From assembly GCF_025787225.1 (NCBI RefSeq), contig NZ_CP090958.1:3954550-4018549 (forward strand): a DNA stretch of 64,000 nucleotides, in the 5' to 3' direction. This document shows, piece after piece, positions 1 to 64,000 of this stretch. The notes beneath the pieces are model-generated. The model was not told where the DNA came from and did no database searches. It was given only the letters and a program-made list of their open reading frames with translations. Position 1 is the stretch's first letter. Each line of letters starts with the position of its first letter. Origin of the DNA: Saxibacter everestensis. Lineage in GTDB: Bacteria; Actinomycetota; Actinomycetes; Actinomycetales; Brevibacteriaceae. The position numbers and the translations under genes are program-made.

Positions 1-454
1 TGCCGACGAGGATTAGGGTGTCGTTTCCGGTCAGACCGAAATCGGGGGTTGGCGAGGCAATGGCTTCGCCGTCCCGGAGTATCGCAACAATGGAGGCACC
101 GGTCCTGGTGCGGACATGGGTGTCCCCAAGCGTTTTGCCGTCGTATCGCGAGCCAGACGACACCGGGAACTTCCGGGTGTGCAGGTTCGATACCTGATCG
201 GAAAGTGTCGCGAGGCGCTCCATCACGCGGTGCGTGCCGAGGTATTCGGCGAGGGTGTCCGCCTCGTCCCCGGTCAGAGTGACGCTGTCCACGCAGGCAT
301 CCGGATCTTCCTGATCGTAGATCACGAGCTCACGCTTGCCGCTGCGGTGTGAGACCACGCCGACACGTCGTCCCTTGCTGGTGACGAAATCGTGGCGCAG
401 GCCGATGCCGGGCAGTGCTACCTCGGTGACTTCGATTGACTCATCGCTGGACAT
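1..454 (-). CDS. Cation:proton antiporter regulatory subunit (KhtT / TrkA-C type), partial
   Basis: Only the first 151 codons are seen; the 3' end lies beyond the left edge. The frame opens at ATG 454 behind an AGGAG site (461-465) about six bases upstream. The N-terminal part is a small alpha/beta region, and residues from about 115 on read as an RCK_C (TrkA-C) ligand-binding domain with the typical GASIVAI-RDGE-I-P-PDF pattern. Proteins of this family are cytosolic subunits that gate a CPA2-type K+/H+ antiporter, whose gene would normally follow downstream, outside this window. Function is inferred from the family; no antiporter is visible here. Confidence 0.8.
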   Translation of the reverse strand, partial: MSSDESIEVTEVALPGIGLRHDFVTSKGRRVGVVSHRSGKRELVIYDQEDPDACVDSVTLTGDEADTLAEYLGTHRVMERLATLSDQVSNLHTRKFPVSSGSRYDGKTLGDTHVRTRTGASIVAILRDGEAIASPTPDFGLTGNDTLILVG

Positions 455-645
455 TACTCGCTCCTGTTGAGTGATGCTTACAACCTGGTTCTTCAGGCGA
501 GAATCACATTGTTCCACCCATAACTGACACTACGCTCACGGCATCGGGCGAGTCGGACGCTGCGCCGGTCCGACGAGCTGGCTGCCGGCATCGCTTCTGT
601 TGCCGAGTGCGGATGCGAGTTCGCCGGTGACCTAGGATCGGGGGC

Positions 646-1467
646 ATGCAAAGTGTGGAATTGATCGATCAGTGGCCGGTGGACAACGCAGCAACAGCGG
701 TTGTTGCCAGGGACGGCCGGATCGTCGGCTCCCACGGGGATAGCGGGCACCGTTTCGCACTGGCTTCGGTGACGAAACTGCTCACCGCGTATGCCGCGCT
801 GATCGCGATCGAGGAAGGAGTTTTCGAGCTTGACGACGCGGCCGGGCCGGATGGCTCGACAGTGCGGCACCTACTGGCGCATGCTTCGGGATTCGACTTC
901 TCGGAGCCCAAGGTACGTGCGGAGCCGGGTACCCGCCGGATCTACTCCAATATCGGCTTCGAGCTGTTGGCCGAGACGATCGTCGACCGTTCAGGGATTC
1001 CATTTGCGGAATATCTGCATGACGGTCTGCTCATGCCGCTCGGGATGGGCTCGACCTCCCTCGACGGCACACCGGCAGCCGGAGCGACCTCGACGGTCGG
1101 CGACCTTGCGCGTTTCGCCGCCGAACTCCAGCAGCCGACGCTGATCGACCCCGGCACGCTTGCGGCGGCAACCACGGTTGTCTATCCCGGCCTCGAAGGA
1201 CTCCTGCCGGGGTTCGGTCGGCAGCGGCCAAATGACTGGGGCCTGGGTTTCGAGATCCGGGACGACAAGGACCCGCACTGGACGGGTCGGTCCAGCTCGC
1301 CAGGGACTTTCGGGCACTTCGGGCAATCGGGCACGTTCCTGTGGGTCGACCCGGATGCCGGAGCGGCCTGCGTTGCGCTGACCGATCGTGACTTCGGCCC
1401 CTGGGCAGCCGAGACCTGGCCCGAATTCACCGATGCGGTGCTCGCCGAACTGGCGGCCCAGCCCTAA
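646..1467 (+). CDS. Beta-lactamase-related serine hydrolase
   Basis: A 273-residue protein of the class C beta-lactamase / D,D-peptidase / esterase EstB superfamily. The nucleophile motif SxxK is S41-V-T-K44, the second motif YSN is at 100-102, and an HFGQSG stretch near residues 220-226 stands where the KTG-like third motif is expected. It is somewhat shorter than typical AmpC enzymes, and I see no clear signal peptide, so a cytosolic esterase or peptidase is as likely as a beta-lactamase. Only a weak G-rich ribosome site precedes ATG 646. Its last codons and stop are duplicated downstream. Confidence 0.8.
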   Translation: MQSVELIDQWPVDNAATAVVARDGRIVGSHGDSGHRFALASVTKLLTAYAALIAIEEGVFELDDAAGPDGSTVRHLLAHASGFDFSEPKVRAEPGTRRIYSNIGFELLAETIVDRSGIPFAEYLHDGLLMPLGMGSTSLDGTPAAGATSTVGDLARFAAELQQPTLIDPGTLAAATTVVYPGLEGLLPGFGRQRPNDWGLGFEIRDDKDPHWTGRSSSPGTFGHFGQSGTFLWVDPDAGAACVALTDRDFGPWAAETWPEFTDAVLAELAAQP

Positions 1468-1564
1468 GCCGCCGGGGAGGCGACAGCCGTGCGTAGAGTC
1501 CTGCGTCGGCCCAGCCGTGCGTCGCCCGTCCGGCCCAGCCCTAAGCCGCCGGGGAGGCGACAGC
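1454..1564 (+). repeat. 34-bp direct repeat carrying the stop codon of the serine hydrolase
   Basis: Positions 1454-1487 and 1531-1564 are identical over 34 bases, 77 bp apart. The first copy contains the last codons (Ala-Gln-Pro) and the TAA stop of the upstream gene, so the stop context is copied downstream. A shorter GCCGTGCGT element recurs between the two copies. Confidence 0.9.
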
Positions 1565-1581
1565 ATCGATAGCGCCGCTGG

Positions 1582-1884
1582 TTAGATCTCGAAGTCGATC
1601 GAGGCCCGATCGGAGACCACTGACCTGACGAAGGCCGCGGCCGCCTGGTGTTCCGGGTGCCCCTGGTAGGCATCGAGCGCTGCCAGGTCGTCGTACTCAC
1701 CAATCAGAACGACGTCCCAGTTGACGTCGTGGTAGGCGGAGTTTTCCGAGACCTGCAGGGATCGGGTGCCCGGGATAACGTCCACCAGCGGCTCAAGTCG
1801 CGCGGCAATCTCGGTGGCGTGCTCGCGCTTCGCCGCCCCATCTGTGGCAGCAAGTTTCCAGGTTACGATGTGGCGGATCGCCAT
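1582..1884 (-). CDS. Dabb (stress-responsive A/B-barrel) domain protein
   Basis: A 100-residue protein beginning MAIRHIVTWKL, the standard opening of the Dabb family, with the typical WDVVL-GEYDDLAAL segment and a late HPEHQAA stretch. The start is set at ATG 1884 because an AAAGGAG site sits directly upstream; the frame is open 27 codons further but with no site. Dabb proteins form dimeric alpha/beta barrels related to EthD and antibiotic-biosynthesis monooxygenases; most have no proven activity. It stands alone, convergent with the serine hydrolase. Confidence 0.85.
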   Translation of the reverse strand: MAIRHIVTWKLAATDGAAKREHATEIAARLEPLVDVIPGTRSLQVSENSAYHDVNWDVVLIGEYDDLAALDAYQGHPEHQAAAAFVRSVVSDRASIDFEI

Positions 1885-1974
1885 CGGGGCTCCTTTGGTT
1901 TGGGTCAGGCTTGGCTTGGCGCGGGTCACTCGTCCGCGTCCGGAACCTGACTTTACGCAAATCATGACCTCGGT

Positions 1975-2088
1975 CGCCGGTGAGGGCTGTTACTCGGCGT
2001 CGGTGGGGCCGTTACCGGGCGCCGGTCAGGGCCGTTACCTAGCGTCGGTCAGGGCCGTTACCTAGCGTCGATCAGGGCCGATACAGGG
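1975..2088 (-). repeat. Five-unit 22-23 bp tandem repeat at the 3' end of rlmA
   Basis: Units start at 1975, 1998, 2020, 2043 and 2066. On the minus strand the unit nearest the gene contains the final codons (Leu-Tyr-Arg-Pro) and the TGA stop of the methyltransferase gene; the other four units are diverging copies stretching downstream. Units 3-5 keep the CCCTGA stop context. Confidence 0.9.
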
Positions 2089-2923
2089 CGACCTGCACCG
2101 ATACGGTGACGTCACACTGTTCGGGGAGTGCGGCGACCTGATGCTCAAAGTCAGCCTGGTCGATGTGATGGATGCTGGGACCCATCAGCACGTCGTTTCG
2201 AACGTCGTCATGGTCCATGGCGACTGTGTATTCGACTGTGCGGCGGCTGATCCGGGTGAAATCGGAAAGTTGCTCGGCCAGCCGCGATTCCTTACTCGGG
2301 TCGACGCCGATCAGGCCGAGCGAGTCGACCAGCTCCCGGAGGTGTCGTTCGGTGGGGGTGACCACAAGCAGCGTGCCGCCAGAGTTGAGGATGCGTTTGA
2401 TCTCGCCGGGATTGCGCGGGCCGAAAATGCTGAGCACATACTCTGCCGTGCCGGAACGAAAAGGCAGCGGCTGCCAGACATCGGCGGAGATCGCCGCGAT
2501 TCGCGGATGCCGCCCGGCGGCCCTGCGCACAGCGAACTTTGACAGATCCACACTTGCGCCGACCATGCCCGGACGGTCTTCGAGCACCCGCTGCAGATAG
2601 TAGCCGGTGCCGCCGGCGAGATCGACGCACAAACCGTCGTTGTCCGGCAGTGAAGCGCTGATCGCGCTCGCAACTGGTTCGTAATGGCCACGATTGAGGA
2701 ATGCGTCCCGAGCGGCAACCATTGCCGCGTCATCGCCGGTCGTGGCCCGTTTTCCGCCGCGCAGCAACGAGACGTATCCTTGCCGGGCGATATCGAAGGC
2801 GTGCCCGGCTGGGCAACTGAGCGTCGACGGATCGTGGGTCAAGTGCTGCTGGCAGATCGGGCAGGCCAGCTTGTTCACGACAAGACTGAGCCCACTAGGA
2901 GAAGCAGATCCCGAGGTGTTCAT
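2072..2923 (-). CDS. rlmA: 23S rRNA (guanine-N1)-methyltransferase, RlmA/TlrB family
   Basis: The protein of about 283 residues opens with a zinc finger typical of RlmA enzymes: C21-P-I-C24, then C37 and H41 within SCPAGHAFD. The following VDLAGGTGYYLQR stretch is the SAM-binding motif I, and FGPRNPGEIKRIL is characteristic of the family. These enzymes methylate N1 of a guanine in helix 35 of 23S rRNA (G745 or G748); actinobacterial TlrB gives mycinosyl-macrolide tolerance. The start at ATG 2923 is chosen because it lies 20 residues before the zinc finger; no strong ribosome site is seen. The gene ends inside a tandem repeat. Confidence 0.88.
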   Translation of the reverse strand: MNTSGSASPSGLSLVVNKLACPICQQHLTHDPSTLSCPAGHAFDIARQGYVSLLRGGKRATTGDDAAMVAARDAFLNRGHYEPVASAISASLPDNDGLCVDLAGGTGYYLQRVLEDRPGMVGASVDLSKFAVRRAAGRHPRIAAISADVWQPLPFRSGTAEYVLSIFGPRNPGEIKRILNSGGTLLVVTPTERHLRELVDSLGLIGVDPSKESRLAEQLSDFTRISRRTVEYTVAMDHDDVRNDVLMGPSIHHIDQADFEHQVAALPEQCDVTVSVQVALYRP

Positions 2924-3024
2924 CAGTCTGCACACTAATCGATGGAATGCATGGCTGCGTTTGGCTTGGCGCTCAGGGATACTTAAGGGGTGACCGTTGC
3001 GAAGCAGATCGTGATGGCCGGCTG

Positions 3025-3294
3025 ATGGCTGGCCCATGGGTGCCGGAGCCCGACCATCCGGCGGCGCGCCATCGAAACAAGATCGGCGAGCTTGCCGTGA
3101 CGCCGGCCGTTCTCGGTCTGATACTGAGCTTCGTCCCGTTCGTCTCCTTTGTCGCCTGGTTCCCGCTGATTGCTGCCATTGTTCTTGCCGTGATCGCTCT
3201 TACGAAGAAGAACCATCGGGAAGGCCACGCCCTCGTTGCGCTGGTAGTTGCCGCCATCGGCGTTCTGGTCGTGGGTATACCGATCCTGGTCTAG
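3025..3294 (+). CDS. Small two-TM membrane protein (DUF4190-like)
   Basis: An 89-residue protein with a short polar N-terminus (PWVPEPDHPAARHRN) followed by two hydrophobic stretches, about residues 27-55 and 67-89, separated by a basic loop TKKNHREGH. The pattern, with a leading A-TP-VLGLI helix, resembles DUF4190 proteins, whose function is unknown. The start at ATG 3025 has no strong ribosome site, and in-frame starts exist further upstream. It is divergent from rlmA and convergent with the MFS gene. Confidence 0.65.
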   Translation: MAGPWVPEPDHPAARHRNKIGELAVTPAVLGLILSFVPFVSFVAWFPLIAAIVLAVIALTKKNHREGHALVALVVAAIGVLVVGIPILV

Positions 3295-3317
3295 CCGCCG
3301 CTGCGTCGGCCGTCTGC

Positions 3318-4502
3318 TCAGGACTTCACCGCGAGCACCGCCACGAGCGAGGTCAGCGCTGCCATGCAGACCGCCATCAGCCCGTAGTTTCCCAACTGGC
3401 TGGCCAGCAGCGGTCCGGCGACGGGAGCGAGCGCGCCGACGGCCGTGATCGGAGCCATGAAAATCCCGTTGATGGTGCCAAAGCTGTTCGTGCCCCACCG
3501 ATCTGCAACCGCGGTCGCCTGCAGCAGTGTGTGACAGCCGCGGATGCTGCCGGTGAGTACGGCGGCTGCGATCAGCAGCCACCCAGGTCCGGGAATCAGG
3601 GCGATCGCCCACAGCCCGGCTGCGGCGCCGATCACAATCACGTACGTCCTGGTTTTCGGCGAGTCGCCATGCGGGATCACCGAGAACACCACGCGACCGG
3701 CCACCTGCCCGGCACCGATGAGCCCAAGCGCCAGCGCCGCCATCCGGTAGTCGATGCCGCGCTCGATCAATAGCGGAATGATGTTGATTGTCACGGAGAA
3801 CAAGGCGAGCACAGTTGTTGCCATCACTATCTGCAGCACGATGAACCGGCTGCTCCGAGTGATGGTGCGAATTTCGGTGGTGGGGGTCCTGCGCGCCTTG
3901 TGTGTTTCGCCGGTCGCTTCCCAGCGTGAATTCAGGAAGAAGTAGTGCAGCGGAGTGTTGATCACCGCCAGCGCAGTCGCCAGGATGAAGTACGTTGTAC
4001 GCCAGTCGAACGCGTCCAGCAGAAACGCGGTGATCGGCGCGTAGACGGTTGAGGCGAGGCCGCCGACCAGAGTCATTATGGTCAGCGGACGCACGCGCGC
4101 CGGACCGTACCAGCGGGTGATGATGGCGAACGCCGGCGGATAGAGCGCCGCTGACTGCGCGAATCCGGCGACGATCCAGGCGACGAAGAACATCGGCAGA
4201 TTCGGTGCGAGTCCCACCAGGACCAAGCCCGCTGCGCCGAGCAGCGTTCCGACGGTCATCGTTATCCTGGGTCCGCGATGGTCGAGCAGTCGGCCGACGT
4301 AGATACCGGCGACGGCCGAGATGATCAGCCCGAGCGAGAATGCGCCGGTCACCCAGGTGGCCGACCAACCGGTGTCTTCGGTGATCGGGTGGACCGCGAC
4401 GGGCAGTGAGTAGTACAGCAGACCCCAGCTGCTCAGCTGGCCGACGCAGAGCGCGGTAAGGCCGCCGCGGGGACGGTTTCTGGCCGCCGGGGAAGTAGCC
4501 AC
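3318..4502 (-). CDS. MFS transporter in the arsenic locus
   Basis: A 394-residue, 12-helix major facilitator. The loop between helices 2 and 3 reads GRLLDHRGPR, a good MFS motif A, and the opening resembles monocarboxylate/OFA-type carriers. GTG 4502 lies 17 bases after the arsR stop, so it is very likely co-transcribed with arsR and controlled by it. MFS proteins in ars operons (for example ArsJ) export organoarsenicals or related compounds, but ArsJ normally pairs with a GAPDH gene, absent here, so the substrate is open. A housekeeping carboxylate carrier that drifted next to arsR is the alternative. Confidence 0.8.
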   Translation of the reverse strand: MATSPAARNRPRGGLTALCVGQLSSWGLLYYSLPVAVHPITEDTGWSATWVTGAFSLGLIISAVAGIYVGRLLDHRGPRITMTVGTLLGAAGLVLVGLAPNLPMFFVAWIVAGFAQSAALYPPAFAIITRWYGPARVRPLTIMTLVGGLASTVYAPITAFLLDAFDWRTTYFILATALAVINTPLHYFFLNSRWEATGETHKARRTPTTEIRTITRSSRFIVLQIVMATTVLALFSVTINIIPLLIERGIDYRMAALALGLIGAGQVAGRVVFSVIPHGDSPKTRTYVIVIGAAAGLWAIALIPGPGWLLIAAAVLTGSIRGCHTLLQATAVADRWGTNSFGTINGIFMAPITAVGALAPVAGPLLASQLGNYGLMAVCMAALTSLVAVLAVKS

Positions 4503-4519
4503 TGGGTATGGGTGCCCCG

Positions 4520-4909
4520 TTATGCCGGCTCGAGGCGGCGTGCCGTCAAGACTGCGGCTATCGCTTCGAGGGAGTCAGGAATGACGGCGTAGTAGGCCCA
4601 GACACCACGCTTGTCCCGGCTGATCAGGCCGGCATCCACCAGAATTTTCAGATGGTGCGACACCGTGGGCTGCGAGAGTCCGACCGGACCGGTGAGATCG
4701 CAGGCACAGACCTCACCACCCTGGTGAGCGCCGATTATCGACAGCAAACGCAATCTGGTCGGATCGGCGAGAGCCTTCAGTGTTTTCGCCAACTGCTGTG
4801 CTGATTGCTCCGATAGTGGCTCGCGGGTGATCGGGGCGCAGGTCGGCGCCGAACAGGAGGCGGGCTTGTTGTCTGTGGATGCATCGTAGATAGCATCGGC
4901 GTTGGTCAT
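4520..4909 (-). CDS. arsR: ArsR-family arsenic-responsive repressor
   Basis: A 129-residue winged-helix repressor. The DNA-recognition helix reads LSQPTVSHHLKIL. The metalloid site around residues 66-72 is EVCACDL, giving C68 and C70 in the place of the E. coli ELCVCDLC motif, with Thr instead of the third Cys. Two more cysteines, C19 and C24, lie near the N-terminus, as in Corynebacterium-type ArsR proteins that use N-terminal plus helix cysteines to bind As(III). It is divergent from acr3 and heads an operon with the MFS gene. An ATTGAC-ACTC-GTCAAT palindrome lies upstream. Confidence 0.9.
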   Translation of the reverse strand: MTNADAIYDASTDNKPASCSAPTCAPITREPLSEQSAQQLAKTLKALADPTRLRLLSIIGAHQGGEVCACDLTGPVGLSQPTVSHHLKILVDAGLISRDKRGVWAYYAVIPDSLEAIAAVLTARRLEPA

Positions 4910-4956
4910 GACCGCATCACCAGCTCGTCTCTCCGGCTCTAGTTCTCAGCGCTTAG

Positions 4957-5013
4957 ATTGACACTCGTCAATGTAAGGCTACACACTCAGATATTGAACC
5001 ATATCGATATTAT
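4957..5013. promoter_or_regulatory. Divergent arsR / acr3 promoter and operator region
   Basis: A perfect inverted repeat, ATTGAC-ACTC-GTCAAT, lies at 4957-4972. On the minus strand a TTCAAT (-35) and TACATT (-10) pair with a 17-base spacer places the arsR start point at this palindrome. A second perfect palindrome, ATATCGATAT (5001-5010), overlaps a TATTAT -10-like box (5008-5013) for acr3. Binding by ArsR is inferred. Confidence 0.6.
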
Positions 5014-5088
5014 GTCGGACGGTGCAATCGCGGGGGCAGCGCAATCGCGGACAGTGCAAGGGTGATCGGTGTAATCAGTGGAGGCTAA

Positions 5089-6231
5089 GTGAGCAGCAGT
5101 ACTGAGGTTCGTAACAGGGCCGTCGTGCCGGTTGCCGGAAAGCTGTCGGTGCTTGATCGGCTCCTACCGGTCTGGATCCTCGCCGCAATGGCAATCGGAT
5201 TGGTCCTCGGGCGGGTCGTGCCGGGCCTCAGTCAAGGGCTGGATTCGGTGAAAATCGGGTCGATTTCCCTGCCGATCGCGCTCGGTCTGCTTGTGATGAT
5301 GTATCCCGTGCTGGCGAAGGTTCGCTATGACGAGACCGATCGGGTCACTCGGGATCGCAAGTTGCTGGTCAGCTCGCTCGTGCTGAACTGGGTTGTCGGC
5401 CCTGCGCTGATGTTTGGCCTGGCCTGGCTGATGGTGCCGGATCTGCCCGAGTACCGCACTGGTCTGATCATCGTCGGCCTGGCTCGCTGTATTGCGATGG
5501 TCCTGATCTGGAATGATCTCGCCTGCGGCGATCGCGAGGCAGCGGCCGTGTTGGTCGCGATCAACTCGGTGTTCCAGGTGATCGCCTTCGGTGCCCTCGG
5601 CTGGTTCTACCTGCAGGTTCTGCCTGGCTGGCTCGGCTTGCCGACGACGGATGCGGGATTCTCGGTCTGGGCGATTGTGCTGAGCGTGCTGATTTTCCTC
5701 GGGTTTCCTCTGGTTGCTGGGTTTTTGACCCGGGTAATTGGCGAGCGCGCAAAGGGCCGGGAGTGGTACGAGTCGCGCTTTCTGCCGAAGATCGGGCCGT
5801 GGGCGCTATACGGGCTGCTGTTTACTATCGCCGTGCTGTTCGCGCTGCAGGGCGATGCGATTGTTTCCGCCCCGGTGGATGTACTGCGGATCGCGCTGCC
5901 GCTCCTGGTGTACTTCCTGCTCACTTTCGGAGCCGGCATGGCGCTCGGGATCCGACTCAAGCTGGGCTATGCGAAATCGACCACATTGGCCTTTACGGCA
6001 GCCGGTAACAACTTCGAGCTCGCTATCGCGGTGGCAATCGCAACTTTCGGCGTGAGCTCTGGACAGGCGCTCGCCGGCGTGGTCGGACCGCTGATCGAGG
6101 TGCCGGTCCTCGTTGCCCTTGTGTACGTCGCACTATGGGCTGGCCGACGCTTCTTTCCCGGTGATCCAACGGCTCCCAACAGGGATCCGACGGCTGCCGA
6201 CAGGGACGGCGCTGTCTCGTCGAGCGGCTAG
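5089..6231 (+). CDS. acr3: ACR3-family arsenite efflux permease
   Basis: A 380-residue membrane protein of the BASS/ACR3 fold with ten predicted helices. The fourth-helix region GLARCIAMVLIWNDLACGD carries the conserved cysteine (C134) needed for As(III) transport, and GPLIEVPVLV near residues 335-345 holds the conserved glutamate. The GTG start follows a GGAGG site four bases upstream. It exports arsenite (or antimonite) at the cytoplasmic membrane, working with the arsC reductase downstream. The gene ends in a Pro/Asp-repeat tail (DPTAPNRDPTAADRD) and its stop lies at the head of a degenerate tandem repeat. Confidence 0.93.
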   Translation: MSSSTEVRNRAVVPVAGKLSVLDRLLPVWILAAMAIGLVLGRVVPGLSQGLDSVKIGSISLPIALGLLVMMYPVLAKVRYDETDRVTRDRKLLVSSLVLNWVVGPALMFGLAWLMVPDLPEYRTGLIIVGLARCIAMVLIWNDLACGDREAAAVLVAINSVFQVIAFGALGWFYLQVLPGWLGLPTTDAGFSVWAIVLSVLIFLGFPLVAGFLTRVIGERAKGREWYESRFLPKIGPWALYGLLFTIAVLFALQGDAIVSAPVDVLRIALPLLVYFLLTFGAGMALGIRLKLGYAKSTTLAFTAAGNNFELAIAVAIATFGVSSGQALAGVVGPLIEVPVLVALVYVALWAGRRFFPGDPTAPNRDPTAADRDGAVSSSG

Positions 6232-6412
6232 CCTGGTCGAGAGCTAGCCGGCAGCTGTTTGTCTGGGCGAGGGATGGCCCGGAATTTTTTGCTCGGCGGA
6301 GGATGCCCGGAACTTCGCTCGGCGGGTAGCCCGCAGTTTTTGCTCGCGGACATGGGCCCGCGCTTTTCGTACGGTGGATAGCCCGGATTTTCGCTCGGCG
6401 GAGTTGGGTTGT
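6216..6412 (+). repeat. Degenerate 24-30 bp tandem repeats after acr3
   Basis: About seven diverged units follow the pattern CTCGGCGG(A)TAGCCCGGAATTTTTG. The first one spans the end of acr3 (GTCGAGCGG-TAG-like context) and the later ones keep a GGTAGCCC or GATAGCCC core. They fill the whole 200-bp gap to arsC. Confidence 0.7.
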
Positions 6413-6431
6413 AACTAGCAAGGAGAATGCA

Positions 6432-6839
6432 ATGTCAGAACGTCCAAGTGTTTTGTTCGTCTGCGTGCACAACGCGGGCCGCTCCCAGATGGCCGCTGGC
6501 TTTCTTTCCCACCTCGGTAAGGGCCGGATCGAGGTCAGATCGGCCGGGTCCCTGCCAGCAGAATCGGTAAACCCCGCGGCCGTCGCGGCGATGTCCGAGG
6601 TTGGAATCGATATCGCGAGTCAGCAACCAAAGGTGCTGACAACCGAGGCGGTTCAGCAGTCGGACGTCGTCATCACAATGGGTTGTGGAGACGCCTGCCC
6701 GATCTTTCCGGGAAAGCGCTACGAAGACTGGAAACTGGACGATCCTGCCGGTAAAGGTGTCGAAGCCGTTCGACCGATCCGGGATGACATCCGCTCGCGG
6801 ATCGAGAAGTTGGTCGAAGAACTACTGCCGGATGTTTAG
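6432..6839 (+). CDS. arsC: Arsenate reductase, low-molecular-weight phosphatase fold
   Basis: A 135-residue cytosolic enzyme with the catalytic P-loop C11-VHNAG-R17-S (CX5R) near the N-terminus and a DWKLDDPAGK loop supplying the general-acid Asp-Pro. This is the actinobacterial ArsC type that reduces As(V) with mycothiol/mycoredoxin or thioredoxin; a further cysteine pair in GCGDAC (about 85-90) could serve the thiol relay. ATG 6432 follows an AAGGAGA site. The As(III) produced is the substrate of the acr3 permease encoded upstream, probably in the same transcript despite the repeat-filled gap. Confidence 0.93.
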   Translation: MSERPSVLFVCVHNAGRSQMAAGFLSHLGKGRIEVRSAGSLPAESVNPAAVAAMSEVGIDIASQQPKVLTTEAVQQSDVVITMGCGDACPIFPGKRYEDWKLDDPAGKGVEAVRPIRDDIRSRIEKLVEELLPDV

Positions 6840-6845
6840 GAGTTG

Positions 6846-7075
6846 AGCCAACCCCGGCTAGGGCTCGGCTGCGTCCCTTACTCAATCGGGCCGACCCGGG
6901 CTGAGGCGTGGCTGCTTCCTTACTCGATTGAGCCGACCGCGGCTAAGGCCTGGCTGCTTCCCTTATTCGATTGAGCCGGCCCGGGCTGAGGCGTGGCTGC
7001 GTACCTTGTTCGATTGAGCCGACCCCGGCTAGGGCCTGACAGCGTGTCTTACTCAATCGGGCCGCCTCGGCTAGC
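6846..7075 (-). repeat. 43-bp tandem repeat array (about 5.3 units) between arsC and the phosphatase gene
   Basis: Units begin at about 6846, 6889, 6931, 6974 and 7017 with a partial sixth. Each holds a short inverted repeat AGCCG-acc-CGGCT and a TACTCGATTG-like spacer. Read on the minus strand, units start CCTAGCCG-(GGG)TCGGC and continue to AACAAGG. This matches the phosphatase gene's own end, whose TAG stop at 7128-7130 sits in TCCTAGCCGATTCGGC followed by GACAAGG. Confidence 0.85.
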
Positions 7076-7127
7076 TGAGATCCCGTCTCCTTGACGCTGG
7101 ATTCCCTTGTCCTAGCCGCCGAATCGG

Positions 7128-7802
7128 CTAGGAGACGTCGTCGGTCGAGTAGGCGTCGCCGGTCGGGTCTTCTGCGGTTACGTCGTCGATCGCGAGACCG
7201 CCAGAGGGAGTGCCCATCCAGCTTTCGAGCATCCAGCCTTCCTCGGGAGTGCCCTCGAGAATGACGATGCCGGTATTTCGGATCGCGTTGACCTCGACGA
7301 ATGTCGCGTCGACATTGGCTGCCCGGGCGGCAACCCACATCCTGATCACGGCGCCATGGCTGACGACCGTCGCGCAGGCATGGCCGGATGCCGCCACCTC
7401 GGCGATGGCCTCGTCATAGCGACGCATCGTCGACTCGCCGCTTTCGCCTCCTGGAAGTCGGGCGGAATAATCGCCCGCTGACCAGGCGAAGATGGCCGAC
7501 ATGTATTGGGCTACCGAATCGAAGTCGCCCTTCATCGCCAGATCTCCGGCATCGACTTCGCGCAAACCGTCGCGCACCTCGACGGTCAAGCCCAAGGTCT
7601 CCGCCAATGGCGCCGCGGTCTGCTGGGCGCGGTGCTGGGTCGAGGCGTAGATGGATTCAATCGGCTCGTCGCGAAGCGCCACCGGCAACTTGGCCGCCTG
7701 TTCGAAGCCAAGCGGAGTAAGACTTGGCCCCGGCACTGCAGTGTCAAGTAGGCCGTCGACATTTGAGGGAGTTTGTCCGTGTCGAACGAGAATGAGGCGC
7801 AT
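7128..7802 (-). CDS. Histidine phosphatase family protein
   Basis: A 224-residue phosphoglycerate-mutase-like phosphatase. The catalytic R-H-G triad opens the protein (LVRHGQTPSN), a second histidine sits in VVSHGAVIRMW near residue 149, and the acidic residue follows in the LREVDAGDL segment. The C-terminal tail beyond about residue 205 is acidic (DDVTAEDPTGD). Members dephosphorylate small metabolites such as phosphosugars or nucleotides; the substrate cannot be told. The gene stands alone, convergent with arsC, and its stop codon belongs to the 43-bp repeat array downstream. Confidence 0.85.
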   Translation of the reverse strand: MRLILVRHGQTPSNVDGLLDTAVPGPSLTPLGFEQAAKLPVALRDEPIESIYASTQHRAQQTAAPLAETLGLTVEVRDGLREVDAGDLAMKGDFDSVAQYMSAIFAWSAGDYSARLPGGESGESTMRRYDEAIAEVAASGHACATVVSHGAVIRMWVAARAANVDATFVEVNAIRNTGIVILEGTPEEGWMLESWMGTPSGGLAIDDVTAEDPTGDAYSTDDVS

Positions 7803-7868
7803 GCATGCAATTTTGCCGAACGCGGGGCTGCTTCCGGTAGCCGGCCTTGAATTGTTCCGGCCAGGCCC

Positions 7869-7951
7869 CTCCGAGTACCAGCAGTCTCCGAGTACCAGCT
7901 GACTCCGAGACCCGCTGACTCCGAGTATCAGCAGCCTCCGAGGACCGGTTG
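7869..7951 (-). repeat. 17-bp tandem repeat (five units) downstream of the DUF222 gene
   Basis: Units of 16-17 bp with the pattern CTCCGAGTACCAGCTGA start at 7869, 7886, 7903, 7919 and 7936. A second small duplication (TATAGAACCG) adjoins at 7953-7982. The array lies between the start of the phosphatase gene and the stop of the DUF222 gene, and fills most of the 210-bp gap. Confidence 0.85.
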
Positions 7952-8013
7952 CTCTATAGAACCGACTTCCCCATAGAACCGGCCGCCCGGAGTAGTTCCT
8001 CGCCGCCGGCGGC

Positions 8014-9627
8014 TCATTCCAGCGGCAGTTCGATGGGCGGATCGGTGCCTGGGTCGGTGTGGTGCTGGTGTCTGGAGCTCATCCGTTCGCGAGTTGTTCC
8101 CGGGTGTGGGTGTGTCACGTGCTCAGGCGCCGGCCTTCGGGGACGTTCGTGCGTGGTCCAGCGTGTGGGCTCGTTTGGGCTGCCTCGATCGGCGGGACCG
8201 CCGCGGTGTCGTCGTTGCCGGTTTGTGCCGCTGGCGCTGTCGTTCCGACCATTGCCGCTGGCGCTGTCGTTCCGACCGCTGCCGCTGCCGCTGCCGCTGT
8301 TGTTACGGCTGTGTCGTTGTTGGAAGTTGTGGTCGCCGATCGGGGTGCCATCGCGGGTGGTGAAGCGGTATCCGCCGGGGATGGAGGTGATGATGGTGCC
8401 GGTGGCGTGGACTCGGTGGTGGTGGAACGAGCAGAACAGGATTCCGTTGTCGATGCTGGTCAGGCCCTGGTCGGCTTTCCATTCATCGATGTGGTGTCCG
8501 TCGGTGAAGTGTGCAGGCATTCCGCAGGCCGGCCAGGCGCAGTGTCCGTCCCGTAGCTGCAGGGCTTTCCGTAGGGCGTGGGAGAACGTTCGGACGTCTC
8601 GGCCGAGGTTGATCGGCTGGTCGTCGGCGTCGAGGACGGCGCGCATCAGGATCGAGTCACAGAGTATGAGGTCGAGCTCGGTAGGCGGGATCGGCACCGT
8701 ATTGCCCATCACCGGCCCCGAACCACCCGCGGCGGCGCGGTCGGCATCGGCCATCGGCGCTGCTGGAGGGTCCGCGCTGTCGGTGTTGGGTGCGGTTTTC
8801 CAGGTGGCCCATTGTTCCCGGCTGAGGGTGATCATTACGTGTGGGCGGATGTGCCCGCCGGGTTTGAAGTCGCCGTGGTCGAGGAGGGTTTTCGCAAGGG
8901 TGGTCAACGCGTCGGCGCAGAGTTGGTCCCGGGTCCGTTCGTCCCCCGCCGCGGGGCGTGGGGACGCGGCGTTGAGCGCTGTCTCCAGGTATTGCCCGGC
9001 CAACGGGTCGACCAGTGCTTCCAGGAATACCCCGCCGTTGCGGCGAGAGAGTCTGGCGTAGCGGCGTTGCCGGACCGCATCGTGATCGCGCTGTAGTTTC
9101 TCGCGGTCGATCCCGGCCATTCGTTGTCGCAGGGCCTTGCCGAATGCTCCCGCGTCGGCGTGCTTGGCTGACTGTAGGAGCTCTGCCTGGCCCTGCGCGC
9201 TGGTCAGGGTCTCGCGTTGGACCTCAGAGGCGTGCTCGAACTGCCGGGAAATCACCCGCGCATGCTCGGAACTGAGCTGCCCGGTGTCCAGTGCTTCACC
9301 GACCGCGGGTAGTTCGTCCAGGGTGCGGGCCAGGGCCAGGTCGGCCTTCGCTTTGCCGTAGCCGGTCCGACTGTGCCGGCCCAGCCAGGACGCGATGTTC
9401 GGCTCTCCGTCGGCGGCCCAGTCCCTGGTTTTCTCTTCGGCGGCGATCACCCGGGAACGGTGGAGTTCGATCTGGCCGGCCAGATCGTCCAACGTGGTCA
9501 GCACGGTGCGCCGGGAGTTCCGATCCCAGCCGCCGACCACAGCAGCAGTCGAACGGCCCAGTACGCCACTCAGCGTCCGGGCAGCAGCCAGAACATCAGC
9601 TGCGTTCCCCGCATCTGCCTCGTCCAT
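8014..9627 (-). CDS. DUF222 / HNH endonuclease-domain protein
   Basis: About 537 residues. The N-terminal two thirds are the helical DUF222 (13E12-repeat) region. A C-terminal HNH module has CAWPAC, then HHIDEWKADQG and CSFHHHRVH, giving the zinc CxxxxC...CxxH pattern and catalytic His. A Ser/Gly/Asn-rich linker with GSGSGSG and RNDSASG repeats and a His/Pro-rich tail follow. Start ATG 9627 is preferred because a GGGAAG-like site precedes it; ATG 9657 is also in frame. These proteins occur in many copies in actinobacterial genomes with no proven role; their repeated domain makes them recombination partners rather than true mobile elements. Confidence 0.85.
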   Translation of the reverse strand: MDEADAGNAADVLAAARTLSGVLGRSTAAVVGGWDRNSRRTVLTTLDDLAGQIELHRSRVIAAEEKTRDWAADGEPNIASWLGRHSRTGYGKAKADLALARTLDELPAVGEALDTGQLSSEHARVISRQFEHASEVQRETLTSAQGQAELLQSAKHADAGAFGKALRQRMAGIDREKLQRDHDAVRQRRYARLSRRNGGVFLEALVDPLAGQYLETALNAASPRPAAGDERTRDQLCADALTTLAKTLLDHGDFKPGGHIRPHVMITLSREQWATWKTAPNTDSADPPAAPMADADRAAAGGSGPVMGNTVPIPPTELDLILCDSILMRAVLDADDQPINLGRDVRTFSHALRKALQLRDGHCAWPACGMPAHFTDGHHIDEWKADQGLTSIDNGILFCSFHHHRVHATGTIITSIPGGYRFTTRDGTPIGDHNFQQRHSRNNSGSGSGSGRNDSASGNGRNDSASGTNRQRRHRGGPADRGSPNEPTRWTTHERPRRPAPEHVTHPHPGTTRERMSSRHQHHTDPGTDPPIELPLE

Positions 9628-10095
9628 CGTCACGCTTCCCGTCCCTGGATATATCATGCCAATACATTCAGCAATAAGACTGCCAGTCGTTCTATTAATA
9701 ACCGTACAACGTGGCACCGACAGTCACTCCAAACCGACCTGACCAACGCCAGCTCGGGCAGCCCCGACACTGTTCAAGCAGGTTCATTCGCCGGGCCCGG
9801 CCTTCGAAAAGCGCCGCCGGTATACTCGAACAGCACGGCGATGGATCTCGCCGAGGCGCCTGCGCCTAAACCGTCCTCCGGCTGATGGTTTCTGCTCAGC
9901 TGGTCGAGAAACTCACCGGTCGAGAGGCCGGTGGTGGTCGACAACCCGACGCTGGTGCCAAGACCAGGTGGGCCGGCAAACCGCCAGCCCCGAGGCCCGG
10001 TGCCCTCGACAGATCGGCTGATCGGACCGTTCGCCCGGGCCGCGTCGGTGTGTTTGAGTTCGTCGTCGTTCGGCCCTCCGAACAGAAGGGACTTT
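9628..10095. other. Intergenic region with promoters and the fluoride riboswitch
   Basis: No gene is seen in this 468-base gap. It holds the upstream region of the DUF222 gene (with an AT-rich TGATATATC stretch near 9649-9657), the fluoride aptamer at 9836-9895, and a 200-base GC-rich leader before crcB. The leader contains several strong inverted repeats, for example GGTCGAG and CTCGACC-type elements, that could form the expression platform. Confidence 0.6.
9836..9895 (+). ncRNA. Fluoride riboswitch (crcB RNA motif)
   Basis: The sequence CGGCGATGGATCTCGCCG (9836-9853) forms the P1 stem with the conserved GATGG loop. It is followed by a small extra hairpin (AGGCG-CCTG-CGCCT), the conserved AAACCG, a CCG/CGG stem, and CTGATGGTTTCT (9882-9893). 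The loop GATC can pair with GGTT in the last segment to make the family's pseudoknot. Fluoride binding would turn on the two crcB genes 200 bases downstream. The match to the motif and the gene context support each other. Confidence 0.85.
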
Positions 10096-10620
10096 GTGAA
10101 AACAACCCGCAAGGCCCGCCTTCGAATCGCCCTGATCCTTATTGTTGTGGCGGGCGGAACCATCGGCACCGGATTGCGGTACGGGCTGTCCCTGTTGCTC
10201 CCAACCTCGGAGCATGGCTGGCCGACGGCGACAATGTCGGCGAACCTTCTCGGTGCCCTGGCGCTCGGCGTATTACTGGAGGCCCTGGTGCGACGCGGAA
10301 GCGAGTCGGTGCGCGGCCGCTTCGTCCGGCTCGGTATCGGCACCGGGGTACTGGGCGGGTTCACCACCTTCAGCAGTCTGGCGATCGAAACCGAGCGCCT
10401 GATCGCCGACGGACGCTACCTGGCTGGCGCGGGCTACGCAATCGGTAGCATCCTGGCCGGCTTTCTGCTCTGCCTGGTCGGTGTCATGCTTGCCGCAAAA
10501 GGACACCAGTGGCGACAATCGCGGCTGCCGATTGATCCCGACTCGGACGTCGGACAGCGGATCCAGAACGACGGACGCCCCGCGGCGAGGCGTGCCCGGG
10601 ACCCAAGGGAGCTGCCATGA
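10096..10620 (+). CDS. crcB: Fluoride ion transporter CrcB/Fluc, first subunit
   Basis: About 174 residues. GTG 10096 is chosen as start because AGAAGGG precedes it and the protein then begins just before the first helix (ALILIVVAGGTIGTGLRYG). Four hydrophobic helices carry the family signatures: the G-x-GxxxRY opening, the central TMSANLLGALALG with the conserved Asn, and GGFTTFSSLAIET with the phenylalanine box. The C-terminal tail is longer and more polar than usual. The stop overlaps the next gene by ATGA, so two different subunits should form an antiparallel heterodimeric fluoride channel. Control by the upstream riboswitch is likely. Confidence 0.9.
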   Translation: MKTTRKARLRIALILIVVAGGTIGTGLRYGLSLLLPTSEHGWPTATMSANLLGALALGVLLEALVRRGSESVRGRFVRLGIGTGVLGGFTTFSSLAIETERLIADGRYLAGAGYAIGSILAGFLLCLVGVMLAAKGHQWRQSRLPIDPDSDVGQRIQNDGRPAARRARDPRELP

Positions 10621-10994
10621 CGTTCCTGCTCGTAGCCCTGTGCGGCGGCGTCGGAGCCATGGTTCGGTTTATCGTGGACAGCCTGATCAAGGCCAGGTGG
10701 GATTCGGATTTCCCCGCCGCGACAGTCATCATCAACGTCAGCGGTTCGTACCTCATCGGGTTGATAACTGGGGCAACGGCGTTTGGCGGCGCACAATCAT
10801 GGCACCTGTTCGTCGCGGTGGGCTTTTGCGGAGGCTATACGACGTTCAGCGCTGCCATGGTGGAAACCGTCCGTCTGATCCAGGCGCAGCGGATCCGGCT
10901 GGCATTTCTCAATGCCTTCGGCAGCCTGGCCATGGCCATCGCGGCGGCGATTGCTGGCATCGCCACCGTCGCTGGCGTGTCCGCGTTGTGGTAG
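10617..10994 (+). CDS. crcB: Fluoride ion transporter CrcB/Fluc, second subunit
   Basis: A 125-residue, four-helix protein of standard family length. It has GGVGAMVRF at the start, INVSGSYLIGL with the conserved Asn in helix 2, and CGGYTTFSAAMVE in helix 3, the pore-lining phenylalanine segment. It overlaps the first crcB by four bases (ATGA), so the two are translationally coupled. In high-GC Gram-positive bacteria, paired crcB genes encode the two orientations of one dual channel in the cytoplasmic membrane. Confidence 0.92.
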   Translation: MTFLLVALCGGVGAMVRFIVDSLIKARWDSDFPAATVIINVSGSYLIGLITGATAFGGAQSWHLFVAVGFCGGYTTFSAAMVETVRLIQAQRIRLAFLNAFGSLAMAIAAAIAGIATVAGVSALW

Positions 10995-11076
10995 CTGAGG
11001 CTTGCGGGCAAACGGAGCGACGGCTTATTGTTTCCAAAGTCTCCCGCGCAATGGCGCGGTACCGGGAAAGGACGAA

Positions 11077-11757
11077 ATGCTCGGACTTTTGAGGGTTCTC
11101 ATTCTGGCGCCACTGTTTCGAGTTGCCTTTCGCCCGACCGTGATTGGCCGGCGTAACGTCCCGCGACGCGGTCCGGTAATCATTGCCAGCAATCATCTGT
11201 CCTTCATTGACAGCGTCGTGCTGACGCTTCTCGCGCCGCGCCGGGTTGCCTTCCTGGCCAAGTCCGAATACTTCACGGGGCGCGGCCTCAAGGGCTGGAT
11301 TTCCCGGACCTTCTTTACTGCTGTCGGTGCCATCCCGGTGGACCGAGGCGCCATTCAGGCCGCGCGCGATTCGCTGAAGCGCGGCCAGCAGACACTTGAG
11401 GCCGGCCACGCTTTCGCGATCTACCCGGAAGGAACCCGATCACGAGATGGCCGCCTCTACAAGGGCAGGACAGGCGTGGGCTGGCTTGCGACGGCTACCG
11501 GTGCGCCGATTGTTCCGGTTGCGCTTGCTGGAACTGAAAACCTCCAGCCTGTCGGCAAACGATGGTTGCGGAGGGCCAAGGTGACCGTGAAGTTCGGCAA
11601 TCCGATTTGGCTCCAGGACATTGAGCTGCCACAGGCGCAGGCACAAGTCAGACGGGCGTTGACCGATGCCGTGATGGGCAAGATTCACGGCCTCTCCGGG
11701 CAGGAACTGGCCGACAGCTACAACGTCCCGCCCAACAAGGACGCGATCGAAGGCTGA
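11077..11757 (+). CDS. 1-acylglycerol-3-phosphate O-acyltransferase (PlsC family)
   Basis: A 226-residue acyltransferase. Catalytic motif I is NHLSFID (NHx4D, about residues 39-45), the substrate-binding motif is YPEGTRSRDG (about 119-128), and a hydrophobic N-terminus (LGLLRVLILAPLF) would dip into the membrane. It would transfer an acyl chain to lysophosphatidic acid at the cytoplasmic face. ATG 11077 follows AAAGGA seven bases upstream, which favours it over earlier in-frame starts. It stands alone after the crcB pair. Confidence 0.88.
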   Translation: MLGLLRVLILAPLFRVAFRPTVIGRRNVPRRGPVIIASNHLSFIDSVVLTLLAPRRVAFLAKSEYFTGRGLKGWISRTFFTAVGAIPVDRGAIQAARDSLKRGQQTLEAGHAFAIYPEGTRSRDGRLYKGRTGVGWLATATGAPIVPVALAGTENLQPVGKRWLRRAKVTVKFGNPIWLQDIELPQAQAQVRRALTDAVMGKIHGLSGQELADSYNVPPNKDAIEG

Positions 11758-11837
11758 GCCTGAGCGACCCTGGCCCGGCTAGGCGCCAGTGCACAGTCAG
11801 GAAAAGAGGCGCCGACGGCGCTGGATAGGCTGGGCGG

Positions 11838-13262
11838 ATGGACACTGAGCTCAAGGCATTCATGGCCACATTCGCGCGCTTTATCGAATTCGCCAATGAT
11901 CAACAGAACCACGATGCGGGCGGCCCTGCCATTCATCAGGCGCTCAGCGACTATCTGAACTGTGATGCCGGCAAGGTTCCCGTAGTCGTCAAGGACTTCC
12001 CTGCGCACCGTCATGCAGACATCGATGTTGCGCTCAGCGTCTTAGCCGAATCCGACCCTACCGGTGGGGCTCAACTCCTAGGTGTGGCGGGCGGCCAGGA
12101 ACGCATGCACACCTCCCTCTCTGAAATGATCCGGGTCTCATCGACATATGGACAGTTTGGTGTCGGCACGGTCGATTACGTGTCAGTGCCGATTGGTCCG
12201 GACGAACGTCGAAAGGTCGTGGGCTTCGGGCTGTGGTTGATGACGTTCAAGGAGCACAGGATCGGCGTGTTGCTCCGGGGACCGAATCCCGAGTTCGGCT
12301 CGACCAACGCTCGAATCGAGCTGGTCTGCTGTGACGATGAGATCGGCGATCTGTTCCTGGGAGCCGTAGCTCGCCTTGGCAACGAAAGAAGTCTGCTGAG
12401 GGGCCAAATGATCTCGCTCGGTAGCTCGGACTACGATGATTCGACCGCTTTGATGACGTTTCACCGCCGACCAGCGGTCTCAGCCGGGGACGTAATTTTG
12501 CCGGAGGGCCTATTGCGCCGGATCGAGCGACACGTGGTGGGAGTGGGCAGGCACGCCGAAAAACTCAAGGCCGCTGGTCAGCATCTCAAACGAGGCGTAC
12601 TCCTCTACGGTCCGCCCGGGACTGGAAAGACCCACACTGTTCGGTACCTCGCATCGCAGAGCAGCGAGGCCACCATCATCATGTTGTCGGGCACAGCGCT
12701 ATCGGCAATCAGTTACGCCGCCGAAACTGCCCGCGCCCTGCAGCCGTCGATTGTGGTCCTTGAAGACTGCGATCTAGTCGCCCAGGACCGGTCGATGATG
12801 GGTGAGGACTCTGCTCCCTTGCTCTTCGAGGTGCTCGATGCTCTCGACGGCCTGGCGAACGACGCCGATGTTGCCTTTCTGCTCACGACGAACCGAGCGG
12901 ACATCCTGGAGCCGGCGCTTGCGCAGCGCCCCGGCCGAGTCGACCTCGCGGTCGAAATCCCACTGCCTGGTTACGACGATCGAGTGCATCTCTTCGACTT
13001 GTATGCGAAATCGCTCAAGTTCAGTCGGTCTGCGCTGTCGGCCGCAGCAGAAGCGACCGAAGGGACACCGGCATCGTTTGCAAAGGAGCTGATTCGTCGT
13101 GCGGTGTTGATCGCGGTCGAAGACGGCCGGGAACCGGGCGACGACGATCTTCGACGAAGCGCTGACGAGCTCGGCAGCGACCGGGAAGCCTTTACCCGCG
13201 GTCTTCTCGGGATGCGTGCATCCGATGAAGAACTCGAAGAAGACGATCTCGAGTTCGCCTGA
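11838..13262 (+). CDS. AAA-family ATPase with an unrecognised N-terminal domain
   Basis: A 474-residue protein. Residues 1 to about 215 match no fold I can name (possibly the actinobacterial DUF5925 type). The classic AAA domain follows: Walker A GPPGTGKT near 258-265, Walker B IVVLEDCD near 304-311, sensor 1 TTNR near 349, and the arginine-finger segment QRPGRVD near 360. The C-terminus is strongly acidic (DEELEEDDLEFA). Family relatives are protein remodelling ATPases, usually hexameric. No partner gene adjoins, and the target cannot be inferred. Confidence 0.82.
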   Translation: MDTELKAFMATFARFIEFANDQQNHDAGGPAIHQALSDYLNCDAGKVPVVVKDFPAHRHADIDVALSVLAESDPTGGAQLLGVAGGQERMHTSLSEMIRVSSTYGQFGVGTVDYVSVPIGPDERRKVVGFGLWLMTFKEHRIGVLLRGPNPEFGSTNARIELVCCDDEIGDLFLGAVARLGNERSLLRGQMISLGSSDYDDSTALMTFHRRPAVSAGDVILPEGLLRRIERHVVGVGRHAEKLKAAGQHLKRGVLLYGPPGTGKTHTVRYLASQSSEATIIMLSGTALSAISYAAETARALQPSIVVLEDCDLVAQDRSMMGEDSAPLLFEVLDALDGLANDADVAFLLTTNRADILEPALAQRPGRVDLAVEIPLPGYDDRVHLFDLYAKSLKFSRSALSAAAEATEGTPASFAKELIRRAVLIAVEDGREPGDDDLRRSADELGSDREAFTRGLLGMRASDEELEEDDLEFA

Positions 13263-13393
13263 CGCCCGGACTGGGCGACCCGTCTCAGCACGAGATGGCC
13301 ACTCGACCCGCGATGGCTCCAGGAGACCCGCCCCGCGACGCCGCCCGGGCGTCCCCGACCCGGTGCCGAAAGCCCCAGGCGCTAAGAACCCTC

Positions 13394-14065
13394 CTAGCGA
13401 CCTCGGCTCCAGGCATCGGCGAGGATGTCCTGCACCTCGGCATCGCTCGTCTGGTCGAAGCTGATGTACGCCTGGCCGACCGAACCGAGATTCTTCGCCG
13501 ACCAGGGGCAGACCACCTCATTCGCCAATGTGCCGAGCCGTTCACAGGCCTTGCCAAGCCCGACCGGAACCACTGCGATCAGCCTCGCCGGTTTCTGCCG
13601 CCGGATGGCGGCTGCGGCGGCCATCATGGTCGAGCCGGTCGCCATCCCATCGTCCACCAGGATCACTGTGCGGTCGGTCAGGTCCAGCGGTTCACGGCCG
13701 GCGCGGTACACCGACTCGCGGCGCCCCAACTCGATCCGTTCGCGGGCAACGATTTCATCGAACGCGTCCTGTCCCGGTGCTAGCCGGGTCACGTCCATCA
13801 CGTCCTGGTTGAGCACCAGCTCCTCGACGCCCGCGATGGATGCCATAGCCCCCATCGCAAGCTCAGGCTGGTAGGGCACGCCGATCTTTCGCACCACTAC
13901 GACATCCAGTGGCGCGTCCATTGCCTGTGCGACCTCGGCCGCGACCGGCAGACCGCCGCGGGGCAGTGCGAGCACGATCACCCGGGGTCGTTCGTAGTCC
14001 GAAGTCAACCGGGCGGCGAGCTGCTGCCCGGCGTCGTGCCGGTCACGGTACCGTCGATCTCTCAT
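13394..14065 (-). CDS. Phosphoribosyltransferase-fold protein
   Basis: A 223-residue protein with the PRPP-binding loop VILVDDGMATGST at residues 134-146 and the family opening ALPRGGLPVAAEVA at 33-46. Stand-alone proteins of this type (the erythromycin-esterase-associated or ComF-unrelated group) are common in actinobacteria, sometimes with dienelactone hydrolase domains. They probably act on a purine-like base or have regulatory roles; the substrate is unknown. It is divergent from nothing nearby and convergent with the AAA gene. Confidence 0.8.
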   Translation of the reverse strand: MRDRRYRDRHDAGQQLAARLTSDYERPRVIVLALPRGGLPVAAEVAQAMDAPLDVVVVRKIGVPYQPELAMGAMASIAGVEELVLNQDVMDVTRLAPGQDAFDEIVARERIELGRRESVYRAGREPLDLTDRTVILVDDGMATGSTMMAAAAAIRRQKPARLIAVVPVGLGKACERLGTLANEVVCPWSAKNLGSVGQAYISFDQTSDAEVQDILADAWSRGR

Positions 14066-14105
14066 GGTGGCCTCCAGCCCCGGCGCCGCATCGACACCGG
14101 ATGAG

Positions 14106-15716
14106 TCACGGTTTGTCGTCGCGCAGTTTGAACCTCCGGACCTTGCCGACGCTCGTCCGGGGCAGTTCGGAAATCAGATGCCATTCGCGGGGCCTCGCCG
14201 CCGGGGCAAGATTCGAATCGGCCCAGGCCGCCAGCTGACCGGCGTCCGGTGCGTGGTCGGGATCGCGCGCCACGACGTAGGCAATCGGCACCTGATCCCG
14301 AATCGGATCCGGCTGCGCCAGCACCGCGACCTCGAGGACGCCAGGTGCTCCGGACAGCGCAGCTTCGACCTCGGTAAGACTCACATTCTCGCCGGCGACC
14401 TTGATCACGTCATCGATCCGGCCGACGAATCGGAAGCTGCCGTCATCCATCACCGAAACCAGGTCGCCTGTCTTGAACCAGCGTTTCCGGTCCACGGTCC
14501 GAAATGCGTTCTCGGTCGTCCCTGGGTCATCCAGATAGCCGGTGAAGATGTCTCCGCCCGGCACTCCATGCAATGCCAGCAGCCCAGGTTCGCCCTGCGG
14601 CACCGGCTCGAAGGTCCAGGGATCGACAACCGCTACCTCCCGGCCGGGAATTGGCGTGCCAATCACGTCGTGGCGCGGAGCCTCACTCATATCGGCGGTG
14701 ACAATCGCGACCGTCTCGGTCATTCCATATAACTGCCTGGGCCGGCAGCCGATGTAGTCGGTGAACTCCCGGAAATGCGACTCGGCCAGACTCTGCGCGA
14801 ACCACAGGTGCCTAAGCTGCAGCCGCGGAGCGTCAGCCGGACGGCGGGCGAGGATCATCCGGATTGGCGCCGCGAACAAGCTGGCGTGGGTCGCCGCCAG
14901 ATCGTGCGCCTGCTGGCACCAGCGCGAGGCCGAGAACGTCGAGGTCAGTGCGACACTCGCGCCGACCGCAATCGCCGGCGCGAAGCAGTAGTACTGGGCA
15001 TTTGCGTGGAACAGGGGCAGGGTGACCAGCCAGCGGTCCTCGGGTTGCAGGTCGATGATCGTCGACATCGCGGATGAAACCGAGGCGTAATTGGCCTGGG
15101 TCAGCACTACTCCTTTGGGTGCTGATGTCGTGCCCGAGGTGAACATGACAGCCAGCCGATCGCTCGGCACTGACCGGGAGCTTTGCGTACTGACGGCCGA
15201 GTCTTCAACGCCTGCGCCACCTGCATCGGTGCCCGATGTAAGCGCTGAGCCGTCTTCGACGTCGGCGGCAGTCTCGGTGAGTTCAATCAGATTGGCGAGC
15301 TGCTCGATCGCGCCCTCGCGGTACACCTCACCGCGCTCGGCCGCATAGATGCCGACCTTGGGCCGAGTCCTGGAGATCTGGCTCGCGATGTCGCGCGCGC
15401 TGGATGCCGGGTCCACCGGCACTATCCAGGCGCCGAGTTTTGCCGCGGCGAGCCAGACGGCGACGAACGCCGGTGAGTTCCTTAGCGCAAGGTGGATCGA
15501 GGTTCCGGGCTGAACGCCTCGTGCGGTCAGGCTGGCGACCACCCGGTCTACGATTCGGTCGAATTCGGCGTAGCTCCAGAACCGATCCCCGCCAACGGCT
15601 GCGTCCGTGTCTGCGTTTGCCGATTCGACTTGGTGAAACAGCAGGAAGATTCGCTCACCGTGCTGTGAGACGGTGTTTTTCCAGACCTGGTCGAAAGTCA
15701 GGGGCTGCTCCGTCAT
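14106..15716 (-). CDS. AMP-binding acyl-CoA synthetase / ligase
   Basis: An ANL-superfamily enzyme of about 536 residues. The phosphate-binding loop is VMFTSGTTSAPKGVVLT near residues 195-211, the YGMTE motif near 335, the GWFKTGD-equivalent RWFKTGDLVS near 410, and the C-terminal catalytic lysine in TSVGKVRRF near 527. ATG 15716 is preferred to an in-frame ATG 12 codons earlier because GGAGG lies upstream. It would adenylate a carboxylic acid and load it on CoA; the acid is unknown. It runs opposite to the ECF sigma gene. Confidence 0.87.
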   Translation of the reverse strand: MTEQPLTFDQVWKNTVSQHGERIFLLFHQVESANADTDAAVGGDRFWSYAEFDRIVDRVVASLTARGVQPGTSIHLALRNSPAFVAVWLAAAKLGAWIVPVDPASSARDIASQISRTRPKVGIYAAERGEVYREGAIEQLANLIELTETAADVEDGSALTSGTDAGGAGVEDSAVSTQSSRSVPSDRLAVMFTSGTTSAPKGVVLTQANYASVSSAMSTIIDLQPEDRWLVTLPLFHANAQYYCFAPAIAVGASVALTSTFSASRWCQQAHDLAATHASLFAAPIRMILARRPADAPRLQLRHLWFAQSLAESHFREFTDYIGCRPRQLYGMTETVAIVTADMSEAPRHDVIGTPIPGREVAVVDPWTFEPVPQGEPGLLALHGVPGGDIFTGYLDDPGTTENAFRTVDRKRWFKTGDLVSVMDDGSFRFVGRIDDVIKVAGENVSLTEVEAALSGAPGVLEVAVLAQPDPIRDQVPIAYVVARDPDHAPDAGQLAAWADSNLAPAARPREWHLISELPRTSVGKVRRFKLRDDKP

Positions 15717-15879
15717 CAAGACCTCCGTCGCTCGCGCTGTGCTGCCATTCAATCATCGCCGGCGCAGATGGCGGAGGATCGATGGCCTATTTTTGTGCTA
15801 GACGTTAATCCCTCAAGTGCAATCGGAAATTGATATTGGCCGGGCCTCACGTTTTACCGCCAGGAGACGTCTACAGAGT

Positions 15880-16347
15880 ATGGGACTTAAACCGTTCGAA
15901 ATGATCGTCGCCGAGCATGGGCCGACGATACTTCGGGTGTGCCGGGCGATAGTGGGTCTCGACGATGCCGAGGATGCCTGGTCAGAAACGTTCCTCGCCG
16001 CCATGAAGGCCTATCCGGAACTGGACCGGGACGCGAACGTCGAAGCCTGGCTGGTCACGATAGCTAAACGAAAAGCCATCGACCAGCACAGGGCGAGGGA
16101 GCGTCATCCGGTGCCCGTCGACCAGCTGCCCGACCCGGTGCATCACGACGAGCACTGGTCCGATCACGAGGACCTGTGGCAAGCAATGAGCCGGCTGCCG
16201 TTGCAACAGCGTGAAGCGGTCGCCTATCACCACCTGGGCGGAATACCGTATGCCGAGATCGGCTCGATGCTCGGCAAATCGACCGAAGCTGCCCGAAGAT
16301 CGGCAGCCGATGGGATCAGGAAACTTCGAAGGGAAGTGTCTCCATGA
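15880..16347 (+). CDS. ECF-type RNA polymerase sigma factor
   Basis: About 155 residues with a region 2 (RVCRAIVGLDDAEDAWSETFLA, followed by NVEAWLVTIAKRKAID) and a region 4 helix-turn-helix (LPLQQREAVAYHHLGGIPYAEIGSMLG). ATG 15880 starts the family-typical MGLKPFEMIVAEHG; GTG 15817 upstream is also in frame. The stop overlaps ogt (ATGA). Sigma factors of this type sitting directly before ogt are seen in several actinobacteria, so it probably controls a small alkylation response; no anti-sigma gene is present. Confidence 0.85.
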   Translation: MGLKPFEMIVAEHGPTILRVCRAIVGLDDAEDAWSETFLAAMKAYPELDRDANVEAWLVTIAKRKAIDQHRARERHPVPVDQLPDPVHHDEHWSDHEDLWQAMSRLPLQQREAVAYHHLGGIPYAEIGSMLGKSTEAARRSAADGIRKLRREVSP

Positions 16348-16958
16348 ACAGGACATCGCCATCCGACGCCGAATTGCTGGCCCCGTTAGCGACAACGGAT
16401 GCCGCGACCTTGGCCAGGCTGCACGCCCGGCTGAGTGGCGAGGCCGGCCCCGCGGGTTTGCTCGATGTGGCCTACACGACTATAGATTCCCCGGTCGGCG
16501 AGCTGCTGCTCGCCGCCACCGAACGCGGACTGGTTCGGGTGGCCTACGCCCGTGAAGACCACGCTGCCGTGCTGGCCAAGCTGGCTGACAAGGTCAGTCC
16601 GCGAATCCTGCGTGCACCCAGGCGGCTTGAGACCGTCGTCCGGCAGTTTGACGAGTACTTTTCCGGCCGCCGCAAGTCCTTCGACCTGGACGTCGACCTG
16701 CAACTGGCCAGCGGATTCCGGCGCGAGGTGCTGGCCCACTTGAACGATATCGACTACGGTCATACCGCCAGCTATGCCGTGGTTGCAGCGCTCGCCGGAA
16801 ATCCAGGAGCTGTGCGCGCCGTCGGAACTGCCTGCGGGAAGAATCCGGTGCCGGTCGTCGTGCCGTGCCACCGCGTGGTGCGCTCGGACGGCAGCGAAGG
16901 CGGCTATGTGGGCGGACCGGTTGCCAAACACACGCTGCTGACCCTCGAGGCGGCGTGA
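16344..16958 (+). CDS. ogt: Methylated-DNA--protein-cysteine S-methyltransferase
   Basis: A 204-residue suicide repair protein that removes methyl groups from O6-methylguanine. The active-site motif is VPCHR with C175 as acceptor, preceded by the helix-turn-helix region TASYAVVAALAGNPGAVRAVG with the conserved Arg finger. The N-terminal 40 residues form an extra leader before DVAYTTIDSPVGELLLA. It overlaps the sigma-factor gene by four bases at its start and the alkB gene by one base at its end, so the three are one translation-coupled operon. Confidence 0.93.
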   Translation: MNRTSPSDAELLAPLATTDAATLARLHARLSGEAGPAGLLDVAYTTIDSPVGELLLAATERGLVRVAYAREDHAAVLAKLADKVSPRILRAPRRLETVVRQFDEYFSGRRKSFDLDVDLQLASGFRREVLAHLNDIDYGHTASYAVVAALAGNPGAVRAVGTACGKNPVPVVVPCHRVVRSDGSEGGYVGGPVAKHTLLTLEAA

Positions 16959-17617
16959 TGAACTCAAGTCTGTTCCCTGCCCAGCCCCGCGAGATTGCGC
17001 CCGGTGCAGTACATGTGCCGGGCTGGCTCAGCCTGGATGAGCAGCGCGAACTAGTGACGGCATGCCGCGATTGGGCGCGCGGCCCGGTGCCGATGCGATC
17101 GGCGAAGCTGCCCGGCGGGCATTCGATGTCGGTGCAGACCGTCTGCCTCGGCTGGCACTGGCAGCCGTACAAGTACAGCCGCACGGCGGATGACGTCGAC
17201 GGGCGCCGGGTGGCTGACTTCCCGGAATGGATGGCAGACCTGGGCCGGCGGGCGCTTGCCGAGGCACATCAGGACCCTGCGGCCGGCGAGGGGTATAACC
17301 CGGATACCGCGCTGATCAACTTCTACGACGATCAAGCCAGGATGGGAATGCACCAGGACAAGGACGAGAAGGCGGCTGCGCCGGTGGTCTCGTTGAGCAT
17401 CGGGGATACCTGCTTGTTCCGGTTCGGCAATACCGAGACCCGGACGAAGCCCTACACCGATCTTGACCTTGCCTCCGGAGATCTCTTCGTCTTCGGCGGC
17501 CCGTCGCGGTTCGCCTTTCACGGGGTGCCGAAGATCTACCCCAATACTGCCGCCCCGGAAACCGGATTGCAGGGCGGCCGGTTGAACATCACGATGCGTG
17601 TCACCGGCATGGCTTAG
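16958..17617 (+). CDS. alkB: AlkB-type 2-oxoglutarate/Fe(II) DNA dealkylase
   Basis: A 219-residue oxygenase. The iron ligands H132 and D134 lie in MHQDKD and the distal H188 in AFHGVP; R214 in RLNITMR binds 2-oxoglutarate. INFYDD (120-125) is the conserved strand before the HxD motif. It oxidatively removes methyl groups from 1-methyladenine and 3-methylcytosine. ATG 16958 shares one base with the ogt stop (TGATG), which decides the start over the upstream open frame. It completes an alkylation-damage operon with the sigma factor and ogt. Confidence 0.92.
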   Translation: MNSSLFPAQPREIAPGAVHVPGWLSLDEQRELVTACRDWARGPVPMRSAKLPGGHSMSVQTVCLGWHWQPYKYSRTADDVDGRRVADFPEWMADLGRRALAEAHQDPAAGEGYNPDTALINFYDDQARMGMHQDKDEKAAAPVVSLSIGDTCLFRFGNTETRTKPYTDLDLASGDLFVFGGPSRFAFHGVPKIYPNTAAPETGLQGGRLNITMRVTGMA

Positions 17618-17669
17618 ACTCGCCACGAAAGCGTTGAATAGCGACCTGTCGACGGCCAGAAATGAGAGC

Positions 17670-18410
17670 ATGCCCGATCAGCACCGCGTCGGTACCAGCC
17701 CGGCGAGACCCGTACGCCTGTCGTCGTCCGTAAGCCCGTCGACGTCCGCCGAGCCTTCGGTAGACCACGCTGGCAGTGCAGGCCCGTCGACGTCCGCCGA
17801 GCCCTCAACGGTCAAGAGCCTGGGCGGCGTAGTGGTCGGCGACGACGGACTAGCGCGGCCAGCCTGGGCAGCGGTCGATCCGATGATGCGCGAGTACTAC
17901 GACACCGAGTGGGGGATGCCGGTGAGTGGCGAGCAGGCGATGTACGAGCGGATCAGTCTCGAAGGGTTCCAGGCGGGGTTGTCCTGGGCAACGATCCTGC
18001 GCAAGCGGCCAGCCTTTCGCGCGGCCTTCCACGATTTCGATCCCGATAGGGTTGCCGGATACACCGAGACGGACTTCGAGCGGCTGATGTCTGACGTCGG
18101 TATCGTGCGCAACCGGCTCAAGATCCGAGCGACCATCACCAATGCCCAAGCCACTATCGACTTGCGCAGCGAGGGCGGCCTGGAGGAATTCGTCTGGTCA
18201 TTCAAACCCGCGGCCACGCCGGCGCCACGGTCCATCGACGAGGTGCCAACGACATCCGCCGAATCAATCGCGCTGTCCAAAGCTCTCCGTAAGAAGGGCT
18301 TTGCGTTCGTCGGCCCGACCACGATGTATGCGCTGATGGAGGCGGTCGGCGTCGTGGATACCCACCTGATTGACAGTCACCGTAGGGGCTCCTCAGGCGT
18401 CTGGCGGTAG
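17670..18410 (+). CDS. tag: DNA-3-methyladenine glycosylase I (Tag-like) with altered zinc-site residues
   Basis: About 246 residues; the core from about 65 on matches Tag: DTEWGMPV, SLEGFQAGLSWATILRKR, and KKGFAFVGPTTMYALM. The four zinc ligands of E. coli Tag (C4, H17, H175, C179) are only partly kept here: the usual RCxW is RPAW, YHDTEWG is YYDTEWG, and DxHLxxCxRR is DTHLIDSHRR. A 60-residue Ser/Pro-rich N-terminal extension contains a 22-bp direct repeat (17734-17755 and 17782-17803) encoding PSTSAEPS. ATG 17670 is a tentative start. It follows alkB by 52 bases and probably belongs to the same repair cluster. Confidence 0.85.
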   Translation: MPDQHRVGTSPARPVRLSSSVSPSTSAEPSVDHAGSAGPSTSAEPSTVKSLGGVVVGDDGLARPAWAAVDPMMREYYDTEWGMPVSGEQAMYERISLEGFQAGLSWATILRKRPAFRAAFHDFDPDRVAGYTETDFERLMSDVGIVRNRLKIRATITNAQATIDLRSEGGLEEFVWSFKPAATPAPRSIDEVPTTSAESIALSKALRKKGFAFVGPTTMYALMEAVGVVDTHLIDSHRRGSSGVWR

Positions 18411-18421
18411 TCGCAACCGGG

Positions 18422-18441
18422 GTAGCCGGGCTCCGGCCTAC
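18422..18441. terminator. Possible bidirectional hairpin between tag and the VOC gene
   Basis: GTAGCCGG-GCT-CCGGCCTAC can form a GC-rich stem with one bulged G. It spans the stop codon of the convergent VOC gene and lies 12 bases after the tag stop. There is no T-tract, so intrinsic termination is only a suggestion. Confidence 0.35.
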
Positions 18442-19202
18442 TGCCTCAGCTTGAACACCGCTCCGGTCGGATCGGCTGCCGTGGCCAAACGGCCATAGGG
18501 CGTGTTTTCGGCGGGCATCACGATCGAGCCACCTGATTCCTCGATCCTTCGCAGGGTGGCATCGATGTCGTCCGTACCGATGTATACCGACCAGTGGGCG
18601 GGAACGCCCTCCGGCAGGAACTTCGACGCGTCCATAATCCCGGCGTACTGCTTGCCGCCTTCCTGAAGCACGGTGTAGCGGAACTCATCGGTGTCGCCGG
18701 TCACCGATGTCTTCCAGCCCAGGGCTTGCTCGTAGAACGGCACCGTCTTGGCGAAATCCCGGGTGTGCAACTCGAACCAGGTGGGGGCTCCCGCTTCCTC
18801 CACAACTTCGAATCCCTTATGTTCGCCTGGCTGCCAAATGCCAATCATCGCCCCGCCTGCATCGCTCAGCACCGCCATCGAGCCCAGACCCATGACCTGC
18901 ATCGGCTCCAGCGCGACCTGTCCGCCCGCATCGGTTGCCGCCTCGGCAGTAGCATTCGCGTCGTCGCTGGCCAAGTAGACCGTCCAGCCATCCGGATAGC
19001 CAGAATCGGGGGAGTTCTGCATCACGCCCGCCACCAGGGCATCGCCCTTGCTGAAGTTGTGATAGTGCCCGTACTCTTCTCCGGCGTCGACCGCCGTCCA
19101 GCCAAAGACCTGGGAGTAGAATTCCTTGGCCTTCTCCAGGTCCGAACTGGCCAGGTCGATCCAGCATGGCGATCCGGGTGGGGCTGAGCTAACGGCAGGC
19201 AT
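18438..19202 (-). CDS. VOC family protein with two glyoxalase-like domains (CFP32-like)
   Basis: A 254-residue cytosolic protein made of two tandem vicinal-oxygen-chelate domains, about residues 10-125 and 137-253. Each opens with a W-x-(D/E)L--xD--KA--FY pattern. This two-domain layout matches the mycobacterial CFP32 group, annotated as glyoxalase-like or bleomycin-resistance-like, without a proven reaction. Likely metal-binding His and Glu residues are incomplete in the first domain. A GGGAGA site precedes ATG 19202. It is convergent with tag. Confidence 0.85.
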   Translation of the reverse strand: MPAVSSAPPGSPCWIDLASSDLEKAKEFYSQVFGWTAVDAGEEYGHYHNFSKGDALVAGVMQNSPDSGYPDGWTVYLASDDANATAEAATDAGGQVALEPMQVMGLGSMAVLSDAGGAMIGIWQPGEHKGFEVVEEAGAPTWFELHTRDFAKTVPFYEQALGWKTSVTGDTDEFRYTVLQEGGKQYAGIMDASKFLPEGVPAHWSVYIGTDDIDATLRRIEESGGSIVMPAENTPYGRLATAADPTGAVFKLRQ

Positions 19203-19312
19203 GGCAGTCTCCCTTGACGGCTGAGCCGCGGCGCGGGTCGCGTCGCTGGTCGCTTGTAGCGTGCGCTCCCAGGCCCGGAGGTGTCAAGGATATTAGCTCC
19301 GCCGCAGGTGAC

Positions 19313-19936
19313 CTACTGGAGCTCGGCGAGCTGTTGCTCGAAGGGAACCAGGTTCGAAAACTCGTCGCTGAGATCGGGGCCCGCGATGTGGCCAGCGAGC
19401 AGCGTCGCGAATTCACCTGCCGCGCGGGCGATTCGACGGGAAAGGTCACCCGAGCCCTCTCCGCCAGCACCCCAGTCTTCCGATGCTGCGAATACTGCTG
19501 TCGGTACGACAACGGCTCGCAGGTAGGCAAACAGCGGGCGGAGCTCATGCTCGAGCGCAAGTGAGTGCCGAGCCGTGCCGGCGGTTGCCGCGATCAACGT
19601 CGGCTTGCCAATCAGGGCCTTGTTATCCAGAACGTCGAAGAACGACTTGAACAGGCCGGAGTATGAGGCGGAGAAGATCGGGCTGACCGCGATCACACCG
19701 TCCGCCGCGGTGACTGCCTTGATGGCGTCCCGTAGCTTGCCGGCCGGAAAACCGGTCAGCATATTGTCGGTGATCTCGTGCGCCAGATCGCGAAGTTCGA
19801 TCACGGTCACCTCTACGTTGCCCTCGCTTTCAGCCAGGCTCTTCGCAGTTGCCTGGGTCAGCCGGTCAGCGAGCAGCCGGGTGGATGACGGCTGGCTCAG
19901 CCCTGCGGTGATAACGGCAATTTTCCGGGTTGTCAT
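19313..19936 (-). CDS. NAD(P)H-dependent FMN reductase, CE1759 family
   Basis: A 207-residue flavodoxin-fold reductase. The phosphate loop is AGLSQPSSTRLLADRL near residues 11-26, and SPIFSASYSGLFKSFFDV (85-102) is the flavin-binding segment typical of SsuE/CE1759 reductases. It would supply reduced FMN to the LLM oxygenase encoded at the head of the same operon. It follows the MarR gene by 45 bases. This pairing (CE1758 oxygenase with CE1759 reductase) is a recognised actinobacterial set of unknown substrate. Confidence 0.88.
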   Translation of the reverse strand: MTTRKIAVITAGLSQPSSTRLLADRLTQATAKSLAESEGNVEVTVIELRDLAHEITDNMLTGFPAGKLRDAIKAVTAADGVIAVSPIFSASYSGLFKSFFDVLDNKALIGKPTLIAATAGTARHSLALEHELRPLFAYLRAVVVPTAVFAASEDWGAGGEGSGDLSRRIARAAGEFATLLAGHIAGPDLSDEFSNLVPFEQQLAELQ

Positions 19937-19981
19937 TGGTATTCCTTTTGCTGATCGGGTGGACGTCGGTCTGTCGATCGG

Positions 19982-20428
19982 CTAGTCCGGGATTTCTGCC
20001 TGGGCATGCCGCAGCTTGGTGCAGAGCAGCTGCAGGCTCTTCATCTCGTCGTCACTGAGCGCGGGGCCGAGGTATTTGGCAATGCTGGCGACGTGCCGCC
20101 GGCCGATCTGCTTCTGCATCCGGGCTCCAGCTTCGCTCAGCCGGATCCGGGTGCCTCGCCTGTCATCGGCCGCGGGCTCTTTGACCACGAGTCCTTTCGC
20201 CTCAAGACGCTCGACCATCCTGCTGAGCGAAGGCTGACTGATCAGGATTTCCTCATTCAGGTCATTGAGTCTCAGGCCTTCCGGGCAGTGACTCAGGGTG
20301 AACAGCACGTCGTACTCGCGCATGCTGATCGGCTGCCAGATATCGTCGGCGGCAAATCGGCGCATCAATGTCACCTGGGCTCGAAACAGCGACTCCCAGC
20401 TCTCGGCGGCAAGTTTCACGTTGCTCAC
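19982..20428 (-). CDS. MarR-family regulator in the LLM monooxygenase operon
   Basis: A 148-residue winged-helix protein with the recognition helix ISQPSLSRMVERLEAKGLV and the wing DRRGTRIRLSEAG. GTG 20428 overlaps the LLM stop by four bases (GTGA), so it is translated with the oxygenase gene. It sits between oxygenase and reductase genes and most likely represses the operon from the palindrome at its promoter (21659-21670), in response to the oxygenase substrate. No cysteine pair suggests redox sensing. Confidence 0.88.
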   Translation of the reverse strand: MSNVKLAAESWESLFRAQVTLMRRFAADDIWQPISMREYDVLFTLSHCPEGLRLNDLNEEILISQPSLSRMVERLEAKGLVVKEPAADDRRGTRIRLSEAGARMQKQIGRRHVASIAKYLGPALSDDEMKSLQLLCTKLRHAQAEIPD

Positions 20429-21615
20429 TTCGAACCTCCGGCCGGGAAGGCTGCCGGTGGAGCCGCGCCCTGCTCGACTCCCGCCTCCGCACTGCGGGCC
20501 GCCTCGGCATTCCGAGCCGCCTCCGCGCTGCGGGCCGCCTCGGCATCTCGGGCCGCCTTGAGTGATACGAAGGTCGGGGCCTCGGGAACGTGTGCGGGAC
20601 GCAGCGCCGCGAACTCCTTGCGCAGCACGGGCACTACTTCCTCACCCAGGATGTCCAACTGTTCGAGGACGGTTTTCAACGGCAGGCCGGCGTGGTCCAT
20701 CAGGAATAGTTGACGTTGGTAATCCCCGACGTGGTCACGGAAGCCGAGCGTGCGCTCGATGACTTCCTGCGGGCTTCCGACCGTCAGCGGCGTCTCCCTG
20801 GTGAAGTCTTCCATTGATGGTCCGTGGCCGTAGACCGGTGCGTTGTCGAAGAACGGCCGGAACTCCCGCTTTGCGTCCTGGCTGTTCTTGCGCATGAACA
20901 CCTGACCGCCGAGGCCGACGATGGCCTGGTCGGCGGTACCGTGGCCGTAATGCTCGAACCTCTTGCGGTAGAGCTCCACCATCTGCCGGGTGTGCGAGAT
21001 CGGCCAGAAGATGTTGTTGTGGAAGAAGCCGTCGCCGTAGTAGGCCGCCTGCTCCGCAACTTCCGGGCTGCGGATTGAGCCGTGCCAAACGAACGGCGGT
21101 ATGCCATCCAGCGGACGCGGCGTCGAGGTGAACGACTGTAGCGGTGTGCGGAACTTTCCCTTCCAGTCGACAACTTCCTCGCGCCACAGCCGGTGCAGCA
21201 GCTGGTAGTTCTCGATTGCCAGCGGAATACCCTGCCGGATGTCCTTGCCGAACCATGGGTATACCGGCCCGGTGTTGCCGCGGCCCATCATCAGGTCGAC
21301 ACGGCCCTCGGCAAGGTGCTGCAGGACGGCGAAGTCTTCGGCGATCTTCACCGGGTCATTCGTCGTGATCAGCGTTGTCGAGGTCGAGAGGATCAGGTTC
21401 TTGGTCTTAGCAGCGATGTAACCGAGCGTTGTCGTCGGGGAAGAGGGAATGAATGGTGGATTATGGTGCTCGCCGGTGGCGAAGACGTCCAGCCCGACTT
21501 CTTCGGCCTTCAACGCAATCTCGAGGGTTGCCTTGATCCGCTCGTTCTCGGATGGCGTCTTGCCGGTGGTTGGATCGGTGGTGACGTCGCCGACCGTGAA
21601 GATCCCAAACTGCAT
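20425..21615 (-). CDS. LLM-class FMN-dependent monooxygenase, CE1758 family
   Basis: A 396-residue luciferase-like TIM-barrel enzyme. MQFGIFTVGDV starts the barrel, ATGEHHNPPF (about 46-55) carries the family EHH motif, and GRGNTGPVYPWFG and GFFHNNIFWPISHT are conserved flavin/substrate loops. It would use FMNH2 from the co-encoded reductase to oxidise an unknown organic substrate. The last 50 residues are a low-complexity tail of AEAARS/N repeats (18-bp DNA units, 20483-20554), unlike the compact end of the family. A GAGGAG site precedes ATG 21615. Confidence 0.88.
   Translation of the reverse strand: MQFGIFTVGDVTTDPTTGKTPSENERIKATLEIALKAEEVGLDVFATGEHHNPPFIPSSPTTTLGYIAAKTKNLILSTSTTLITTNDPVKIAEDFAVLQHLAEGRVDLMMGRGNTGPVYPWFGKDIRQGIPLAIENYQLLHRLWREEVVDWKGKFRTPLQSFTSTPRPLDGIPPFVWHGSIRSPEVAEQAAYYGDGFFHNNIFWPISHTRQMVELYRKRFEHYGHGTADQAIVGLGGQVFMRKNSQDAKREFRPFFDNAPVYGHGPSMEDFTRETPLTVGSPQEVIERTLGFRDHVGDYQRQLFLMDHAGLPLKTVLEQLDILGEEVVPVLRKEFAALRPAHVPEAPTFVSLKAARDAEAARSAEAARNAEAARSAEAGVEQGAAPPAAFPAGGSK
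20483..20554 (-). repeat. Four 18-bp repeats in the 3' coding end of the LLM gene
   Basis: Units at 20483, 20501, 20519 and 20537 encode AEAAR(S/N) hexapeptides. Alternate units are more alike, giving a 36-bp higher-order period. The reading frame is kept throughout. Confidence 0.85.
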
Positions 21616-21658
21616 CGTGATCTGCTCCTCGTGTTGTGTCTACACCTCCTTCAACTAG

Positions 21659-21697
21659 ATGCGTTTGCATATTATTTCCGATCTTGACCGTTTGCAA
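21659..21697 (-). promoter_or_regulatory. Promoter and probable MarR operator of the LLM operon
   Basis: On the minus strand TTGCAA (-35, 21692-21697) and TAATAT (-10, 21669-21674) are 17 bases apart. A palindrome ATGC-GTTT-GCAT (21659-21670) overlaps the -10 box, a good place for the operon's own MarR repressor. TTGCAAACG and ATGCAAACG are also direct half-repeats. Confidence 0.65.
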
Positions 21698-21735
21698 TGT
21701 GGTGACAGTCACACCTGACGCGCTTAGGCTGAGGT

Positions 21736-22137
21736 ATGGCCACTCAAATCTTCGTCAACCTTCCGGTTAAGGACCTGAACAGGTCCGTCGATTTCTTCAC
21801 CCAGCTCGGCTTTAGTTTTCATGAGCAGATGACCGATGAGAACGCCACCTGCATGGTCGTCACCGAGGACATCTATGTGATGTTGCTGGTCGAGGACTTC
21901 TTCAAGACGTTCACGAAAAAGGACGTTGCGGACGCATCCACCTCGACCGAGGCCATCGTCGCGCTCTCCGTCGAAAGCAGGGAGGAAGTCGACGAGATGG
22001 TGACCAAGGCACTTGCCGCCGGTGGTGCGCCATCGAATGATCCGATGGATGAGGGCTTCATGTACGCCTGGAGCTTTCAGGATCCCGATGGACACCTCTG
22101 GGAGGTCATGTATATGGACTCTTCCGGGATTGCCTGA
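21736..22137 (+). CDS. VOC family protein (single glyoxalase domain)
   Basis: A 133-residue vicinal-oxygen-chelate protein starting QIFVNLPVKDLNRSVDFFTQLGF, with the C-terminal DPDGHLWEVMYMD strand that carries the last metal-ligand Glu. The family ranges from glyoxalases to resistance proteins and dioxygenases; this short form resembles stand-alone lactoylglutathione-lyase-like proteins with no known substrate. It is divergent from the LLM operon and shares a short promoter region with it. No strong ribosome site is seen before ATG 21736. Confidence 0.85.
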   Translation: MATQIFVNLPVKDLNRSVDFFTQLGFSFHEQMTDENATCMVVTEDIYVMLLVEDFFKTFTKKDVADASTSTEAIVALSVESREEVDEMVTKALAAGGAPSNDPMDEGFMYAWSFQDPDGHLWEVMYMDSSGIA

Positions 22138-22241
22138 GCGAAATTCGCCTTAGCGGGGCGAGATGAAGCGGGCAATTGAGCACGAACCGTCGTTCGCGTC
22201 CTCAGTGCACTGCAGTCGCCAGCAGCGAAATCCTGAAAGGA

Positions 22242-22907
22242 CTAGAACTCGGCCTGAGTGATCCGCACCAGTGCCACTGAGCGTGCGAGAGCCGCCTCCT
22301 GCCGGTTCGGCGTGGGATCATCTGCGGTCTCGTGGATGGCGAACCGCACCGCCATCCCGGCCAGCATGACGATCATCCGCGCGGCATCCTGCCTGGAATA
22401 CTCCGGGGCAGGCGGCGTGAAGTCGGGACGTTCGAGGCGCTCCTGCACGGCCGCCCGCACCAGATCCTCGGCCTGGATCAGCCGTCTGAATCGACGCGAA
22501 ACCAGCTCCGGGAAACGTCGGAGTATCTCGATCCGGCGGCTCTGTTCCCGGTCGCCGCCGAAGCTGGACCGGATGACGGCCAGCATCAGCCGGGCGACCT
22601 GATCCAGCAGATCCTTTTCGCTGCCAGCGACAAACGCAGTCCGGGTGTCGTCATCCAGCGCCGGGTCCTGCAGCCCCAGGAGCGCATCGTCCTTGCTTTC
22701 GAAGTAGTTGAAGAAGGTGCGATGTGAGACGCCGGCGACCGACGCGATCTCGTCGATTGTCGTGCCGTCGAGGCCCTTCGCCAGGGCAAGCGTTGCGGCA
22801 GCTTCGTGGATGTTCCCCCACGTTTCCGCCCGCTTGCGTTCTCGAAGCGATGGATGCTCCTGTGACTCGGCGTACGGCGAGACCGTGGCGGTGTTTGCGC
22901 TGGTCAG
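22242..22907 (-). CDS. TetR-family regulator, apparently starting at CTG
   Basis: About 221 residues. The N-terminal helix-turn-helix is clear: LALAKGLDGTTIDEIAS, then VAGVSHRTFFNYFESKDDALL. The frame has no ATG, GTG or TTG before an ATG two thirds into the HTH-to-core region (22586), which would remove the DNA-binding domain. The only sensible start is CTG 22907, which overlaps the stop of the exporter gene as CTGA, the same geometry as the ATGA/GTGA overlaps elsewhere here, with GAAGG upstream. It probably represses the co-encoded DHA2 exporter. Confidence 0.8.
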   Translation of the reverse strand: MTSANTATVSPYAESQEHPSLRERKRAETWGNIHEAAATLALAKGLDGTTIDEIASVAGVSHRTFFNYFESKDDALLGLQDPALDDDTRTAFVAGSEKDLLDQVARLMLAVIRSSFGGDREQSRRIEILRRFPELVSRRFRRLIQAEDLVRAAVQERLERPDFTPPAPEYSRQDAARMIVMLAGMAVRFAIHETADDPTPNRQEAALARSVALVRITQAEF

Positions 22908-24565
22908 GGCCGGGCTACCTTCGAACGCGTCTCTGCTGGCGTGGATTCATCCACTCCCGGATCGTCGATTGTCCGGGTCGCATCGGTGCTGCTGATATGC
23001 AGTTCTCCTTCGGCGATGGATTCCACCGTGATGTCGCGTTCGATGCTGGTAGCGAGCTTCACTTCCTTGACGAAGCACAGCAGCACGGCGGCGATGACGG
23101 CCAGAGGCACCATGAAGAGGAACAACGGCGTGAGCGCGTCGTTGTAGGACTCGATAATCGGCTGCCGAACGGCATCGGGCAAGCTGTTCACCAGGGCCGG
23201 CGTCAGAGAATTGGCTCCTCCTGCCGGTCCGTTTCCGGCTGTGGGAAGCCGTTCCGCCAGCAGGTCTGCGAGTCGGCTGGTGAAGAGGCTGCCGACAACG
23301 GCAGTTCCCAGTGAAGCGCCGATCTGGCGGAAATAGTTGTTCGACGCGGTGGCCGTGCCGACCTGGCTGTTCGGGAACGAGTTCTGCACGATCAGCACAA
23401 GAATCTGCATGCTCATACCGAGACCGACGCCCATCACCGCGATGAAGCAGCAGAAAACCCACAACGGCGTTTCGGTTGTCAGCGTCGACAGCAGGCCGAG
23501 CCCTACGGCAAGGATCACCGAACCGACAAGAGGCAGCCACTTGTATCGCCCGGTCTTGCTGACCAGCTGTCCGGAGATCACCGAGGTCACCAGAAGGCCA
23601 CCCATCATCGGGATCATCATGAAACCGGCCTCGGTGGCGTCCGCTCCCGTGGTCATCTGCAGGTAGGTGGGCAGGTAGCCGATCGCACCGAACATAGCGA
23701 TGCCGATCAGCAGGCCGGCCGCGGTGGTCAGGCTGAAGTTGCGCTCCTTGAACAGGTGCAGCGGAATGACCGGCGCCTCGGCGCGACGCTCGACCTGAAC
23801 GAAAGCCACCGCGCCGACGACTGTCACCAGTGCCAGACCGAGGATCGTTGGCGAGGTCCACTCGTAATCCTTGCCGCCCCAGCTGGCGACCAGGATCAGG
23901 CAGGTTGTGGTGACCGCGAGGAGCGCCATTCCGGCGTAGTCCATTCGCCGAGTGACTTTGGCGTGCCTGGGCAGGTGCAGAAAGGCGACAGCGGCAGCAA
24001 ATGCGAGGACACCGACCGGCAGGTTGATCCAGAATGCCCAGCGCCAGCCGATCGATTCGGTGAACCAGCCGCCAAGCAGGGGACCGGCAACCGAGGATAC
24101 GGCGAAGACACCGCCCATGATGCCCATGTACTTGCCGCGCTCCCGGGCGGGAATGACGTCAGCGATGATGGCCTGGGAAAGGATCATCAGACCGCCGCCG
24201 CCCAGACCCTGAATGACACGCGCGACGATCAGCCAGGTCATATCGCCGGCCAGGCCGCCGAAGATCGAGCCGATCATGAACAGCGAAATGGCTATCAGCA
24301 GCAGGCCTTTGCGGCCGAGCAGGTCACCGAGCTTGCCGTAGACCGGCATCATGATGGTCGATGCCAGGATGAACGCCGTCATGATCCACAGCATGTGGTC
24401 GACGCCGTCGAGTTCGCCGACGATTGTCGGCAGCGCAGTGCTGAGCACCGTCTGATTGAGCGAGGCCAGCAGCATGGACAACATGAGTCCGATGAACAGC
24501 AGGACGATGCCGCGCTTGGAGCTGTCCGAGCGTTTTTCTTGCGGAGTGGTGCGGGTGGTCGTCAT
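22904..24565 (-). CDS. DHA2-family (14-TM) multidrug MFS exporter
   Basis: A 553-residue major facilitator with 14 predicted helices. Motif A is GKLGDLLGRKGLL, motif C is SSVAGPLLGGWFTESIGWRW, and LNQTVLSTALPTIVGEL is the first-helix motif D1 of the drug:H+ antiporter-2 group. ATG 24565 follows GAAGAAG; an ATG 12 codons earlier is less well placed. It would expel lipophilic drugs by proton exchange. The gene heads an operon with the TetR regulator and has two palindromes upstream. The C-terminal tail after the last helix is acidic and Thr-rich. Confidence 0.9.
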   Translation of the reverse strand: MTTTRTTPQEKRSDSSKRGIVLLFIGLMLSMLLASLNQTVLSTALPTIVGELDGVDHMLWIMTAFILASTIMMPVYGKLGDLLGRKGLLLIAISLFMIGSIFGGLAGDMTWLIVARVIQGLGGGGLMILSQAIIADVIPARERGKYMGIMGGVFAVSSVAGPLLGGWFTESIGWRWAFWINLPVGVLAFAAAVAFLHLPRHAKVTRRMDYAGMALLAVTTTCLILVASWGGKDYEWTSPTILGLALVTVVGAVAFVQVERRAEAPVIPLHLFKERNFSLTTAAGLLIGIAMFGAIGYLPTYLQMTTGADATEAGFMMIPMMGGLLVTSVISGQLVSKTGRYKWLPLVGSVILAVGLGLLSTLTTETPLWVFCCFIAVMGVGLGMSMQILVLIVQNSFPNSQVGTATASNNYFRQIGASLGTAVVGSLFTSRLADLLAERLPTAGNGPAGGANSLTPALVNSLPDAVRQPIIESYNDALTPLFLFMVPLAVIAAVLLCFVKEVKLATSIERDITVESIAEGELHISSTDATRTIDDPGVDESTPAETRSKVARP

Positions 24566-24603
24566 GAATTCTTCTTCAATTACCTCTCTGGATGGATACA
24601 TAG

Positions 24604-24634
24604 CTTAGCTAAGTTGCATCTATGCATAGTTGCA
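24604..24634. promoter_or_regulatory. Palindromes upstream of the DHA2 exporter (probable TetR operator)
   Basis: CTTAGCTAAG (24604-24613) is a perfect 10-bp palindrome. Next to it TGCA-TC-TATGCATA-GT-TGCA (24615-24634) is symmetric over 16 of its 20 bases. Both lie 40-70 bases upstream of the exporter start, where a repressor of the operon would bind. Confidence 0.55.
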
Positions 24635-24709
24635 CGATTTATCGTAGAGTGCAAGATTTCTGTGTTCCGGGCGGCGAAACGGTCCGGTAGGTCGTTAACG
24701 TCGTCACAT

Positions 24710-26164
24710 ATGGCCGCCAGTCCCGACGAGGAAGGGGACTGTTCCGCTACTGTTTCGCTCATGCGTTCTCACGGCTCGGCGCTTAATCAGCGGTTTCGGC
24801 GGCTGGTACCGGGCACTCTCGGACCGGCGATAGGCCGGAACACGCGGTGGCACCCCCCGCAATTGATCGTGCTGGGATTCGCCGGTGCGATCCTGATCGG
24901 CACCCTGCTGCTGATGCTCCCGTTTTCCCGACGCGGGGACGGAGGCGCGGGATTCCTCGAGGCACTGTTCACGTCAACCTCTGCGGTGTGCGTCACCGGC
25001 CTGGCCGTGGTCGATACTCCGGTCTACTGGTCCTTTTTCGGGCAGTTCGTGATCCTGGCGCTGATGCAGGTCGGCGGCTTCGGCATCATGTCGTTCGCTT
25101 CGTTGCTTGGCGTGGTGCTTGCCCATCGCCTGGGACTTCAGTCGAAGATCGCGGCCGCTGCGGAGACCAAAAGCACCGGATTCGGCGATGTGCGTTCCGT
25201 GCTGCTCGGCGTGGTGAAAGTCAGCCTGTTCGTCGAGCTCATCGTCGCCGTCGTGCTGACTCTGCGGTTTGTGATCGGCTACGACTTCGACATCGGACGA
25301 GCGATCTGGAACGGCATATTCCACGCGGTGTCGTCGTTCAACAACGCGGGCTTCGCTTTGTTCAGCGACAATCTGATGCCATTCGTCGGTGACCCGTGGG
25401 TTTGCCTGCCGATCGCGGCGGCCATCATCATCGGTGGACTTGGATTCCCGGTACTCTTCGAACTCCGGCGCCGGTATCGGATGCCGCATCACTGGAGCAT
25501 GAACACCAAGCTTGTACTGCTGGGAACTGTAATTCTGCTGCTTGGCGGAACCGGATTCATCGCCGCAATCGAATGGAACAACGCCTCGTCGATCGGAGCG
25601 CTGGGCAGCGCAGATAAGTTACTTGCCTCGTTCTTCCAGTCGGTGGTCACCAGGACCGCAGGGTTCAACAGCGTCGACATCGGAGCGCTGGATCCGGTGA
25701 CCTGGCTGGGAATCGACATCCTGATGTTCATCGGTGGCGGATCGGCGGGGACAGCCGGCGGCCTGAAGATCACCACTTTCGGCGTGCTGTTCTTTATTCT
25801 TTACACCGAGGTGCAGGGCGGCACCGCGGTGAACGTGTTCGGCAAACGGCTGGCGCGATCGGTGCATCGGCAGGCCATCACAGTTGTCTTGTTGTCGGTC
25901 GCTTTCGTGGTTGGCGCTACGATGGCGCTGATGCTGATGACAGACTTCGGGCTTGACCGGCTTCTGTTCGAAGCAGTCTCGGCGTTCGCCACGGTTGGGT
26001 TGTCGACCGGAATCACCGCGCAGCTCCCGGCGGCCGGCCAGGTGTTGCTGATCGTGCTGATGTTCGTCGGGCGGCTTGGTCCGGTGACTCTGGCATCAGC
26101 GCTGGCACTCCGGCAACGCAAGTCACTTTATGAATTTCCTAGAGAGAGGCCGCTAATTGGCTAG
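24710..26164 (+). CDS. trkH: TrkH/KtrB-type potassium uptake channel subunit
   Basis: About 484 residues with the four pore-loop repeats of the SKT superfamily: TSAVCVTGLAVVD, SSFNNAGFALF, TRTAGFNSVD, and SAFATVGLSTG, each with its filter glycine. The protein forms the K+-conducting membrane dimer. ATG 24710 gives the longest form not antisense to the exporter gene; ATG 24761 is an alternative, and neither has a good ribosome site. The trkA gene starts eight bases before the trkH stop, so the two are coupled. A frame open far upstream (from 23756) is an antisense artefact. Confidence 0.9.
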   Translation: MAASPDEEGDCSATVSLMRSHGSALNQRFRRLVPGTLGPAIGRNTRWHPPQLIVLGFAGAILIGTLLLMLPFSRRGDGGAGFLEALFTSTSAVCVTGLAVVDTPVYWSFFGQFVILALMQVGGFGIMSFASLLGVVLAHRLGLQSKIAAAAETKSTGFGDVRSVLLGVVKVSLFVELIVAVVLTLRFVIGYDFDIGRAIWNGIFHAVSSFNNAGFALFSDNLMPFVGDPWVCLPIAAAIIIGGLGFPVLFELRRRYRMPHHWSMNTKLVLLGTVILLLGGTGFIAAIEWNNASSIGALGSADKLLASFFQSVVTRTAGFNSVDIGALDPVTWLGIDILMFIGGGSAGTAGGLKITTFGVLFFILYTEVQGGTAVNVFGKRLARSVHRQAITVVLLSVAFVVGATMALMLMTDFGLDRLLFEAVSAFATVGLSTGITAQLPAAGQVLLIVLMFVGRLGPVTLASALALRQRKSLYEFPRERPLIG

Positions 26165-26855
26165 GGCAGGCATGCCGTTCACCCGATCGGTCGAGCGAAT
26201 TTCAGGTTCGGAAGCGGTCGCCGTGATCGGGCTGGGCCGGTTCGGCGGCGCTCTGGCCACCGAGCTGATCGCCTCAGGCACCGAAGTGCTGGGGATCGAT
26301 ATCGATGAAGACCTGGTGCAGTCCTACGACGGCATACTGACCTACGTCGTTCGAGCTGATTCCACCCGCGAGGAAGTGCTCCGGCAGCTCTCCGTGCACG
26401 AATTCGATCGGGTCGTGGTTGGCATCGGAACCGACCTCGAGGCCAGTATCCTGACCACCTCGGCGCTGCTGAAGTTCAAGACGCCGACCGTGTGGGCGAA
26501 GGCGATCAGCGGCCCGCACGGCGAGATTCTCGAACAGTTAGGCGTGCACCACGTGATCCGGCCCGAGTACGACATGGGGAAACGGGTCGCGCACCTGGTC
26601 CGGGGCTCGATGCTCGACTACGTCGAGTTCGAGGACGATTTCGCCATGGTGAAAACGCATCCGCCGGAAGAAGCCCAGAATCGGCCGTTGGTTGCCACCG
26701 GCATCCGGGCAAAACACGGGATCACCGTTGTGGCGGTCAAGCGCAAGGGCGGCATCTGGGATTACACCACGCCGCAAACAGTGCTCTACTCGGACGACGA
26801 GATAATCGTCGCTGGGCCGAAGAGTAAAGCGGAGAGATTCAGCTCACTGCTGTAG
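26157..26855 (+). CDS. trkA: TrkA/KtrA-type NAD(H)/ATP-binding gating subunit
   Basis: A 232-residue cytosolic regulator. RCK_N opens with VAVIGLGRFGGALATELIASG, a Rossmann nucleotide loop ending in the acidic GIDID, and RCK_C covers about residues 140-220. Octameric rings of such proteins gate TrkH/KtrB channels. TTG 26157 is taken as start because GAGAGG lies seven bases upstream and it overlaps trkH; ATG 26172 is the alternative. Its final codons and TAG are repeated in the DNA after the gene. Confidence 0.9.
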   Translation: MARAGMPFTRSVERISGSEAVAVIGLGRFGGALATELIASGTEVLGIDIDEDLVQSYDGILTYVVRADSTREEVLRQLSVHEFDRVVVGIGTDLEASILTTSALLKFKTPTVWAKAISGPHGEILEQLGVHHVIRPEYDMGKRVAHLVRGSMLDYVEFEDDFAMVKTHPPEEAQNRPLVATGIRAKHGITVVAVKRKGGIWDYTTPQTVLYSDDEIIVAGPKSKAERFSSLL

Positions 26856-26905
26856 CGCGGCTCGCTGCTGTGGCCCGGTGGCCCAGCTCACTGCTGTAGC
26901 GCGGC
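26841..26905 (+). repeat. 21-bp repeat carrying the trkA stop codon
   Basis: AGCTCACTGCTGTAGCGCGGC occurs identically at 26841-26861 and 26885-26905; the 23 bases between are a diverged third copy. The first copy holds the last four codons and the TAG of trkA. Confidence 0.9.
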
Positions 26906-26915
26906 CCCCCGTGGC

Positions 26916-28121
26916 CTAGAACCTGATCGCGTCGATGATTTTCACCCTGACCGCGACGAGCGCCGGCAACAGCCCGGCGAGTGCGCCGACGAACAGGGAG
27001 GTGCCAAGGCCGACTCCAGCCGCCCAAAGCGGGAACGGCGGCAGATCAACCACGCCTTCGCCGATGAAATTGCGGACCAATGAGCTGTTGACTACGGCTA
27101 TGGATGCAATGACGCCGGCAACTCCGGCGGCCAGGGTAGCGACGACGCTTTCCATCATCACCGAGAAGAAAACCCGTCCGGACGTGGCGCCGAAGCTGCG
27201 TCGGATTCCGATTTCCCGAACCCGCTGCTTGATAGTGACCAGTGCGACGTTCAGCAGGCTCAAGGCGCCGAGCAGCAGGACGAGAACGCTGATTCCGGCG
27301 AGCACTGTCTTGATCACGCCGAGGCCGTCGTCCCCGCCCCAGGTGAGGTAGTCCTGTCGGCTGACGTCGACGGACCAGCCCGGCATCTGTTTCTGCAGTT
27401 CTCCCTGTACCGAGGTGCCGAGTTCCTCGGCGTTGTCGAGCGGAACCCACATTTCCCAGCTTGGTTCCACAGTGGATTCCACCGATGAGAACCACCGCTG
27501 ATAGGAGTCGGACAATATGTAGCCTGTCGGTGCCTCCGTATAGGGATCGCCGTCGATGACGCCAACAATCGTCGCCTTCACATCGCGATCGCCGGCGAGG
27601 GTGACGCTGCGCGCCTGATCGAGTCGCTCGACTCCCATGGCGTCCAGGAATTTCTGGTCCACTACGATCGCTGGCCCGTACAGCTCGCCGTCGGCGCGGG
27701 TGAACCATCGTCCCTGGGTTGCGCTGACCCTGTGCATATCGGCGTAAGGCTGGTCGACGATCGTCATGTCGATTGATTGCTTGCCCGACGGCGTTCGCGC
27801 GCCGACAGTCGTTAACGCAGCAGGCGAGGAATAGCTGATGCCGTGCCGATCCATCACGTCGCCGATCTTCAGCCGCACTTCCTGGAAGTCGGCCGTTGTT
27901 TCGCCGCTGTCGTTGAACATTGTGATCGAGAAGAGGGCGGGACGCCCGGATGAGCGTTCCTGCGCCTCGATGGAGGCCTGCTCGGCGATGTTGCCGAGCG
28001 CTACCACCGTCGTCAGGGCGCAGACCGCGACGGCAACTCCGATGAGAGAGAGCAGCACGCGCAGCTTGTGGATCCTCAGCTCCTGCCACGCCTCGACGAG
28101 TGCCGCCATAAAGCCGGTCAT
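26916..28121 (-). CDS. MacB/FtsX-type ABC transporter permease
   Basis: About 401 residues. One N-terminal helix (LRVLLSLIGVAVAVCALTTVV), a large extracytoplasmic MacB_PCD domain (about 45-265), and three C-terminal helices starting SVLVLLLGALSLLNVALVTI form the type VII exporter topology. REIGIRRSFGAT is the coupling-helix motif of the FtsX domain. ATG 28121 overlaps the ATPase stop (ATGA). With the ATPase and adaptor it makes a MacAB-like mechanotransmission exporter; in a monoderm host the substrate is likely a peptide or lipid on the outer membrane face. Confidence 0.88.
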   Translation of the reverse strand: MTGFMAALVEAWQELRIHKLRVLLSLIGVAVAVCALTTVVALGNIAEQASIEAQERSSGRPALFSITMFNDSGETTADFQEVRLKIGDVMDRHGISYSSPAALTTVGARTPSGKQSIDMTIVDQPYADMHRVSATQGRWFTRADGELYGPAIVVDQKFLDAMGVERLDQARSVTLAGDRDVKATIVGVIDGDPYTEAPTGYILSDSYQRWFSSVESTVEPSWEMWVPLDNAEELGTSVQGELQKQMPGWSVDVSRQDYLTWGGDDGLGVIKTVLAGISVLVLLLGALSLLNVALVTIKQRVREIGIRRSFGATSGRVFFSVMMESVVATLAAGVAGVIASIAVVNSSLVRNFIGEGVVDLPPFPLWAAGVGLGTSLFVGALAGLLPALVAVRVKIIDAIRF

Positions 28122-28834
28122 TCGCCGTCCTCCCGCAGGGCGACAAGTCTTCCGCCGGTAAGCCGGAATCGGCGGCGTGCCATTTGGGCGATGTTGATGT
28201 CGTGCGTGATGGTGATAAGTGCCGCGCCGGTTTCGTGCGTGACGCCGTCCAGCAGATTCATAACGCTTGTGCCGGTTTCGACGTCGAGTGCCCCGGTCGG
28301 CTCGTCGGCGAGCACCACCTTCGGCCCGCGGACGAGCGCCCGTGCAATGGCGACGCGCTGCTGTTCGCCACCGGATAGCTTTTCCGGCATCGAATTGAGC
28401 CGCTCGCCAAGTCCTACCCGCTCCAGCATCCTGGCAGCGAGGCGATTCCGATTCCAGAATTCCTTCCCGGTCGCGTACATCAGCGGAGCCGCGACGTTCT
28501 CCAGGGCGGTTCGGCCGGGCAACAGATTGAACTGCTGAAAGACAAAACCGACGTCGCGACCGCGAATCCGTGCTGCGACGCGTTGCGACAGCCGGCGGAC
28601 ATCGTGCTCGGCCCACCGCAGTGTTCCGGTCGTTGGCCGATCGAGCAGTCCCAGCAGGTTGAGCAAGGTCGACTTTCCGGTGCCGGACCGGCCGATGATG
28701 CCAACGTGATCGCCTGGGTGCACCGAAAGCGAGACCCCCGTCAGGATGTGCAGGTCCTGGTCGTCAGGCAGCTTCACCGTCCGGGTCACCTCCGACAGTT
28801 CCAGCAGTGGCGTCACGCCTAGCAGTGGGGTCAC
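28118..28834 (-). CDS. ABC transporter ATP-binding protein, MacB/LolD type
   Basis: A 238-residue ATPase: Walker A GRSGTGKS at 48-55, FQQFNLLPGRTALENV around the Q-loop (99-115), signature LSGGEQQR at 153-160, Walker B VVLADEPTGALD at 173-184, and the H-loop in TITHD. The Q-loop sequence is diagnostic of the MacB/LolD/FtsE group. It overlaps the adaptor gene upstream and the permease gene downstream by four bases each. It powers the tripartite exporter from the cytoplasm. Confidence 0.92.
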   Translation of the reverse strand: MTPLLGVTPLLELSEVTRTVKLPDDQDLHILTGVSLSVHPGDHVGIIGRSGTGKSTLLNLLGLLDRPTTGTLRWAEHDVRRLSQRVAARIRGRDVGFVFQQFNLLPGRTALENVAAPLMYATGKEFWNRNRLAARMLERVGLGERLNSMPEKLSGGEQQRVAIARALVRGPKVVLADEPTGALDVETGTSVMNLLDGVTHETGAALITITHDINIAQMARRRFRLTGGRLVALREDGE

Positions 28835-29958
28835 GGCGCGTACATTTCCGCGCCGTCGTCGCTGGGTTCCTCGGGTTCGGTGCCGGGCGCGAACTCCAGG
28901 ATTGGTTCGCCTTCGGTAAGTCCGTCTTTGACTTCAACGACGGAGCCGTCGCTGAGTCCGAGTTTGACCCTGCGCTCTTCGGGCTCACCGTTCTCATTGA
29001 TGATCCACACGGTGCCACTGTCGACCACGCCTCGGATGGCGGTGACCGGAACGGTCAGCACGTCCTCGGCTGAGCCGGCATCGATAGACATCGTCAGAGT
29101 GAGTCCCGAGAACACTTTGACCTTCCGGGGCACCCGGCAGCTGATGCTGGCGCCGTTTTCCTCCGAACCGGTGGCGCTCTCGCCGTCCTCCGGACCCGAC
29201 CCGGCTGCCGAGTCATCCACTGCGGGGTCATCCTCTGTGCCGTCAGAGCCGGAATCGGTCTGCGCGGAATTGCTCGACGCATCGTCCGCGGATGAGATGC
29301 GCACGCTGGTGCACTCGAAGGGCTCGGGGCCGCTCGCGACGGTGACGGTTGCGACATCCGGTTCGTCCAGCAGACGGTACTGCTGCTCGGGCGCGATGGT
29401 GGCGGTGGCCCGGAAGGTGTCCTTGACGATCTTCGTCACCACATCGCCCGTCGTCACGGCCTGGTTCCGGACCACCTGGAAGTCTCCGACAGTTCCGTCG
29501 GCCGGCGCGACGACTGTGTAGTACCGCTTGCTCACGGCTGGTTCGCCGGCTTCGGTTTCCGATTCCGGGGAGCCCTCGGACGAATCGGTGCCGGACTCCT
29601 GATTGCCCTCAGGCGCGGATTGCCCAGTGGGCTCGCCGTCGCTGACGATCTGGAAGATTCGGTCGCCTTCACGAACCTCTGTCCCCGGCGACACGAAGAA
29701 ATGGTTGACGGAGCCCGTGTGCGAGGCCTTTGCCGGCGCGGAGGTGTCTTTCCGGATAGTGCCCTTGAGGTCGACGGTGTTGTGCACAGTGCCACGTTCG
29801 ACGACGACCTCAGATGACACGACTTCGCCATCGGGTTGCAGGGGTGACTCCGTGGCGTCAGATTCAGCTCCGAAAGCCAGCTTGACCAGCGAGACCGCGA
29901 TCACCGCTGCGATAGCCAGCCAGACAACAGGAAGAATGATTCGGCGAAAAACGTTCAC
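28831..29958 (-). CDS. Membrane-anchored MacA-like adaptor (HlyD family)
   Basis: A 375-residue protein with one N-terminal helix (LPVVWLAIAAVIAVSLVKLAF) and an extracytoplasmic part. A lipoyl/barrel-sandwich half (GSVNHFFVSPGTEVREGDRIF and VVAPADGTVGDF) flanks an acidic Glu/Ser/Thr-rich insertion, followed by a second acidic linker and a C-terminal domain (VTAIRGVVDSGTVWI). In Gram-positive exporters such adaptors bridge substrate and MacB permease. GTG 29958 is the start; a GGAGA-like site lies upstream. The two disordered acidic insertions make it longer in the middle than usual. Confidence 0.85.
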   Translation of the reverse strand: MNVFRRIILPVVWLAIAAVIAVSLVKLAFGAESDATESPLQPDGEVVSSEVVVERGTVHNTVDLKGTIRKDTSAPAKASHTGSVNHFFVSPGTEVREGDRIFQIVSDGEPTGQSAPEGNQESGTDSSEGSPESETEAGEPAVSKRYYTVVAPADGTVGDFQVVRNQAVTTGDVVTKIVKDTFRATATIAPEQQYRLLDEPDVATVTVASGPEPFECTSVRISSADDASSNSAQTDSGSDGTEDDPAVDDSAAGSGPEDGESATGSEENGASISCRVPRKVKVFSGLTLTMSIDAGSAEDVLTVPVTAIRGVVDSGTVWIINENGEPEERRVKLGLSDGSVVEVKDGLTEGEPILEFAPGTEPEEPSDDGAEMYAP

Positions 29959-30171
29959 GCGGGGGAGTCTCCATCGTCGGGTACGGGGAATGCCGTCGGG
30001 GTGGGGAGCTATCTGGTCGGCGGCACAGCGACAATCAGCCTATGCGCAGGAAGCTGATTGCGGCCGGCGTGCGACAGGGTCGTGACTGAATCGGTATCGA
30101 CGCGGCTTGTCCGTCCGGGATAGGACGCCGAGAGCTGGAAGTGCCTCGGGTGTGCCGTTGGAGAGTCCGGC

Positions 30172-30652
30172 TTATCCCACCACCAGGTTCTGATGGCCGT
30201 CGATCAGCTCCCGCACAATGTCAAGGTGGCCGGCGTGGACGGAAGTCTCGGCGAGCACGCGAAACACGACCTCGCGCCCGTCGCGCATCGGTGGTGCGGC
30301 GAACTCGTTGGCGGGTGGCCACCATCGGGGAGCGGCATCGAGGTCGGCCTCCGCAAGGACCTCGTCACTTCGGGTGATCGCACGTTTATAGACGTTGATA
30401 GCTTCCTTGCCGGTCATCGGCTCCGACGCCCAACCATTGTGAAGGGCCCCGATTGCGCGAGCGTCGCCACCGAGTACAGCCGCGATCGACGAACATCTCG
30501 TCGTCAAACGCGAGGTGGTTGAGGAGCTGCGTTATCGTCCAACCGGACGGGGCCATTACTCGGTGCATCGCGGCCTCCGCGAGCCCGTCCACGGCTTGAA
30601 GCACGTGGCTGCGCTCGTTCGCCAACTGAGCAAGCAGTTGCGCGTCACTCAC
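30172..30652 (-). pseudogene. DUF664 / mycothiol-transferase (DinB fold) gene with a frameshift
   Basis: Two overlapping frames together make one protein. From GTG 30652 the first frame gives the N-terminal half (LAQLANERSHVLQAVDGL, then SGWTITQLLNHLAFDDEMF with the first metal His). Near 30490-30500 the match moves to another frame reading IAAVLGGDARAIGAL and on to the second His pair in ETSVHAGHLDIVRELIDG, ending at 30172. A one-base indel explains it. The family uses mycothiol for detoxification. It overlaps the VOC gene upstream by four bases, so it was co-translated. Either a recent mutation or a sequencing error. Confidence 0.8.
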
Positions 30653-31062
30653 GCCTCAGGCTCATATCCAACGAGCCAATGAAGGCCATGACGATCAATG
30701 ACCTGGCCATCCGATGCACCCCAGGGCTTTGGCGCGAGGGCATCGACAACCGACCCGCCAACAGCGAGTTGGTCGAACCACTCATGGAGAACCGCCGGTT
30801 CGGCGGTCCCCAGCAGCGATAACATGATGCCTTCGGGCCGGGCCGTTTTCTCTCCGGCTGCTGCATCCGCTCCCGCCAGAGCAACCACGCCTTTAAGCTC
30901 TCCATGAGCTATCGCGCCTGCCGGACCGTCTTTCCTACTGAAGTCCTCGTATGTGTGCAAGGAGAGCTCGCCGCCGAAAATGCCCGCGTAGAAGTTCAGC
31001 GCGTCCCGCGCGGTTCCGGGGAAACTGACATAAATCTGAGGTGCCGGCGTGCGGGTGGTCAT
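30649..31062 (-). CDS. PhnB-like VOC family protein
   Basis: A 137-residue protein of the PhnB/3-demethylubiquinone-like VOC group: IYVSFPGTARDALNFYAGIFGGEL opens the fold and ends DRHGLHWLVGYE. These dimeric proteins are of unknown function; many sit beside DinB-type or thiol-transferase genes, as here. The next gene overlaps its stop by four bases. A near-perfect inverted repeat lies about 60 bases upstream of ATG 31062 and could control the pair. Confidence 0.85.
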   Translation of the reverse strand: MTTRTPAPQIYVSFPGTARDALNFYAGIFGGELSLHTYEDFSRKDGPAGAIAHGELKGVVALAGADAAAGEKTARPEGIMLSLLGTAEPAVLHEWFDQLAVGGSVVDALAPKPWGASDGQVIDRHGLHWLVGYEPEA

Positions 31063-31124
31063 GGTCGTGATGGTGGGCTCCAGCCGTCTCGAAGGTGCTC
31101 AGGTTTGTCCAGATGCGTCTTACC

Positions 31125-31148
31125 GTAATTACGTCGCTGCGTGATTAC
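31125..31148. promoter_or_regulatory. Inverted repeat upstream of the VOC/DUF664 pair
   Basis: GTAATTACG-TCGCTG-CGTGATTAC has nine-base arms with one mismatch. It lies 63 bases upstream of the VOC start and is the only notable element in the 166-base gap to the DinB gene. Its use as an operator is a guess. Confidence 0.4.
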
Positions 31149-31228
31149 AAGGCTCAAGTCTGCTTCCGCCTAGACGGGATCGACAGGGTTTTTGCGCCTG
31201 GCGCGGCGGCTCCGGGCTGGCAGCATCG

Positions 31229-31762
31229 TTAGCTGACGTCCACGTCCCATTCGTGGTGGATCAGATCGTGCAGCAGATACCGGGCGAGTGAGTCGACTGT
31301 GAACAGGGAGCCGTTGCTGCGGGATCCGGTGCAATTCCAGTCTTCGGGCCGCATTGACCGGAGCCGCTCGCTGACCGCCGCCCCATGTACGGCGATCTGA
31401 CCGGCAACCGTGCGCGGATTCTGCAGCGGGTACTCGCCGGTAAGCGCAGCCTGGTCGGGGTCCCAATCGTCGAAATGCGCATCGTCCTGGCTGAGCATGA
31501 GCGCAAATCGTTGATCGAACACCGCCAGGGCATCGCGGATATGGCAGCCATATTCGAGCGGTGACCAGATGGTGATCTCGGGACGGATTCGCACGTCGTC
31601 GGCGGCAAGCCGGGCGCGCCAGAAATTCACGGTGTCATCGATGCGGTCCGCGAAGTCGTCGCGATCGAAATCAGTTGAGTTGAAGCCGCATTCCGGGCAC
31701 GGACGGTCCAGAACCCAGGTCCAGTCCTTGGTGTCCCGGGGTGGTGGCGGCAAGGCGTTCAT
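31229..31762 (-). CDS. DinB-fold protein with an N-terminal CPECG motif
   Basis: A 177-residue four-helix-bundle protein. Metal-ligand histidines are seen in EYGCHIRDAL (about residue 74), in AVHGAAVSERL, and in HDLIHHEWDV at the end. The N-terminal CPECGFN segment is typical of an actinobacterial DinB subgroup. DinB/YfiT proteins are thiol-dependent transferases or metalloenzymes; the role here is unknown. Not coupled to the upstream pair. Confidence 0.8.
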   Translation of the reverse strand: MNALPPPPRDTKDWTWVLDRPCPECGFNSTDFDRDDFADRIDDTVNFWRARLAADDVRIRPEITIWSPLEYGCHIRDALAVFDQRFALMLSQDDAHFDDWDPDQAALTGEYPLQNPRTVAGQIAVHGAAVSERLRSMRPEDWNCTGSRSNGSLFTVDSLARYLLHDLIHHEWDVDVS

Positions 31763-31820
31763 GTCTTGAGAATAACCCCACGCAGATGCGGCTTCCGGCG
31801 TGGATTACGGATGTCGCCGA

Positions 31821-31870
31821 GCCGTGCAGCGCGCGCGGTGACGGGCCGTGCGGCGCGGGCGCGGTGACGG
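31821..31870. repeat. Two-unit GC-rich tandem duplication
   Basis: GCCGTGC(A/G)GCGCG-GCGGTGACGG occurs at 31821-31844 and, with small changes, at 31845-31870. It lies 60 bases upstream of the DinB gene and just before the chemoreceptor remnant. Confidence 0.75.
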
Positions 31871-31898
31871 GTTTCTTCCACGAATGGGTTTGATCAAC

Positions 31899-32228
31899 CG
31901 CTGGGCGGCCGATCAAGGCAGTAACACCATCCGTACCGACGCCGCTGTTTCAGCGATTTCCCAGATCCTGGAGATCATTCTGCAGATCAATGACTCCCAG
32001 TCCACTATTGCTTCCGCCGTGGAGGAACAGACCGCGACGACCAACGTAATGGGTCGCAACGTTGCGGAGGCGGCGACGGGGTCGACCAGTATCGCGGGCA
32101 ATATCGCGGTTGTCGCCCGAACGGCATCCGACACGACGGCGGCTGCCGCCAGTACCAGTGAGGCCGCCGATGAGCTGGCGGATATGGCTGCGGAGATGAA
32201 GCAGCTGGTGGGTCAGTTCAGCTACTGA
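31899..32228 (+). pseudogene. C-terminal remnant of a methyl-accepting chemotaxis protein
   Basis: About 105 residues match only the descending helix of an MCP signalling domain: DAAVSAISQILEIILQINDS, then IASAVEEQTATTNVMGRNVAEA, a heptad-patterned Ala/Thr run, and the end ELADMAAEMKQLVGQFSY. The conserved hairpin tip that contacts CheA/CheW, the HAMP domain and all membrane helices are absent, and no upstream frame supplies them. In-frame starts exist (ATG 31884) but no good ribosome site, so it is most likely a relic of a deletion rather than a gene. Confidence 0.75.
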
Positions 32229-32277
32229 CGTCAGTTTTCGTACTCGCAGAGGTTTCGGCCCTAGGTTTCGGTGGCGA

Positions 32278-32955
32278 TCAGGTTTTGGGTTTGAGTCTTG
32301 GCGCAACGGCGGAGCGCTCTGCTGGAAAGACAGCGTCGAGAAGGCTCGCGTCCCCCTCGACTCGAATGAATGTACGGGCTTGTTCAACCGTGATCGCACC
32401 AGCGGCAAGGCCGACGACGATTTCCGGGGCCGCTTCGATGACGGTTCCTGCCGCGTGTTCAGGGTGCGCGAATGCTCGTGGGCCGTGCTCGTCGACGTGC
32501 AGGACGATAGAGAACCCTTCGATATTCAGGCCGAGTTCTGCCGGCGGCGTTGCAGTGACGCCTCGTAGCAGCGCCGGCAACGCGAGAACCAGCCAGCGGG
32601 GGTGGAAGGAATCGTCGCCGCGTCCCGAGGCCACGAGCGGTGCTCCCCACCTGCCGAGAGCTTCCAGCGGTTCGCGAAGTTCAGCGCCCCACGGGGTCAG
32701 TGCATAGCGAATCCCAGCGTCTCCGAGTTGTCGTTGAAGGATGCCGTTTTCTTCCAAAGTGCGTAGCCGCTCAGCCAGGAGGTTAGTTGCGATGCCGGCG
32801 AGCGACGTCTTCAGCTCGTTGTAGCGCAGCGGCCCGGGCAGTAGCTCTCGGACGATGAGAAGGTTCCAGCGTTCCCCCACGAGGTCGAGCGCGCGGGCGA
32901 GGCCACAGAACTGCCCATAGGAGCGGGCACCGCGCCGCTTTACTTTTTCTATCAT
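32278..32955 (-). CDS. HxlR-family regulator with a C-terminal sensor-like domain
   Basis: About 225 residues. The first 105 are an HxlR winged helix (YGQFCGLARALDLVGERWNLL, then RYNELKTSLAGIATNLLAERL). The remainder is a SCP2/alkyl-sterol-like domain often fused to HxlR in actinobacteria. ATG 32955 sits right after TTGATATTATCTAGC, so the mRNA may be leaderless. It is divergent from the DUF1761 gene and probably controls it. The cysteine near the N-terminus (FCG) could sense electrophiles as in YodB-type HxlR proteins, but that is inference. Confidence 0.82.
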   Translation of the reverse strand: MIEKVKRRGARSYGQFCGLARALDLVGERWNLLIVRELLPGPLRYNELKTSLAGIATNLLAERLRTLEENGILQRQLGDAGIRYALTPWGAELREPLEALGRWGAPLVASGRGDDSFHPRWLVLALPALLRGVTATPPAELGLNIEGFSIVLHVDEHGPRAFAHPEHAAGTVIEAAPEIVVGLAAGAITVEQARTFIRVEGDASLLDAVFPAERSAVAPRLKPKT

Positions 32956-33037
32956 GCTAGATAATATCAACCCGTCATCCGAGCCATCACCCCAGGTCTC
33001 GAGCGGTGTGACATTCGGACATACCGAGGAGTAACGC

Positions 33038-33448
33038 GTGATCGAACTCAGCTGGCTCGGCGTCGTTCTCGCCATCGTCGCGGGGATGCTCGTCGCGTTC
33101 ATCTGGTATCAGAAAGGCCCCATTGCCCGTGCCTGGGAGAAGCTGACGGGAGTGACGCCGGAGCGGATCAAGCCCGTCCGGGCGAAAAGCATGGTCCAAC
33201 TCTTCATCACGGTCATCGTGATGGCGCTCGGTCTGGCCGTGGCCATTAGCGTCACGGCACAGGCGACCGGGAACGACTCGGTAGGGGCCGCGTTGCTCGT
33301 GGGGCTCGCACTGTGGGGGGCGTTCTCGGCGTCGACGCTCGTTCAGCACAACGCTTTCGAGATGAAACCCGCGAGGCTCACGGCTATCAACACCGGCTAT
33401 CAGCTGTTGCTCTTTCTCGTGATGTCACTGGTGCTTGGCCTGCTGTAG
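33038..33448 (+). CDS. DUF1761 family membrane protein
   Basis: A 136-residue protein with four hydrophobic helices. WLGVVLAIVAGMLVAFIWYQ at the start and NTGYQLLLFLVMSLVLGL at the end are characteristic of DUF1761, a family of unknown function usually placed beside HxlR- or TetR-type regulators. GTG 33038 follows a GAGGAG site. Its divergent HxlR neighbour suggests a small regulated module. Confidence 0.85.
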   Translation: MIELSWLGVVLAIVAGMLVAFIWYQKGPIARAWEKLTGVTPERIKPVRAKSMVQLFITVIVMALGLAVAISVTAQATGNDSVGAALLVGLALWGAFSASTLVQHNAFEMKPARLTAINTGYQLLLFLVMSLVLGLL

Positions 33449-33451
33449 AAC

Positions 33452-33770
33452 TCCACGTGCGGGCGCGCCTCCGAGACGATCATCTCGACCGGCTCAGGCA
33501 GGTTTGTTCGACCCCGACCACCGTTCGATCGTCCAGGAATCAGGTCTGAAACGAGCCCCATCGCAGTGTTGCCACCTCTGCAGCAAGAACGTAAACCTGC
33601 CGACGTGAGATGCCCAGGTCTGACGCTGCAGCATCCGCGCGGCCGTGCCCCACGATCGGGAGATCTGTGAGTAAACGATTCATCTTCGCCATCTTCGTGG
33701 CGTGCTCCCACGCGTTATCGCTCGCGGACAACATGCCGCGGTCTGGAACCTGCTCTCGAACGTCATCCAC
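33452..33770 (-). pseudogene. Transposase N-terminal fragment (Mu/Tn552-like), frameshifted
   Basis: The first frame (ATG 33770 on) carries a DNA-binding helix-turn-helix, GRADAAASDLGISRRQVYVL. Near 33565 the match continues in another frame with GLVSDLIPGRSNGGRGR and LPEPVEMIVSEA, the Gly/Arg-rich linker that follows the HTH in Mu-type transposases. The catalytic DDE domain is absent, and homology ends against the DUF1761 stop. No terminal inverted repeats were found. It is a decayed insertion-element piece. Confidence 0.65.
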
Positions 33771-33798
33771 CAGCGCCCTCTGTCCTCGGTAAGCCGTG

Positions 33799-34477
33799 TC
33801 ATGCCGTTTTGGTGCGGAATGCGCGGAGTCCCCAGATGTAGCCGACCAGGGCGATGATGATGCACCAGGTGAGCGCGAATATCACGCTGTTACCTGCTTC
33901 GGTGCCGGTCAGCAGAGCGCGGACGCTATGGACGACGGGGGTGAAGGGCTGGAAATCGGCGAACCAGCGAATCCCGACAGCCATGGACGCGGTGGGCACG
34001 AACGCACTGGACAGGAAGGGCAGCACGGTCGAGATAATCTGCGCCAGACTGTTGGCTCCGGTGGGAGTCTTGGCCGCGAGGCCGATAGCGACGGCGAGCC
34101 AGGTGAGCGCGAACGCGAAGGCGAGGATGATCCCTGCAGCAGCGACCCAAGCGAGAGGGCTCCCAGCCGGACGGAACCCCATCAGCAGGGCCACAATGGT
34201 CACCAGGATTGCGGAGAGCAGGGTGCGGACGATGCCTCCCACGACATGCCCGGTCAGGACCGCACTGCGGGCGATGGGCATTGTGCGGAATCGATCGATG
34301 ATGCCCTCAGACATGTCAGTGGACACGCTGACCGCGGAGGGAAGGGCTCCAGCTGCGACAGTCATCACGAGGATGCCCGGCGTGAGGAAGTCCACGTAGC
34401 TGAGCGTGCTTCCGGACCCGGAGAGGCCCGCGCCCAACCATCGCGGAGGTATCACGGGCAGCGGTCATGGTCGTCAT
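33799..34477 (-). pseudogene. ABC-2 (DrrB-type) permease with its N-terminal part deleted
   Basis: The natural start is ATG 34477, overlapping the ATPase stop (ATGA); that frame gives MTTMTAARDTSAMVGRG and then leaves the family. The DrrB body resumes in another frame at about GSGSTLSYVDFLTPGI (from about 34420) and runs to 33799 with five helices (for example IDRFRTMPIARSAVLTGHVV). The missing part, some 50 residues with the first helix and its amphipathic lead, shows a deletion plus frame change. The downstream frame is open from GTG 34455 (218 residues), so a shortened product is possible but probably non-functional. Confidence 0.75.
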
Positions 34478-35487
34478 CGGTGGTCCTCGGTCTGTGTGCT
34501 CTCGTCAGGGTTCGCGTTGGTTCTGATGCCGGTGAGGGCGAAGAACACGTCATCCAGGTCGGGTGTGTGCACGGTGATGTCCTCGATTGCCAGGCCGCTC
34601 GGTACCTCGTCCAGAACTCGTTTGATTGCGCCGCCGTCCGCGTCTAGCGGCACGCGCAGGATGAGCGAGTCCGCGTCGGGTGTGCTGCCAGGAAGGGCTT
34701 CTGCGGCGGCGTCGAGAATGCCTAAGTCGGTGAAACGCAGCGTGAGGTGCGCGCCGGGAACCTGCTGTTTGAGTTCGGCTGGGGTGCCCTGGGCGACGAT
34801 TTGCCCGTGGTCGAGCACGGCGATGTTGTCGGCGAGTTCGTCGGCTTCCTGGAGGTACTGGGTGGTGAGGAACACGGTCGCCCCGTCGGCGACGAGCTCG
34901 CGGACGATCTGCCACATCGTCTGGCGGCTGCGAGGGTCCAGGCCAGTGGTCGGCTCGTCCAGGAAGATCAATGCCGGGTTGCCCATGAGAGTCATCGCGA
35001 GATCGAGTCGTCGCCGCATTCCACCGGAGTAGGTGGCCGGAGGACGAGACCCCGCCTCGGTGAGGTTGAAGCGTTCCAGCAGCTTGCGCGCCCGCGCCTC
35101 CCTCTCGCCATTGGGAACGTGGTAGAGCTTCGCCATCAGCAACAGGTTCTCGAGACCGGTGAGCATGCTGTCCACAGCGGAGAACTGTCCGGTCACCCCG
35201 ATGCCGGCCCGAACCTTCGCGGGCGCGCGCCGGATGTCGTGGCCGAGCACCTCGGCGGTTCCCTCGTCCGGGAGACGCAGAGTGGAGAGCAACTGCACCA
35301 GGGTCGTCTTGCCCGACCCGTTGGGTCCGAGCAAGGCGAAGACGGTCCCGCGCGGCACGGTCAGCGAGACGCCGTCCAGCGCGACGTTCTTCCCGTACGC
35401 CTTCCGAACGCCTGACACCACGATCGCGGGGGCCGTTACATCCACTCCGAGTACTGTCGGTGCTTGCCTGGACGCGCTGCCGCTCAC
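34474..35487 (-). CDS. DrrA-type drug ABC transporter ATP-binding protein
   Basis: A 337-residue ATPase of the daunorubicin-resistance (DrrA) group: Walker A GPNGSGKT at 54-61, TGQFSAVDSMLTGLEN in the Q-loop, signature YSGGMRRRLDLA near 155, Walker B LIFLDEPTTGLDPRSR near 180, and the C-terminal DrrA domain ending PDLDDVFFALTG. GTG 35487 overlaps the stop of the small upstream gene (GTGA). It energises efflux with the ABC-2 permease, but that partner is damaged here. Confidence 0.9.
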   Translation of the reverse strand: MSGSASRQAPTVLGVDVTAPAIVVSGVRKAYGKNVALDGVSLTVPRGTVFALLGPNGSGKTTLVQLLSTLRLPDEGTAEVLGHDIRRAPAKVRAGIGVTGQFSAVDSMLTGLENLLLMAKLYHVPNGEREARARKLLERFNLTEAGSRPPATYSGGMRRRLDLAMTLMGNPALIFLDEPTTGLDPRSRQTMWQIVRELVADGATVFLTTQYLQEADELADNIAVLDHGQIVAQGTPAELKQQVPGAHLTLRFTDLGILDAAAEALPGSTPDADSLILRVPLDADGGAIKRVLDEVPSGLAIEDITVHTPDLDDVFFALTGIRTNANPDESTQTEDHR

Positions 35488-35762
35488 GGTTTACGCCCTT
35501 CGTCGAGGAGCCGATCCAACTCCGGTGCGGCGTCCGGGCTGCCGGCGTCGGAGAGCCGCTGCAGCTCGCGCACGTCGCGCTTCTCCACGGCGCGGCGGGT
35601 CAACAGACGTCCGGCGTGCTCACTGCCCTCGTCGAGCAGCTCGGAGAGCGCGTCCACATCATTGCGGGCATCGGCGAGATCGGCGAGCTGGTCCAGCGCG
35701 GTCTCATTGCCCTCGTCCGCGAGGGCGCGGAGGGTGTGTTCATCGAACTCGTAATTGGTCAT
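35484..35762 (-). CDS. Small acidic protein leading the DrrAB-type operon
   Basis: A 92-residue, Asp/Glu/Leu-rich helical protein beginning MTNYEFDEHTLRALADEGN and built of repeated helix pairs (LDQLADLADARNDVDALSELLDEG), like a short Sel1/TPR-type solenoid. I do not recognise a family. ATG 35762 is placed just downstream of the MerR operator, so the transcript may be almost leaderless. The stop overlaps the ATPase start, showing co-translation with the exporter. Confidence 0.65.
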   Translation of the reverse strand: MTNYEFDEHTLRALADEGNETALDQLADLADARNDVDALSELLDEGSEHAGRLLTRRAVEKRDVRELQRLSDAGSPDAAPELDRLLDEGRKP

Positions 35763-35776
35763 GCAAACAGCCTGCA

Positions 35777-35797
35777 ACCTTGCCCTAAGGGCAAGGT
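35777..35797. promoter_or_regulatory. MerR operator between the exporter operon and merR gene
   Basis: ACCTTGCCC-TAA-GGGCAAGGT is a perfect inverted repeat with nine-base arms. On the exporter side TTGACC precedes it directly as a -35 box, with the palindrome filling the long spacer typical of MerR-activated promoters. The merR gene starts 18 bases away on the other strand. Confidence 0.8.
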
Positions 35798-35815
35798 CAA
35801 GTACCATCATGAAGG

Positions 35816-36553
35816 ATGCTAACTATCGGGCAGCTCGCCACCTACGCCGGCGTATCGACCAAGGCCATCCGCGTCTACCACGCGAAGGGGCTGTTGACCG
35901 AGCCGGAGCGAGACGCCTCCGGGTATCGCCGCTACGACGCGCAGGCGGTCATCGACCTGACCCGCATCATCACTCTCGCCCAAGCCGGTGTTCCGCTGGC
36001 ACGCATCCCCGACGTCTTGAACGCCGACGCCGAGACCGCCAATGAACAGATCGACAGGATCGACACTGACCTGCGCAACCACGTCCGCCAACTCCAAGAA
36101 CGCCGTGTTCGCCTCCGGCACCTCGACCAACCGGACCGACTTTGCCTTCCTCCCGAGGCCGTCGAGTACATGAACCGACTCCGCGCAATCGGGCTATCCG
36201 AACGCCACGAGCACGCCATTCGAGACGGCTGGATCCTCGGCCACGCCGTCGCACCAGACATCACCCGAGCTATCCTCCCCGCACGCACAGCCTTGCTCGA
36301 CGATGACGAGTACGTTGCCGTGCTGTGCGGCTACGACGATGCCATCGACTGGGGCCCCGACGACCCCCGACTCAACCAGCTCGCCGACGCGGCCGCACGA
36401 CTCGCACGACGAATGACACTCGCCTCCGACGTCCCCGACTTCATCAAGGCATCACCAGAGACCATCGACATCCTTACTGGGCACCTCGGCATCGACAGCC
36501 CGGCATGGGGACGCCTCGACGAACTCCTCACTCGGCGACTGAACCAGGTATGA
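35816..36553 (+). CDS. MerR-family regulator (drug-responsive type)
   Basis: A 245-residue activator. The MerR winged helix is at 1-70 (LTIGQLATYAGVSTKAIRVYHAKGLL), a coiled dimer helix follows (about 75-115), and a C-terminal effector domain of about 125 residues resembles the TipAS/BltR-like drug-binding type. It is divergent from the small-protein/DrrA/DrrB operon and shares the perfect palindrome 35777-35797, so it most likely activates the exporter when a drug binds. ATG 35816 has GAAGG almost touching it, suggesting a leaderless or weakly initiated message. Confidence 0.88.
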   Translation: MLTIGQLATYAGVSTKAIRVYHAKGLLTEPERDASGYRRYDAQAVIDLTRIITLAQAGVPLARIPDVLNADAETANEQIDRIDTDLRNHVRQLQERRVRLRHLDQPDRLCLPPEAVEYMNRLRAIGLSERHEHAIRDGWILGHAVAPDITRAILPARTALLDDDEYVAVLCGYDDAIDWGPDDPRLNQLADAAARLARRMTLASDVPDFIKASPETIDILTGHLGIDSPAWGRLDELLTRRLNQV

Positions 36554-36699
36554 CTTTCCGGCGACACGAGCTAAGAACCTGCTGTCGTTGACCTTGTGAG
36601 CCGTGACAGTAGATCTTCACACCCACCTGCACAACCGTGACAATCAGGCGAACAGCAGTGCAGGCGACCGCGGGAAAGCCACACTCTTCGCTCGGTCAG

Positions 36700-37161
36700 C
36701 TAGGCGAACCAGGTTCCCGGCGGGCCAAGGAACAATAGGAAGCTGAATACGATTGTCACGCCGGCAATGGCGACGACGACCGACAGAATTGGATTCCGAA
36801 GGATCCAGCTCTGAGTTTTCTCCAAGAGGCCAACCGGTGTCTCGCCGCCGGCAGCCAGTCGCCATCCGCCGGCCAACATGCCCTTGCGATCAAGTGACTT
36901 CTCCACCGGGATTGTGGCGTAGGGAATTATCGCGGAAACCACGGCGAGCAGCCCCGAGCGGGCCGGCCATTTCTGGTTGATCCATACGAAGCAGGTTCCG
37001 ACGACGTAGCACAGGAATACGAACCCATGCAGGCCGCCGCCGATCCGAACGCCAAGTTCCGTCGTGTGAGTCACGTATTTCAGGAATAGACCGATCAGCA
37101 GCAGCGTCCAGGTCACTGCTTCGGCGAACGCAATTGAACGGAATAGGGCGCGGGGAGCCAT
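36700..37161 (-). CDS. DUF3817 membrane protein
   Basis: A 153-residue protein with the DUF3817 core in the first 95 residues: FRSIAFAEAVTWTLLLIGLFLKY, GGGLHGFVFLCYVVGTC and AVVSAIIPYATIPVEKSLDRK (three helices), then a fourth C-terminal helix (ILSVVVAIAGVTIVFSFLLF). Function unknown; family members are common in actinobacteria. ATG 37161 follows a GAGGAG site, which fixes the start against the longer open frame. Confidence 0.85.
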   Translation of the reverse strand: MAPRALFRSIAFAEAVTWTLLLIGLFLKYVTHTTELGVRIGGGLHGFVFLCYVVGTCFVWINQKWPARSGLLAVVSAIIPYATIPVEKSLDRKGMLAGGWRLAAGGETPVGLLEKTQSWILRNPILSVVVAIAGVTIVFSFLLFLGPPGTWFA

Positions 37162-37567
37162 GGATCTCCTCAATTGGAAACGAGACCTCACCACGCTACC
37201 GCACACCTGTCGGTTGCCCTTATCGGCAAATCCAGGCGGCGTCTGAGGGTTACGCGCCACGCAAATTTTCGTAACTGATTTGCGCGGCGGTGATTCTGGA
37301 CTAGGATCAAGTTCTAGCTGTCCTGCGCGGGGCATGGTCCAACGGTCCTTAACGCGACAGCAAATCGGCAGACGCTCGAAATGGTCAACCGGATCGATCC
37401 CAATGCGGCCGATCGTCAAGCAGCTCGCAAGAGATGCTGACGATCCGCCCACCACCTGACCGCCAAAGCGTCACGTTAGATGATCCTCACCCTGTCCCAT
37501 GGGGTTGATACCGCAGCCGAGTGGTATCCCCCTGCCTTCGAAGTATCACCGGAAAAGGTCCATACAA
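37162..37567. other. Intergenic region before the TasA-like gene: two hairpins, no gene
   Basis: No coding sequence is supported in these 406 bases. CGCAAAT and ATTTGCG (37260-37266 and 37278-37284) form an inverted repeat with an 11-base loop. GGGG-TT-GATACC (37501-37512) and GGTATC-CCCC (37523-37532) form a stable stem with a two-base bulge 36 bases before the TasA-like start, in what should be its leader. The latter may affect translation or mRNA stability. Confidence 0.5.
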
Positions 37568-38197
37568 ATGAAAATCCCTAGCGCCCGCACCCGAAAAATC
37601 GCTGCCCTCAGCGCGGGTCCCCTCGCCGTGCTCATGGCAGGCGGCCTCGTCTGGCAGGGTTCCCAGGCAGCCTTCACCGCCGACACCCGCAACTCCGGCA
37701 ATGCTTGGAGTTCGGGCCAGGTCATGCTCAGCGATGATGACCTGGGTGCGGCCGGATTCACCGTGCAAAACCTGGTGCCGGGCGCCACCGGCCAGAAGTG
37801 CATCGTCGTCACATCCGGCTCTAATGTGGCCGGAGAGGTGAGGTCCTATGTGCAGAACCTCTCCGAGTCGGCCCAGGGACTGGAAGATCACATTACTTTC
37901 CAGGTCGAACAGGGCACCGGCGGAACATTCAACAACTGCACCGGCTTCACGCCTGCCCCGGGCGCTCTTCCCCCGGAGTCACTGTCAGACCTGGCCGTGG
38001 GCAACCACGACTACGCCACCGGCGGGTCCAAGTGGGCGACGACCGGCAAGCCAGGTGAGAAGAGGACCTACCGGGGAACCTGGAAGTTCGACACCACCGG
38101 CATGACCCAGCAGCAGATCGATGCTCTGCAGGGCGCGCGGACCAGCATCGATCTGGTGTGGGAGCTGCAAAGCAACGAGACGCCAACCCAGCCCTGA
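37568..38197 (+). CDS. TasA/camelysin-like secreted protein with a SipW-type signal peptide
   Basis: A 209-residue exported protein. A basic start and hydrophobic core (LAVLMAGGLVWQG) lead to the SipW-type cleavage region QAAFTADTRNSGNAWSSG. The mature part is beta-rich, with PGATGQKCIVV and two spaced cysteines (about 78 and 121) as in camelysin/TasA fibre proteins. AAAAGG precedes ATG 37568. The next gene encodes a signal peptidase of the SipW class that probably processes it. A role as a surface fibre or biofilm matrix protein is inferred from the family only. Confidence 0.82.
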   Translation: MKIPSARTRKIAALSAGPLAVLMAGGLVWQGSQAAFTADTRNSGNAWSSGQVMLSDDDLGAAGFTVQNLVPGATGQKCIVVTSGSNVAGEVRSYVQNLSESAQGLEDHITFQVEQGTGGTFNNCTGFTPAPGALPPESLSDLAVGNHDYATGGSKWATTGKPGEKRTYRGTWKFDTTGMTQQQIDALQGARTSIDLVWELQSNETPTQP

Positions 38198-38231
38198 CAG
38201 ATGGGATTGGATGCCCGTCAGGTAGCGGGCA

Positions 38232-39674
38232 GTGCCACGTGAGTCCGGCCCCGGTATCGCCCGAACCTTGGGCGGCTGGGGCTGGCTCGCGCTGTCAACG
38301 GCTTCGCTGACGTACCTCACGTTTCTGCTGTCGCTTGCCGCGATTGCCCTACTTCCAGCGCTTTTCGGCTGGCACGGTTCCGTCGTGCAGAGCGGATCGA
38401 TGCGACCCCATATCAACCCGGGCGACGTCGTGCTGTCAACCAACCTTCCGAGCGAGTCAGCTGTTCCGGTCGGTGGCGTGGTGGAATTCAGCAGCCCGGC
38501 ATTTGCCGAGCCCAGCGGGGTGGCGAAGACCCGCTTGCACCGGATCGTCTCCGCGAATGACGACGGCACCTTCGACACGGCGGGCGACGCCAATAAGGAT
38601 ATAGACAGCACGCCGATCAGCCGCGATCAGATCAGCGGTCAGGCCAGGCTGCTGGTGCCCTATGTTGGTCTGCCCAGTCTGTGGATAGGCACCGGCAACT
38701 TTCCGGCGTTAACGACCTGGGCCGTGCTGACTTTGATCGCACTGTCCGTTGTCATTCTCAGCAAGGCGCCGCGGGAGCTTGCGGACGCTGGGCCGGATGG
38801 TGCGGGTACCGGGTCGGCTGGCGGGACGACCGGGGAATCCGGTGCCCAGCGGCCAAGGGCACTTGAACCAGCGAAACGTGTCGTTGCTCGTTCCTCTGGA
38901 ATCATCGCCGCCCTCGCGGTGGTCGTGCTGCTGGTGCCGGGCGGGGCCTCGATGGGCGCCGCGGATGCCGCCTTCACAGACCGCACCAGCACCAGCGGCA
39001 ATAGCTGGCAGGTAGCCGTGGGTAAATCGAAGGCGACCAGCCGGCTCCAGGTAAACGACACTTCCGGGGCGGACGGCTGGTACCAGCGGTCCTCGGTGGA
39101 AGTGCAGATATTCGCCTCGGCATCTTCTGGCTCCGGGATTCGTTCGATCACCTACCGGATCAATGGCGGCACCCCGGTCACCGTCCGGCAGTATTCCGCC
39201 GAATTCAAGGTCACGACACAGGGCGACAACACAATCACTTATTTTGCGACCGACACCGCCGGGCGGGCTGAGGCGGAACACAGCACGCATATCAAGCTCG
39301 ATAACCGGCCTCCGGTTCTGACTGTCTCGTCTCGGACCGGCGACATGACCCACACCGAGTGGAGTGCCAACTGTAAGAGCTATGGCATTTCAGGCGGACT
39401 CTGCGGTGACACGTCCGACGCCGGCGGAAGCGGCATCGGCACGGCGAGTTACGTGTTGCGCAGGTCATCGGATAGTCGCTGTTTCGACGGTTCGAAATGG
39501 ACTGGCGCAGCCTGTGAAAGGCGCGCCTCGGCCAGAATTTCCGGAGCCGGATGGTATGTGTCGGTGCCGGACTCGAAGTTCGAGCGGAAGCGAACCTACT
39601 ACACGATCACTGTATTCGTGACGGACAAGGTCGGGAACGAGGCCATTACAACGAAGAACTTCTCCGTGGGCTAG
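38232..39674 (+). CDS. SipW-type signal peptidase I fused to an exported Ig-like domain
   Basis: A 480-residue fusion. Residues 1-180 are an S26B signal peptidase: one N-terminal helix, nucleophile S56 in VQSGSMRPH, general-base H103 in TRLHRIV, TAGDAN at 116-121, and a second helix at 160-176. After a Gly/Thr linker, residues 218-262 look like a SipW-dependent signal: basic AKRVVAR, a hydrophobic core, then AAFTDRTSTSGNSW, matching the neighbouring TasA-like protein. Two Ig/OmpL47-like domains follow (about 275-345 and 350-480). It may cut its own cargo half loose. GTG 38232 has only a weak ribosome site. Confidence 0.85.
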   Translation: MPRESGPGIARTLGGWGWLALSTASLTYLTFLLSLAAIALLPALFGWHGSVVQSGSMRPHINPGDVVLSTNLPSESAVPVGGVVEFSSPAFAEPSGVAKTRLHRIVSANDDGTFDTAGDANKDIDSTPISRDQISGQARLLVPYVGLPSLWIGTGNFPALTTWAVLTLIALSVVILSKAPRELADAGPDGAGTGSAGGTTGESGAQRPRALEPAKRVVARSSGIIAALAVVVLLVPGGASMGAADAAFTDRTSTSGNSWQVAVGKSKATSRLQVNDTSGADGWYQRSSVEVQIFASASSGSGIRSITYRINGGTPVTVRQYSAEFKVTTQGDNTITYFATDTAGRAEAEHSTHIKLDNRPPVLTVSSRTGDMTHTEWSANCKSYGISGGLCGDTSDAGGSGIGTASYVLRRSSDSRCFDGSKWTGAACERRASARISGAGWYVSVPDSKFERKRTYYTITVFVTDKVGNEAITTKNFSVG

Positions 39675-39681
39675 ACCAGGC

Positions 39682-40281
39682 TCAGAGCACGGTAATAACC
39701 TGTCCGGTTTCGGCGCCCTCGATTGACCGAACGTAAGCCGCCGCGACATCGTCGGCATCGACGGGTGAAATGCCGGGGAAGAATGGCGCATATCCATCGA
39801 GCGATTCAGTCAGAACGCTTGGGCTGATCGCATTGATCCTGATGCCGCGCGGGAGCAGGCCGGCGGCGGAGCGAACGTAGGCCTCGATTGCCGCGTTGGC
39901 AACGGATGCTGTCGTGCCCTGAGTTACCGGCACGTTGGCGAGAATCCCGCTGATCAGGGTGATCGATCCGCCTTCCGGCAGAATCGACACCGCGGTCTGG
40001 GCGATATCGATCTGGCCAAGGGCCTTATTTCCGAGTGCCGCGGCGAAGTCGGTCCGGCTGAGCTCGGGCAGCGGTTTGAATGGCGTCGATCCGGAGGCGA
40101 CGGCGACGGCGTCAATCTGCTCAAGTGACTCGAGCGCATTGACGATCGACGCGTGATCTTCGATTGACAGCGCGGGATTGGTCGACCGGGATAGTGCTGA
40201 AACCGTGTGGCCGCGATCCTTCAGCTGACGGTTCACTGCGGTACCGATTGTTCCGGTGGCACCGATGAGTGCGATGTGCAT
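39682..40281 (-). CDS. Short-chain dehydrogenase (SDR family)
   Basis: A 199-residue, compact SDR protein. The NADP-binding loop is GATGTIGTAV at residues 7-16. The catalytic lysine/tyrosine pattern is atypical: the usual YxxxK is replaced around SVANAAIEAYVRSAAGL, where Ala stands for Tyr, although Ser (about 110) and the Asn before it are seen. It resembles the atypical SDR group often annotated as oxidoreductases of unknown substrate. AGGAGG lies ten bases before ATG 40281. Confidence 0.82.
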   Translation of the reverse strand: MHIALIGATGTIGTAVNRQLKDRGHTVSALSRSTNPALSIEDHASIVNALESLEQIDAVAVASGSTPFKPLPELSRTDFAAALGNKALGQIDIAQTAVSILPEGGSITLISGILANVPVTQGTTASVANAAIEAYVRSAAGLLPRGIRINAISPSVLTESLDGYAPFFPGISPVDADDVAAAYVRSIEGAETGQVITVL

Positions 40282-40366
40282 GCTGGCCTCCTGCCGTGTG
40301 GTGGTCGGTCCCCTGGGCCAGGGACGACGCAGAGGGTGAACCTGCTATCCAACCGGGATATTCCGC

Positions 40367-40546
40367 GCGCTCGGTAGCAAGTGTTCGCCGCGCTCGGTAG
40401 CAAGTGTTCGCCGCGCTCGGTAGCAAGTGTTCGCCGCGCTCGGTAGCTCGGTAGCGGAGCGGTCGGCGCCGCTCGGTAGCTCGGTAGCGGAGCGATCGCC
40501 GCCGGTGGTCGGCGGCTGCCTAGCCGATCCTGCTGCCTAGCCGATC
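40367..40546 (-). repeat. Nested tandem repeats (17, 33 and 23 bp) after the methyltransferase gene
   Basis: Moving away from the gene: CTGCCTAGCCGATC at 40533-40546 and 40516-40529 (17-bp period; the gene-side copy holds the TAG stop), then two 33-bp units (40438-40470, 40471-40503), then three 23-bp units (40367-40435). All share a GCTCGGTAGC-like core. They occupy most of the gap to the SDR gene's start. Confidence 0.88.
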
Positions 40547-41235
40547 TTGCGCAAGAGCACGACGGTATCCGTTACTTCGCCCGGTTTTCCCTGCCGGTCG
40601 CTGACTTGGCGCGTTCGCGCCTCGGATACCACCGGCCGCCACTGCCCAGGATCGAACAATGCGGTCACATTGTCCGGACTGTAGAGCACCTCCGGATGCC
40701 GCCGGTTGCCCGAGGGGGTCAATTCGTCTCCGGGATGGTGACCTACGACAAGCAGGTGGCCCTCGCGTGCCACTGCGGAGCCCAACCGCCGAAGCGTTTC
40801 ACTGCGGGGTGGGTTTGGAAGCTGAAAATACTGGGCCGAAACGAGATCGAACGCAGGTGCCGGAGGGGTCCAGGTTGTCAGATCCGCCTGCAGCCAGTTG
40901 ATGCCGTCAGCCGCGCTTTCAATGGCAGCCGAGCCTTCTGCCTCGGCCGCGGCATTGGTTCGGGCTCGGCCGAGAGCGACGGACGAAATGTCCACTGCCG
41001 TCACGGTCCATCCAGCTCGGGCCAGCCACAGTGCGTCCGCGCCCTCGCCGCATCCGACGTCGAGCGCCGAGCCCGGCGGCAGGCTGGAAATTTCGCTGAC
41101 CAGCTGGGGATTCGGCGTGCCGCTCCAAAGGGCCGGCCGTTGCTCGTACATTGAATCCCAGAACGCTCCGTCCATAACTTCTGGCCGGTGGCGGTCGTCG
41201 TGATCTTTGTCGTGCTCTGATTCCTGCTGACCCAT
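40537..41235 (-). CDS. Class I SAM-dependent methyltransferase
   Basis: A 232-residue enzyme: the SAM loop is ALDVGCGEGADALWLA near residues 57-72, followed by the acidic AVDIS and the DLVSAQYFQLP motif IV. The N-terminal FWDSMYEQRPALWSGTPNPQL is typical of the tellurite-resistance/UbiE-like TehB group in actinobacteria. The substrate is not evident. ATG 41235 is chosen from homology length; further upstream the open frame is antisense to the GNAT gene. The stop codon lies in the nested repeat. Confidence 0.85.
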   Translation of the reverse strand: MGQQESEHDKDHDDRHRPEVMDGAFWDSMYEQRPALWSGTPNPQLVSEISSLPPGSALDVGCGEGADALWLARAGWTVTAVDISSVALGRARTNAAAEAEGSAAIESAADGINWLQADLTTWTPPAPAFDLVSAQYFQLPNPPRSETLRRLGSAVAREGHLLVVGHHPGDELTPSGNRRHPEVLYSPDNVTALFDPGQWRPVVSEARTRQVSDRQGKPGEVTDTVVLLRKIG

Positions 41236-41343
41236 GATGTCAATGGTGGTTCGGTCGGGTCGGCAGCACAACACCCGGGGTGCACCTTCTGGGTTCAGGC
41301 AGGGAGTCGAGGTGGCGTGGGTGGTCAAGGATAGGGTTTTGGC

Positions 41344-41919
41344 ATGACCCAGCAAGACGTTGACGATTGGACTCCGCTCAGGACCGAAAGCCTGCTGCTG
41401 CGACGTCCTCGACCGGACGATCTCGATCCCGCGGTACAGATTCACACGGATCCGAGCACGAACCGACATCATCCTGAGCCGTGGACCGTCACGGAGGAGT
41501 CTTCCGCGCGGAGGTTCCAGGAGCTTGGCGAACACTGGGAACGACACGGCTTCGGTGTCTGGGTAGTGGAGCAACTTGAGCAGCCCGGCGTCATTGTCGG
41601 ATTCACCGGACTGTCGCACCGAACGGTTCATCAGCGTTCGGCACTGAATCTGTACTACCGCTACGCGCCGGATGTCTGGGGCAAGGGTTATGCAACCGAG
41701 GCGGCATCAACGGCGGTCCGCCATGCGGCAATCCACTTGTCCGATCTGCCTGTTCTGGCCTATACGACGCCGGACAACCTTGGTTCCCAACGGACCGCGC
41801 TCCGGGTAGGTCTGGATCGGATGTCAGAACTGGACATCGAGCACGAGCACTACACAGACATTTTTTTCGCCCACAACTGGCCAGCAGGTGCTAAGTCGCG
41901 TGAGTCAAGCGGATCCTGA
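41344..41919 (+). CDS. GNAT family N-acetyltransferase (RimJ/RimL type)
   Basis: A 191-residue acetyltransferase opening LRTESLLLRRPRPDDLD, with the acetyl-CoA pyrophosphate loop near YAPDVWGKGYATEAA and the late TPDNLGSQRTALRVGL motif. These features place it with the RimJ/RimL-like acetyltransferases that modify protein N-termini or small amines. It is divergent from the methyltransferase gene; no operon partner. Confidence 0.87.
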   Translation: MTQQDVDDWTPLRTESLLLRRPRPDDLDPAVQIHTDPSTNRHHPEPWTVTEESSARRFQELGEHWERHGFGVWVVEQLEQPGVIVGFTGLSHRTVHQRSALNLYYRYAPDVWGKGYATEAASTAVRHAAIHLSDLPVLAYTTPDNLGSQRTALRVGLDRMSELDIEHEHYTDIFFAHNWPAGAKSRESSGS

Positions 41920-42062
41920 CTGAAGCCGCGCTAACTGAGTTGTGGTTGTCAGATCGGGTGCGTTTCTCCGCCGTCCCAACGCACCCGATCTGACACCGGC
42001 CGCGACCAGTTGTGGCAACGCGGAGCCTTGGCCGGCGGTCGAAATCGGCTTACGCTTCGAAC

Positions 42063-43082
42063 ATGGCATCGCAGGCGAAAGACATCGAGGTTCCGGGGGC
42101 GCACGGCGCTCGAAAGATACGGATTTCCAGCCCGGATCGTCTGATCTGGCCAGCTGACGGCGTCACCAAGTGGGACCTCGCCGAGTACGTGGCCGCTGTG
42201 GATGAGGAGTTGCTGCGCGCGCTAGGCGATCGGCCTGTCACCCTGCAGCGCTTCCCGACAGGTATCGATGGGGAGGAGTTCTTCTCCAAGAACCCACCAC
42301 GCGGCGTGCCGGAGTGGGCGCGCTCGACGATGTGCACTTACCCGTCAGCCCGGTCACACCCGCAACTGGTAATAGATGAGATCGCCACAGCTGTCTGGGC
42401 GGTGCAGATGAATACCGTGACGTTTCACCCGTGGCCGGTCCGGGTCGCAGACAACGACAATCCCGACGAACTGCGGATCGATTTGGACCCGCAGCCCGGG
42501 CGCGGGTTTCGGGATGCCGTCGAAGCTGCATTCGCGCTCGGTGAGCTGCTGCGCGAGCTGGAACTGGTCCCCTGGGTGAAGACCAGCGGCAACCGAGGAC
42601 TCCATGTCTATGCCCGGATCCGGCCCCAGTGGGAATTCCAGGAAGTCCGGCACGCCGTGATCGGAATCGCCCGAGAGCTCGAGCGCCGCTTACCGAAGTT
42701 GGTCACCTCGGCATGGTGGAAGGAGGAGCGCGGCGAGAAGGTCTTCGTTGATTTCAACCAGGCAAACCGGGACCGGACCATCGCTTCGGCCTACAGCCCG
42801 CGACCCCTGCCCGGGGCCCCGGTCTCAATGCCGGTGCGATGGGAAAGTCTGGCCGACATCCAGCCGAGCGCGTTCACAGTGCGGACCGTGCCGGAAATAC
42901 TCGCCGCGGAGGGTGACGCCTGGGCGGGGATGGATGAAGCAGTCGGCGGTATCGATGCGGCACTTGGCCTCTGGGAGACGGACCTGGCGAACGGGCTCGG
43001 CGAGATGCCCTTTCCGCCGGAGTACCCGAAGATGCCGGGCGAGCCTCCCCGGGTGCAGCCCAGCAAGCGCCGGGCGCCCTAG
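42063..43082 (+). CDS. Stand-alone LigD-type polymerase/primase domain protein
   Basis: A 339-residue NHEJ archaeo-eukaryotic primase. It shows the family opening VRISSPDR-IWPADGVTKWDLAEY, the metal motif RIDLDPQPG (about 135-143), TSGNRGLHVYARI with the conserved His (about 175-187), and FVDFNQANRDRTIASAYSPRP. No ligase or nuclease domain is attached, as in many actinobacterial paralogues of LigD. It adds nucleotides during double-strand-break repair; Ku and ligase genes are not in the window. It ends in a shared CTAG with the convergent adhesin gene. Confidence 0.88.
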   Translation: MASQAKDIEVPGAHGARKIRISSPDRLIWPADGVTKWDLAEYVAAVDEELLRALGDRPVTLQRFPTGIDGEEFFSKNPPRGVPEWARSTMCTYPSARSHPQLVIDEIATAVWAVQMNTVTFHPWPVRVADNDNPDELRIDLDPQPGRGFRDAVEAAFALGELLRELELVPWVKTSGNRGLHVYARIRPQWEFQEVRHAVIGIARELERRLPKLVTSAWWKEERGEKVFVDFNQANRDRTIASAYSPRPLPGAPVSMPVRWESLADIQPSAFTVRTVPEILAAEGDAWAGMDEAVGGIDAALGLWETDLANGLGEMPFPPEYPKMPGEPPRVQPSKRRAP

Positions 43083-44641
43083 TGTCGCCTGCGTCGTTCG
43101 CGGACCGCTACGACATAGGCCACGGCGCCGAGCGCGAGCAGGGCAGCTGCCAGGCCAAGGAGCTTGCTGACGTCGGCACCAGTGAATGGCAGCTCATCAT
43201 GCGGATCCCGGCCGGGGTCGCTTTCGCTCGGGTCGTCCCCAGGATTTGAAGGGTTGTCACTCGGCGAGACGGAAGGATCCTTGGTTTCGGTGGGGTCATC
43301 CGTCTGGGTTGGCGGCGTTGTGGGGTCATCCGTCTCTGTTGGCGTCGCCGTGGTCTCGCGCACGAAAGCGAAGTCCTGTTCAGTTACAGTCTCGCCATCC
43401 TCGGTTATCTCGAACTCCCGCGGATTGGGACCGTCGACCTTCTTGCCGTCCGGAGGTGTGACCGATAGTTCGTAGTCGCCGGGTTCCAGTTCGTCCACAC
43501 CGAAGTGCCCCTGCTCATCGGTCGTCAGAACGCGCGACTCGTCATCCGGGCCGGTGAGTGTCAACGGAAAGTCCTTGAGCGGTTCACCTTCATCGGTGAC
43601 GTCACCCTCAACCGATCCGGTCTCGGCGGGGCGGAAGGTGAAGTCCGCCAGCCCGTCAGCGTTTGTCAGGTTGACGTCCTGGCGGGTCGGGGAAACCGGG
43701 ACGTAGCCTTCGGGGCCTTCGACCTTCACGGCATACCCGTCGGCGGCGGTATAGCCCTCGAAGGCGTACTTCCCGTTCTGGTCCGTTGTTGTCTCTGCGA
43801 GAACGTCGCCGTTCGGGCCGATCAGTTTGAGCGTAAGACCTTCGAAGCGGCTGCCGCCGTCTTCGGTTGAAACCGTACCGGTGATATCCCGGGCAACGGT
43901 GGCAAACCAGGTCTGATAAATCGGGAAACCCTGTTCGCGGGTGAAGGTAAAGGTAAGTGAGCTCAGCGAGACGGTCGGTTCAAACCAGCCGGAAGCGCCA
44001 TCCGTGTCAGGTGCATTCCCCGAACCGACCCCACTGCCCTTAAGCGTGCCGGTACTCGCGTCCCAGATCGGCTTGTCCGGGTTGGCGGAACACGGGCTCG
44101 GGCTGCCGACGCAGTAGTTGAACGCGCCATTGAAACCGAGGGTCTCGCCGATTTGGTCTGCGGGAATCTTCCGGCCAGCGGCATCCGTTGCCGAAACGGC
44201 GACAGAGTCGGAGTCGATATCTCCGAGCACAAAGGCCCAACCTGCGGCCGGTGTCGGCGACTCGAATGTGTACGTAGTCACCGACGGTGAGGTCTTGTTG
44301 TCCGCCTTTGGGCGGAGATTGAGGTACTTGTTGTTCTTGCTGGATCCGTACTTCCGGCCGACATCGGTGCTGGTGTTCAGGAACGTGCTTCCGCCTGACT
44401 GCAAGCCGACATTTCCGGCTCGGGAATCCGAGGTGAATGTCGCAGCCGGAAACCCCTTTGCGTTCAGCTGGACAGATCCCTGATAGCTATTCGCCTCGCC
44501 TTCGAAGCTATTCCACGTGGCCCATGAAGTGGCCTCCACGGCATGCGCGGGAGGCATGCCGATCAGTACTGAACTGAGCGCAAGCAATATCGAGGTGACA
44601 AAAGCAAGCGCTAGGTTAGTTTTCTTAAACAGCCACTGCAT
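43079..44641 (-). CDS. LPXTG-anchored surface protein with SpaA/Cna-B-like repeats
   Basis: A 520-residue cell-wall protein. A signal peptide (LALAFVTSILLALSSVLIG, cleavage after AHA at about 34) leads to a beta-rich N-terminal domain of about 220 residues. Two to three SpaA/carboxypeptidase-regulatory-like domains follow (about 250-440), then a Thr/Asp/Pro stalk with TDDPT repeats. The sorting signal DELPFTG, a helix and RRRRH close the protein. Sortase would attach it to peptidoglycan. The sortase gene is not in this window. It is probably an adhesin or stalk protein. Confidence 0.9.
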   Translation of the reverse strand: MQWLFKKTNLALAFVTSILLALSSVLIGMPPAHAVEATSWATWNSFEGEANSYQGSVQLNAKGFPAATFTSDSRAGNVGLQSGGSTFLNTSTDVGRKYGSSKNNKYLNLRPKADNKTSPSVTTYTFESPTPAAGWAFVLGDIDSDSVAVSATDAAGRKIPADQIGETLGFNGAFNYCVGSPSPCSANPDKPIWDASTGTLKGSGVGSGNAPDTDGASGWFEPTVSLSSLTFTFTREQGFPIYQTWFATVARDITGTVSTEDGGSRFEGLTLKLIGPNGDVLAETTTDQNGKYAFEGYTAADGYAVKVEGPEGYVPVSPTRQDVNLTNADGLADFTFRPAETGSVEGDVTDEGEPLKDFPLTLTGPDDESRVLTTDEQGHFGVDELEPGDYELSVTPPDGKKVDGPNPREFEITEDGETVTEQDFAFVRETTATPTETDDPTTPPTQTDDPTETKDPSVSPSDNPSNPGDDPSESDPGRDPHDELPFTGADVSKLLGLAAALLALGAVAYVVAVRERRRRH

Positions 44642-44745
44642 ATCGAAAGTCCTTGGGGGTGGGGACGGCGCGGGATTGGCTTAAGGGGAGAAACAACAAC
44701 GAATCGAACTCTACCTGAGGGCTTAAACCGATCTACGGACAATCG

Positions 44746-45180
44746 TTATACCCCACGGGTGTCAGGCTCGGCCTTGCTGCTGCCGCGGCTGGCGAACCAG
44801 GTCAGGAGCTTGTTCTTCTTCGTATTCTGAAATGCGGCGCACAGCCAATCTCCCGAGGACTGCCGATGGAATACAAATGTCTGCACCTTGTTGAGTTGGA
44901 TAGTCTTGCCCTTGCTGATGCCGCCCTCGCTAAGCACAATGGCCACGTCGTCGGAGATGTGCCGAACGCTCTTTACCGCGATACGCATCTTGCTGCCCTT
45001 CTGCCACTTTGTCAGCACAGGCTCATGATCGCGGCGGATTGCATTCCGGCCCTCACTGGTGCTGCCGGCGAAGATCACGTAGGTGGCGTCGGGAGTGAAT
45101 AGGTCGGCATACGCCCTAGCGTCCCCGTCGTTCCACGCCTGCTCGATGCGCACTAACGTCTGCTCTATACTTATCTGCAT
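44746..45180 (-). CDS. SnoaL/SgcJ-like (NTF2-fold) protein
   Basis: A 144-residue protein with the NTF2-like pattern IEQTLVRIEQAWNDGDARAYADLFTPDATYV and the later STSEGRNAIRRDHEP. This is the SgcJ/EcaC group, small enzymes or binding proteins of secondary metabolism or stress. ATG 45180 is only 15 bases from the divergent marR start, and both lie in one inverted repeat, so the MarR protein very likely controls it. The longer open frame upstream is antisense. Confidence 0.82.
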   Translation of the reverse strand: MQISIEQTLVRIEQAWNDGDARAYADLFTPDATYVIFAGSTSEGRNAIRRDHEPVLTKWQKGSKMRIAVKSVRHISDDVAIVLSEGGISKGKTIQLNKVQTFVFHRQSSGDWLCAAFQNTKKNKLLTWFASRGSSKAEPDTRGV

Positions 45181-45208
45181 AGAAACAATAGTTGCATGAA
45201 AGCAGATA
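45172..45208. promoter_or_regulatory. Inverted repeat spanning both divergent start codons (SnoaL-like / marR)
   Basis: TATCTGC (45172-45178) and GCAGATA (45202-45208) are perfect arms around a 23-base AT-rich core that contains a further TGCAT/TGCATG pair. Both start codons lie inside it, so bound MarR would block translation-start regions of both genes. Confidence 0.6.
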
Positions 45209-45657
45209 AAATGCCAAGGACTAGTCCATCGCCAAGACAGTACCGCCGTTACCTGGCCGCCATTACACTCTTCCACCAGTCGGCTGCTGATTCAGCAGGG
45301 CTGTCCGGGACCGACTACCAAGCCAGTAACCTCCTCGACATCGACGGCCCGATGTCGAGCGGCGAACTGGCGCGACGACTAGGGCTGACCACCGGTGCGA
45401 CGACACGCCTGGTTGATCGACTCGTCCGGTCCGGAATTGCAGAGCGAGTGGAGGATTCTGCCGACCGTCGTAGGGCTCTCGTCCGACACACCGGAAAGTT
45501 GCCCACCGGACTTGCGGAGACGCTTGATCTGGTGCGTGAGCCGATCGGGAGGGCGTTGGACGCGCTCACGCCGGAACAACGCGAAGGTGTGTCCAAATAC
45601 CTTGAGACGGCGACCGGTGCCTATTCCGATGCTGCCCGGGTTATCGGAACGGACTGA
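45196..45657 (+). CDS. MarR-family regulator
   Basis: A 153-residue protein whose winged helix reads MSSGELARRLGLTTGATTRLVDRLVRSGIAER with the wing DRRRALVRHTG. It is divergent from the SnoaL-like gene. ATG 45196 and ATG 45211 are both possible starts; neither has a strong ribosome site, and translation from a nearly leaderless mRNA fits the short spacing. It probably represses its own and the neighbouring gene. The inducer is unknown. Confidence 0.87.
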   Translation: MKADKMPRTSPSPRQYRRYLAAITLFHQSAADSAGLSGTDYQASNLLDIDGPMSSGELARRLGLTTGATTRLVDRLVRSGIAERVEDSADRRRALVRHTGKLPTGLAETLDLVREPIGRALDALTPEQREGVSKYLETATGAYSDAARVIGTD

Positions 45658-45748
45658 GCCAATAACACACATCTGCCAACACGCCGACCGGAGTGCGGAG
45701 AAGCTGACGCGTTTGGCGCTATCCGGGTTGCGCCATGCCAGCGCTCCT

Positions 45749-46060
45749 CTAAGTCGTGGGTGTCTCAGAGAGGTCGACGACTTCGAACTCAAGCAGGTCG
45801 GCGCCGCTGGCCACTGGATTGCGCGCCTGCCCGGCGTGGGCCTCTTTGGCTCCTCCGCTAGACCACGCCTGGAATGATTCCTCGTCTTCCCAGGTGGTGA
45901 CCACGAAGTAGCGGTCTTCGCCTTTGACCGGACGGAGGAGTTGAAATCCCAGAAATCCCGGAGTGTTGTCGACGGTGTGGGCGCGGTTCGCAAACCGCTT
46001 CTCCAACTCAGCTCCCGCCTGGGGCGGCACCGAGATTGCGTTGATCTTCACAATAGCCAT
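45749..46060 (-). CDS. mhuD: MhuD-type haem-degrading monooxygenase
   Basis: A 103-residue ABM-fold protein very close to mycobacterial MhuD. All residues known to matter in MhuD are at the same positions: N7, F23, R26, W66 and the haem-ligand H75 (VKINAI, RFANRAH, AWSSGGAKEAH). MhuD dimers break haem down to iron and mycobilin isomers without CO release, so the gene points to haem-iron use. No typical DtxR/IdeR box is visible; an unusual 80-bp coaxial palindrome covers the start. It is divergent from a gene of unknown function. Confidence 0.9.
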   Translation of the reverse strand: MAIVKINAISVPPQAGAELEKRFANRAHTVDNTPGFLGFQLLRPVKGEDRYFVVTTWEDEESFQAWSSGGAKEAHAGQARNPVASGADLLEFEVVDLSETPTT

Positions 46061-46137
46061 GGCTTCACCATAGTTGCGTCCACTGACATCGTCATCTGAG
46101 CTGCAATGTCAGTGCCAGCTGTAATGGTGAAGCCATG
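46058..46137. promoter_or_regulatory. 80-bp coaxial palindrome over the mhuD and divergent gene starts
   Basis: Outer arms CATGGCTTCACCAT (46058-46071) and ATGGTGAAGCCATG (46124-46137) are perfect complements. Inner arms CACTGACAT (46081-46089) and ATGTCAGTG (46106-46114) are also perfect, and both pairs share the same centre (46097.5). Both flanking start codons lie in or touch the outer arms. Confidence 0.85.
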
Positions 46138-46596
46138 ATGACAAACGCTCCCAGCATCGAGGCTGTTCTTGAGGCGTTCTTCGCCGACGTTGCCGTCGGC
46201 CGTGGCGCGGGCACCCGCGTCCGGTACTGGCGGGTCTACATTCAGCTGAATCGCTACCTAGAGAGCGATGATGCAGGACGACTTCTCGGTACCGACTACA
46301 ACCGGCTGCTCGCCGCCGAACGTGAGTTTCGTCCCGACCGGGCATTGGCACGGCTGTTCTCCGCCGAGGGGCTCGTGCTTTGCCTGTCTGGTTTCGTCGA
46401 CGATGCCTGGCTGCTGCCGGCGCCGGTTGATGCCCGCTCGCAGATCAGCCTGACCGACCGTCTGCTGCGTTGGGTGCAGGGCCGACACCTGATAGATATG
46501 TCGTCCTGCTCCTGCGCGGTCTATGAATGTGAGGAGGCCATCCGTCGCGCCCGCAAGATCCTACGCAGCCAGGTGGAACCGCCACGGTTGCTATAA
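46138..46596 (+). CDS. Protein of unknown function divergent from mhuD
   Basis: A 152-residue, mostly helical protein that I do not recognise. The first 45 residues (IEAVLEAFFADVAVGRGAGTR, then VRYWRVYIQLNRYLE) look like a compact helical domain, faintly like the core-binding part of tyrosine recombinases. No catalytic residues follow. Three cysteines cluster near residues 119-126 in MSSCSCAVYEC and could bind metal. ATG 46138 (or 46135) lies at the edge of the palindrome shared with mhuD, so joint regulation is likely. Confidence 0.65.
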   Translation: MTNAPSIEAVLEAFFADVAVGRGAGTRVRYWRVYIQLNRYLESDDAGRLLGTDYNRLLAAEREFRPDRALARLFSAEGLVLCLSGFVDDAWLLPAPVDARSQISLTDRLLRWVQGRHLIDMSSCSCAVYECEEAIRRARKILRSQVEPPRLL

Positions 46597-46597
46597 C

Positions 46598-47092
46598 TCA
46601 GCCCTGGTTGTCCTCGACCGACCAGTTGAGCTCTGTTCGCAGTTCGCTGGGATCCATGTCGGGAGTTGGTTCGGTGACGTAGTACTCCCAGATGGTTTGC
46701 CCTGGAGTGAGGCCCTGTTCCCGGATCCAGCTGTTCAGTCGCTCCCACGAGGCGCCGAGCCCTTCGTACCCGCCGAGGTGGACCAATCTGGCTACCCGGC
46801 CGCCGGGAATGGAACCGGCCGCGACATCGCCGTCCGGCTGGATCGCGCGGTCGGTGATGAAACCGACCTCGAGGTCGGCGGTCTCACCCGGAGGCTGGTG
46901 ATAAAACGCGAATGCCGGACTCATGATGGCGACATCCTGTGCCGAGATGGCCACGGGTAGCGCCTGGAAGGAGTGGTCGAAAAAGCCTCTGAGTTCAGAC
47001 ATCCGGACAACGCCGCGGACGACGGCCGTGGTTTCTTGATCTGCCGTAATAAGCTCCGGGCCTGATGCGCCGGCACCTGGTTCACTGGTCAT
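46598..47092 (-). CDS. GyrI-like / AraC effector-binding domain protein
   Basis: A 164-residue stand-alone small-molecule-binding protein. The two SHS2 repeats of the GyrI-like fold are seen, with PAFAFYHQPPGETADLEVGF in the first and RVARLVHLGGYEGLGASWERL in the second, ending WEYYVTEPTPDMDPSELRTEL. Such proteins bind hydrophobic cations or hydrolyse cyclopropanone-like toxins in some relatives; no DNA-binding domain is attached. It lies two bases after the convergent unknown gene. Confidence 0.85.
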   Translation of the reverse strand: MTSEPGAGASGPELITADQETTAVVRGVVRMSELRGFFDHSFQALPVAISAQDVAIMSPAFAFYHQPPGETADLEVGFITDRAIQPDGDVAAGSIPGGRVARLVHLGGYEGLGASWERLNSWIREQGLTPGQTIWEYYVTEPTPDMDPSELRTELNWSVEDNQG

Positions 47093-47221
47093 GGCTGCTC
47101 CTCAGTCTGGTTAACGAGACTCGTCTGGTTCGCGGGTTGACGGTGCCATGAACCTACCGCAACATGTGAACGTCGTCCACGGAGTTCGTCGACGTTTGGC
47201 CGGCTTGCCAGGTTGGCCGCC

Positions 47222-47890
47222 CTACGTCGTGATCGGATCGAGGTCTAATTGCCACTTGGAAGAATTGGGAAGTTCAGGAATTTGCCACGTCGGGTCGGGC
47301 CGAAAGTTTTCGAAACCCGCGTTGAATGGAAATGCCCACCGCCGCACTGTTTGAGCGGCATCGCTCGCGGCTTCCCGGATCGACGCGATCTGCGAATCTG
47401 AATACATCCCAGCATGTCGGGCCAGTTCGAGCTCATCCTCGTCCTTGTAGTGAAAACTGCGGTCTGGTCGAACTATCACATCCAGAACCAGGTCCGAAGT
47501 CTCGATGCCGTCCACGTCCCGGGTGAATGGCAGCTCGATGTTCACGTAGTAGAGATTGCGGATTCCTGGTCGAGTTTCGAAGCACCACACCGAGTACATT
47601 GTGTTCGGCTGAAATACAGCAAGAATTCCACCGCCGGTCCACCGACGTACAGCCTGGGCACGAGGGGCGCTGAATCGTTCTGGGCCGGGAAGTGAGCGAA
47701 TATCGTGCCCGTCGGAGAGTACCTGGCACAGCATGCGAGTTCCGGACTCCAAGTACACCGCGAGATGATCGTCAGTGTCGTCGACGACAGTCACCGGCCG
47801 GAGATCAACAAGGTCCGGAAATGCCGGATCACGATAGACCCAGCTGATTTGGTCGCCCGAGTTCCAACGTGGTGTGCGGTTGTTCTCCAT
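47222..47890 (-). CDS. DUF402 domain protein
   Basis: A 222-residue cytosolic protein. DUF402 covers about residues 95-185: YSVWCFETRPG, WYVNIE-like YYVNIELPFTRD, SDLVLDVIVRPDRSF and YKDEDELELA, which contain the acidic metal-site residues of the FomD/Ntdp (nucleoside phosphatase) fold. The N-terminal 90 residues are an additional beta-rich part. Phosphatase activity on nucleotides is known for some relatives and is possible here. It stands alone. Confidence 0.85.
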   Translation of the reverse strand: MENNRTPRWNSGDQISWVYRDPAFPDLVDLRPVTVVDDTDDHLAVYLESGTRMLCQVLSDGHDIRSLPGPERFSAPRAQAVRRWTGGGILAVFQPNTMYSVWCFETRPGIRNLYYVNIELPFTRDVDGIETSDLVLDVIVRPDRSFHYKDEDELELARHAGMYSDSQIASIREAASDAAQTVRRWAFPFNAGFENFRPDPTWQIPELPNSSKWQLDLDPITT

Positions 47891-48061
47891 GCCTCGATTA
47901 TGCGGACCTCGCAGCCGGCCAGTTCTTCGAAGGCCTTCTGAGAGTAGTCAATGGCTTGCTGAACAGTGTTGCTTCTGACCGAACGCGGCTTTCGGAAGCA
48001 TAGGGCTTTGGCAGAAATGAGCCCCTTCGCATCCGGGCCGAAAGGGAGGATGATGGAAGCC

Positions 48062-49150
48062 ATGCGCAACTGGAACCAGAAAGCCGCCCTGCGCTGGGCC
48101 GTGCCACTGGTGGCCGCTCTGCTCCTGGTGGGTGGCGGTACCGCGATCACGTCCCTTCCTGCGACGGCCGATAACAGTCTTCCGGAACGAACCCCGGCCC
48201 AACTGCTTGAGGACGTGCAGAAGGCCCGAATCAAGGGAGTATCCGGAACAGTGCAGCAGACCGCGAACCTTGGGATTCCGGACTTGCCCGGGGTGGGCGG
48301 CGAACGCAGTTCGGACCTGAAGTCATTGATTTCCGGCACCCACACCTTGCGGGTATGGTCTGCCGGGCCCGACAAGTCGCGCGTTGCCTTGCTCGGCGAA
48401 TTCGGCGAGTCAGATGTGATCAGGAACGGCGACGAGGCGTGGATCTGGTCCAGCAAGGAAAACACCGCCCACCATTACACCGGTCTACAAAGCAAGACCG
48501 ACGAACCAAGCCCGGGTGTCACTCCGCGGACCCCGCAGGATGCCGCCGACGAAGCGCTGCGGGCCCTCGACTCAAGTACCAAAGTGAGCGCGACGAACGA
48601 TGCGACGGTTGCCGGACGCCCCGCATATGAACTGACGCTCACCCCTCGGGATGGCGCGTCACGGGTCGCGCAGGTGCGGATTGCGATCGACGGCACGGAG
48701 CACGTGCCGGTGCGTGTTCAGGTCCGGGCGGCAGGTAAGGCAGATCCTCCGTTCGAGGTGGGTTTCAGCAAGGTCGACTTCAATGAACCCGACGACGACC
48801 GGTTCACGTTCACGCCGCCGCCAGGAGCCAAGGTTCACGAGGAGTCCGTCGATCCTGGCGAGAAGCGTAGGGACGGCAAGGATGGTAATCGGCGAGATGG
48901 GGACGACGTGACGGTAGTCGGTACCGGATGGACCGCAGTCAGCATCCGGCCGTTGCCGGCGGAGGCGAAATCAGGCGACCTGCAACGAACACTGCAGGCT
49001 TTGCCGAAGGTATCCGGTGACTGGGGCTCTGGGCGGTTGCTGGACAGCACACTGTTTTCGGTGCTGGTCACCGATGACGGGCAGATCGTAGCCGGAGCGG
49101 TGGCACCCGATGCGCTCTACTCCGCGCTGAACGCCAAGCGAACCGGATGA
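48062..49150 (+). CDS. Exported LolA-like / DUF2092 protein
   Basis: About 362 residues with a signal peptide or anchor (RWAVPLVAALLLVGGGTAIT, cleavage near ATA) and an extracytoplasmic lipoprotein-carrier-like beta-sheet domain with VWSAGPDKSRVALL, WIWSSKENTAHHYT and the late PPPGAKV motif. A charged linker (EKRRDGKDGNRRDGDD) precedes the last 95 residues. ATG 48050, 48053 and 48062 are all in frame behind GGGAGG (48044-48049); the last gives the most usual signal peptide. The stop overlaps the ATPase gene (ATGA), so it belongs to that ABC operon, perhaps as a sensor or lipid-handling partner. Confidence 0.82.
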   Translation: MRNWNQKAALRWAVPLVAALLLVGGGTAITSLPATADNSLPERTPAQLLEDVQKARIKGVSGTVQQTANLGIPDLPGVGGERSSDLKSLISGTHTLRVWSAGPDKSRVALLGEFGESDVIRNGDEAWIWSSKENTAHHYTGLQSKTDEPSPGVTPRTPQDAADEALRALDSSTKVSATNDATVAGRPAYELTLTPRDGASRVAQVRIAIDGTEHVPVRVQVRAAGKADPPFEVGFSKVDFNEPDDDRFTFTPPPGAKVHEESVDPGEKRRDGKDGNRRDGDDVTVVGTGWTAVSIRPLPAEAKSGDLQRTLQALPKVSGDWGSGRLLDSTLFSVLVTDDGQIVAGAVAPDALYSALNAKRTG

Positions 49151-50097
49151 CGAGCGGGCTGCCCGGCTACGAGGCAGCGATACGATCTCGCGGTCTGACC
49201 AAGAGCTTTGGCGATCAAACCGCGGTACAGTCCGTTGATCTCGAGGTGCCGAAAGGCGCCGTGTACGGCTTCGTCGGCCCGAATGGGTCCGGCAAGACCA
49301 CGACGATTCGGATGCTGCTCGACCTGATCCGCGCATCCGGCGGCGAGCACGAGCTTCTCGGCCTGCCGATGCCGGCGCGGTCGGGTGAGGTACTCGGCCG
49401 GGTTGGCTCCCTGGTCGAGGGCCCGGCGTTTCACCCGTACCTCTCCGGACACGCCAACCTGACCAGGCTGGACGCGGCCGACAGGCTGAGTGATCCCAGA
49501 ACCGCCAAACGCCGGGTATCGGCGGCGCTGGATCGGGTTGGGCTTTTGGCTGCGGGCCGGAAGCCGTATCGTGCCTATTCGCTGGGCATGCGACAGCGGC
49601 TGGCGATAGCGGCTGCGCTGCGGGAACCGCGTGAGCTGCTGGTCCTCGACGAGCCGACCAACGGCCTGGATCCGCAGGGAACCCGGGAAGTGCGATCCCT
49701 GGTAGCTTCCTTGGCCACTGCTGGCGCAACCGTGTTGATCTCAAGCCACCTGCTGTCCGAAGTGCAGCAGATATGCACCCATCTGGGCGTCATGCGCGCC
49801 GGAAAGCTGGTCGCGCAAGGACCGCTGGCGGAGATTCGCGCGCAAGGTGACACGCGAGTCAGCGTTGAGACCGACAGGGTCGAAGATGCCGCCCGAGTGC
49901 TCCGCTCCCTGGGGGTTACCGAGGTCCGGCTGGACGGCGGCCGGGTGCAAGGGGTGTTGAACGATGTTGTCGTAGCGCGCATCGTGCCGGCTCTGGTCGA
50001 AAACCAGGTTCCGGTGCTCGGGTTCGGCGTTGCTGCGCAGAGCCTTGAAGATCGATTCGTCGAACTTACCGGGGAGGGTTTCGATGTCAGCGGCTGA
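49147..50097 (+). CDS. ABC transporter ATP-binding protein (BcrA-like)
   Basis: A 316-residue ATPase: Walker A GPNGSGKT near residues 45-52, signature SLGMRQRLAIAAAL near 145, Walker B LLVLDEPTNGLDPQG near 161, and an H-loop in SSHLLSE. The order and the C-terminal extension of about 100 residues match the BcrA/CcmA-type ATPases of ABC-2 exporters for peptides or lipids. It is coupled to the LolA-like gene upstream and overlaps the permease gene by 14 bases. Confidence 0.9.
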   Translation: MTSGLPGYEAAIRSRGLTKSFGDQTAVQSVDLEVPKGAVYGFVGPNGSGKTTTIRMLLDLIRASGGEHELLGLPMPARSGEVLGRVGSLVEGPAFHPYLSGHANLTRLDAADRLSDPRTAKRRVSAALDRVGLLAAGRKPYRAYSLGMRQRLAIAAALREPRELLVLDEPTNGLDPQGTREVRSLVASLATAGATVLISSHLLSEVQQICTHLGVMRAGKLVAQGPLAEIRAQGDTRVSVETDRVEDAARVLRSLGVTEVRLDGGRVQGVLNDVVVARIVPALVENQVPVLGFGVAAQSLEDRFVELTGEGFDVSG

Positions 50098-50959
50098 CCT
50101 TGAGACGCCTGACGCCTCGGCAAGACAGCGGCGTACCCGCCGGCCAGGGTTCGGGCGATTCCTTCGTTCGGAGCTGCGGGTGATTTTCGGTCGGCGTCGA
50201 AACCTTGCCGGACTGGCCGTTCTGGCGGTGGTGCCTATTCTGATCGCGATCGCGGTCAGGGCCTCGTCCCAGGATGGCAGCGGGGGCGGTCCCGAGTTCA
50301 TCACGGCGATCACTGGCAACGGCATCTTCGTGGCACTCGCCGCCTTGGGAATTGAACTGGTCGTCTTCTTGCCACTTGCCATCGCGGCAATCTCTGCCGA
50401 TGCTGTGGCGGGCGAGGCGAACCTTGGCACGCTTCGCTATCTGCTGACAGTTCCGGCTGGGCGGTTTCGGCTGCTCGCTGTGAAATATGCCGCAGTGGTG
50501 ATCTTCGCCATCGTCGCGACCCTCACCGTCAGTGTTGTCGGGGTGCTGATCGGGCTCGCACTCTTCGGCGGCGGCGACATGACGCTGTTCTCCGGTACCC
50601 AGATCGGGATGGCGGAAGCTCTCGGCCGGGTGTTGCTGACAACGCTGTACCTGGCATTCGGGTTCGCGGCGCTGGGAGCAATTGGGCTCTTCATCTCTAC
50701 TCTGACCGAACAACCGATCGGCGCGACGGTCGCCATCGTGCTGGTGAACATCATGAGTTTTACCCTCGACTCGATCCAGCAACTGGCCTGGCTGCATCCC
50801 TGGTTGGTCACGCATTGGTGGACCGCGTTCGGCGACCTGTTCCGTGATCCGATCGCCTGGGATTCCATCATCCGCGGGCTGCTCGTTGCCGCCGGCTACG
50901 CTGTGGTCTTCTGGCTCGCCGCGTGGGCGCGGTTCTCCACCAAAGACATCACTTCCTGA
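50084..50959 (+). CDS. ABC-2 type transporter permease
   Basis: A 291-residue permease with six predicted helices (first in LAGLAVLAVVPILIAIAV, last in VAAGYAVVFWLAAWARF). GEANLGTLRYLLTVPAGRFRLL matches the conserved cytoplasmic loop of the NatB/BcrB group. ATG 50084 follows GGGGAGGG and lies inside the end of the ATPase gene, so the two are coupled. Together with the LolA-like protein it forms an exporter whose substrate is unknown. Confidence 0.88.
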   Translation: MSAADLETPDASARQRRTRRPGFGRFLRSELRVIFGRRRNLAGLAVLAVVPILIAIAVRASSQDGSGGGPEFITAITGNGIFVALAALGIELVVFLPLAIAAISADAVAGEANLGTLRYLLTVPAGRFRLLAVKYAAVVIFAIVATLTVSVVGVLIGLALFGGGDMTLFSGTQIGMAEALGRVLLTTLYLAFGFAALGAIGLFISTLTEQPIGATVAIVLVNIMSFTLDSIQQLAWLHPWLVTHWWTAFGDLFRDPIAWDSIIRGLLVAAGYAVVFWLAAWARFSTKDITS

Positions 50960-51004
50960 TCAAGGATCGCCTGGGGGCGAAGGCGCTGGACCGGAGGCGC
51001 TGGT

Positions 51005-51364
51005 CTATCCGATGAAGCTGAACACGGTGACGGCGACGCACAAGAGAAGCATGCCGGTCGCGTTCAGGAAAAGATTCCGGCCGAAGTCGCGAGCGCGGAC
51101 ATGCATCAATATCGCGATCACGAAATACAGGATCAATGCGCAACCGGTGAGCAGGCCAAGCCCAGGAATCCAGATCCCTGCAATCAACCCCGCGGCGGCG
51201 GCGACTTTGATCGGTGGAAGCAGCCACCACCATTTCCGCGCGAATCCCACGTCATCGAGGCAGTCCCGGATAAACGCTACCGGTCGGATGCACATGACTG
51301 CGTCGCCGAGCTGGATGATCGCCAGGACGATGACCGGCCACACCGGATCTGCGACAACTGGCAT
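51005..51364 (-). CDS. DoxX-like membrane protein
   Basis: A 119-residue protein with four helices and the DoxX family pattern: RKWWWLLPPIKVAAAAGLIAG in the middle and HVRARDFGRNLFLNATGML in the last third. DoxX proteins are small membrane proteins of uncertain role, some tied to thiol-stress complexes. It begins 34 bases after the TetR stop and is probably in the same operon and regulated by it. Confidence 0.83.
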   Translation of the reverse strand: MPVVADPVWPVIVLAIIQLGDAVMCIRPVAFIRDCLDDVGFARKWWWLLPPIKVAAAAGLIAGIWIPGLGLLTGCALILYFVIAILMHVRARDFGRNLFLNATGMLLLCVAVTVFSFIG

Positions 51365-51398
51365 TTGTGCTGTCCCTACTTTTCATAGACGAGTCATT

Positions 51399-51983
51399 TT
51401 AGAAGTGAGGTTCTTCGAAGCGAGCGAGCTGCCAGGTGATTTGACGTCGAAAGCTGGATCTGGCCTGATCGAGGCTTGTTGTTTCGCTGGCCCAGATCAC
51501 GAGGGCATGAATATAGCTGGCGAACAGTGACTCGGCCGTTAGCCCGGCAGCAGACTCGGAGGCCTGCGGATAGCCGGCAGCGATTTTCCTGGCGACCAGG
51601 GCGTTGAATTCCTGTGCCTGAGCTCCCAAAGCCGGGTGGTTCCTGCCGGCTGGAGATAGCAGCACCCTGCCATACGCCCGAGAAAGCTCAGGGTGGCTGG
51701 CATAGAAGTCGAAGTATGGTTCGTAGCATCGCCACACCGCCTCCGCAGCGCTGTCGTCTTCGTGCCGAGACGGCGACATGTGTTCGGCTATCGCAGCTTC
51801 GAATAGTCCCAGAAGCAGGGTGGCCTTGTCGCCGAGACTCATCACGGTTCCGGTCGAAACTCCCGCTTTCACTGCAATCTGCCGAACCGTCGTCGACTCG
51901 TAACCTTGCCCGGCAAACAGTGCCCATGCTGCCTGTCGGACGGCGCTCATCCGAGCCTCACGACCCTCGTTTCGAGTTCCCAT
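51399..51983 (-). CDS. TetR-family regulator (autoregulated)
   Basis: A 194-residue repressor. The helix-turn-helix is STTVRQIAVKAGVSTGTVMSLGDKATLLL at about 29-58, followed by a helical ligand domain. The usual YYHF/FxYFxSK turn is replaced by SLGDK. AGGAG lies close before ATG 51983, and two perfect 12-bp palindromes start nine bases upstream, so the repressor would hide its own promoter. It heads the operon with DoxX. Confidence 0.88.
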   Translation of the reverse strand: MGTRNEGREARMSAVRQAAWALFAGQGYESTTVRQIAVKAGVSTGTVMSLGDKATLLLGLFEAAIAEHMSPSRHEDDSAAEAVWRCYEPYFDFYASHPELSRAYGRVLLSPAGRNHPALGAQAQEFNALVARKIAAGYPQASESAAGLTAESLFASYIHALVIWASETTSLDQARSSFRRQITWQLARFEEPHF

Positions 51984-51991
51984 TCATCTCC

Positions 51992-52016
51992 TGAACGCGT
52001 TCACTGAACATGTTCA
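51992..52016. promoter_or_regulatory. Twin TetR operators TGAACGCGTTCA / TGAACATGTTCA
   Basis: Two perfect 12-bp palindromes, 51992-52003 and 52005-52016, are 13 bp apart centre to centre. They share the half-site TGAAC and differ only in the two central bases. They lie just upstream of the tetR ribosome site. Confidence 0.85.
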
Positions 52017-52213
52017 TTCTAAATCTTGATGTCCTTGCTTCGCAAGCGTTCTGTAGACGGCACCCGTATGCGGTGCTAGCGTGACGTTCACTAAAAATCT
52101 GTTCGTATGCTCGCTCGAAATACGGACAGTCCCTGCGCCTGAAGCAACCGGGCGTAACGCTCGGCCCCTGGTGGCCGCGGCATTCTAACGTTTCAACCGG
52201 CTGGGGGAGTGAC

Positions 52214-53191
52214 GTGCAAACTGACGTAGGGGCTTGGTTTCGGCGGCGGACATCATCGAGCGGCCAATGGCATAGACGTGAACTTGTCGAGAACAAGAAT
52301 GGTCGGCGGATCAGTGTCGTCCTGCCGGCCCACAACGAGGCCGCCACAGTTGGTGCGATCGTGTCGCTGCTGCGCAGTGAACTGATGGAGAAAGTCCCGT
52401 TGATCGACGAACTCGTCGTAATCGACTCGGGCTCCAGTGATGACACGGCACTCGTGGCTGAACGGGCCGGGGCCCGCGTCTTCCGGCAAGACCAAATTCT
52501 GCCGGGGCTAGAGGACGTGCCCGGCAAAGGCGAGGCCCTGTGGAAGTCGCTGCTGGTCACCGACGGCGACATCGTGGCGTTCATTGACGCGGATTTGCGG
52601 TCGTTCGACGAGCAGTTCGCTGTGGGGCTACTCGGGCCGCTGCTCGCCGATGAGTCCGTGCAATTCGTCAAGGCCTTCTACGATCGTCCGTTGGTCACTG
52701 CGGAGACGGTGCTGCCGGCTGGTGGTGGGCGGGTCACCGAGTTGGTGGCACGCCCGCTGCTGAATTTGCATTGGCCCGTTCTGTCCAGGATCGTGCAGCC
52801 GCTGGCGGGCGAGTACGCGGCGAGGCGTTCCCTACTCGAACAGTTGAGTTTTGTGTCGGGCTACGGCGTCGAAGTAGGCATGTTGATCGACGTCGTCGAG
52901 TCCGTCGGCCTGGACACGATGGCGCAGGTCGATCTTGGCCGCCGCGAGCACCGCAATTCCGGTGATGCCGCACTGGGCCGGATGGCTGCCCATATCCAGC
53001 TCGCTGTCCTCTCGCGTCTGCAACGTTACGGCCGAATCCTGCTGACCGACGAGCCGGCCACGTTGCTCACCCAGTTCTGCCGAGAAGGTGACTCGCTCCG
53101 TCCCCGCATCAGCGAGGTCGGCATCGCCGAACGTCCGCCGATGATCTCTCTTGAGGAGTATCGACAGTGGATGGCTCGGGAGATGACATGA
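52214..53191 (+). CDS. gpgS: Glucosyl-3-phosphoglycerate synthase (GT81)
   Basis: A 325-residue GT-A enzyme that makes glucosyl-3-phosphoglycerate from (UDP/ADP/GDP-)glucose and 3-PGA, the first step toward glucosylglycerate or methylglucose lipopolysaccharide. VVLPAHNEAATVG (35-47) opens the fold, the metal motif is D125-A-D127 in FIDADLRS, and RPLLNLHWPVL with GEYAARR and GYGVEVGMLIDV are the GT81 signatures. The GTG start has no strong site. It heads a four-gene coupled operon; no GpgP phosphatase is present, so the product may be used differently here. Confidence 0.9.
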   Translation: MQTDVGAWFRRRTSSSGQWHRRELVENKNGRRISVVLPAHNEAATVGAIVSLLRSELMEKVPLIDELVVIDSGSSDDTALVAERAGARVFRQDQILPGLEDVPGKGEALWKSLLVTDGDIVAFIDADLRSFDEQFAVGLLGPLLADESVQFVKAFYDRPLVTAETVLPAGGGRVTELVARPLLNLHWPVLSRIVQPLAGEYAARRSLLEQLSFVSGYGVEVGMLIDVVESVGLDTMAQVDLGRREHRNSGDAALGRMAAHIQLAVLSRLQRYGRILLTDEPATLLTQFCREGDSLRPRISEVGIAERPPMISLEEYRQWMAREMT

Positions 53192-54402
53192 GTTTGACCG
53201 TACTGATGAACGCCGGCCCGTGGTTGCCGGTGCCGCCGCAGGGATATGGCGGTATCGAGAACGTCGTGGCCACGCTGGTCCCGGAGCTGCGAAAAGCCGG
53301 CGTCCGGGTGGTCCTGGCCACGGTTGGTCCCAGCACGCTTGAGGCCGACGAGTACATTCGTCCCTTGACTGAGCCCCGGTTCAGTTCGATCGCCGCCCCG
53401 TACAACCAGTCGTCCGGGATTGCCCACGCTCATATGCAGGCGGTGGTCGCCTACCTGCGTGACAATCCCGGCATAGATCTAGTGCATGACCATCTCGAGG
53501 TCGTGGGTCCGGCGGTGTTATCGGCGATGGGGGAGGCCGCGCCGCCGACGTTGCAAACGCTGCACTGGGATCTGGGGAAGCATGCTGATTTCTACTCTGC
53601 TTTCGACGGCTATGGACGGATCGGATTCGCGGCGGTCTCCCAATCGCAATTGGACCGTGCGCCCGCTGCGTTACGAGCTCAGACTCTCGGGGTCGTTCCT
53701 CTCGCAGTTCCGCCACATCAGGCCCTGGACATCGAACGCGGCGAACACGCCATCGTGTTGGCCCGGATCACGCGCGACAAAGGGCAGGATGTCGCCGCTC
53801 GCGTTTGTTTGAGGGCCGGTGTCCCGTTGATTCTTGCCGGGCCGGTGGCCGGGGTGAACGATCCGGAAGAGTTGAATCGTCGGGTGGCAGACGGCGACAC
53901 GGCGCTCGCCAGTCATCCGGACGTTCGCTTTTACTTCGACCACGTTGCTCCGCTTATCGATGACGACCGAGTCCGCTGGGTGGGTGGGGTGTCCGGGACG
54001 GCCAAGGAGCGCCTCCTGCAGTCCGCCCGGTTGATGCTGACCCCGAATCAATGGGCCGAACCAGGGGCGACCGGCGTCGTCGAAGCGCTCGCTCGTGGCG
54101 TGCCTGTGGTCGGAACGCCACGCGGAGTGCTGCCTGCCCTGGTCGAACACGGCGTGACCGGCTTCCTGGCCGAAGAGGAGGACGGTCTTGTCCACTGCGT
54201 ACAGTCGATCGACAGCATCGATCCGCAGGCCTGCCGCGCCGCAGCAGCCCCATGGCAGCCGCAGGAAATGGCCCGGCAATATATCGAGCTGTACGAGAAG
54301 TTGTTGGCCGGAGCCCAGGCCCCGCCTCGGCGGTCCGTGCAGTCTGGCAGTGCGCGGCCACAGGACGAACCGTTGACTACCGCAGAGGAGAGTTCATGCT
54401 GA
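53188..54402 (+). CDS. GT4-type glycosyltransferase in the gpgS operon
   Basis: A 404-residue GT-B enzyme. The N-terminal domain opens with LPVPPQGYGGIENVVATLVPEL (donor/acceptor loop), HDHLEVVGP lies in the first half, and the C-terminal domain shows LARITRDKGQDVAARVC and the nucleotide-sugar motif EPGATGVVEALARGVPVVGT with the EX7E pattern. ATG 53188 overlaps gpgS by four bases. It may act on the glucosylglycerate-type product of GpgS or on a polyol. The acceptor is unknown. Confidence 0.87.
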   Translation: MSLTVLMNAGPWLPVPPQGYGGIENVVATLVPELRKAGVRVVLATVGPSTLEADEYIRPLTEPRFSSIAAPYNQSSGIAHAHMQAVVAYLRDNPGIDLVHDHLEVVGPAVLSAMGEAAPPTLQTLHWDLGKHADFYSAFDGYGRIGFAAVSQSQLDRAPAALRAQTLGVVPLAVPPHQALDIERGEHAIVLARITRDKGQDVAARVCLRAGVPLILAGPVAGVNDPEELNRRVADGDTALASHPDVRFYFDHVAPLIDDDRVRWVGGVSGTAKERLLQSARLMLTPNQWAEPGATGVVEALARGVPVVGTPRGVLPALVEHGVTGFLAEEEDGLVHCVQSIDSIDPQACRAAAAPWQPQEMARQYIELYEKLLAGAQAPPRRSVQSGSARPQDEPLTTAEESSC

Positions 54403-55355
54403 CTCGAGTTGCCATCGTGGGAGCCGGGTCGGTCGCGAGGCGGCATGCCGAGGTGCTCGCTGGACTTGGAAACGTGGACGTGGTCGCAGTCGCGGATCCG
54501 GTTCCGGAGGCGGCGCAAAAGCTGGCATTGGACTGCGACGCACCGTGGTTCGGCTCCGCCGACGAGGCACTCGACTCGGTGGACGCGGACGCCGTCTATA
54601 TCTGCGTTCCGCCATTTGCGCACGGCCCGGGGGAGGATGCGGCATTGAGCCGGGGCCTGCCGATCTTCGTAGAGAAACCACTCGCTGCGGATCTCCATAC
54701 CGCCGAGCGTTTGGCCGCGCGCGTTGAGTCTGCAGGACTCGTGACCGGAACCGGGTATCACTGGCGCTGCATGGACACCATGGCGCAGGCACGCGATCTG
54801 CTCTCCGAGGCGCCCGCGCTGATGGCCTCCGGGTATTGGTTGGACAAACGTCCGCCGGTGCCGTGGTGGGGTCGGTTGGATCGGTCCGGTGGTCAGGTGG
54901 TGGAACAGCTGACCCACGTACTGGATGTGGCGCGGGTGCTTCTCGGCGAAGCCGTGGACGTCTCAGCTATGGGCGTGCCGTCCGAGACTGGCGACCCCGG
55001 TGACGTGGACGAGGGCACGGTGGCGACGGTGAAATTCACCTCGGGCGCAGTCGCTGCCTTCACCGCTACCTCTTTGCTTGCTGCCAAGCATCGCGCCGCG
55101 TTGCACACGGTGAGCCGGGGCCTGGTGCTGGAGGTTTCCGAGGAATCGCTGATTGTGGATGACGGCAAGAGCCGACGGGAACAATACCCGGCGGAGGATC
55201 CACGAATCACGGTTGATCGCGAGTTCGTGGCGGCGGTCAGGGGTGAACGCGAGGGCACCCGCGCTCCCTATGCGGATGTCTTGCGCACCCACAGGCTTGC
55301 CTGCGCAGTCGCCGAGTCCGCGGCAACCGGACGCAGGGTCACGGTGCAGCCATGA
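54396..55355 (+). CDS. Gfo/Idh/MocA-family oxidoreductase in the gpgS operon
   Basis: A 319-residue NAD(P)-dependent sugar or cyclitol dehydrogenase. The Rossmann loop is AIVGAGSVARRHAEVLAGL at 6-24, EKPLA near residue 92 carries the catalytic Lys, and SGGQVVEQLTHVLDVARVLLG near 166-186 holds the conserved His and Asp. ATG 54396 follows GAGGAG and overlaps the glycosyltransferase stop by seven bases. It would oxidise or reduce a sugar alcohol group within the pathway. Confidence 0.88.
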   Translation: MLTRVAIVGAGSVARRHAEVLAGLGNVDVVAVADPVPEAAQKLALDCDAPWFGSADEALDSVDADAVYICVPPFAHGPGEDAALSRGLPIFVEKPLAADLHTAERLAARVESAGLVTGTGYHWRCMDTMAQARDLLSEAPALMASGYWLDKRPPVPWWGRLDRSGGQVVEQLTHVLDVARVLLGEAVDVSAMGVPSETGDPGDVDEGTVATVKFTSGAVAAFTATSLLAAKHRAALHTVSRGLVLEVSEESLIVDDGKSRREQYPAEDPRITVDREFVAAVRGEREGTRAPYADVLRTHRLACAVAESAATGRRVTVQP

Positions 55356-56440
55356 TCCGCAGGAATCTCGTCGTCCATTCGCCTGGCCAGGTGGAACTCG
55401 TCGAAGAGGTGCTGCCGGAGCTGCCGGCAGGTGGTGTCCTGTTGCAGACCGAAGCCACCGGGCTCTCGGCGGGAACCGAGCTGACGTTCGTGAAGGGCGA
55501 CCATCCGGCTTTGCGCTCCAGTCTGGATCCGGAGTTGGGCCTGTTCGTGGCAACCGCGGACGGCGCCGGATATCCCGTGCGCAGGCTGGGCTACATGGAG
55601 GTTGCCCGGGTTGCCGAAACCCGTACGGATGCCTTCGCCGTGGGTGACCTGGTGGCGACGAGTTATGGGCATGCCACGGCGCATGTGGCCGATCCGCGCC
55701 GGGAGCACCTCGTCGCGCTGCCGCCAGACCTCGATCCGCTGCTCGGCGTGTATGTCGCGCACGTCGGGCCGATCTGCGCCAATGGTTTGCTGCACGCCGC
55801 CGCCGACGCAAATCGCGGTCCCGTCACCTCGCTGTCCGATGGCGTCGACGGGCGCCGGGTGCTAGTGACCGGTGCCGGGCTGATCGGCCTGTTGACCGCG
55901 CTTTTCGCTGCCGAGCACGGGGCCGCCGAGGTCGCTGTCGTCGACGCCGACCCACGTCGTCGCGAGATCGCGACCCGCCTTGGCCTGCTTGCGCTCGATG
56001 TCGAGCCGGACCCGGCGCTGACCTGCAAGACCCGGTGGCGGCACGGCCCGGGGGATCACGGTGCGGACGTCGTGTTTCAGTGCCGCGGCCGACCCGAAGC
56101 GTTGTCGATCGCACTCCGCGCAGTGCGTCCGCAGGGGACGGTCATCGATCTCGCTTTCTACACGGCGGCCGCGGATGTGGTCTGGCTCGGCGAAGAGTTC
56201 CACCACAATGGGCTGACCCTGCAATCGGCCCAGATCGGGCGAGTTCCGCGGGGTCTTTCGGCCACCTGGGACCGGCATCGCCTATCAACGGAGACCATTC
56301 GCCTGCTGCGACGACGTGGCAGCGATATCCGCAAACATCTGATCACCGACGTGCGTCCGCTCGACGAGGCGCCGGCGCTGTTGGGCGATATCGCCGCCCG
56401 CCGCGCGCATGTGCTGTCCGCGGTCTTCACCGTCCCCTGA
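55352..56440 (+). CDS. MDR-family dehydrogenase lacking usual zinc ligands (BchC-like)
   Basis: A 362-residue medium-chain dehydrogenase. The cofactor loop is VLVTGAGLIGLLTALFA near residues 170-186. Where alcohol dehydrogenases have the zinc Cys and GHE, this protein has ATGLSAGTEL and LGYMEVARV, so catalytic-zinc Cys and His are replaced by Ser and Tyr, as in the BchC-like SAGTE group. It overlaps the Gfo/Idh gene by four bases (ATGA). Two redox enzymes with two glycosyltransferases suggest synthesis or remodelling of a glycosylated polyol. Confidence 0.85.
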   Translation: MIRRNLVVHSPGQVELVEEVLPELPAGGVLLQTEATGLSAGTELTFVKGDHPALRSSLDPELGLFVATADGAGYPVRRLGYMEVARVAETRTDAFAVGDLVATSYGHATAHVADPRREHLVALPPDLDPLLGVYVAHVGPICANGLLHAAADANRGPVTSLSDGVDGRRVLVTGAGLIGLLTALFAAEHGAAEVAVVDADPRRREIATRLGLLALDVEPDPALTCKTRWRHGPGDHGADVVFQCRGRPEALSIALRAVRPQGTVIDLAFYTAAADVVWLGEEFHHNGLTLQSAQIGRVPRGLSATWDRHRLSTETIRLLRRRGSDIRKHLITDVRPLDEAPALLGDIAARRAHVLSAVFTVP

Positions 56441-56446
56441 CCGGTG

Positions 56447-56508
56447 CTGGGCTCGGGACGCGTAACGGTCCGGTTTCCTGGGCTCGGGACGCGTAACGGT
56501 CCGGTTTC
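56447..56508 (+). repeat. Perfect 31-bp tandem duplication after the gpgS operon
   Basis: Positions 56447-56477 and 56478-56508 are identical (CTGGGCTCGGGACGCG...). The array begins seven bases after the TGA stop of the MDR gene; a partial third unit (GTCCGGTTAC) follows near 56518. Confidence 0.9.
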
Positions 56509-56592
56509 TGCTTCAAGTCCGGTTACATAGACCCCGGTCTTGGTCACTTTACGGACCGTTTGGCGCCGTGCGCCGGGCCGAATCGACTGCCC

Positions 56593-57867
56593 TTACTGCT
56601 GCTTCGAGGTAGGGGTCAGCAGATCGGCGGCGGACCCAAGTCCGGAAGGGTCGGGTACCTGCGTCATCCGACGATCGGCTTTCGTCGGGGCGGCTGCCGA
56701 AGACAGGTCTCCCAACAGCTCCAATTGGTGCTCCAGGTCAGGTCGGCGTTCCTCGGGCACAACGGTTAGCAGATCGTCGAGCGCGGAACGCAGACGCCGG
56801 ACCACCTGTGGTGACGCAGCACCGGCCTGCCGGAGCTCGTCGAATGCGAGCCGGACGTATCCGCCCCATTGCATCGTTGGCGCCAGCAACCGGAGCGTGC
56901 CGTCTGCGTCGTGGTGCTCACCGGAGTGCAGCGGGCGGCGGGCCAGCTGGCGCATGATGTCGTGCAGCCGGTCAATGGCCTGCACGGTTGTCGTCGGATC
57001 CTCGAACGGTCCGGACGACAGTGAACGGATGGCGATGTCGACCAGCATGCGGAGGCCATAGGCGACGTCCTGATTCAAGGTGCGCTCGGGGCCGATCGCT
57101 ATCGACGCGGTAACCGCCCTGGCTGAGAGAACGGCCGGTTCGCCGGCGACGCGGACGAGAGCCGCCCCGGTGGGCACGAAATCCCCGACGGCCCACAGCA
57201 GCTCCAGTCGACAGCCTGATTTTCTGGCGAGATCCACCAGACGATCGTGGTCCACCTCGAACACGACTCCGCTGTGCGGGGTGGTGATCAAGCTGGGATC
57301 GAGGGGTTGCTGAGGCCCGTGATCCGGGTATACGCGATCAAGTGACTTCATCGTGTCCTCGGACACCCATCCTGTCAGCGCCGCGACGCGCAGTGATTGC
57401 GCGATGTGGTTGAGGTACCAGATCAGTGTCCCGATGCAGCCGACGACCAAGACGATGGCAATCAGAACTGCGAGTCCGGGCACCGATCCACCATCCGCGG
57501 TAGTTCGGACTTTTCGCATCGCCAGCATTGCGAATGCGAAGGTTGCAGCGAAGAGCCCGATGGCCGATTGGCTCGGCCGGTCCTGGAGGATCTGCCGGAC
57601 GATCCGCGGCGAGAACGTTCCCATCGCTAGTTGCACGGCAACCACGAGCAGGGACAGCAGTAGGCCGGTCAGGGTCAGCATGGCGAAAGCGATCAGATAG
57701 AGAATCTGCATTGCGGCGGTCGGATCGCCGGTGATGCTCTGCGGGATCAGGCTGCCGTTGTCTATGGCGGTCGCGATCAGCGAAAGGATGACCCCGCCTA
57801 GGACGAACAACAGTGGCAGGAACCACAAGCTGGTTTTCAGGTAGTGCCCTATTCGGAAACGTTTCAT
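56593..57867 (-). CDS. DUF2254 membrane protein
   Basis: A 424-residue protein with four N-terminal helices: WFLPLLFVLGGVILSLIATAI, YLIAFAMLTLTGLLLSLLVVAVQL, AIGLFAATFAFAMLAM and VLIAIVLVVGCIGTLIWYL. A long cytoplasmic C-terminal part of about 270 residues follows. FSPRIVRQILQDRPSQ after helix 2 and QDVAYGLRMLVDIAIRSLS are DUF2254 hallmarks. Function unknown; it is probably an integral membrane channel-like or regulatory protein. It is divergent from a small membrane protein gene. Confidence 0.87.
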   Translation of the reverse strand: MKRFRIGHYLKTSLWFLPLLFVLGGVILSLIATAIDNGSLIPQSITGDPTAAMQILYLIAFAMLTLTGLLLSLLVVAVQLAMGTFSPRIVRQILQDRPSQSAIGLFAATFAFAMLAMRKVRTTADGGSVPGLAVLIAIVLVVGCIGTLIWYLNHIAQSLRVAALTGWVSEDTMKSLDRVYPDHGPQQPLDPSLITTPHSGVVFEVDHDRLVDLARKSGCRLELLWAVGDFVPTGAALVRVAGEPAVLSARAVTASIAIGPERTLNQDVAYGLRMLVDIAIRSLSSGPFEDPTTTVQAIDRLHDIMRQLARRPLHSGEHHDADGTLRLLAPTMQWGGYVRLAFDELRQAGAASPQVVRRLRSALDDLLTVVPEERRPDLEHQLELLGDLSSAAAPTKADRRMTQVPDPSGLGSAADLLTPTSKQQ

Positions 57868-57959
57868 AGTTGCTCATGCTGCACCCGACCGACGCGTCTT
57901 GCAACGAAGAGCGAGCCTTTCGGACGATTCGCGCCTCGACGTGCCATAGATTGGTGCCC

Positions 57960-58310
57960 ATGATCCACGTGTCGGAACAGAGCACCGAGTACCGGCCGCA
58001 GGCCGAGCGACGCTCGCCGTGGTGGGGTGTGCTGATCGCGGTTGTCGGGCTAGCCATTCTGGCGCTGCCGATCTTCTGGCTCGCAATGGTTGCGGCAGTA
58101 GGTTTCAGCGGCTGCTTCCTCGAGTGCTCCACGCCCGAGCCGCTCACCGGTTGGCTGGCGGCAAGCGCGGCATTCGTATTGCTGTGTGCTCCGTTCCTGC
58201 TGGCCGCGGCGATCGTGCGCAGGAACTACAGGATGATGTGGATCGTCGTGGCACCGGTTGCGGTTCTCCTTGGCCTCGGCGTGTACGGCTACCTGAGCGG
58301 CGCGCTGTAA
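57960..58310 (+). CDS. Small three-TM membrane protein of unknown family
   Basis: A 116-residue protein with a polar N-terminus (QSTEYRPQAERRSPWW) and three helices: GVLIAVVGLAILALPIFWLA, LTGWLAASAAFVLLCAPFLL and MWIVVAPVAVLLGLGVYG. Two cysteines (FSGCFLEC) lie in the first outside loop. No family is recognised. ATG 57960 is a guess from the hydropathy pattern; no good ribosome site is seen. Confidence 0.6.
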   Translation: MIHVSEQSTEYRPQAERRSPWWGVLIAVVGLAILALPIFWLAMVAAVGFSGCFLECSTPEPLTGWLAASAAFVLLCAPFLLAAAIVRRNYRMMWIVVAPVAVLLGLGVYGYLSGAL

Positions 58311-58317
58311 CTGACGC

Positions 58318-58722
58318 TTATCTCTGGTCCCGGCGAAGTGGGTGGTCGTCCGGAACTTCGACCAGCACGATCCGCAGACCGTCGGGGTCGCTGACCCACA
58401 TTTCGACCAGGCCCCACGCCTCAAGCTTCGGTGGCCGGACTATCTCGACTCCGGCGTCGCGAAGCCGCCGGTGTTCGGCTGCAACGTCCCTGACCTGCAC
58501 CCAGAGCGCGAGATTTGCTGACACGGCGCTTTCGCGCCCCGACGCGCTTTCGCCGCGCCCCGAGACCTCGAGCAGCCCGTTGCCGAGGAAGAACACCAGA
58601 GCCGGATCGTTCCGGTCACCGAATTCGCGGTAGATCGCCAGGCCGAGTTGGTCCCGGTAGAAAACCCGGCTGCGCTCCGGATCGGTCGGCCGGATCAGAA
58701 TCCGGCTACTCAGGGCATCCAC
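58318..58722 (-). CDS. VOC family protein
   Basis: A 134-residue glyoxalase/bleomycin-resistance-fold protein: ILIRPTDPERSRVFYRDQLGLAIY at the start, the LALWVQVRDVAAEHRRLRDAGVEI middle strand, and WVSDPDGLRIVLVEVPD with the final metal-ligand Glu. Substrate unknown. It ends eight bases from the small membrane protein gene and is followed upstream by vapC. Confidence 0.85.
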   Translation of the reverse strand: MDALSSRILIRPTDPERSRVFYRDQLGLAIYREFGDRNDPALVFFLGNGLLEVSGRGESASGRESAVSANLALWVQVRDVAAEHRRLRDAGVEIVRPPKLEAWGLVEMWVSDPDGLRIVLVEVPDDHPLRRDQR

Positions 58723-58753
58723 AGGTCGAGCATGCGCCGGTCAGCGAAGTGAG

Positions 58754-59182
58754 TCAACGAGCGCCGGCCTCGGTCGGCACCACCGCCCTGAGGTCGTTTG
58801 CCATTGAGGCTGCGATCAGTCTCTGGTCGTAGGCAATCAGTGCGTCTGCGTCAACCAGGATCGCCGAGGCCAGGTGTAGTGCATCCAGACTGCGCAGCAC
58901 CGGAGGGTTGAGCCTACGGGCGAGGGAGACTACCTCCGCTGTGATCGGCTTCTCGAGCATTCCCGATAGCGCTGTTTCAACCAAATCAGCAGAATCGGCC
59001 ATCTTCGCTGTGCCAGCGCGTGCTGTGCGGATAGCCCTTGAGACTTCGACCCAGGCGAGCGACGAAGTGATCAGCGCAGCGCCCTCCTGCGAGTAGTTCC
59101 TCAGCTGCAGATTTAGCGCGTCTGACTCGGGTTCGAGAAAGACTCGTTTGAGCAATGCGCTGCTGTCGACATACACCCGCAT
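58754..59182 (-). CDS. vapC: PIN-domain ribonuclease toxin (VapC)
   Basis: A 142-residue PIN nuclease with all acidic metal residues: D6 (YVDSSALLK), E46 (WVEVSR), D100 (LRSLDALHLASA) and D119 (AYDQRL). VapC toxins cleave tRNA or rRNA. ATG 59182 shares one base with the antitoxin stop (TAATG), the usual coupling for a vapBC pair. It is inhibited by the antitoxin encoded directly upstream. Confidence 0.9.
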   Translation of the reverse strand: MRVYVDSSALLKRVFLEPESDALNLQLRNYSQEGAALITSSLAWVEVSRAIRTARAGTAKMADSADLVETALSGMLEKPITAEVVSLARRLNPPVLRSLDALHLASAILVDADALIAYDQRLIAASMANDLRAVVPTEAGAR

Positions 59183-59457
59183 TAGAAGCGCTCGTCGCGC
59201 TCGAGAAGGTCGACGGTGTTCGTACCTTCGGGAAGGCGGACAAGCTCATCGAGTTCACGAAATTTTGTGCGTGCGGGCAGCACTCCGAGAACAGTCATCG
59301 CCACTTCCACCGGGCTTTCAGGCGCAGCAGCTTCGCGTAGACCCAGGTAGCGATCAACTGCCTGGCGAATCAGTTCCTGTTGGGACTCTCCGCTGGCCGC
59401 AGCCCTCGCCCTGAGTGCCTCTTCAGCGTCTGGGCGCAAACGCAAATTCGTAGCCAT
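59182..59457 (-). CDS. vapB: Ribbon-helix-helix antitoxin (VapB-like)
   Basis: A 91-residue protein. The N-terminal ribbon-helix-helix is NLRLRPDAEEALRARAAASG and on to QELIRQAVDRYLGL, and the C-terminal tail (LDELVRLPEGTNTVDLLERD) is the likely toxin-binding part. ATG 59457 lies just downstream of a GTACC-N6-GGTAC palindrome. The longer open frame upstream is antisense to nothing but lacks homology. It should block VapC and repress the operon. Confidence 0.85.
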   Translation of the reverse strand: MATNLRLRPDAEEALRARAAASGESQQELIRQAVDRYLGLREAAAPESPVEVAMTVLGVLPARTKFRELDELVRLPEGTNTVDLLERDERF

Positions 59458-59467
59458 ACCGCTAATG

Positions 59468-59483
59468 GTACCAATGTCGGTAC
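59468..59483. promoter_or_regulatory. VapB operator
   Basis: GTACC-AATGTC-GGTAC is a perfect inverted repeat with five-base arms, 11 bases upstream of the antitoxin start. RHH antitoxins bind such short repeats to autoregulate. Confidence 0.6.
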
Positions 59484-59518
59484 TAGAAGAGTCGAACAAG
59501 CTCGAAAAGGTGTCGAGG

Positions 59519-60331
59519 CTAATTTTCCGGCGGGTAGTCTCCGGCCAACGCTCGGATGTAGCGCTCGGCCGAGCGCTGCACGATCGCGTCGCCATCCTTA
59601 GGCACCAGGGTGTCCCACCACGCGCCGAGGATCCGCTCGAACCGGTACGGCCGTAGCTTGTCGGCGATGGTGCGCACCTCACGTTCGGCGAGCGGGATCA
59701 GGTTCGGGTACGAGTACATGAACGACACGTGATTCCGGTCGGGGATGACCTGGACGATGTCGCCGGACAGCAGAGTGCCCGCGTCCCTTTCCACGTGGAG
59801 GGCAGTGCCGCCGGCGAAATGTCCGCCGAGGCGCAGCAGGGTGAGGCCGTCGCCGAGATCGCGTTCTTCGCCGTCCCACAGTTCTATCGCGGGATCCGGA
59901 CGCATGATCCAGCGGGAGTCGTCGGCGTGCAGCAGGACCGGGCAATCGAAAATGTGCGCCCATTCGACCATGGTCGAGTAGTAGTGCGGATGCGAAATTG
60001 CGATTGCGGAGAGACCGCCGGCGGCTTTGACGGCGGCAATACCGTCATCGTCGATCAGGGTCTGACAGTCCCACATCAGCACCCGGTCGCCATGAGGCAC
60101 CAGGAGCGCTCGCTGGCCGATGGCGAATCTCGGCGCTGCGGCAATCCCGGTCAGACCCGCGTCCAGGCGGATCTCGCTGCGATGCCCGGCCCGCAACTCC
60201 TCGAGGGTGGTCCACCGCTGCCCGGCAACCGGAACGTACTGCCTGGCATCCTCACAGACCGGACATTCGGCTGGAGGCTTGACCGATGGAGGGAACTGGA
60301 CGCCACAGGTTGCGCAGATGAAGCAGGACAT
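59519..60331 (-). CDS. MBL-fold protein with a zinc-ribbon N-terminus and altered metal motif
   Basis: A 270-residue protein. The first 30 residues are a rubredoxin-like ribbon (CFICATCGVQF, then ECPVC). The metallo-beta-lactamase fold follows, but the metal motif HxHxDH reads SHPHYYS (about residue 117): the first two His are kept and Asp-His is lost. Later ligands appear in LRLGGHFAGGTAL and LLSGDIVQV. Similar SHPHYY proteins exist and may use one metal or none. The ATG at 60331 fits the ribbon start. Role unknown. Confidence 0.83.
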   Translation of the reverse strand: MSCFICATCGVQFPPSVKPPAECPVCEDARQYVPVAGQRWTTLEELRAGHRSEIRLDAGLTGIAAAPRFAIGQRALLVPHGDRVLMWDCQTLIDDDGIAAVKAAGGLSAIAISHPHYYSTMVEWAHIFDCPVLLHADDSRWIMRPDPAIELWDGEERDLGDGLTLLRLGGHFAGGTALHVERDAGTLLSGDIVQVIPDRNHVSFMYSYPNLIPLAEREVRTIADKLRPYRFERILGAWWDTLVPKDGDAIVQRSAERYIRALAGDYPPEN

Positions 60332-60365
60332 ATCCCGGAGCCTACTTAGGTGCAGCCGACCGCAT

Positions 60366-62507
60366 TCAGCCGGCCAGATTCTTAAGGAATTTTTCGGCCA
60401 CCGGCACCGCGGTCTCCGCGCCGAAACCGCCGTCTTCGACCAGGACGGCGAAGGCAATATCGTCCTGGAAGCCTGCGAACCACGCGTGGGTGCGCGGTGG
60501 AACCTCGGAGCCGTATTCCGCGGTTCCGGTCTTGCCGTAGACGGGGCCGCCCGGCGCATCGGCCAATGCGGAGGCGGTTCCATCTTCTACCGTCTCGCGC
60601 ATCATCTTCCTGATCGCGTCGAGGCGCTCCGGGTCGGGCTTCGATCCGGCGTCCTCGGTACCCGAAGATCCGGGAATGAGTACCGGAGATACCCGGCTGC
60701 CGGCTGCTATCGAGGCGGCCATCGTGGCCACTCCGAGCGGGCTGGAAAGCACTTTGCCCTGACCAATCATGGACGCGGCGTGCTCAACCTCGTCGTCCAC
60801 GACTGGCACGCTGGCACCGAAGGCACTGGCGCCGATCTTGAGGTCTTCCTGCATACCCAGCGCTGCTGCAGCCGCGCTGATCTGTTTGGCGCTGACTTTG
60901 CTGGCGCTGTTCACGAAGGCCGTGTTGCAGGACTCGGCGAAGTCTTCGGCAAATGTGACGTCGCCCAGCACGTGGTTCTCCGCGTTCTTGAAGCTCTTGC
61001 CATTGACCGTTGTGGTCTTCGGGCACGCGATCGTGTCACCCGGGGAGACGCCGGCGTCGAGCAAGGCCAGTGATGAGGCGATCTTGAACACCGAACCGGG
61101 GGGATACTTTCCGTGCAACGCCCGGTTGTAGCCGGCGCCGTCCTTGCCGCCATTGGCGACTGCGACGATCTCGCCGCTGTCCACCCGGATCGCGACCAGC
61201 GCGGCCGGATTCTTCGCTGCGCCCAACGCCTTGTCCGCGGCGTCCTGGATATCGATGTCGATTGTCGTGGACACGGCGGTTCCGTCGTCCGGCTCGGAAC
61301 TGAAGAGCCTGACCGGATCGGCGGTCGCTTCGCCATCTGTTGGCGTTGTGGCATCAGCTTCCGCCTGCTGGTCGGACGGCGCGGTCGGCACGGCATCGAT
61401 CTGGAAACCGTCGGTGCCGCTCAGCTGGTCGTTGAACTCGGCCTGGAGCCCGGAACGTCCGACCAGGTCGCCCGCCACAACTTTTCCCTGCGATTTCTCG
61501 ACGTCTTCGGCGCTGGCTTGGCCGACGGATCCAAGCAACGCCGGGGCGAAGTCGCGATGCCGTGACAGGGGTCGGGTCTCCTCACGGAAGACGGTCCCCG
61601 GCAGTGGCTGCAGTTCGGAGGCAACCTTGTCGTAGTCGGTCCGGCGCAGCGTGATGACGTCCACGAAGGCGTGTTCCGAGGCGGAATCGACCCGCTTCTT
61701 GAGAGCTGCTGCGTCGACCTCGGTGAGTTTGGCGACCTTATCCACCAGCTTGTCCAGATTCTCTGCTCGCGCCGACTCGATGCCGACGACCACGACGTCG
61801 CCCTCGGCCACGAGCTCCTCATCGTCCGCGCCGAGGATGGGAGCGCGTTTCGCCGGCAGGGCTGTGACCTCCAGTTTGGCGCCGTCGGTTAGCTGAGGAT
61901 GGATAAGTGCGGGAGCGAAGTCGGCTAACCATTTGCCATCGACTTCGTGCAAGTCGAGCGTCGTCGGGTAGGCCCAAGCTGCCGGAGAGGCAGCGCCGTC
62001 GCTCGGCCCTTCCGAGGGCATACCGTTCGTCGGTGTGGGTGCCTCGGTCGTTGCTGTGGCGCCGTCGGTGGCGGATTCCTCTGCCGTGGGTTCCGCTGCT
62101 GCGGGTTCCTCTGCTGCGGCCGAAAAGTCCCAGGTTACGTCGAGGATGGCCTGGGCGCTGTCGCCGTCGACGGTCACCGAACGGACGCTGACCGAGTTCG
62201 GGTGGTCGACGCCAGCGGCCGTCTTCAGTGGCTCAATCAGTTCTCCGTAGACCTTTTCGACGTCTGTGCCTTGCCAGGGAGCGGCACTCAGCTTTCCGCC
62301 GGCCCAGCCCTCCGCCACCTGCGCCGCCGTGGCCCGGACTTTGTCTTCAGTATTCGGAGCAGCCCAGAAGCGAAGGTAGCCGACCACTCCGAGAGAGAGC
62401 ACGACGACCGCGGCAACGACCGCCGTGATCAGCTTCCACCGACCATTCGGTCGATTACGCTTCCGTCGCTGATCCGCGCGGCGATCACTACCGGGTCTGT
62501 TCTGCAT
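60366..62507 (-). CDS. Class B penicillin-binding transpeptidase with NTF2-like (MecA-N) domain
   Basis: A 713-residue membrane-anchored D,D-transpeptidase. One helix (LITAVVAAVVVLSLGVVGYL) precedes a MecA-N/NTF2-like domain (about 50-210) interrupted by a 45-residue Ala/Glu/Thr-rich insertion. A PBP dimer domain follows (about 215-390). The transpeptidase has SVFK (about 470), SCN (about 523) and KTG in YGKTGTAEYG (about 656). It cross-links peptidoglycan outside the membrane. The MecA-N type is typical of actinobacterial PBPs and can have low beta-lactam affinity. Start ATG 62507 looks right. Confidence 0.92.
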   Translation of the reverse strand: MQNRPGSDRRADQRRKRNRPNGRWKLITAVVAAVVVLSLGVVGYLRFWAAPNTEDKVRATAAQVAEGWAGGKLSAAPWQGTDVEKVYGELIEPLKTAAGVDHPNSVSVRSVTVDGDSAQAILDVTWDFSAAAEEPAAAEPTAEESATDGATATTEAPTPTNGMPSEGPSDGAASPAAWAYPTTLDLHEVDGKWLADFAPALIHPQLTDGAKLEVTALPAKRAPILGADDEELVAEGDVVVVGIESARAENLDKLVDKVAKLTEVDAAALKKRVDSASEHAFVDVITLRRTDYDKVASELQPLPGTVFREETRPLSRHRDFAPALLGSVGQASAEDVEKSQGKVVAGDLVGRSGLQAEFNDQLSGTDGFQIDAVPTAPSDQQAEADATTPTDGEATADPVRLFSSEPDDGTAVSTTIDIDIQDAADKALGAAKNPAALVAIRVDSGEIVAVANGGKDGAGYNRALHGKYPPGSVFKIASSLALLDAGVSPGDTIACPKTTTVNGKSFKNAENHVLGDVTFAEDFAESCNTAFVNSASKVSAKQISAAAAALGMQEDLKIGASAFGASVPVVDDEVEHAASMIGQGKVLSSPLGVATMAASIAAGSRVSPVLIPGSSGTEDAGSKPDPERLDAIRKMMRETVEDGTASALADAPGGPVYGKTGTAEYGSEVPPRTHAWFAGFQDDIAFAVLVEDGGFGAETAVPVAEKFLKNLAG

Positions 62508-62630
62508 GGGACTAAGTGAACCAAGTCACTTGCTCGAAAGTCCAAGCCACTCGCCGCGGCGCGACGTTCCCGGGTTGAACCGTTATGTTGCCGGTGCTAT
62601 CCCGATCCGCACTGATGGCAGGATTTAGGC

Positions 62631-63339
62631 ATGACGACGACCTCAATGCGTGTGATCGGGATGCTCGGCGGAATGAGCTGGGAGTCCAGCGCACAGTACT
62701 ACCGGCTGGCCAACGAACTTGTCCGCGAGCGTCTGGGTGGTCTGCACTCGGCCCAAGTGCCTGTTGTTGTCGGTCGACTTCGATGAGATCGAAAAGCTAC
62801 AGGTTGCCGGCCGGTGGGATGACGCCGGACAGCTACTGGCCCGGGCGGCGGCTCGACTGGAGGCTGGTGGCGCGGATCTGCTCGTGCTCTGCACCAACAC
62901 GATGCACAAGGTCGCCGACCAGGTGCAGGCGGCGATCGACATTCCGCTGTTGCACCTTGGAGACGCGACGGCGCAGGCTGTCAGCCGAGCCGGGCTGGTC
63001 ACGGTCGGCCTGCTCGGCACGGCGTTCACCATGGAACAGGACTTCTATCGGGAACGACTCGCCAGCCATGGGCTCTCGGTGATCGTGCCGCCCGAGGACG
63101 ATAGGTCAGAGGTCCACCGAATCATTTATGACGAACTCTGTCGTGGGGTTATCCGGGAGGAGTCGCGGCAGATCTATCGTGACGTGATCGCCCGGCTTGC
63201 CGAAGCTGGTGCTGAGGGAGCCGTGCTGGGGTGCACGGAGATTGAGTTGCTGATCTCGGAAGCTGACAGCGCGATCCCGATCTTCCCAACCACCCGGCTG
63301 CACGTGGAAGCCGCGGTGGACGCCGCCCTGGCAATTTAG
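62631..63339 (+). pseudogene. Aspartate/glutamate racemase gene with a one-base frameshift
   Basis: From ATG 62631 the frame reads MRVIGMLGGMSWESSAQYY to ERLGGLHSA, the racemase N-terminus. At the CCC run 62752-62754 the family match jumps to the next frame (KCLLLSVDFDEIEKLQ), running to 63339 with both catalytic cysteines, VLCTNTMHK and VLGCTEIELL. Removing one C would restore a 235-residue protein. Either a recent mutation, a slippage switch or a sequencing error. It racemises acidic amino acids in related enzymes, supplying D-amino acids for the wall. Confidence 0.85.
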
Positions 63340-63384
63340 AGTTCGTTGCTGGCGCCGACTGGATGATTTGGGCATGATGTCGGG

Positions 63385-64000
63385 GTGGAAGCCTTTTCGG
63401 TAGAGCACGATCGCGCCCGAGCCATTTTTCGTGAGCAGCTGAAGCAGTTCGTCACCACGTGCAGCGGCCTGTCCGATCGCGATCTGCTGGTTACAAGCCG
63501 GTGTCATGGCTGGGCAGTGCTCGATGTTGTCACCCATGTTCGGGCTGGTCTCGAGGAGATGCTCGGCGGCTTCGTGGCCCCGACTAATCGGGCAGCCAAT
63601 CGCGATGCCGCGTCTTACTGGGGCGAGTTTCCGCCCGGCAACGGTGGCGACGGAGTGGATGGAATTCTCTGGACCAGACGTACCGCCTCGGCATACCGCC
63701 GTCCGTCCGGCGCAACCGATCATCTGCAGGCGGCCGCCAGTGCGGTGGCACGGGCGGCCGACGGCCTAGCCGAAGGAGCGATCGAGTCCCAGGGTTACGT
63801 ACTGCGCAGCGGCGACTTCCTCGCGACCTGGGCTGTGGAACTTGCCATCCACCACCTGGACATGATGCAAGAGCTGCAGATCGAGGGGCCGACTCCTCGG
63901 TCGCTTGAGCTCACCAGGGCGACGATCTCAGCTCTCCTCGAGGCCGAGCTGCCGACATCCTGGGACGACACCACGTGTGTTCTGCTGGGCACCGGACGAG
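63385..64000 (+). CDS. Mycothiol-dependent maleylpyruvate isomerase-fold (MDMPI/DinB) protein, partial
   Basis: The gene runs off the right edge; 205 codons are visible. The frame opens at GTG 63385 and stays open. RCHGWAVLDVVTHVRAGLEEML (about 38-60) and WAVELAIHHLDMM (about 150-162) carry the histidine ligands of the MDMPI_N domain, which uses mycothiol as cofactor. The substrate is unknown. The visible length is close to the usual size of single-domain members. Confidence 0.8.
   Translation, partial: MEAFSVEHDRARAIFREQLKQFVTTCSGLSDRDLLVTSRCHGWAVLDVVTHVRAGLEEMLGGFVAPTNRAANRDAASYWGEFPPGNGGDGVDGILWTRRTASAYRRPSGATDHLQAAASAVARAADGLAEGAIESQGYVLRSGDFLATWAVELAIHHLDMMQELQIEGPTPRSLELTRATISALLEAELPTSWDDTTCVLLGTGR

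Follow-up and report, generated by a model that had tools for sequence, protein, structure and literature searches.

The open reading frame at 38232-39674 of the window (the whole 64,000-nucleotide stretch of Saxibacter everestensis DNA that was analysed) encodes, from a GTG start on the plus strand, a protein of 480 amino acids in which an S26B signal peptidase is followed, within the same chain, by a SipW-type signal and surface domains. The frame starts 34 bases past the end of a gene coding for a TasA-like protein on the same strand. The reading favored here, with a probability of roughly 0.6, is that the two genes make up a matrix-fibre operon, in which the peptidase frees its own tail and matures the TasA-like protein, while the tail acts in the manner of TapA. 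The coordinates and reading frame given in the initial annotation were confirmed, and its description of the product as a peptidase joined to a SipW-type cargo of its own finds strong support in the recurrence of the fusion, in the presence of the same cut segment in unrelated tails, in the existence of split forms, and in the lack of a second clear S26B enzyme in the genome.

The peptidase half opens with a transmembrane segment (TM1, about residues 21-45, 38292..38366, from hydropathy; helix 8-45 in the model), leading into the catalytic domain. Here Ser56 (38397..38399) belongs to a conserved S-x-M motif and His103 (38538..38540) to an invariant HR, and both columns are invariant or nearly so in an alignment of 16 relatives. 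A dyad made of Ser within S-x-M and His, not Lys, is the one of S26B enzymes; column conservation and profile matches thus bear out the earlier assignment of this half to S26B, with S56 and H103 as catalytic residues. TIGR02228 matches with E 1.3e-12 and 47.8 bits, 4 bits short of its cut-off of 51.85, and the SipW model NF046067 with E 3e-10 and 39.9 bits, not reaching its curated cut-off of 190; judged by these scores, the half is a homologue of SipW and not an equivalog of the Bacillus enzyme (NF046067), and its activity on SipW-type signals is putative. When the genome was searched with a profile of the fused peptidases, the fused enzyme was detected; other loci, at 957-958 kb, scored far more weakly (best E 2e-4) and would fit ordinary S26A-type enzymes. 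For this reason, the fused enzyme is regarded as the only clear S26B peptidase for both substrates.

A second transmembrane segment (TM2, about residues 157-178, 38700..38765, from hydropathy and a model helix at 157-178) is predicted to bring the chain back to the cytoplasm, where the flexible linker that follows is expected to be located. The linker (residues 179-217, 38766..38882, from hydropathy; model pLDDT about 55) is rich in Gly, Ser and Pro and, as delimited by hydropathy, contains 7 Lys/Arg and 5 Asp/Glu. The third hydrophobic segment (residues 218-242, 38883..38957) has an h-region of about 12 residues and is predicted to be an internal signal peptide, on the basis of hydropathy and of homology to the N-terminal signals of the split forms; hydrophobic length alone did not separate it from TM2. 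Residues 213-248 include all the elements of a SipW-type signal, namely a basic n-region, an h-region, A-x-A and an aromatic residue at P2'. Alignment with SipW-type cargos places the predicted cut site between A246 and A247 (38967..38972), with F248 at P2'. Location of the second half in the cytoplasm was rejected as improbable, since the pattern of linker and transmembrane segments, the even number of Cys and the secreted split forms speak against it.

The upstream gene (37568..38197, plus strand) encodes a TasA-like, camelysin-type candidate fibre subunit, whose SipW-type signal ends in SQA, followed by AFTADTRNSGNAW. Its AlphaFold model (pLDDT 82) finds as best PDB fold matches, by Foldseek, the TasA fibre 8aur (E 7.2e-6, TM-score 0.51) and TasA 5of1 (E 4e-4), so that a TasA jelly-roll fold is predicted from the 8aur match; profile matches of the protein to 8aur and 5of1 are weak, and no TasA or camelysin model of Pfam/NCBIfam was found at E up to 1. 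A search of the whole genome with a full TasA-like profile gave two matches only, the upstream gene itself and, with a weak score, the signal inside the fused protein. The segment suited to donor-strand exchange is present, and the product is a putative fibre former by this route.

The resemblance between the two signals, pointed out in the initial annotation, was recovered in two ways. In the fused protein, A-D-A is directly followed by AFTDRTSTSGNSW (A247 to W259, 38970..39008), a donor-strand-like segment by cargo alignment; past its own predicted cut, the upstream cargo reads A-F-T-A-D-T-R-N-S-G-N-A-W. Common to both are F at +2, N at +11 and W at +13, corresponding to F248, N257 and W259 of the tail. 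In addition, a profile trained on six stand-alone TasA-like signals only was used to search 3,942 six-frame ORFs, and the sequences above noise were SipW-type secreted proteins and fused peptidases, including the window protein (E 0.012); since a cargo-only profile ranks fused peptidases in this way, the likeness of the internal signal is more than chance. The standard model for SipW signals, TIGR04088, has no match in the window tail or in the upstream cargo and, across fused tails, detects only that of L055, weakly and below cut-off; it appears too narrow for these signals.

Downstream of the cut segment, an OmpL47/Ig-like domain is found at residues 297-355 (39120..39296; NF047446, 47.7 bits, above the cut-off of 40). 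The rest of the tail (residues 356-480, 39297..39671) is a beta-rich region with four Cys and weak Big_13 and Ca_tandemer matches, its model being of low confidence. The description of the second half as ending in Ig-like domains thus holds for one clear domain, the last 120 residues or so being only weakly Ig-like. In the AlphaFold model of the full-length protein, the peptidase is good and the tail poor, of low confidence. Two further features were recorded nearby in the window. The product of the minus-strand frame at 43079-44641 is a surface protein whose C-terminus has an LPFTGAD sorting motif, a hydrophobic segment and a basic tail, and in which Cna-B-like repeats were recognised by eye; short GC-rich tandem repeats at 40366-40504, made up of a 23-base unit in 3.6 identical copies and then of a 33-base unit, lie upstream of the minus-strand gene 39682-40281.

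Searches for the same fusion covered 297 genomes from the order, 396 from the phylum and 149 from a single related family, and were followed by inspection of the loci. About 30 further cases were confirmed across Actinomycetota, as the initial annotation had proposed to check; only top matches were read, so that all counts are lower bounds. The fusion is present in at least 10 genomes of the order sample and in at least 11 of the related family, where at least 3 carry the split form. Examples are WP_239437835.1, on plasmid NZ_CP013746.1 of Arthrobacter alpinus A3, and WP_343320602.1 of Arthrobacter sp. TMP15, both labelled 'Ig-like domain-containing protein' and preceded by a gene labelled 'hypothetical protein', which in A. 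alpinus reads as TasA-like. Among 26 tabulated candidates, most of those with an A-F-T signal are directly preceded, on the same strand, by a gene for a SipW-type, mostly TasA-like product, with gaps ranging from -22 to 244 bp and one more of about 300; in one, the SipW-type gene is just downstream instead. Nine more fused loci also have a SipW-type or TasA-like gene upstream.

Several candidates were excluded from these counts. In three (L059, L060, L113) the tail is of another kind and has no A-F-T segment, and L061 is without the motif; a fused-looking match in Planomonospora (L019) turned out to be two adjacent genes, and six others (L058, L065, L106, L118, L119, L120) are unfused. The first three represent another S26-type fusion, with a large extracellular region, a further transmembrane segment and a third segment ending in S-W-T.

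The tails of the fused proteins are made up of mutually unrelated modules: Ig, LamG, ice-binding, CBM5/12, RCC1, WD40, Gly-rich and TasA-like, with FN3-like fused forms as well. Pfam matches include Big_7 Ig repeats (1.4e-23), Laminin_G_3 (up to 2.8e-38), Ice_binding (2e-34), RCC1 (2e-64), WD40 (3e-42), a Gly-rich domain (4e-21) and, weakly, CBM_5_12 (6e-4). All of the tails keep the SipW-type signal, and most the TasA-like segment past the cut. Ice-binding-like domains (PF11999) form the tails at L150, L152, L153 and L154, and an ice-binding protein gene is found further downstream at the plasmid locus of Arthrobacter sp. TMP15 (L128). At L054 (genome G096), the S26B domain is fused straight to a whole TasA-like subunit, combining the enzyme and a probable fibre subunit in one chain. 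In five members (L151, L152, L153, L154, L057) the third hydrophobic segment is preceded by a twin-arginine-like n-region (STRRAFFALTG in L153); in these, the Tat route may carry the tail out once the first two segments have been inserted by Sec, as in membrane proteins reported to use both Sec and Tat. The window protein has no RR.

In three genomes (G817, G808, G723) the Arthrobacter-type Ig tail is a separate ORF, located directly after a separate S26B gene, whose reading frame looks interrupted in G723. These tails are 47-55% identical over about 600 residues to the Arthrobacter type; each opens with Met and basic residues, which are followed by a hydrophobic stretch and by S-T-A-A-[FY]-T. 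The third segment of the fused proteins is therefore homologous to a true N-terminal signal peptide, which is the strongest evidence that the tail would be exported and cut. Similarly, separate RCC1 and FN3-like proteins with a SipW-type signal, both having fused counterparts, adjoin unfused S26B genes at L106 and L118. A tree of the catalytic domain (82 rows, 147 columns) is poorly resolved; it groups the window protein with L051 (71% identical) and L052, both from a different family, with 95% support, and requires 12 changes of the fused label, at least four of them on well-supported branches. Judged from this tree, the fusion has been gained or lost several times. No match reaching the fused signal was found in the other genomes searched of the window's own family, so that the copy in the window may have reached this genome by horizontal transfer.

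Conservation past the cut site was evaluated on tails aligned on that site, the alignment being anchored on the +2 aromatic. In a first set of 22 fused tails, 21 have an aromatic residue at +2 and 15 have one at +13; with eight tails added, the figures are 28/30 and 21/30, counts which are inflated by the partial kinship of the fused members. Stand-alone cargos have aromatics at +2 in 31/31 and at +13 in 24/31. In 20,000 random rotations of the 22 tails, the count in the best column was 4.4 on average and 10 at most, against the 15 observed at +13. The motifs of a cargo and of the tail from the same locus resemble each other more than those of shuffled pairs do (p 0.008), a likeness to which shared ancestry could contribute. 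The stretch read by signal peptidase reportedly runs from P3 to P4', and an aromatic P2', such as the Phe of TasA, makes a poor substrate for the ordinary LepB type (PMC10269814). Residues such as F248 thus argue for the S26B enzyme as the cutter, while conservation past +4, being outside the range read by signal peptidase, suggests a second use of the segment. The +13 aromatic is absent from about one-third of the tails and from the three split forms, which makes the donor-strand step weaker than the cut-site step.

This second use may be found in fibre assembly. The donor strand of TasA, residues 28-38, lies right after the cut and inserts into the next subunit, by using F29, I32 and F39 (PMC9674648); TapA donates its N-terminus to TasA, and its residues 44-57 by themselves support biofilm formation (PMC10151520). 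Taken together with the conservation past the cut, these data make a TapA-like partner the simplest proposal for the tail: if an aromatic-x10-aromatic segment can serve as donor strand, the tail would act like TapA. In the proposed mechanism, the first gene would provide the TasA-like fibre subunit and the second a precursor, in which a SipW-like peptidase comes first and a SipW-type secreted protein makes up the C-terminal part. Membrane insertion through TM1 and TM2 would place the active site outside, and the third hydrophobic segment would export the tail as an internal signal peptide. Since one chain holds both a signal-cutting enzyme and a surface protein with a signal of that type, the peptidase probably frees its own tail, by cutting between A246 and A247 in cis or in another copy; the same peptidase would also mature the TasA-like subunit. 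The freed Ig-type tail, beginning with an aromatic-x10-aromatic segment as the fibre subunit does, would then join the fibre through its new N-terminus, as a nucleator, tip or anchor with a swappable binding domain. Extension of this scheme to the phylum is held tentatively, at somewhat less than even odds: each self-processing peptidase would be both the fibre enzyme and the precursor of one tip, nucleator or anchor, releasing a donor-strand adhesin with an exchangeable head (Ig, LamG, CBM, ice-binding or propeller), with processing and initiation coupled at a fixed ratio.

The tail might be cut by the peptidase and be unrelated to the fibre, the fusion merely pairing a surface adhesin with its processing enzyme. 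The generic nature of the adhesion or binding modules in the tails, together with the third or so of them lacking the +13 aromatic, would fit this explanation, which is nonetheless rather unlikely, as a TasA-like gene is directly upstream at most loci, and most tails keep the TasA-like segment beyond the known reading range of signal peptidase. Less probable still is a third segment that stays uncut, so that the Ig- or LamG-type domain, remaining attached, anchors the peptidase to the wall or the growing fibre or sets its position there. A plain anchor needs no A-x-A|A-F-T signature, yet unrelated tails keep it, and in the split forms the equivalent segment serves stand-alone secreted proteins as their N-terminal signal; a protein with three membrane segments does look stable, and the hydrophobic stretch is long in some members (27 residues in L052, 23 in L064), but the h-region in the window measures only about 12.

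The presence of signal and active site in one chain, joined by a flexible linker, would also suit a pseudosubstrate, inhibiting the active site until fibre cargo arrives, and one fused form (G047) carries almost only the signal, with just 17 residues past the predicted cut. This is very improbable, as the predicted site comes close to the consensus of a substrate rather than being blocked, and most tails hold large folded domains, needless for inhibition. Finally, a recent chance fusion or assembly artefact without function could be suspected from the patchy distribution, the nearest relatives in another family and the absence from the other genomes searched of the window's own family; it was rejected as scarcely credible, since the same fusion recurs in many genomes, including complete Arthrobacter plasmid records, with open frames of hundreds of codons and a conserved operon.

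The initial annotation had noted the combination as not seen described. No description of a peptidase-cargo fusion was found in open-access full-text literature, which was the scope of the search; the architecture itself is phylum-wide, and its members are stored in databases under generic names, such as the Arthrobacter label given above. Fused proteins can carry the name of the tail alone, an annotation corrected here. Signal peptidases are normally regarded as enzymes distinct from the proteins they process; in this architecture, which recurs with interchangeable surface heads, enzyme and substrate share a chain. Should the tail be released, actinobacteria would have a compact counterpart of the tapA-sipW-tasA system, and the fusion would identify TasA-like fibre operons across Actinomycetota, where none was found described in open-access literature; it would also hint at fibre caps or anchors, including ice-binding and sugar-binding heads.

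Compared with known systems, the fused enzyme shares with SipW of Bacillus subtilis a Ser-His peptidase of the S26B/ER type, encoded together with a TasA-type cargo, and the cutting of signals with an aromatic P2', which is predicted here; SipW is a separate enzyme, whereas the fused one also bears a SipW-type signal with a surface protein behind it. A profile of the fused peptidase's relatives matches human SEC11C (7p2q, E 7.5e-15), assigning them to the catalytic family of the SEC11 subunits of the eukaryotic signal peptidase complex, which, unlike the fused protein, have no fused cargo and work in a multi-subunit complex. The upstream gene shares with TasA and camelysin (CalY) the signal type, the operon position, the fold (8aur) and a donor-strand-like N-terminus, but it is actinobacterial, of low sequence identity, and a putative fibre former. 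The aromatic spacing in TasA, F29 to F39 (+12), is one residue shorter than the +2/+13 spacing of the window tail. TapA of B. subtilis, whose N-terminus is a donor strand and whose gene overlaps sipW, and CapP of B. cereus are minor TasA partners processed by SipW, to which the tail is likened by role; in the present case the enzyme itself carries the putative partner, and the tails, attached C-terminally to the peptidase, consist of unrelated modules such as Ig, LamG and ice-binding, their nucleation role being putative.
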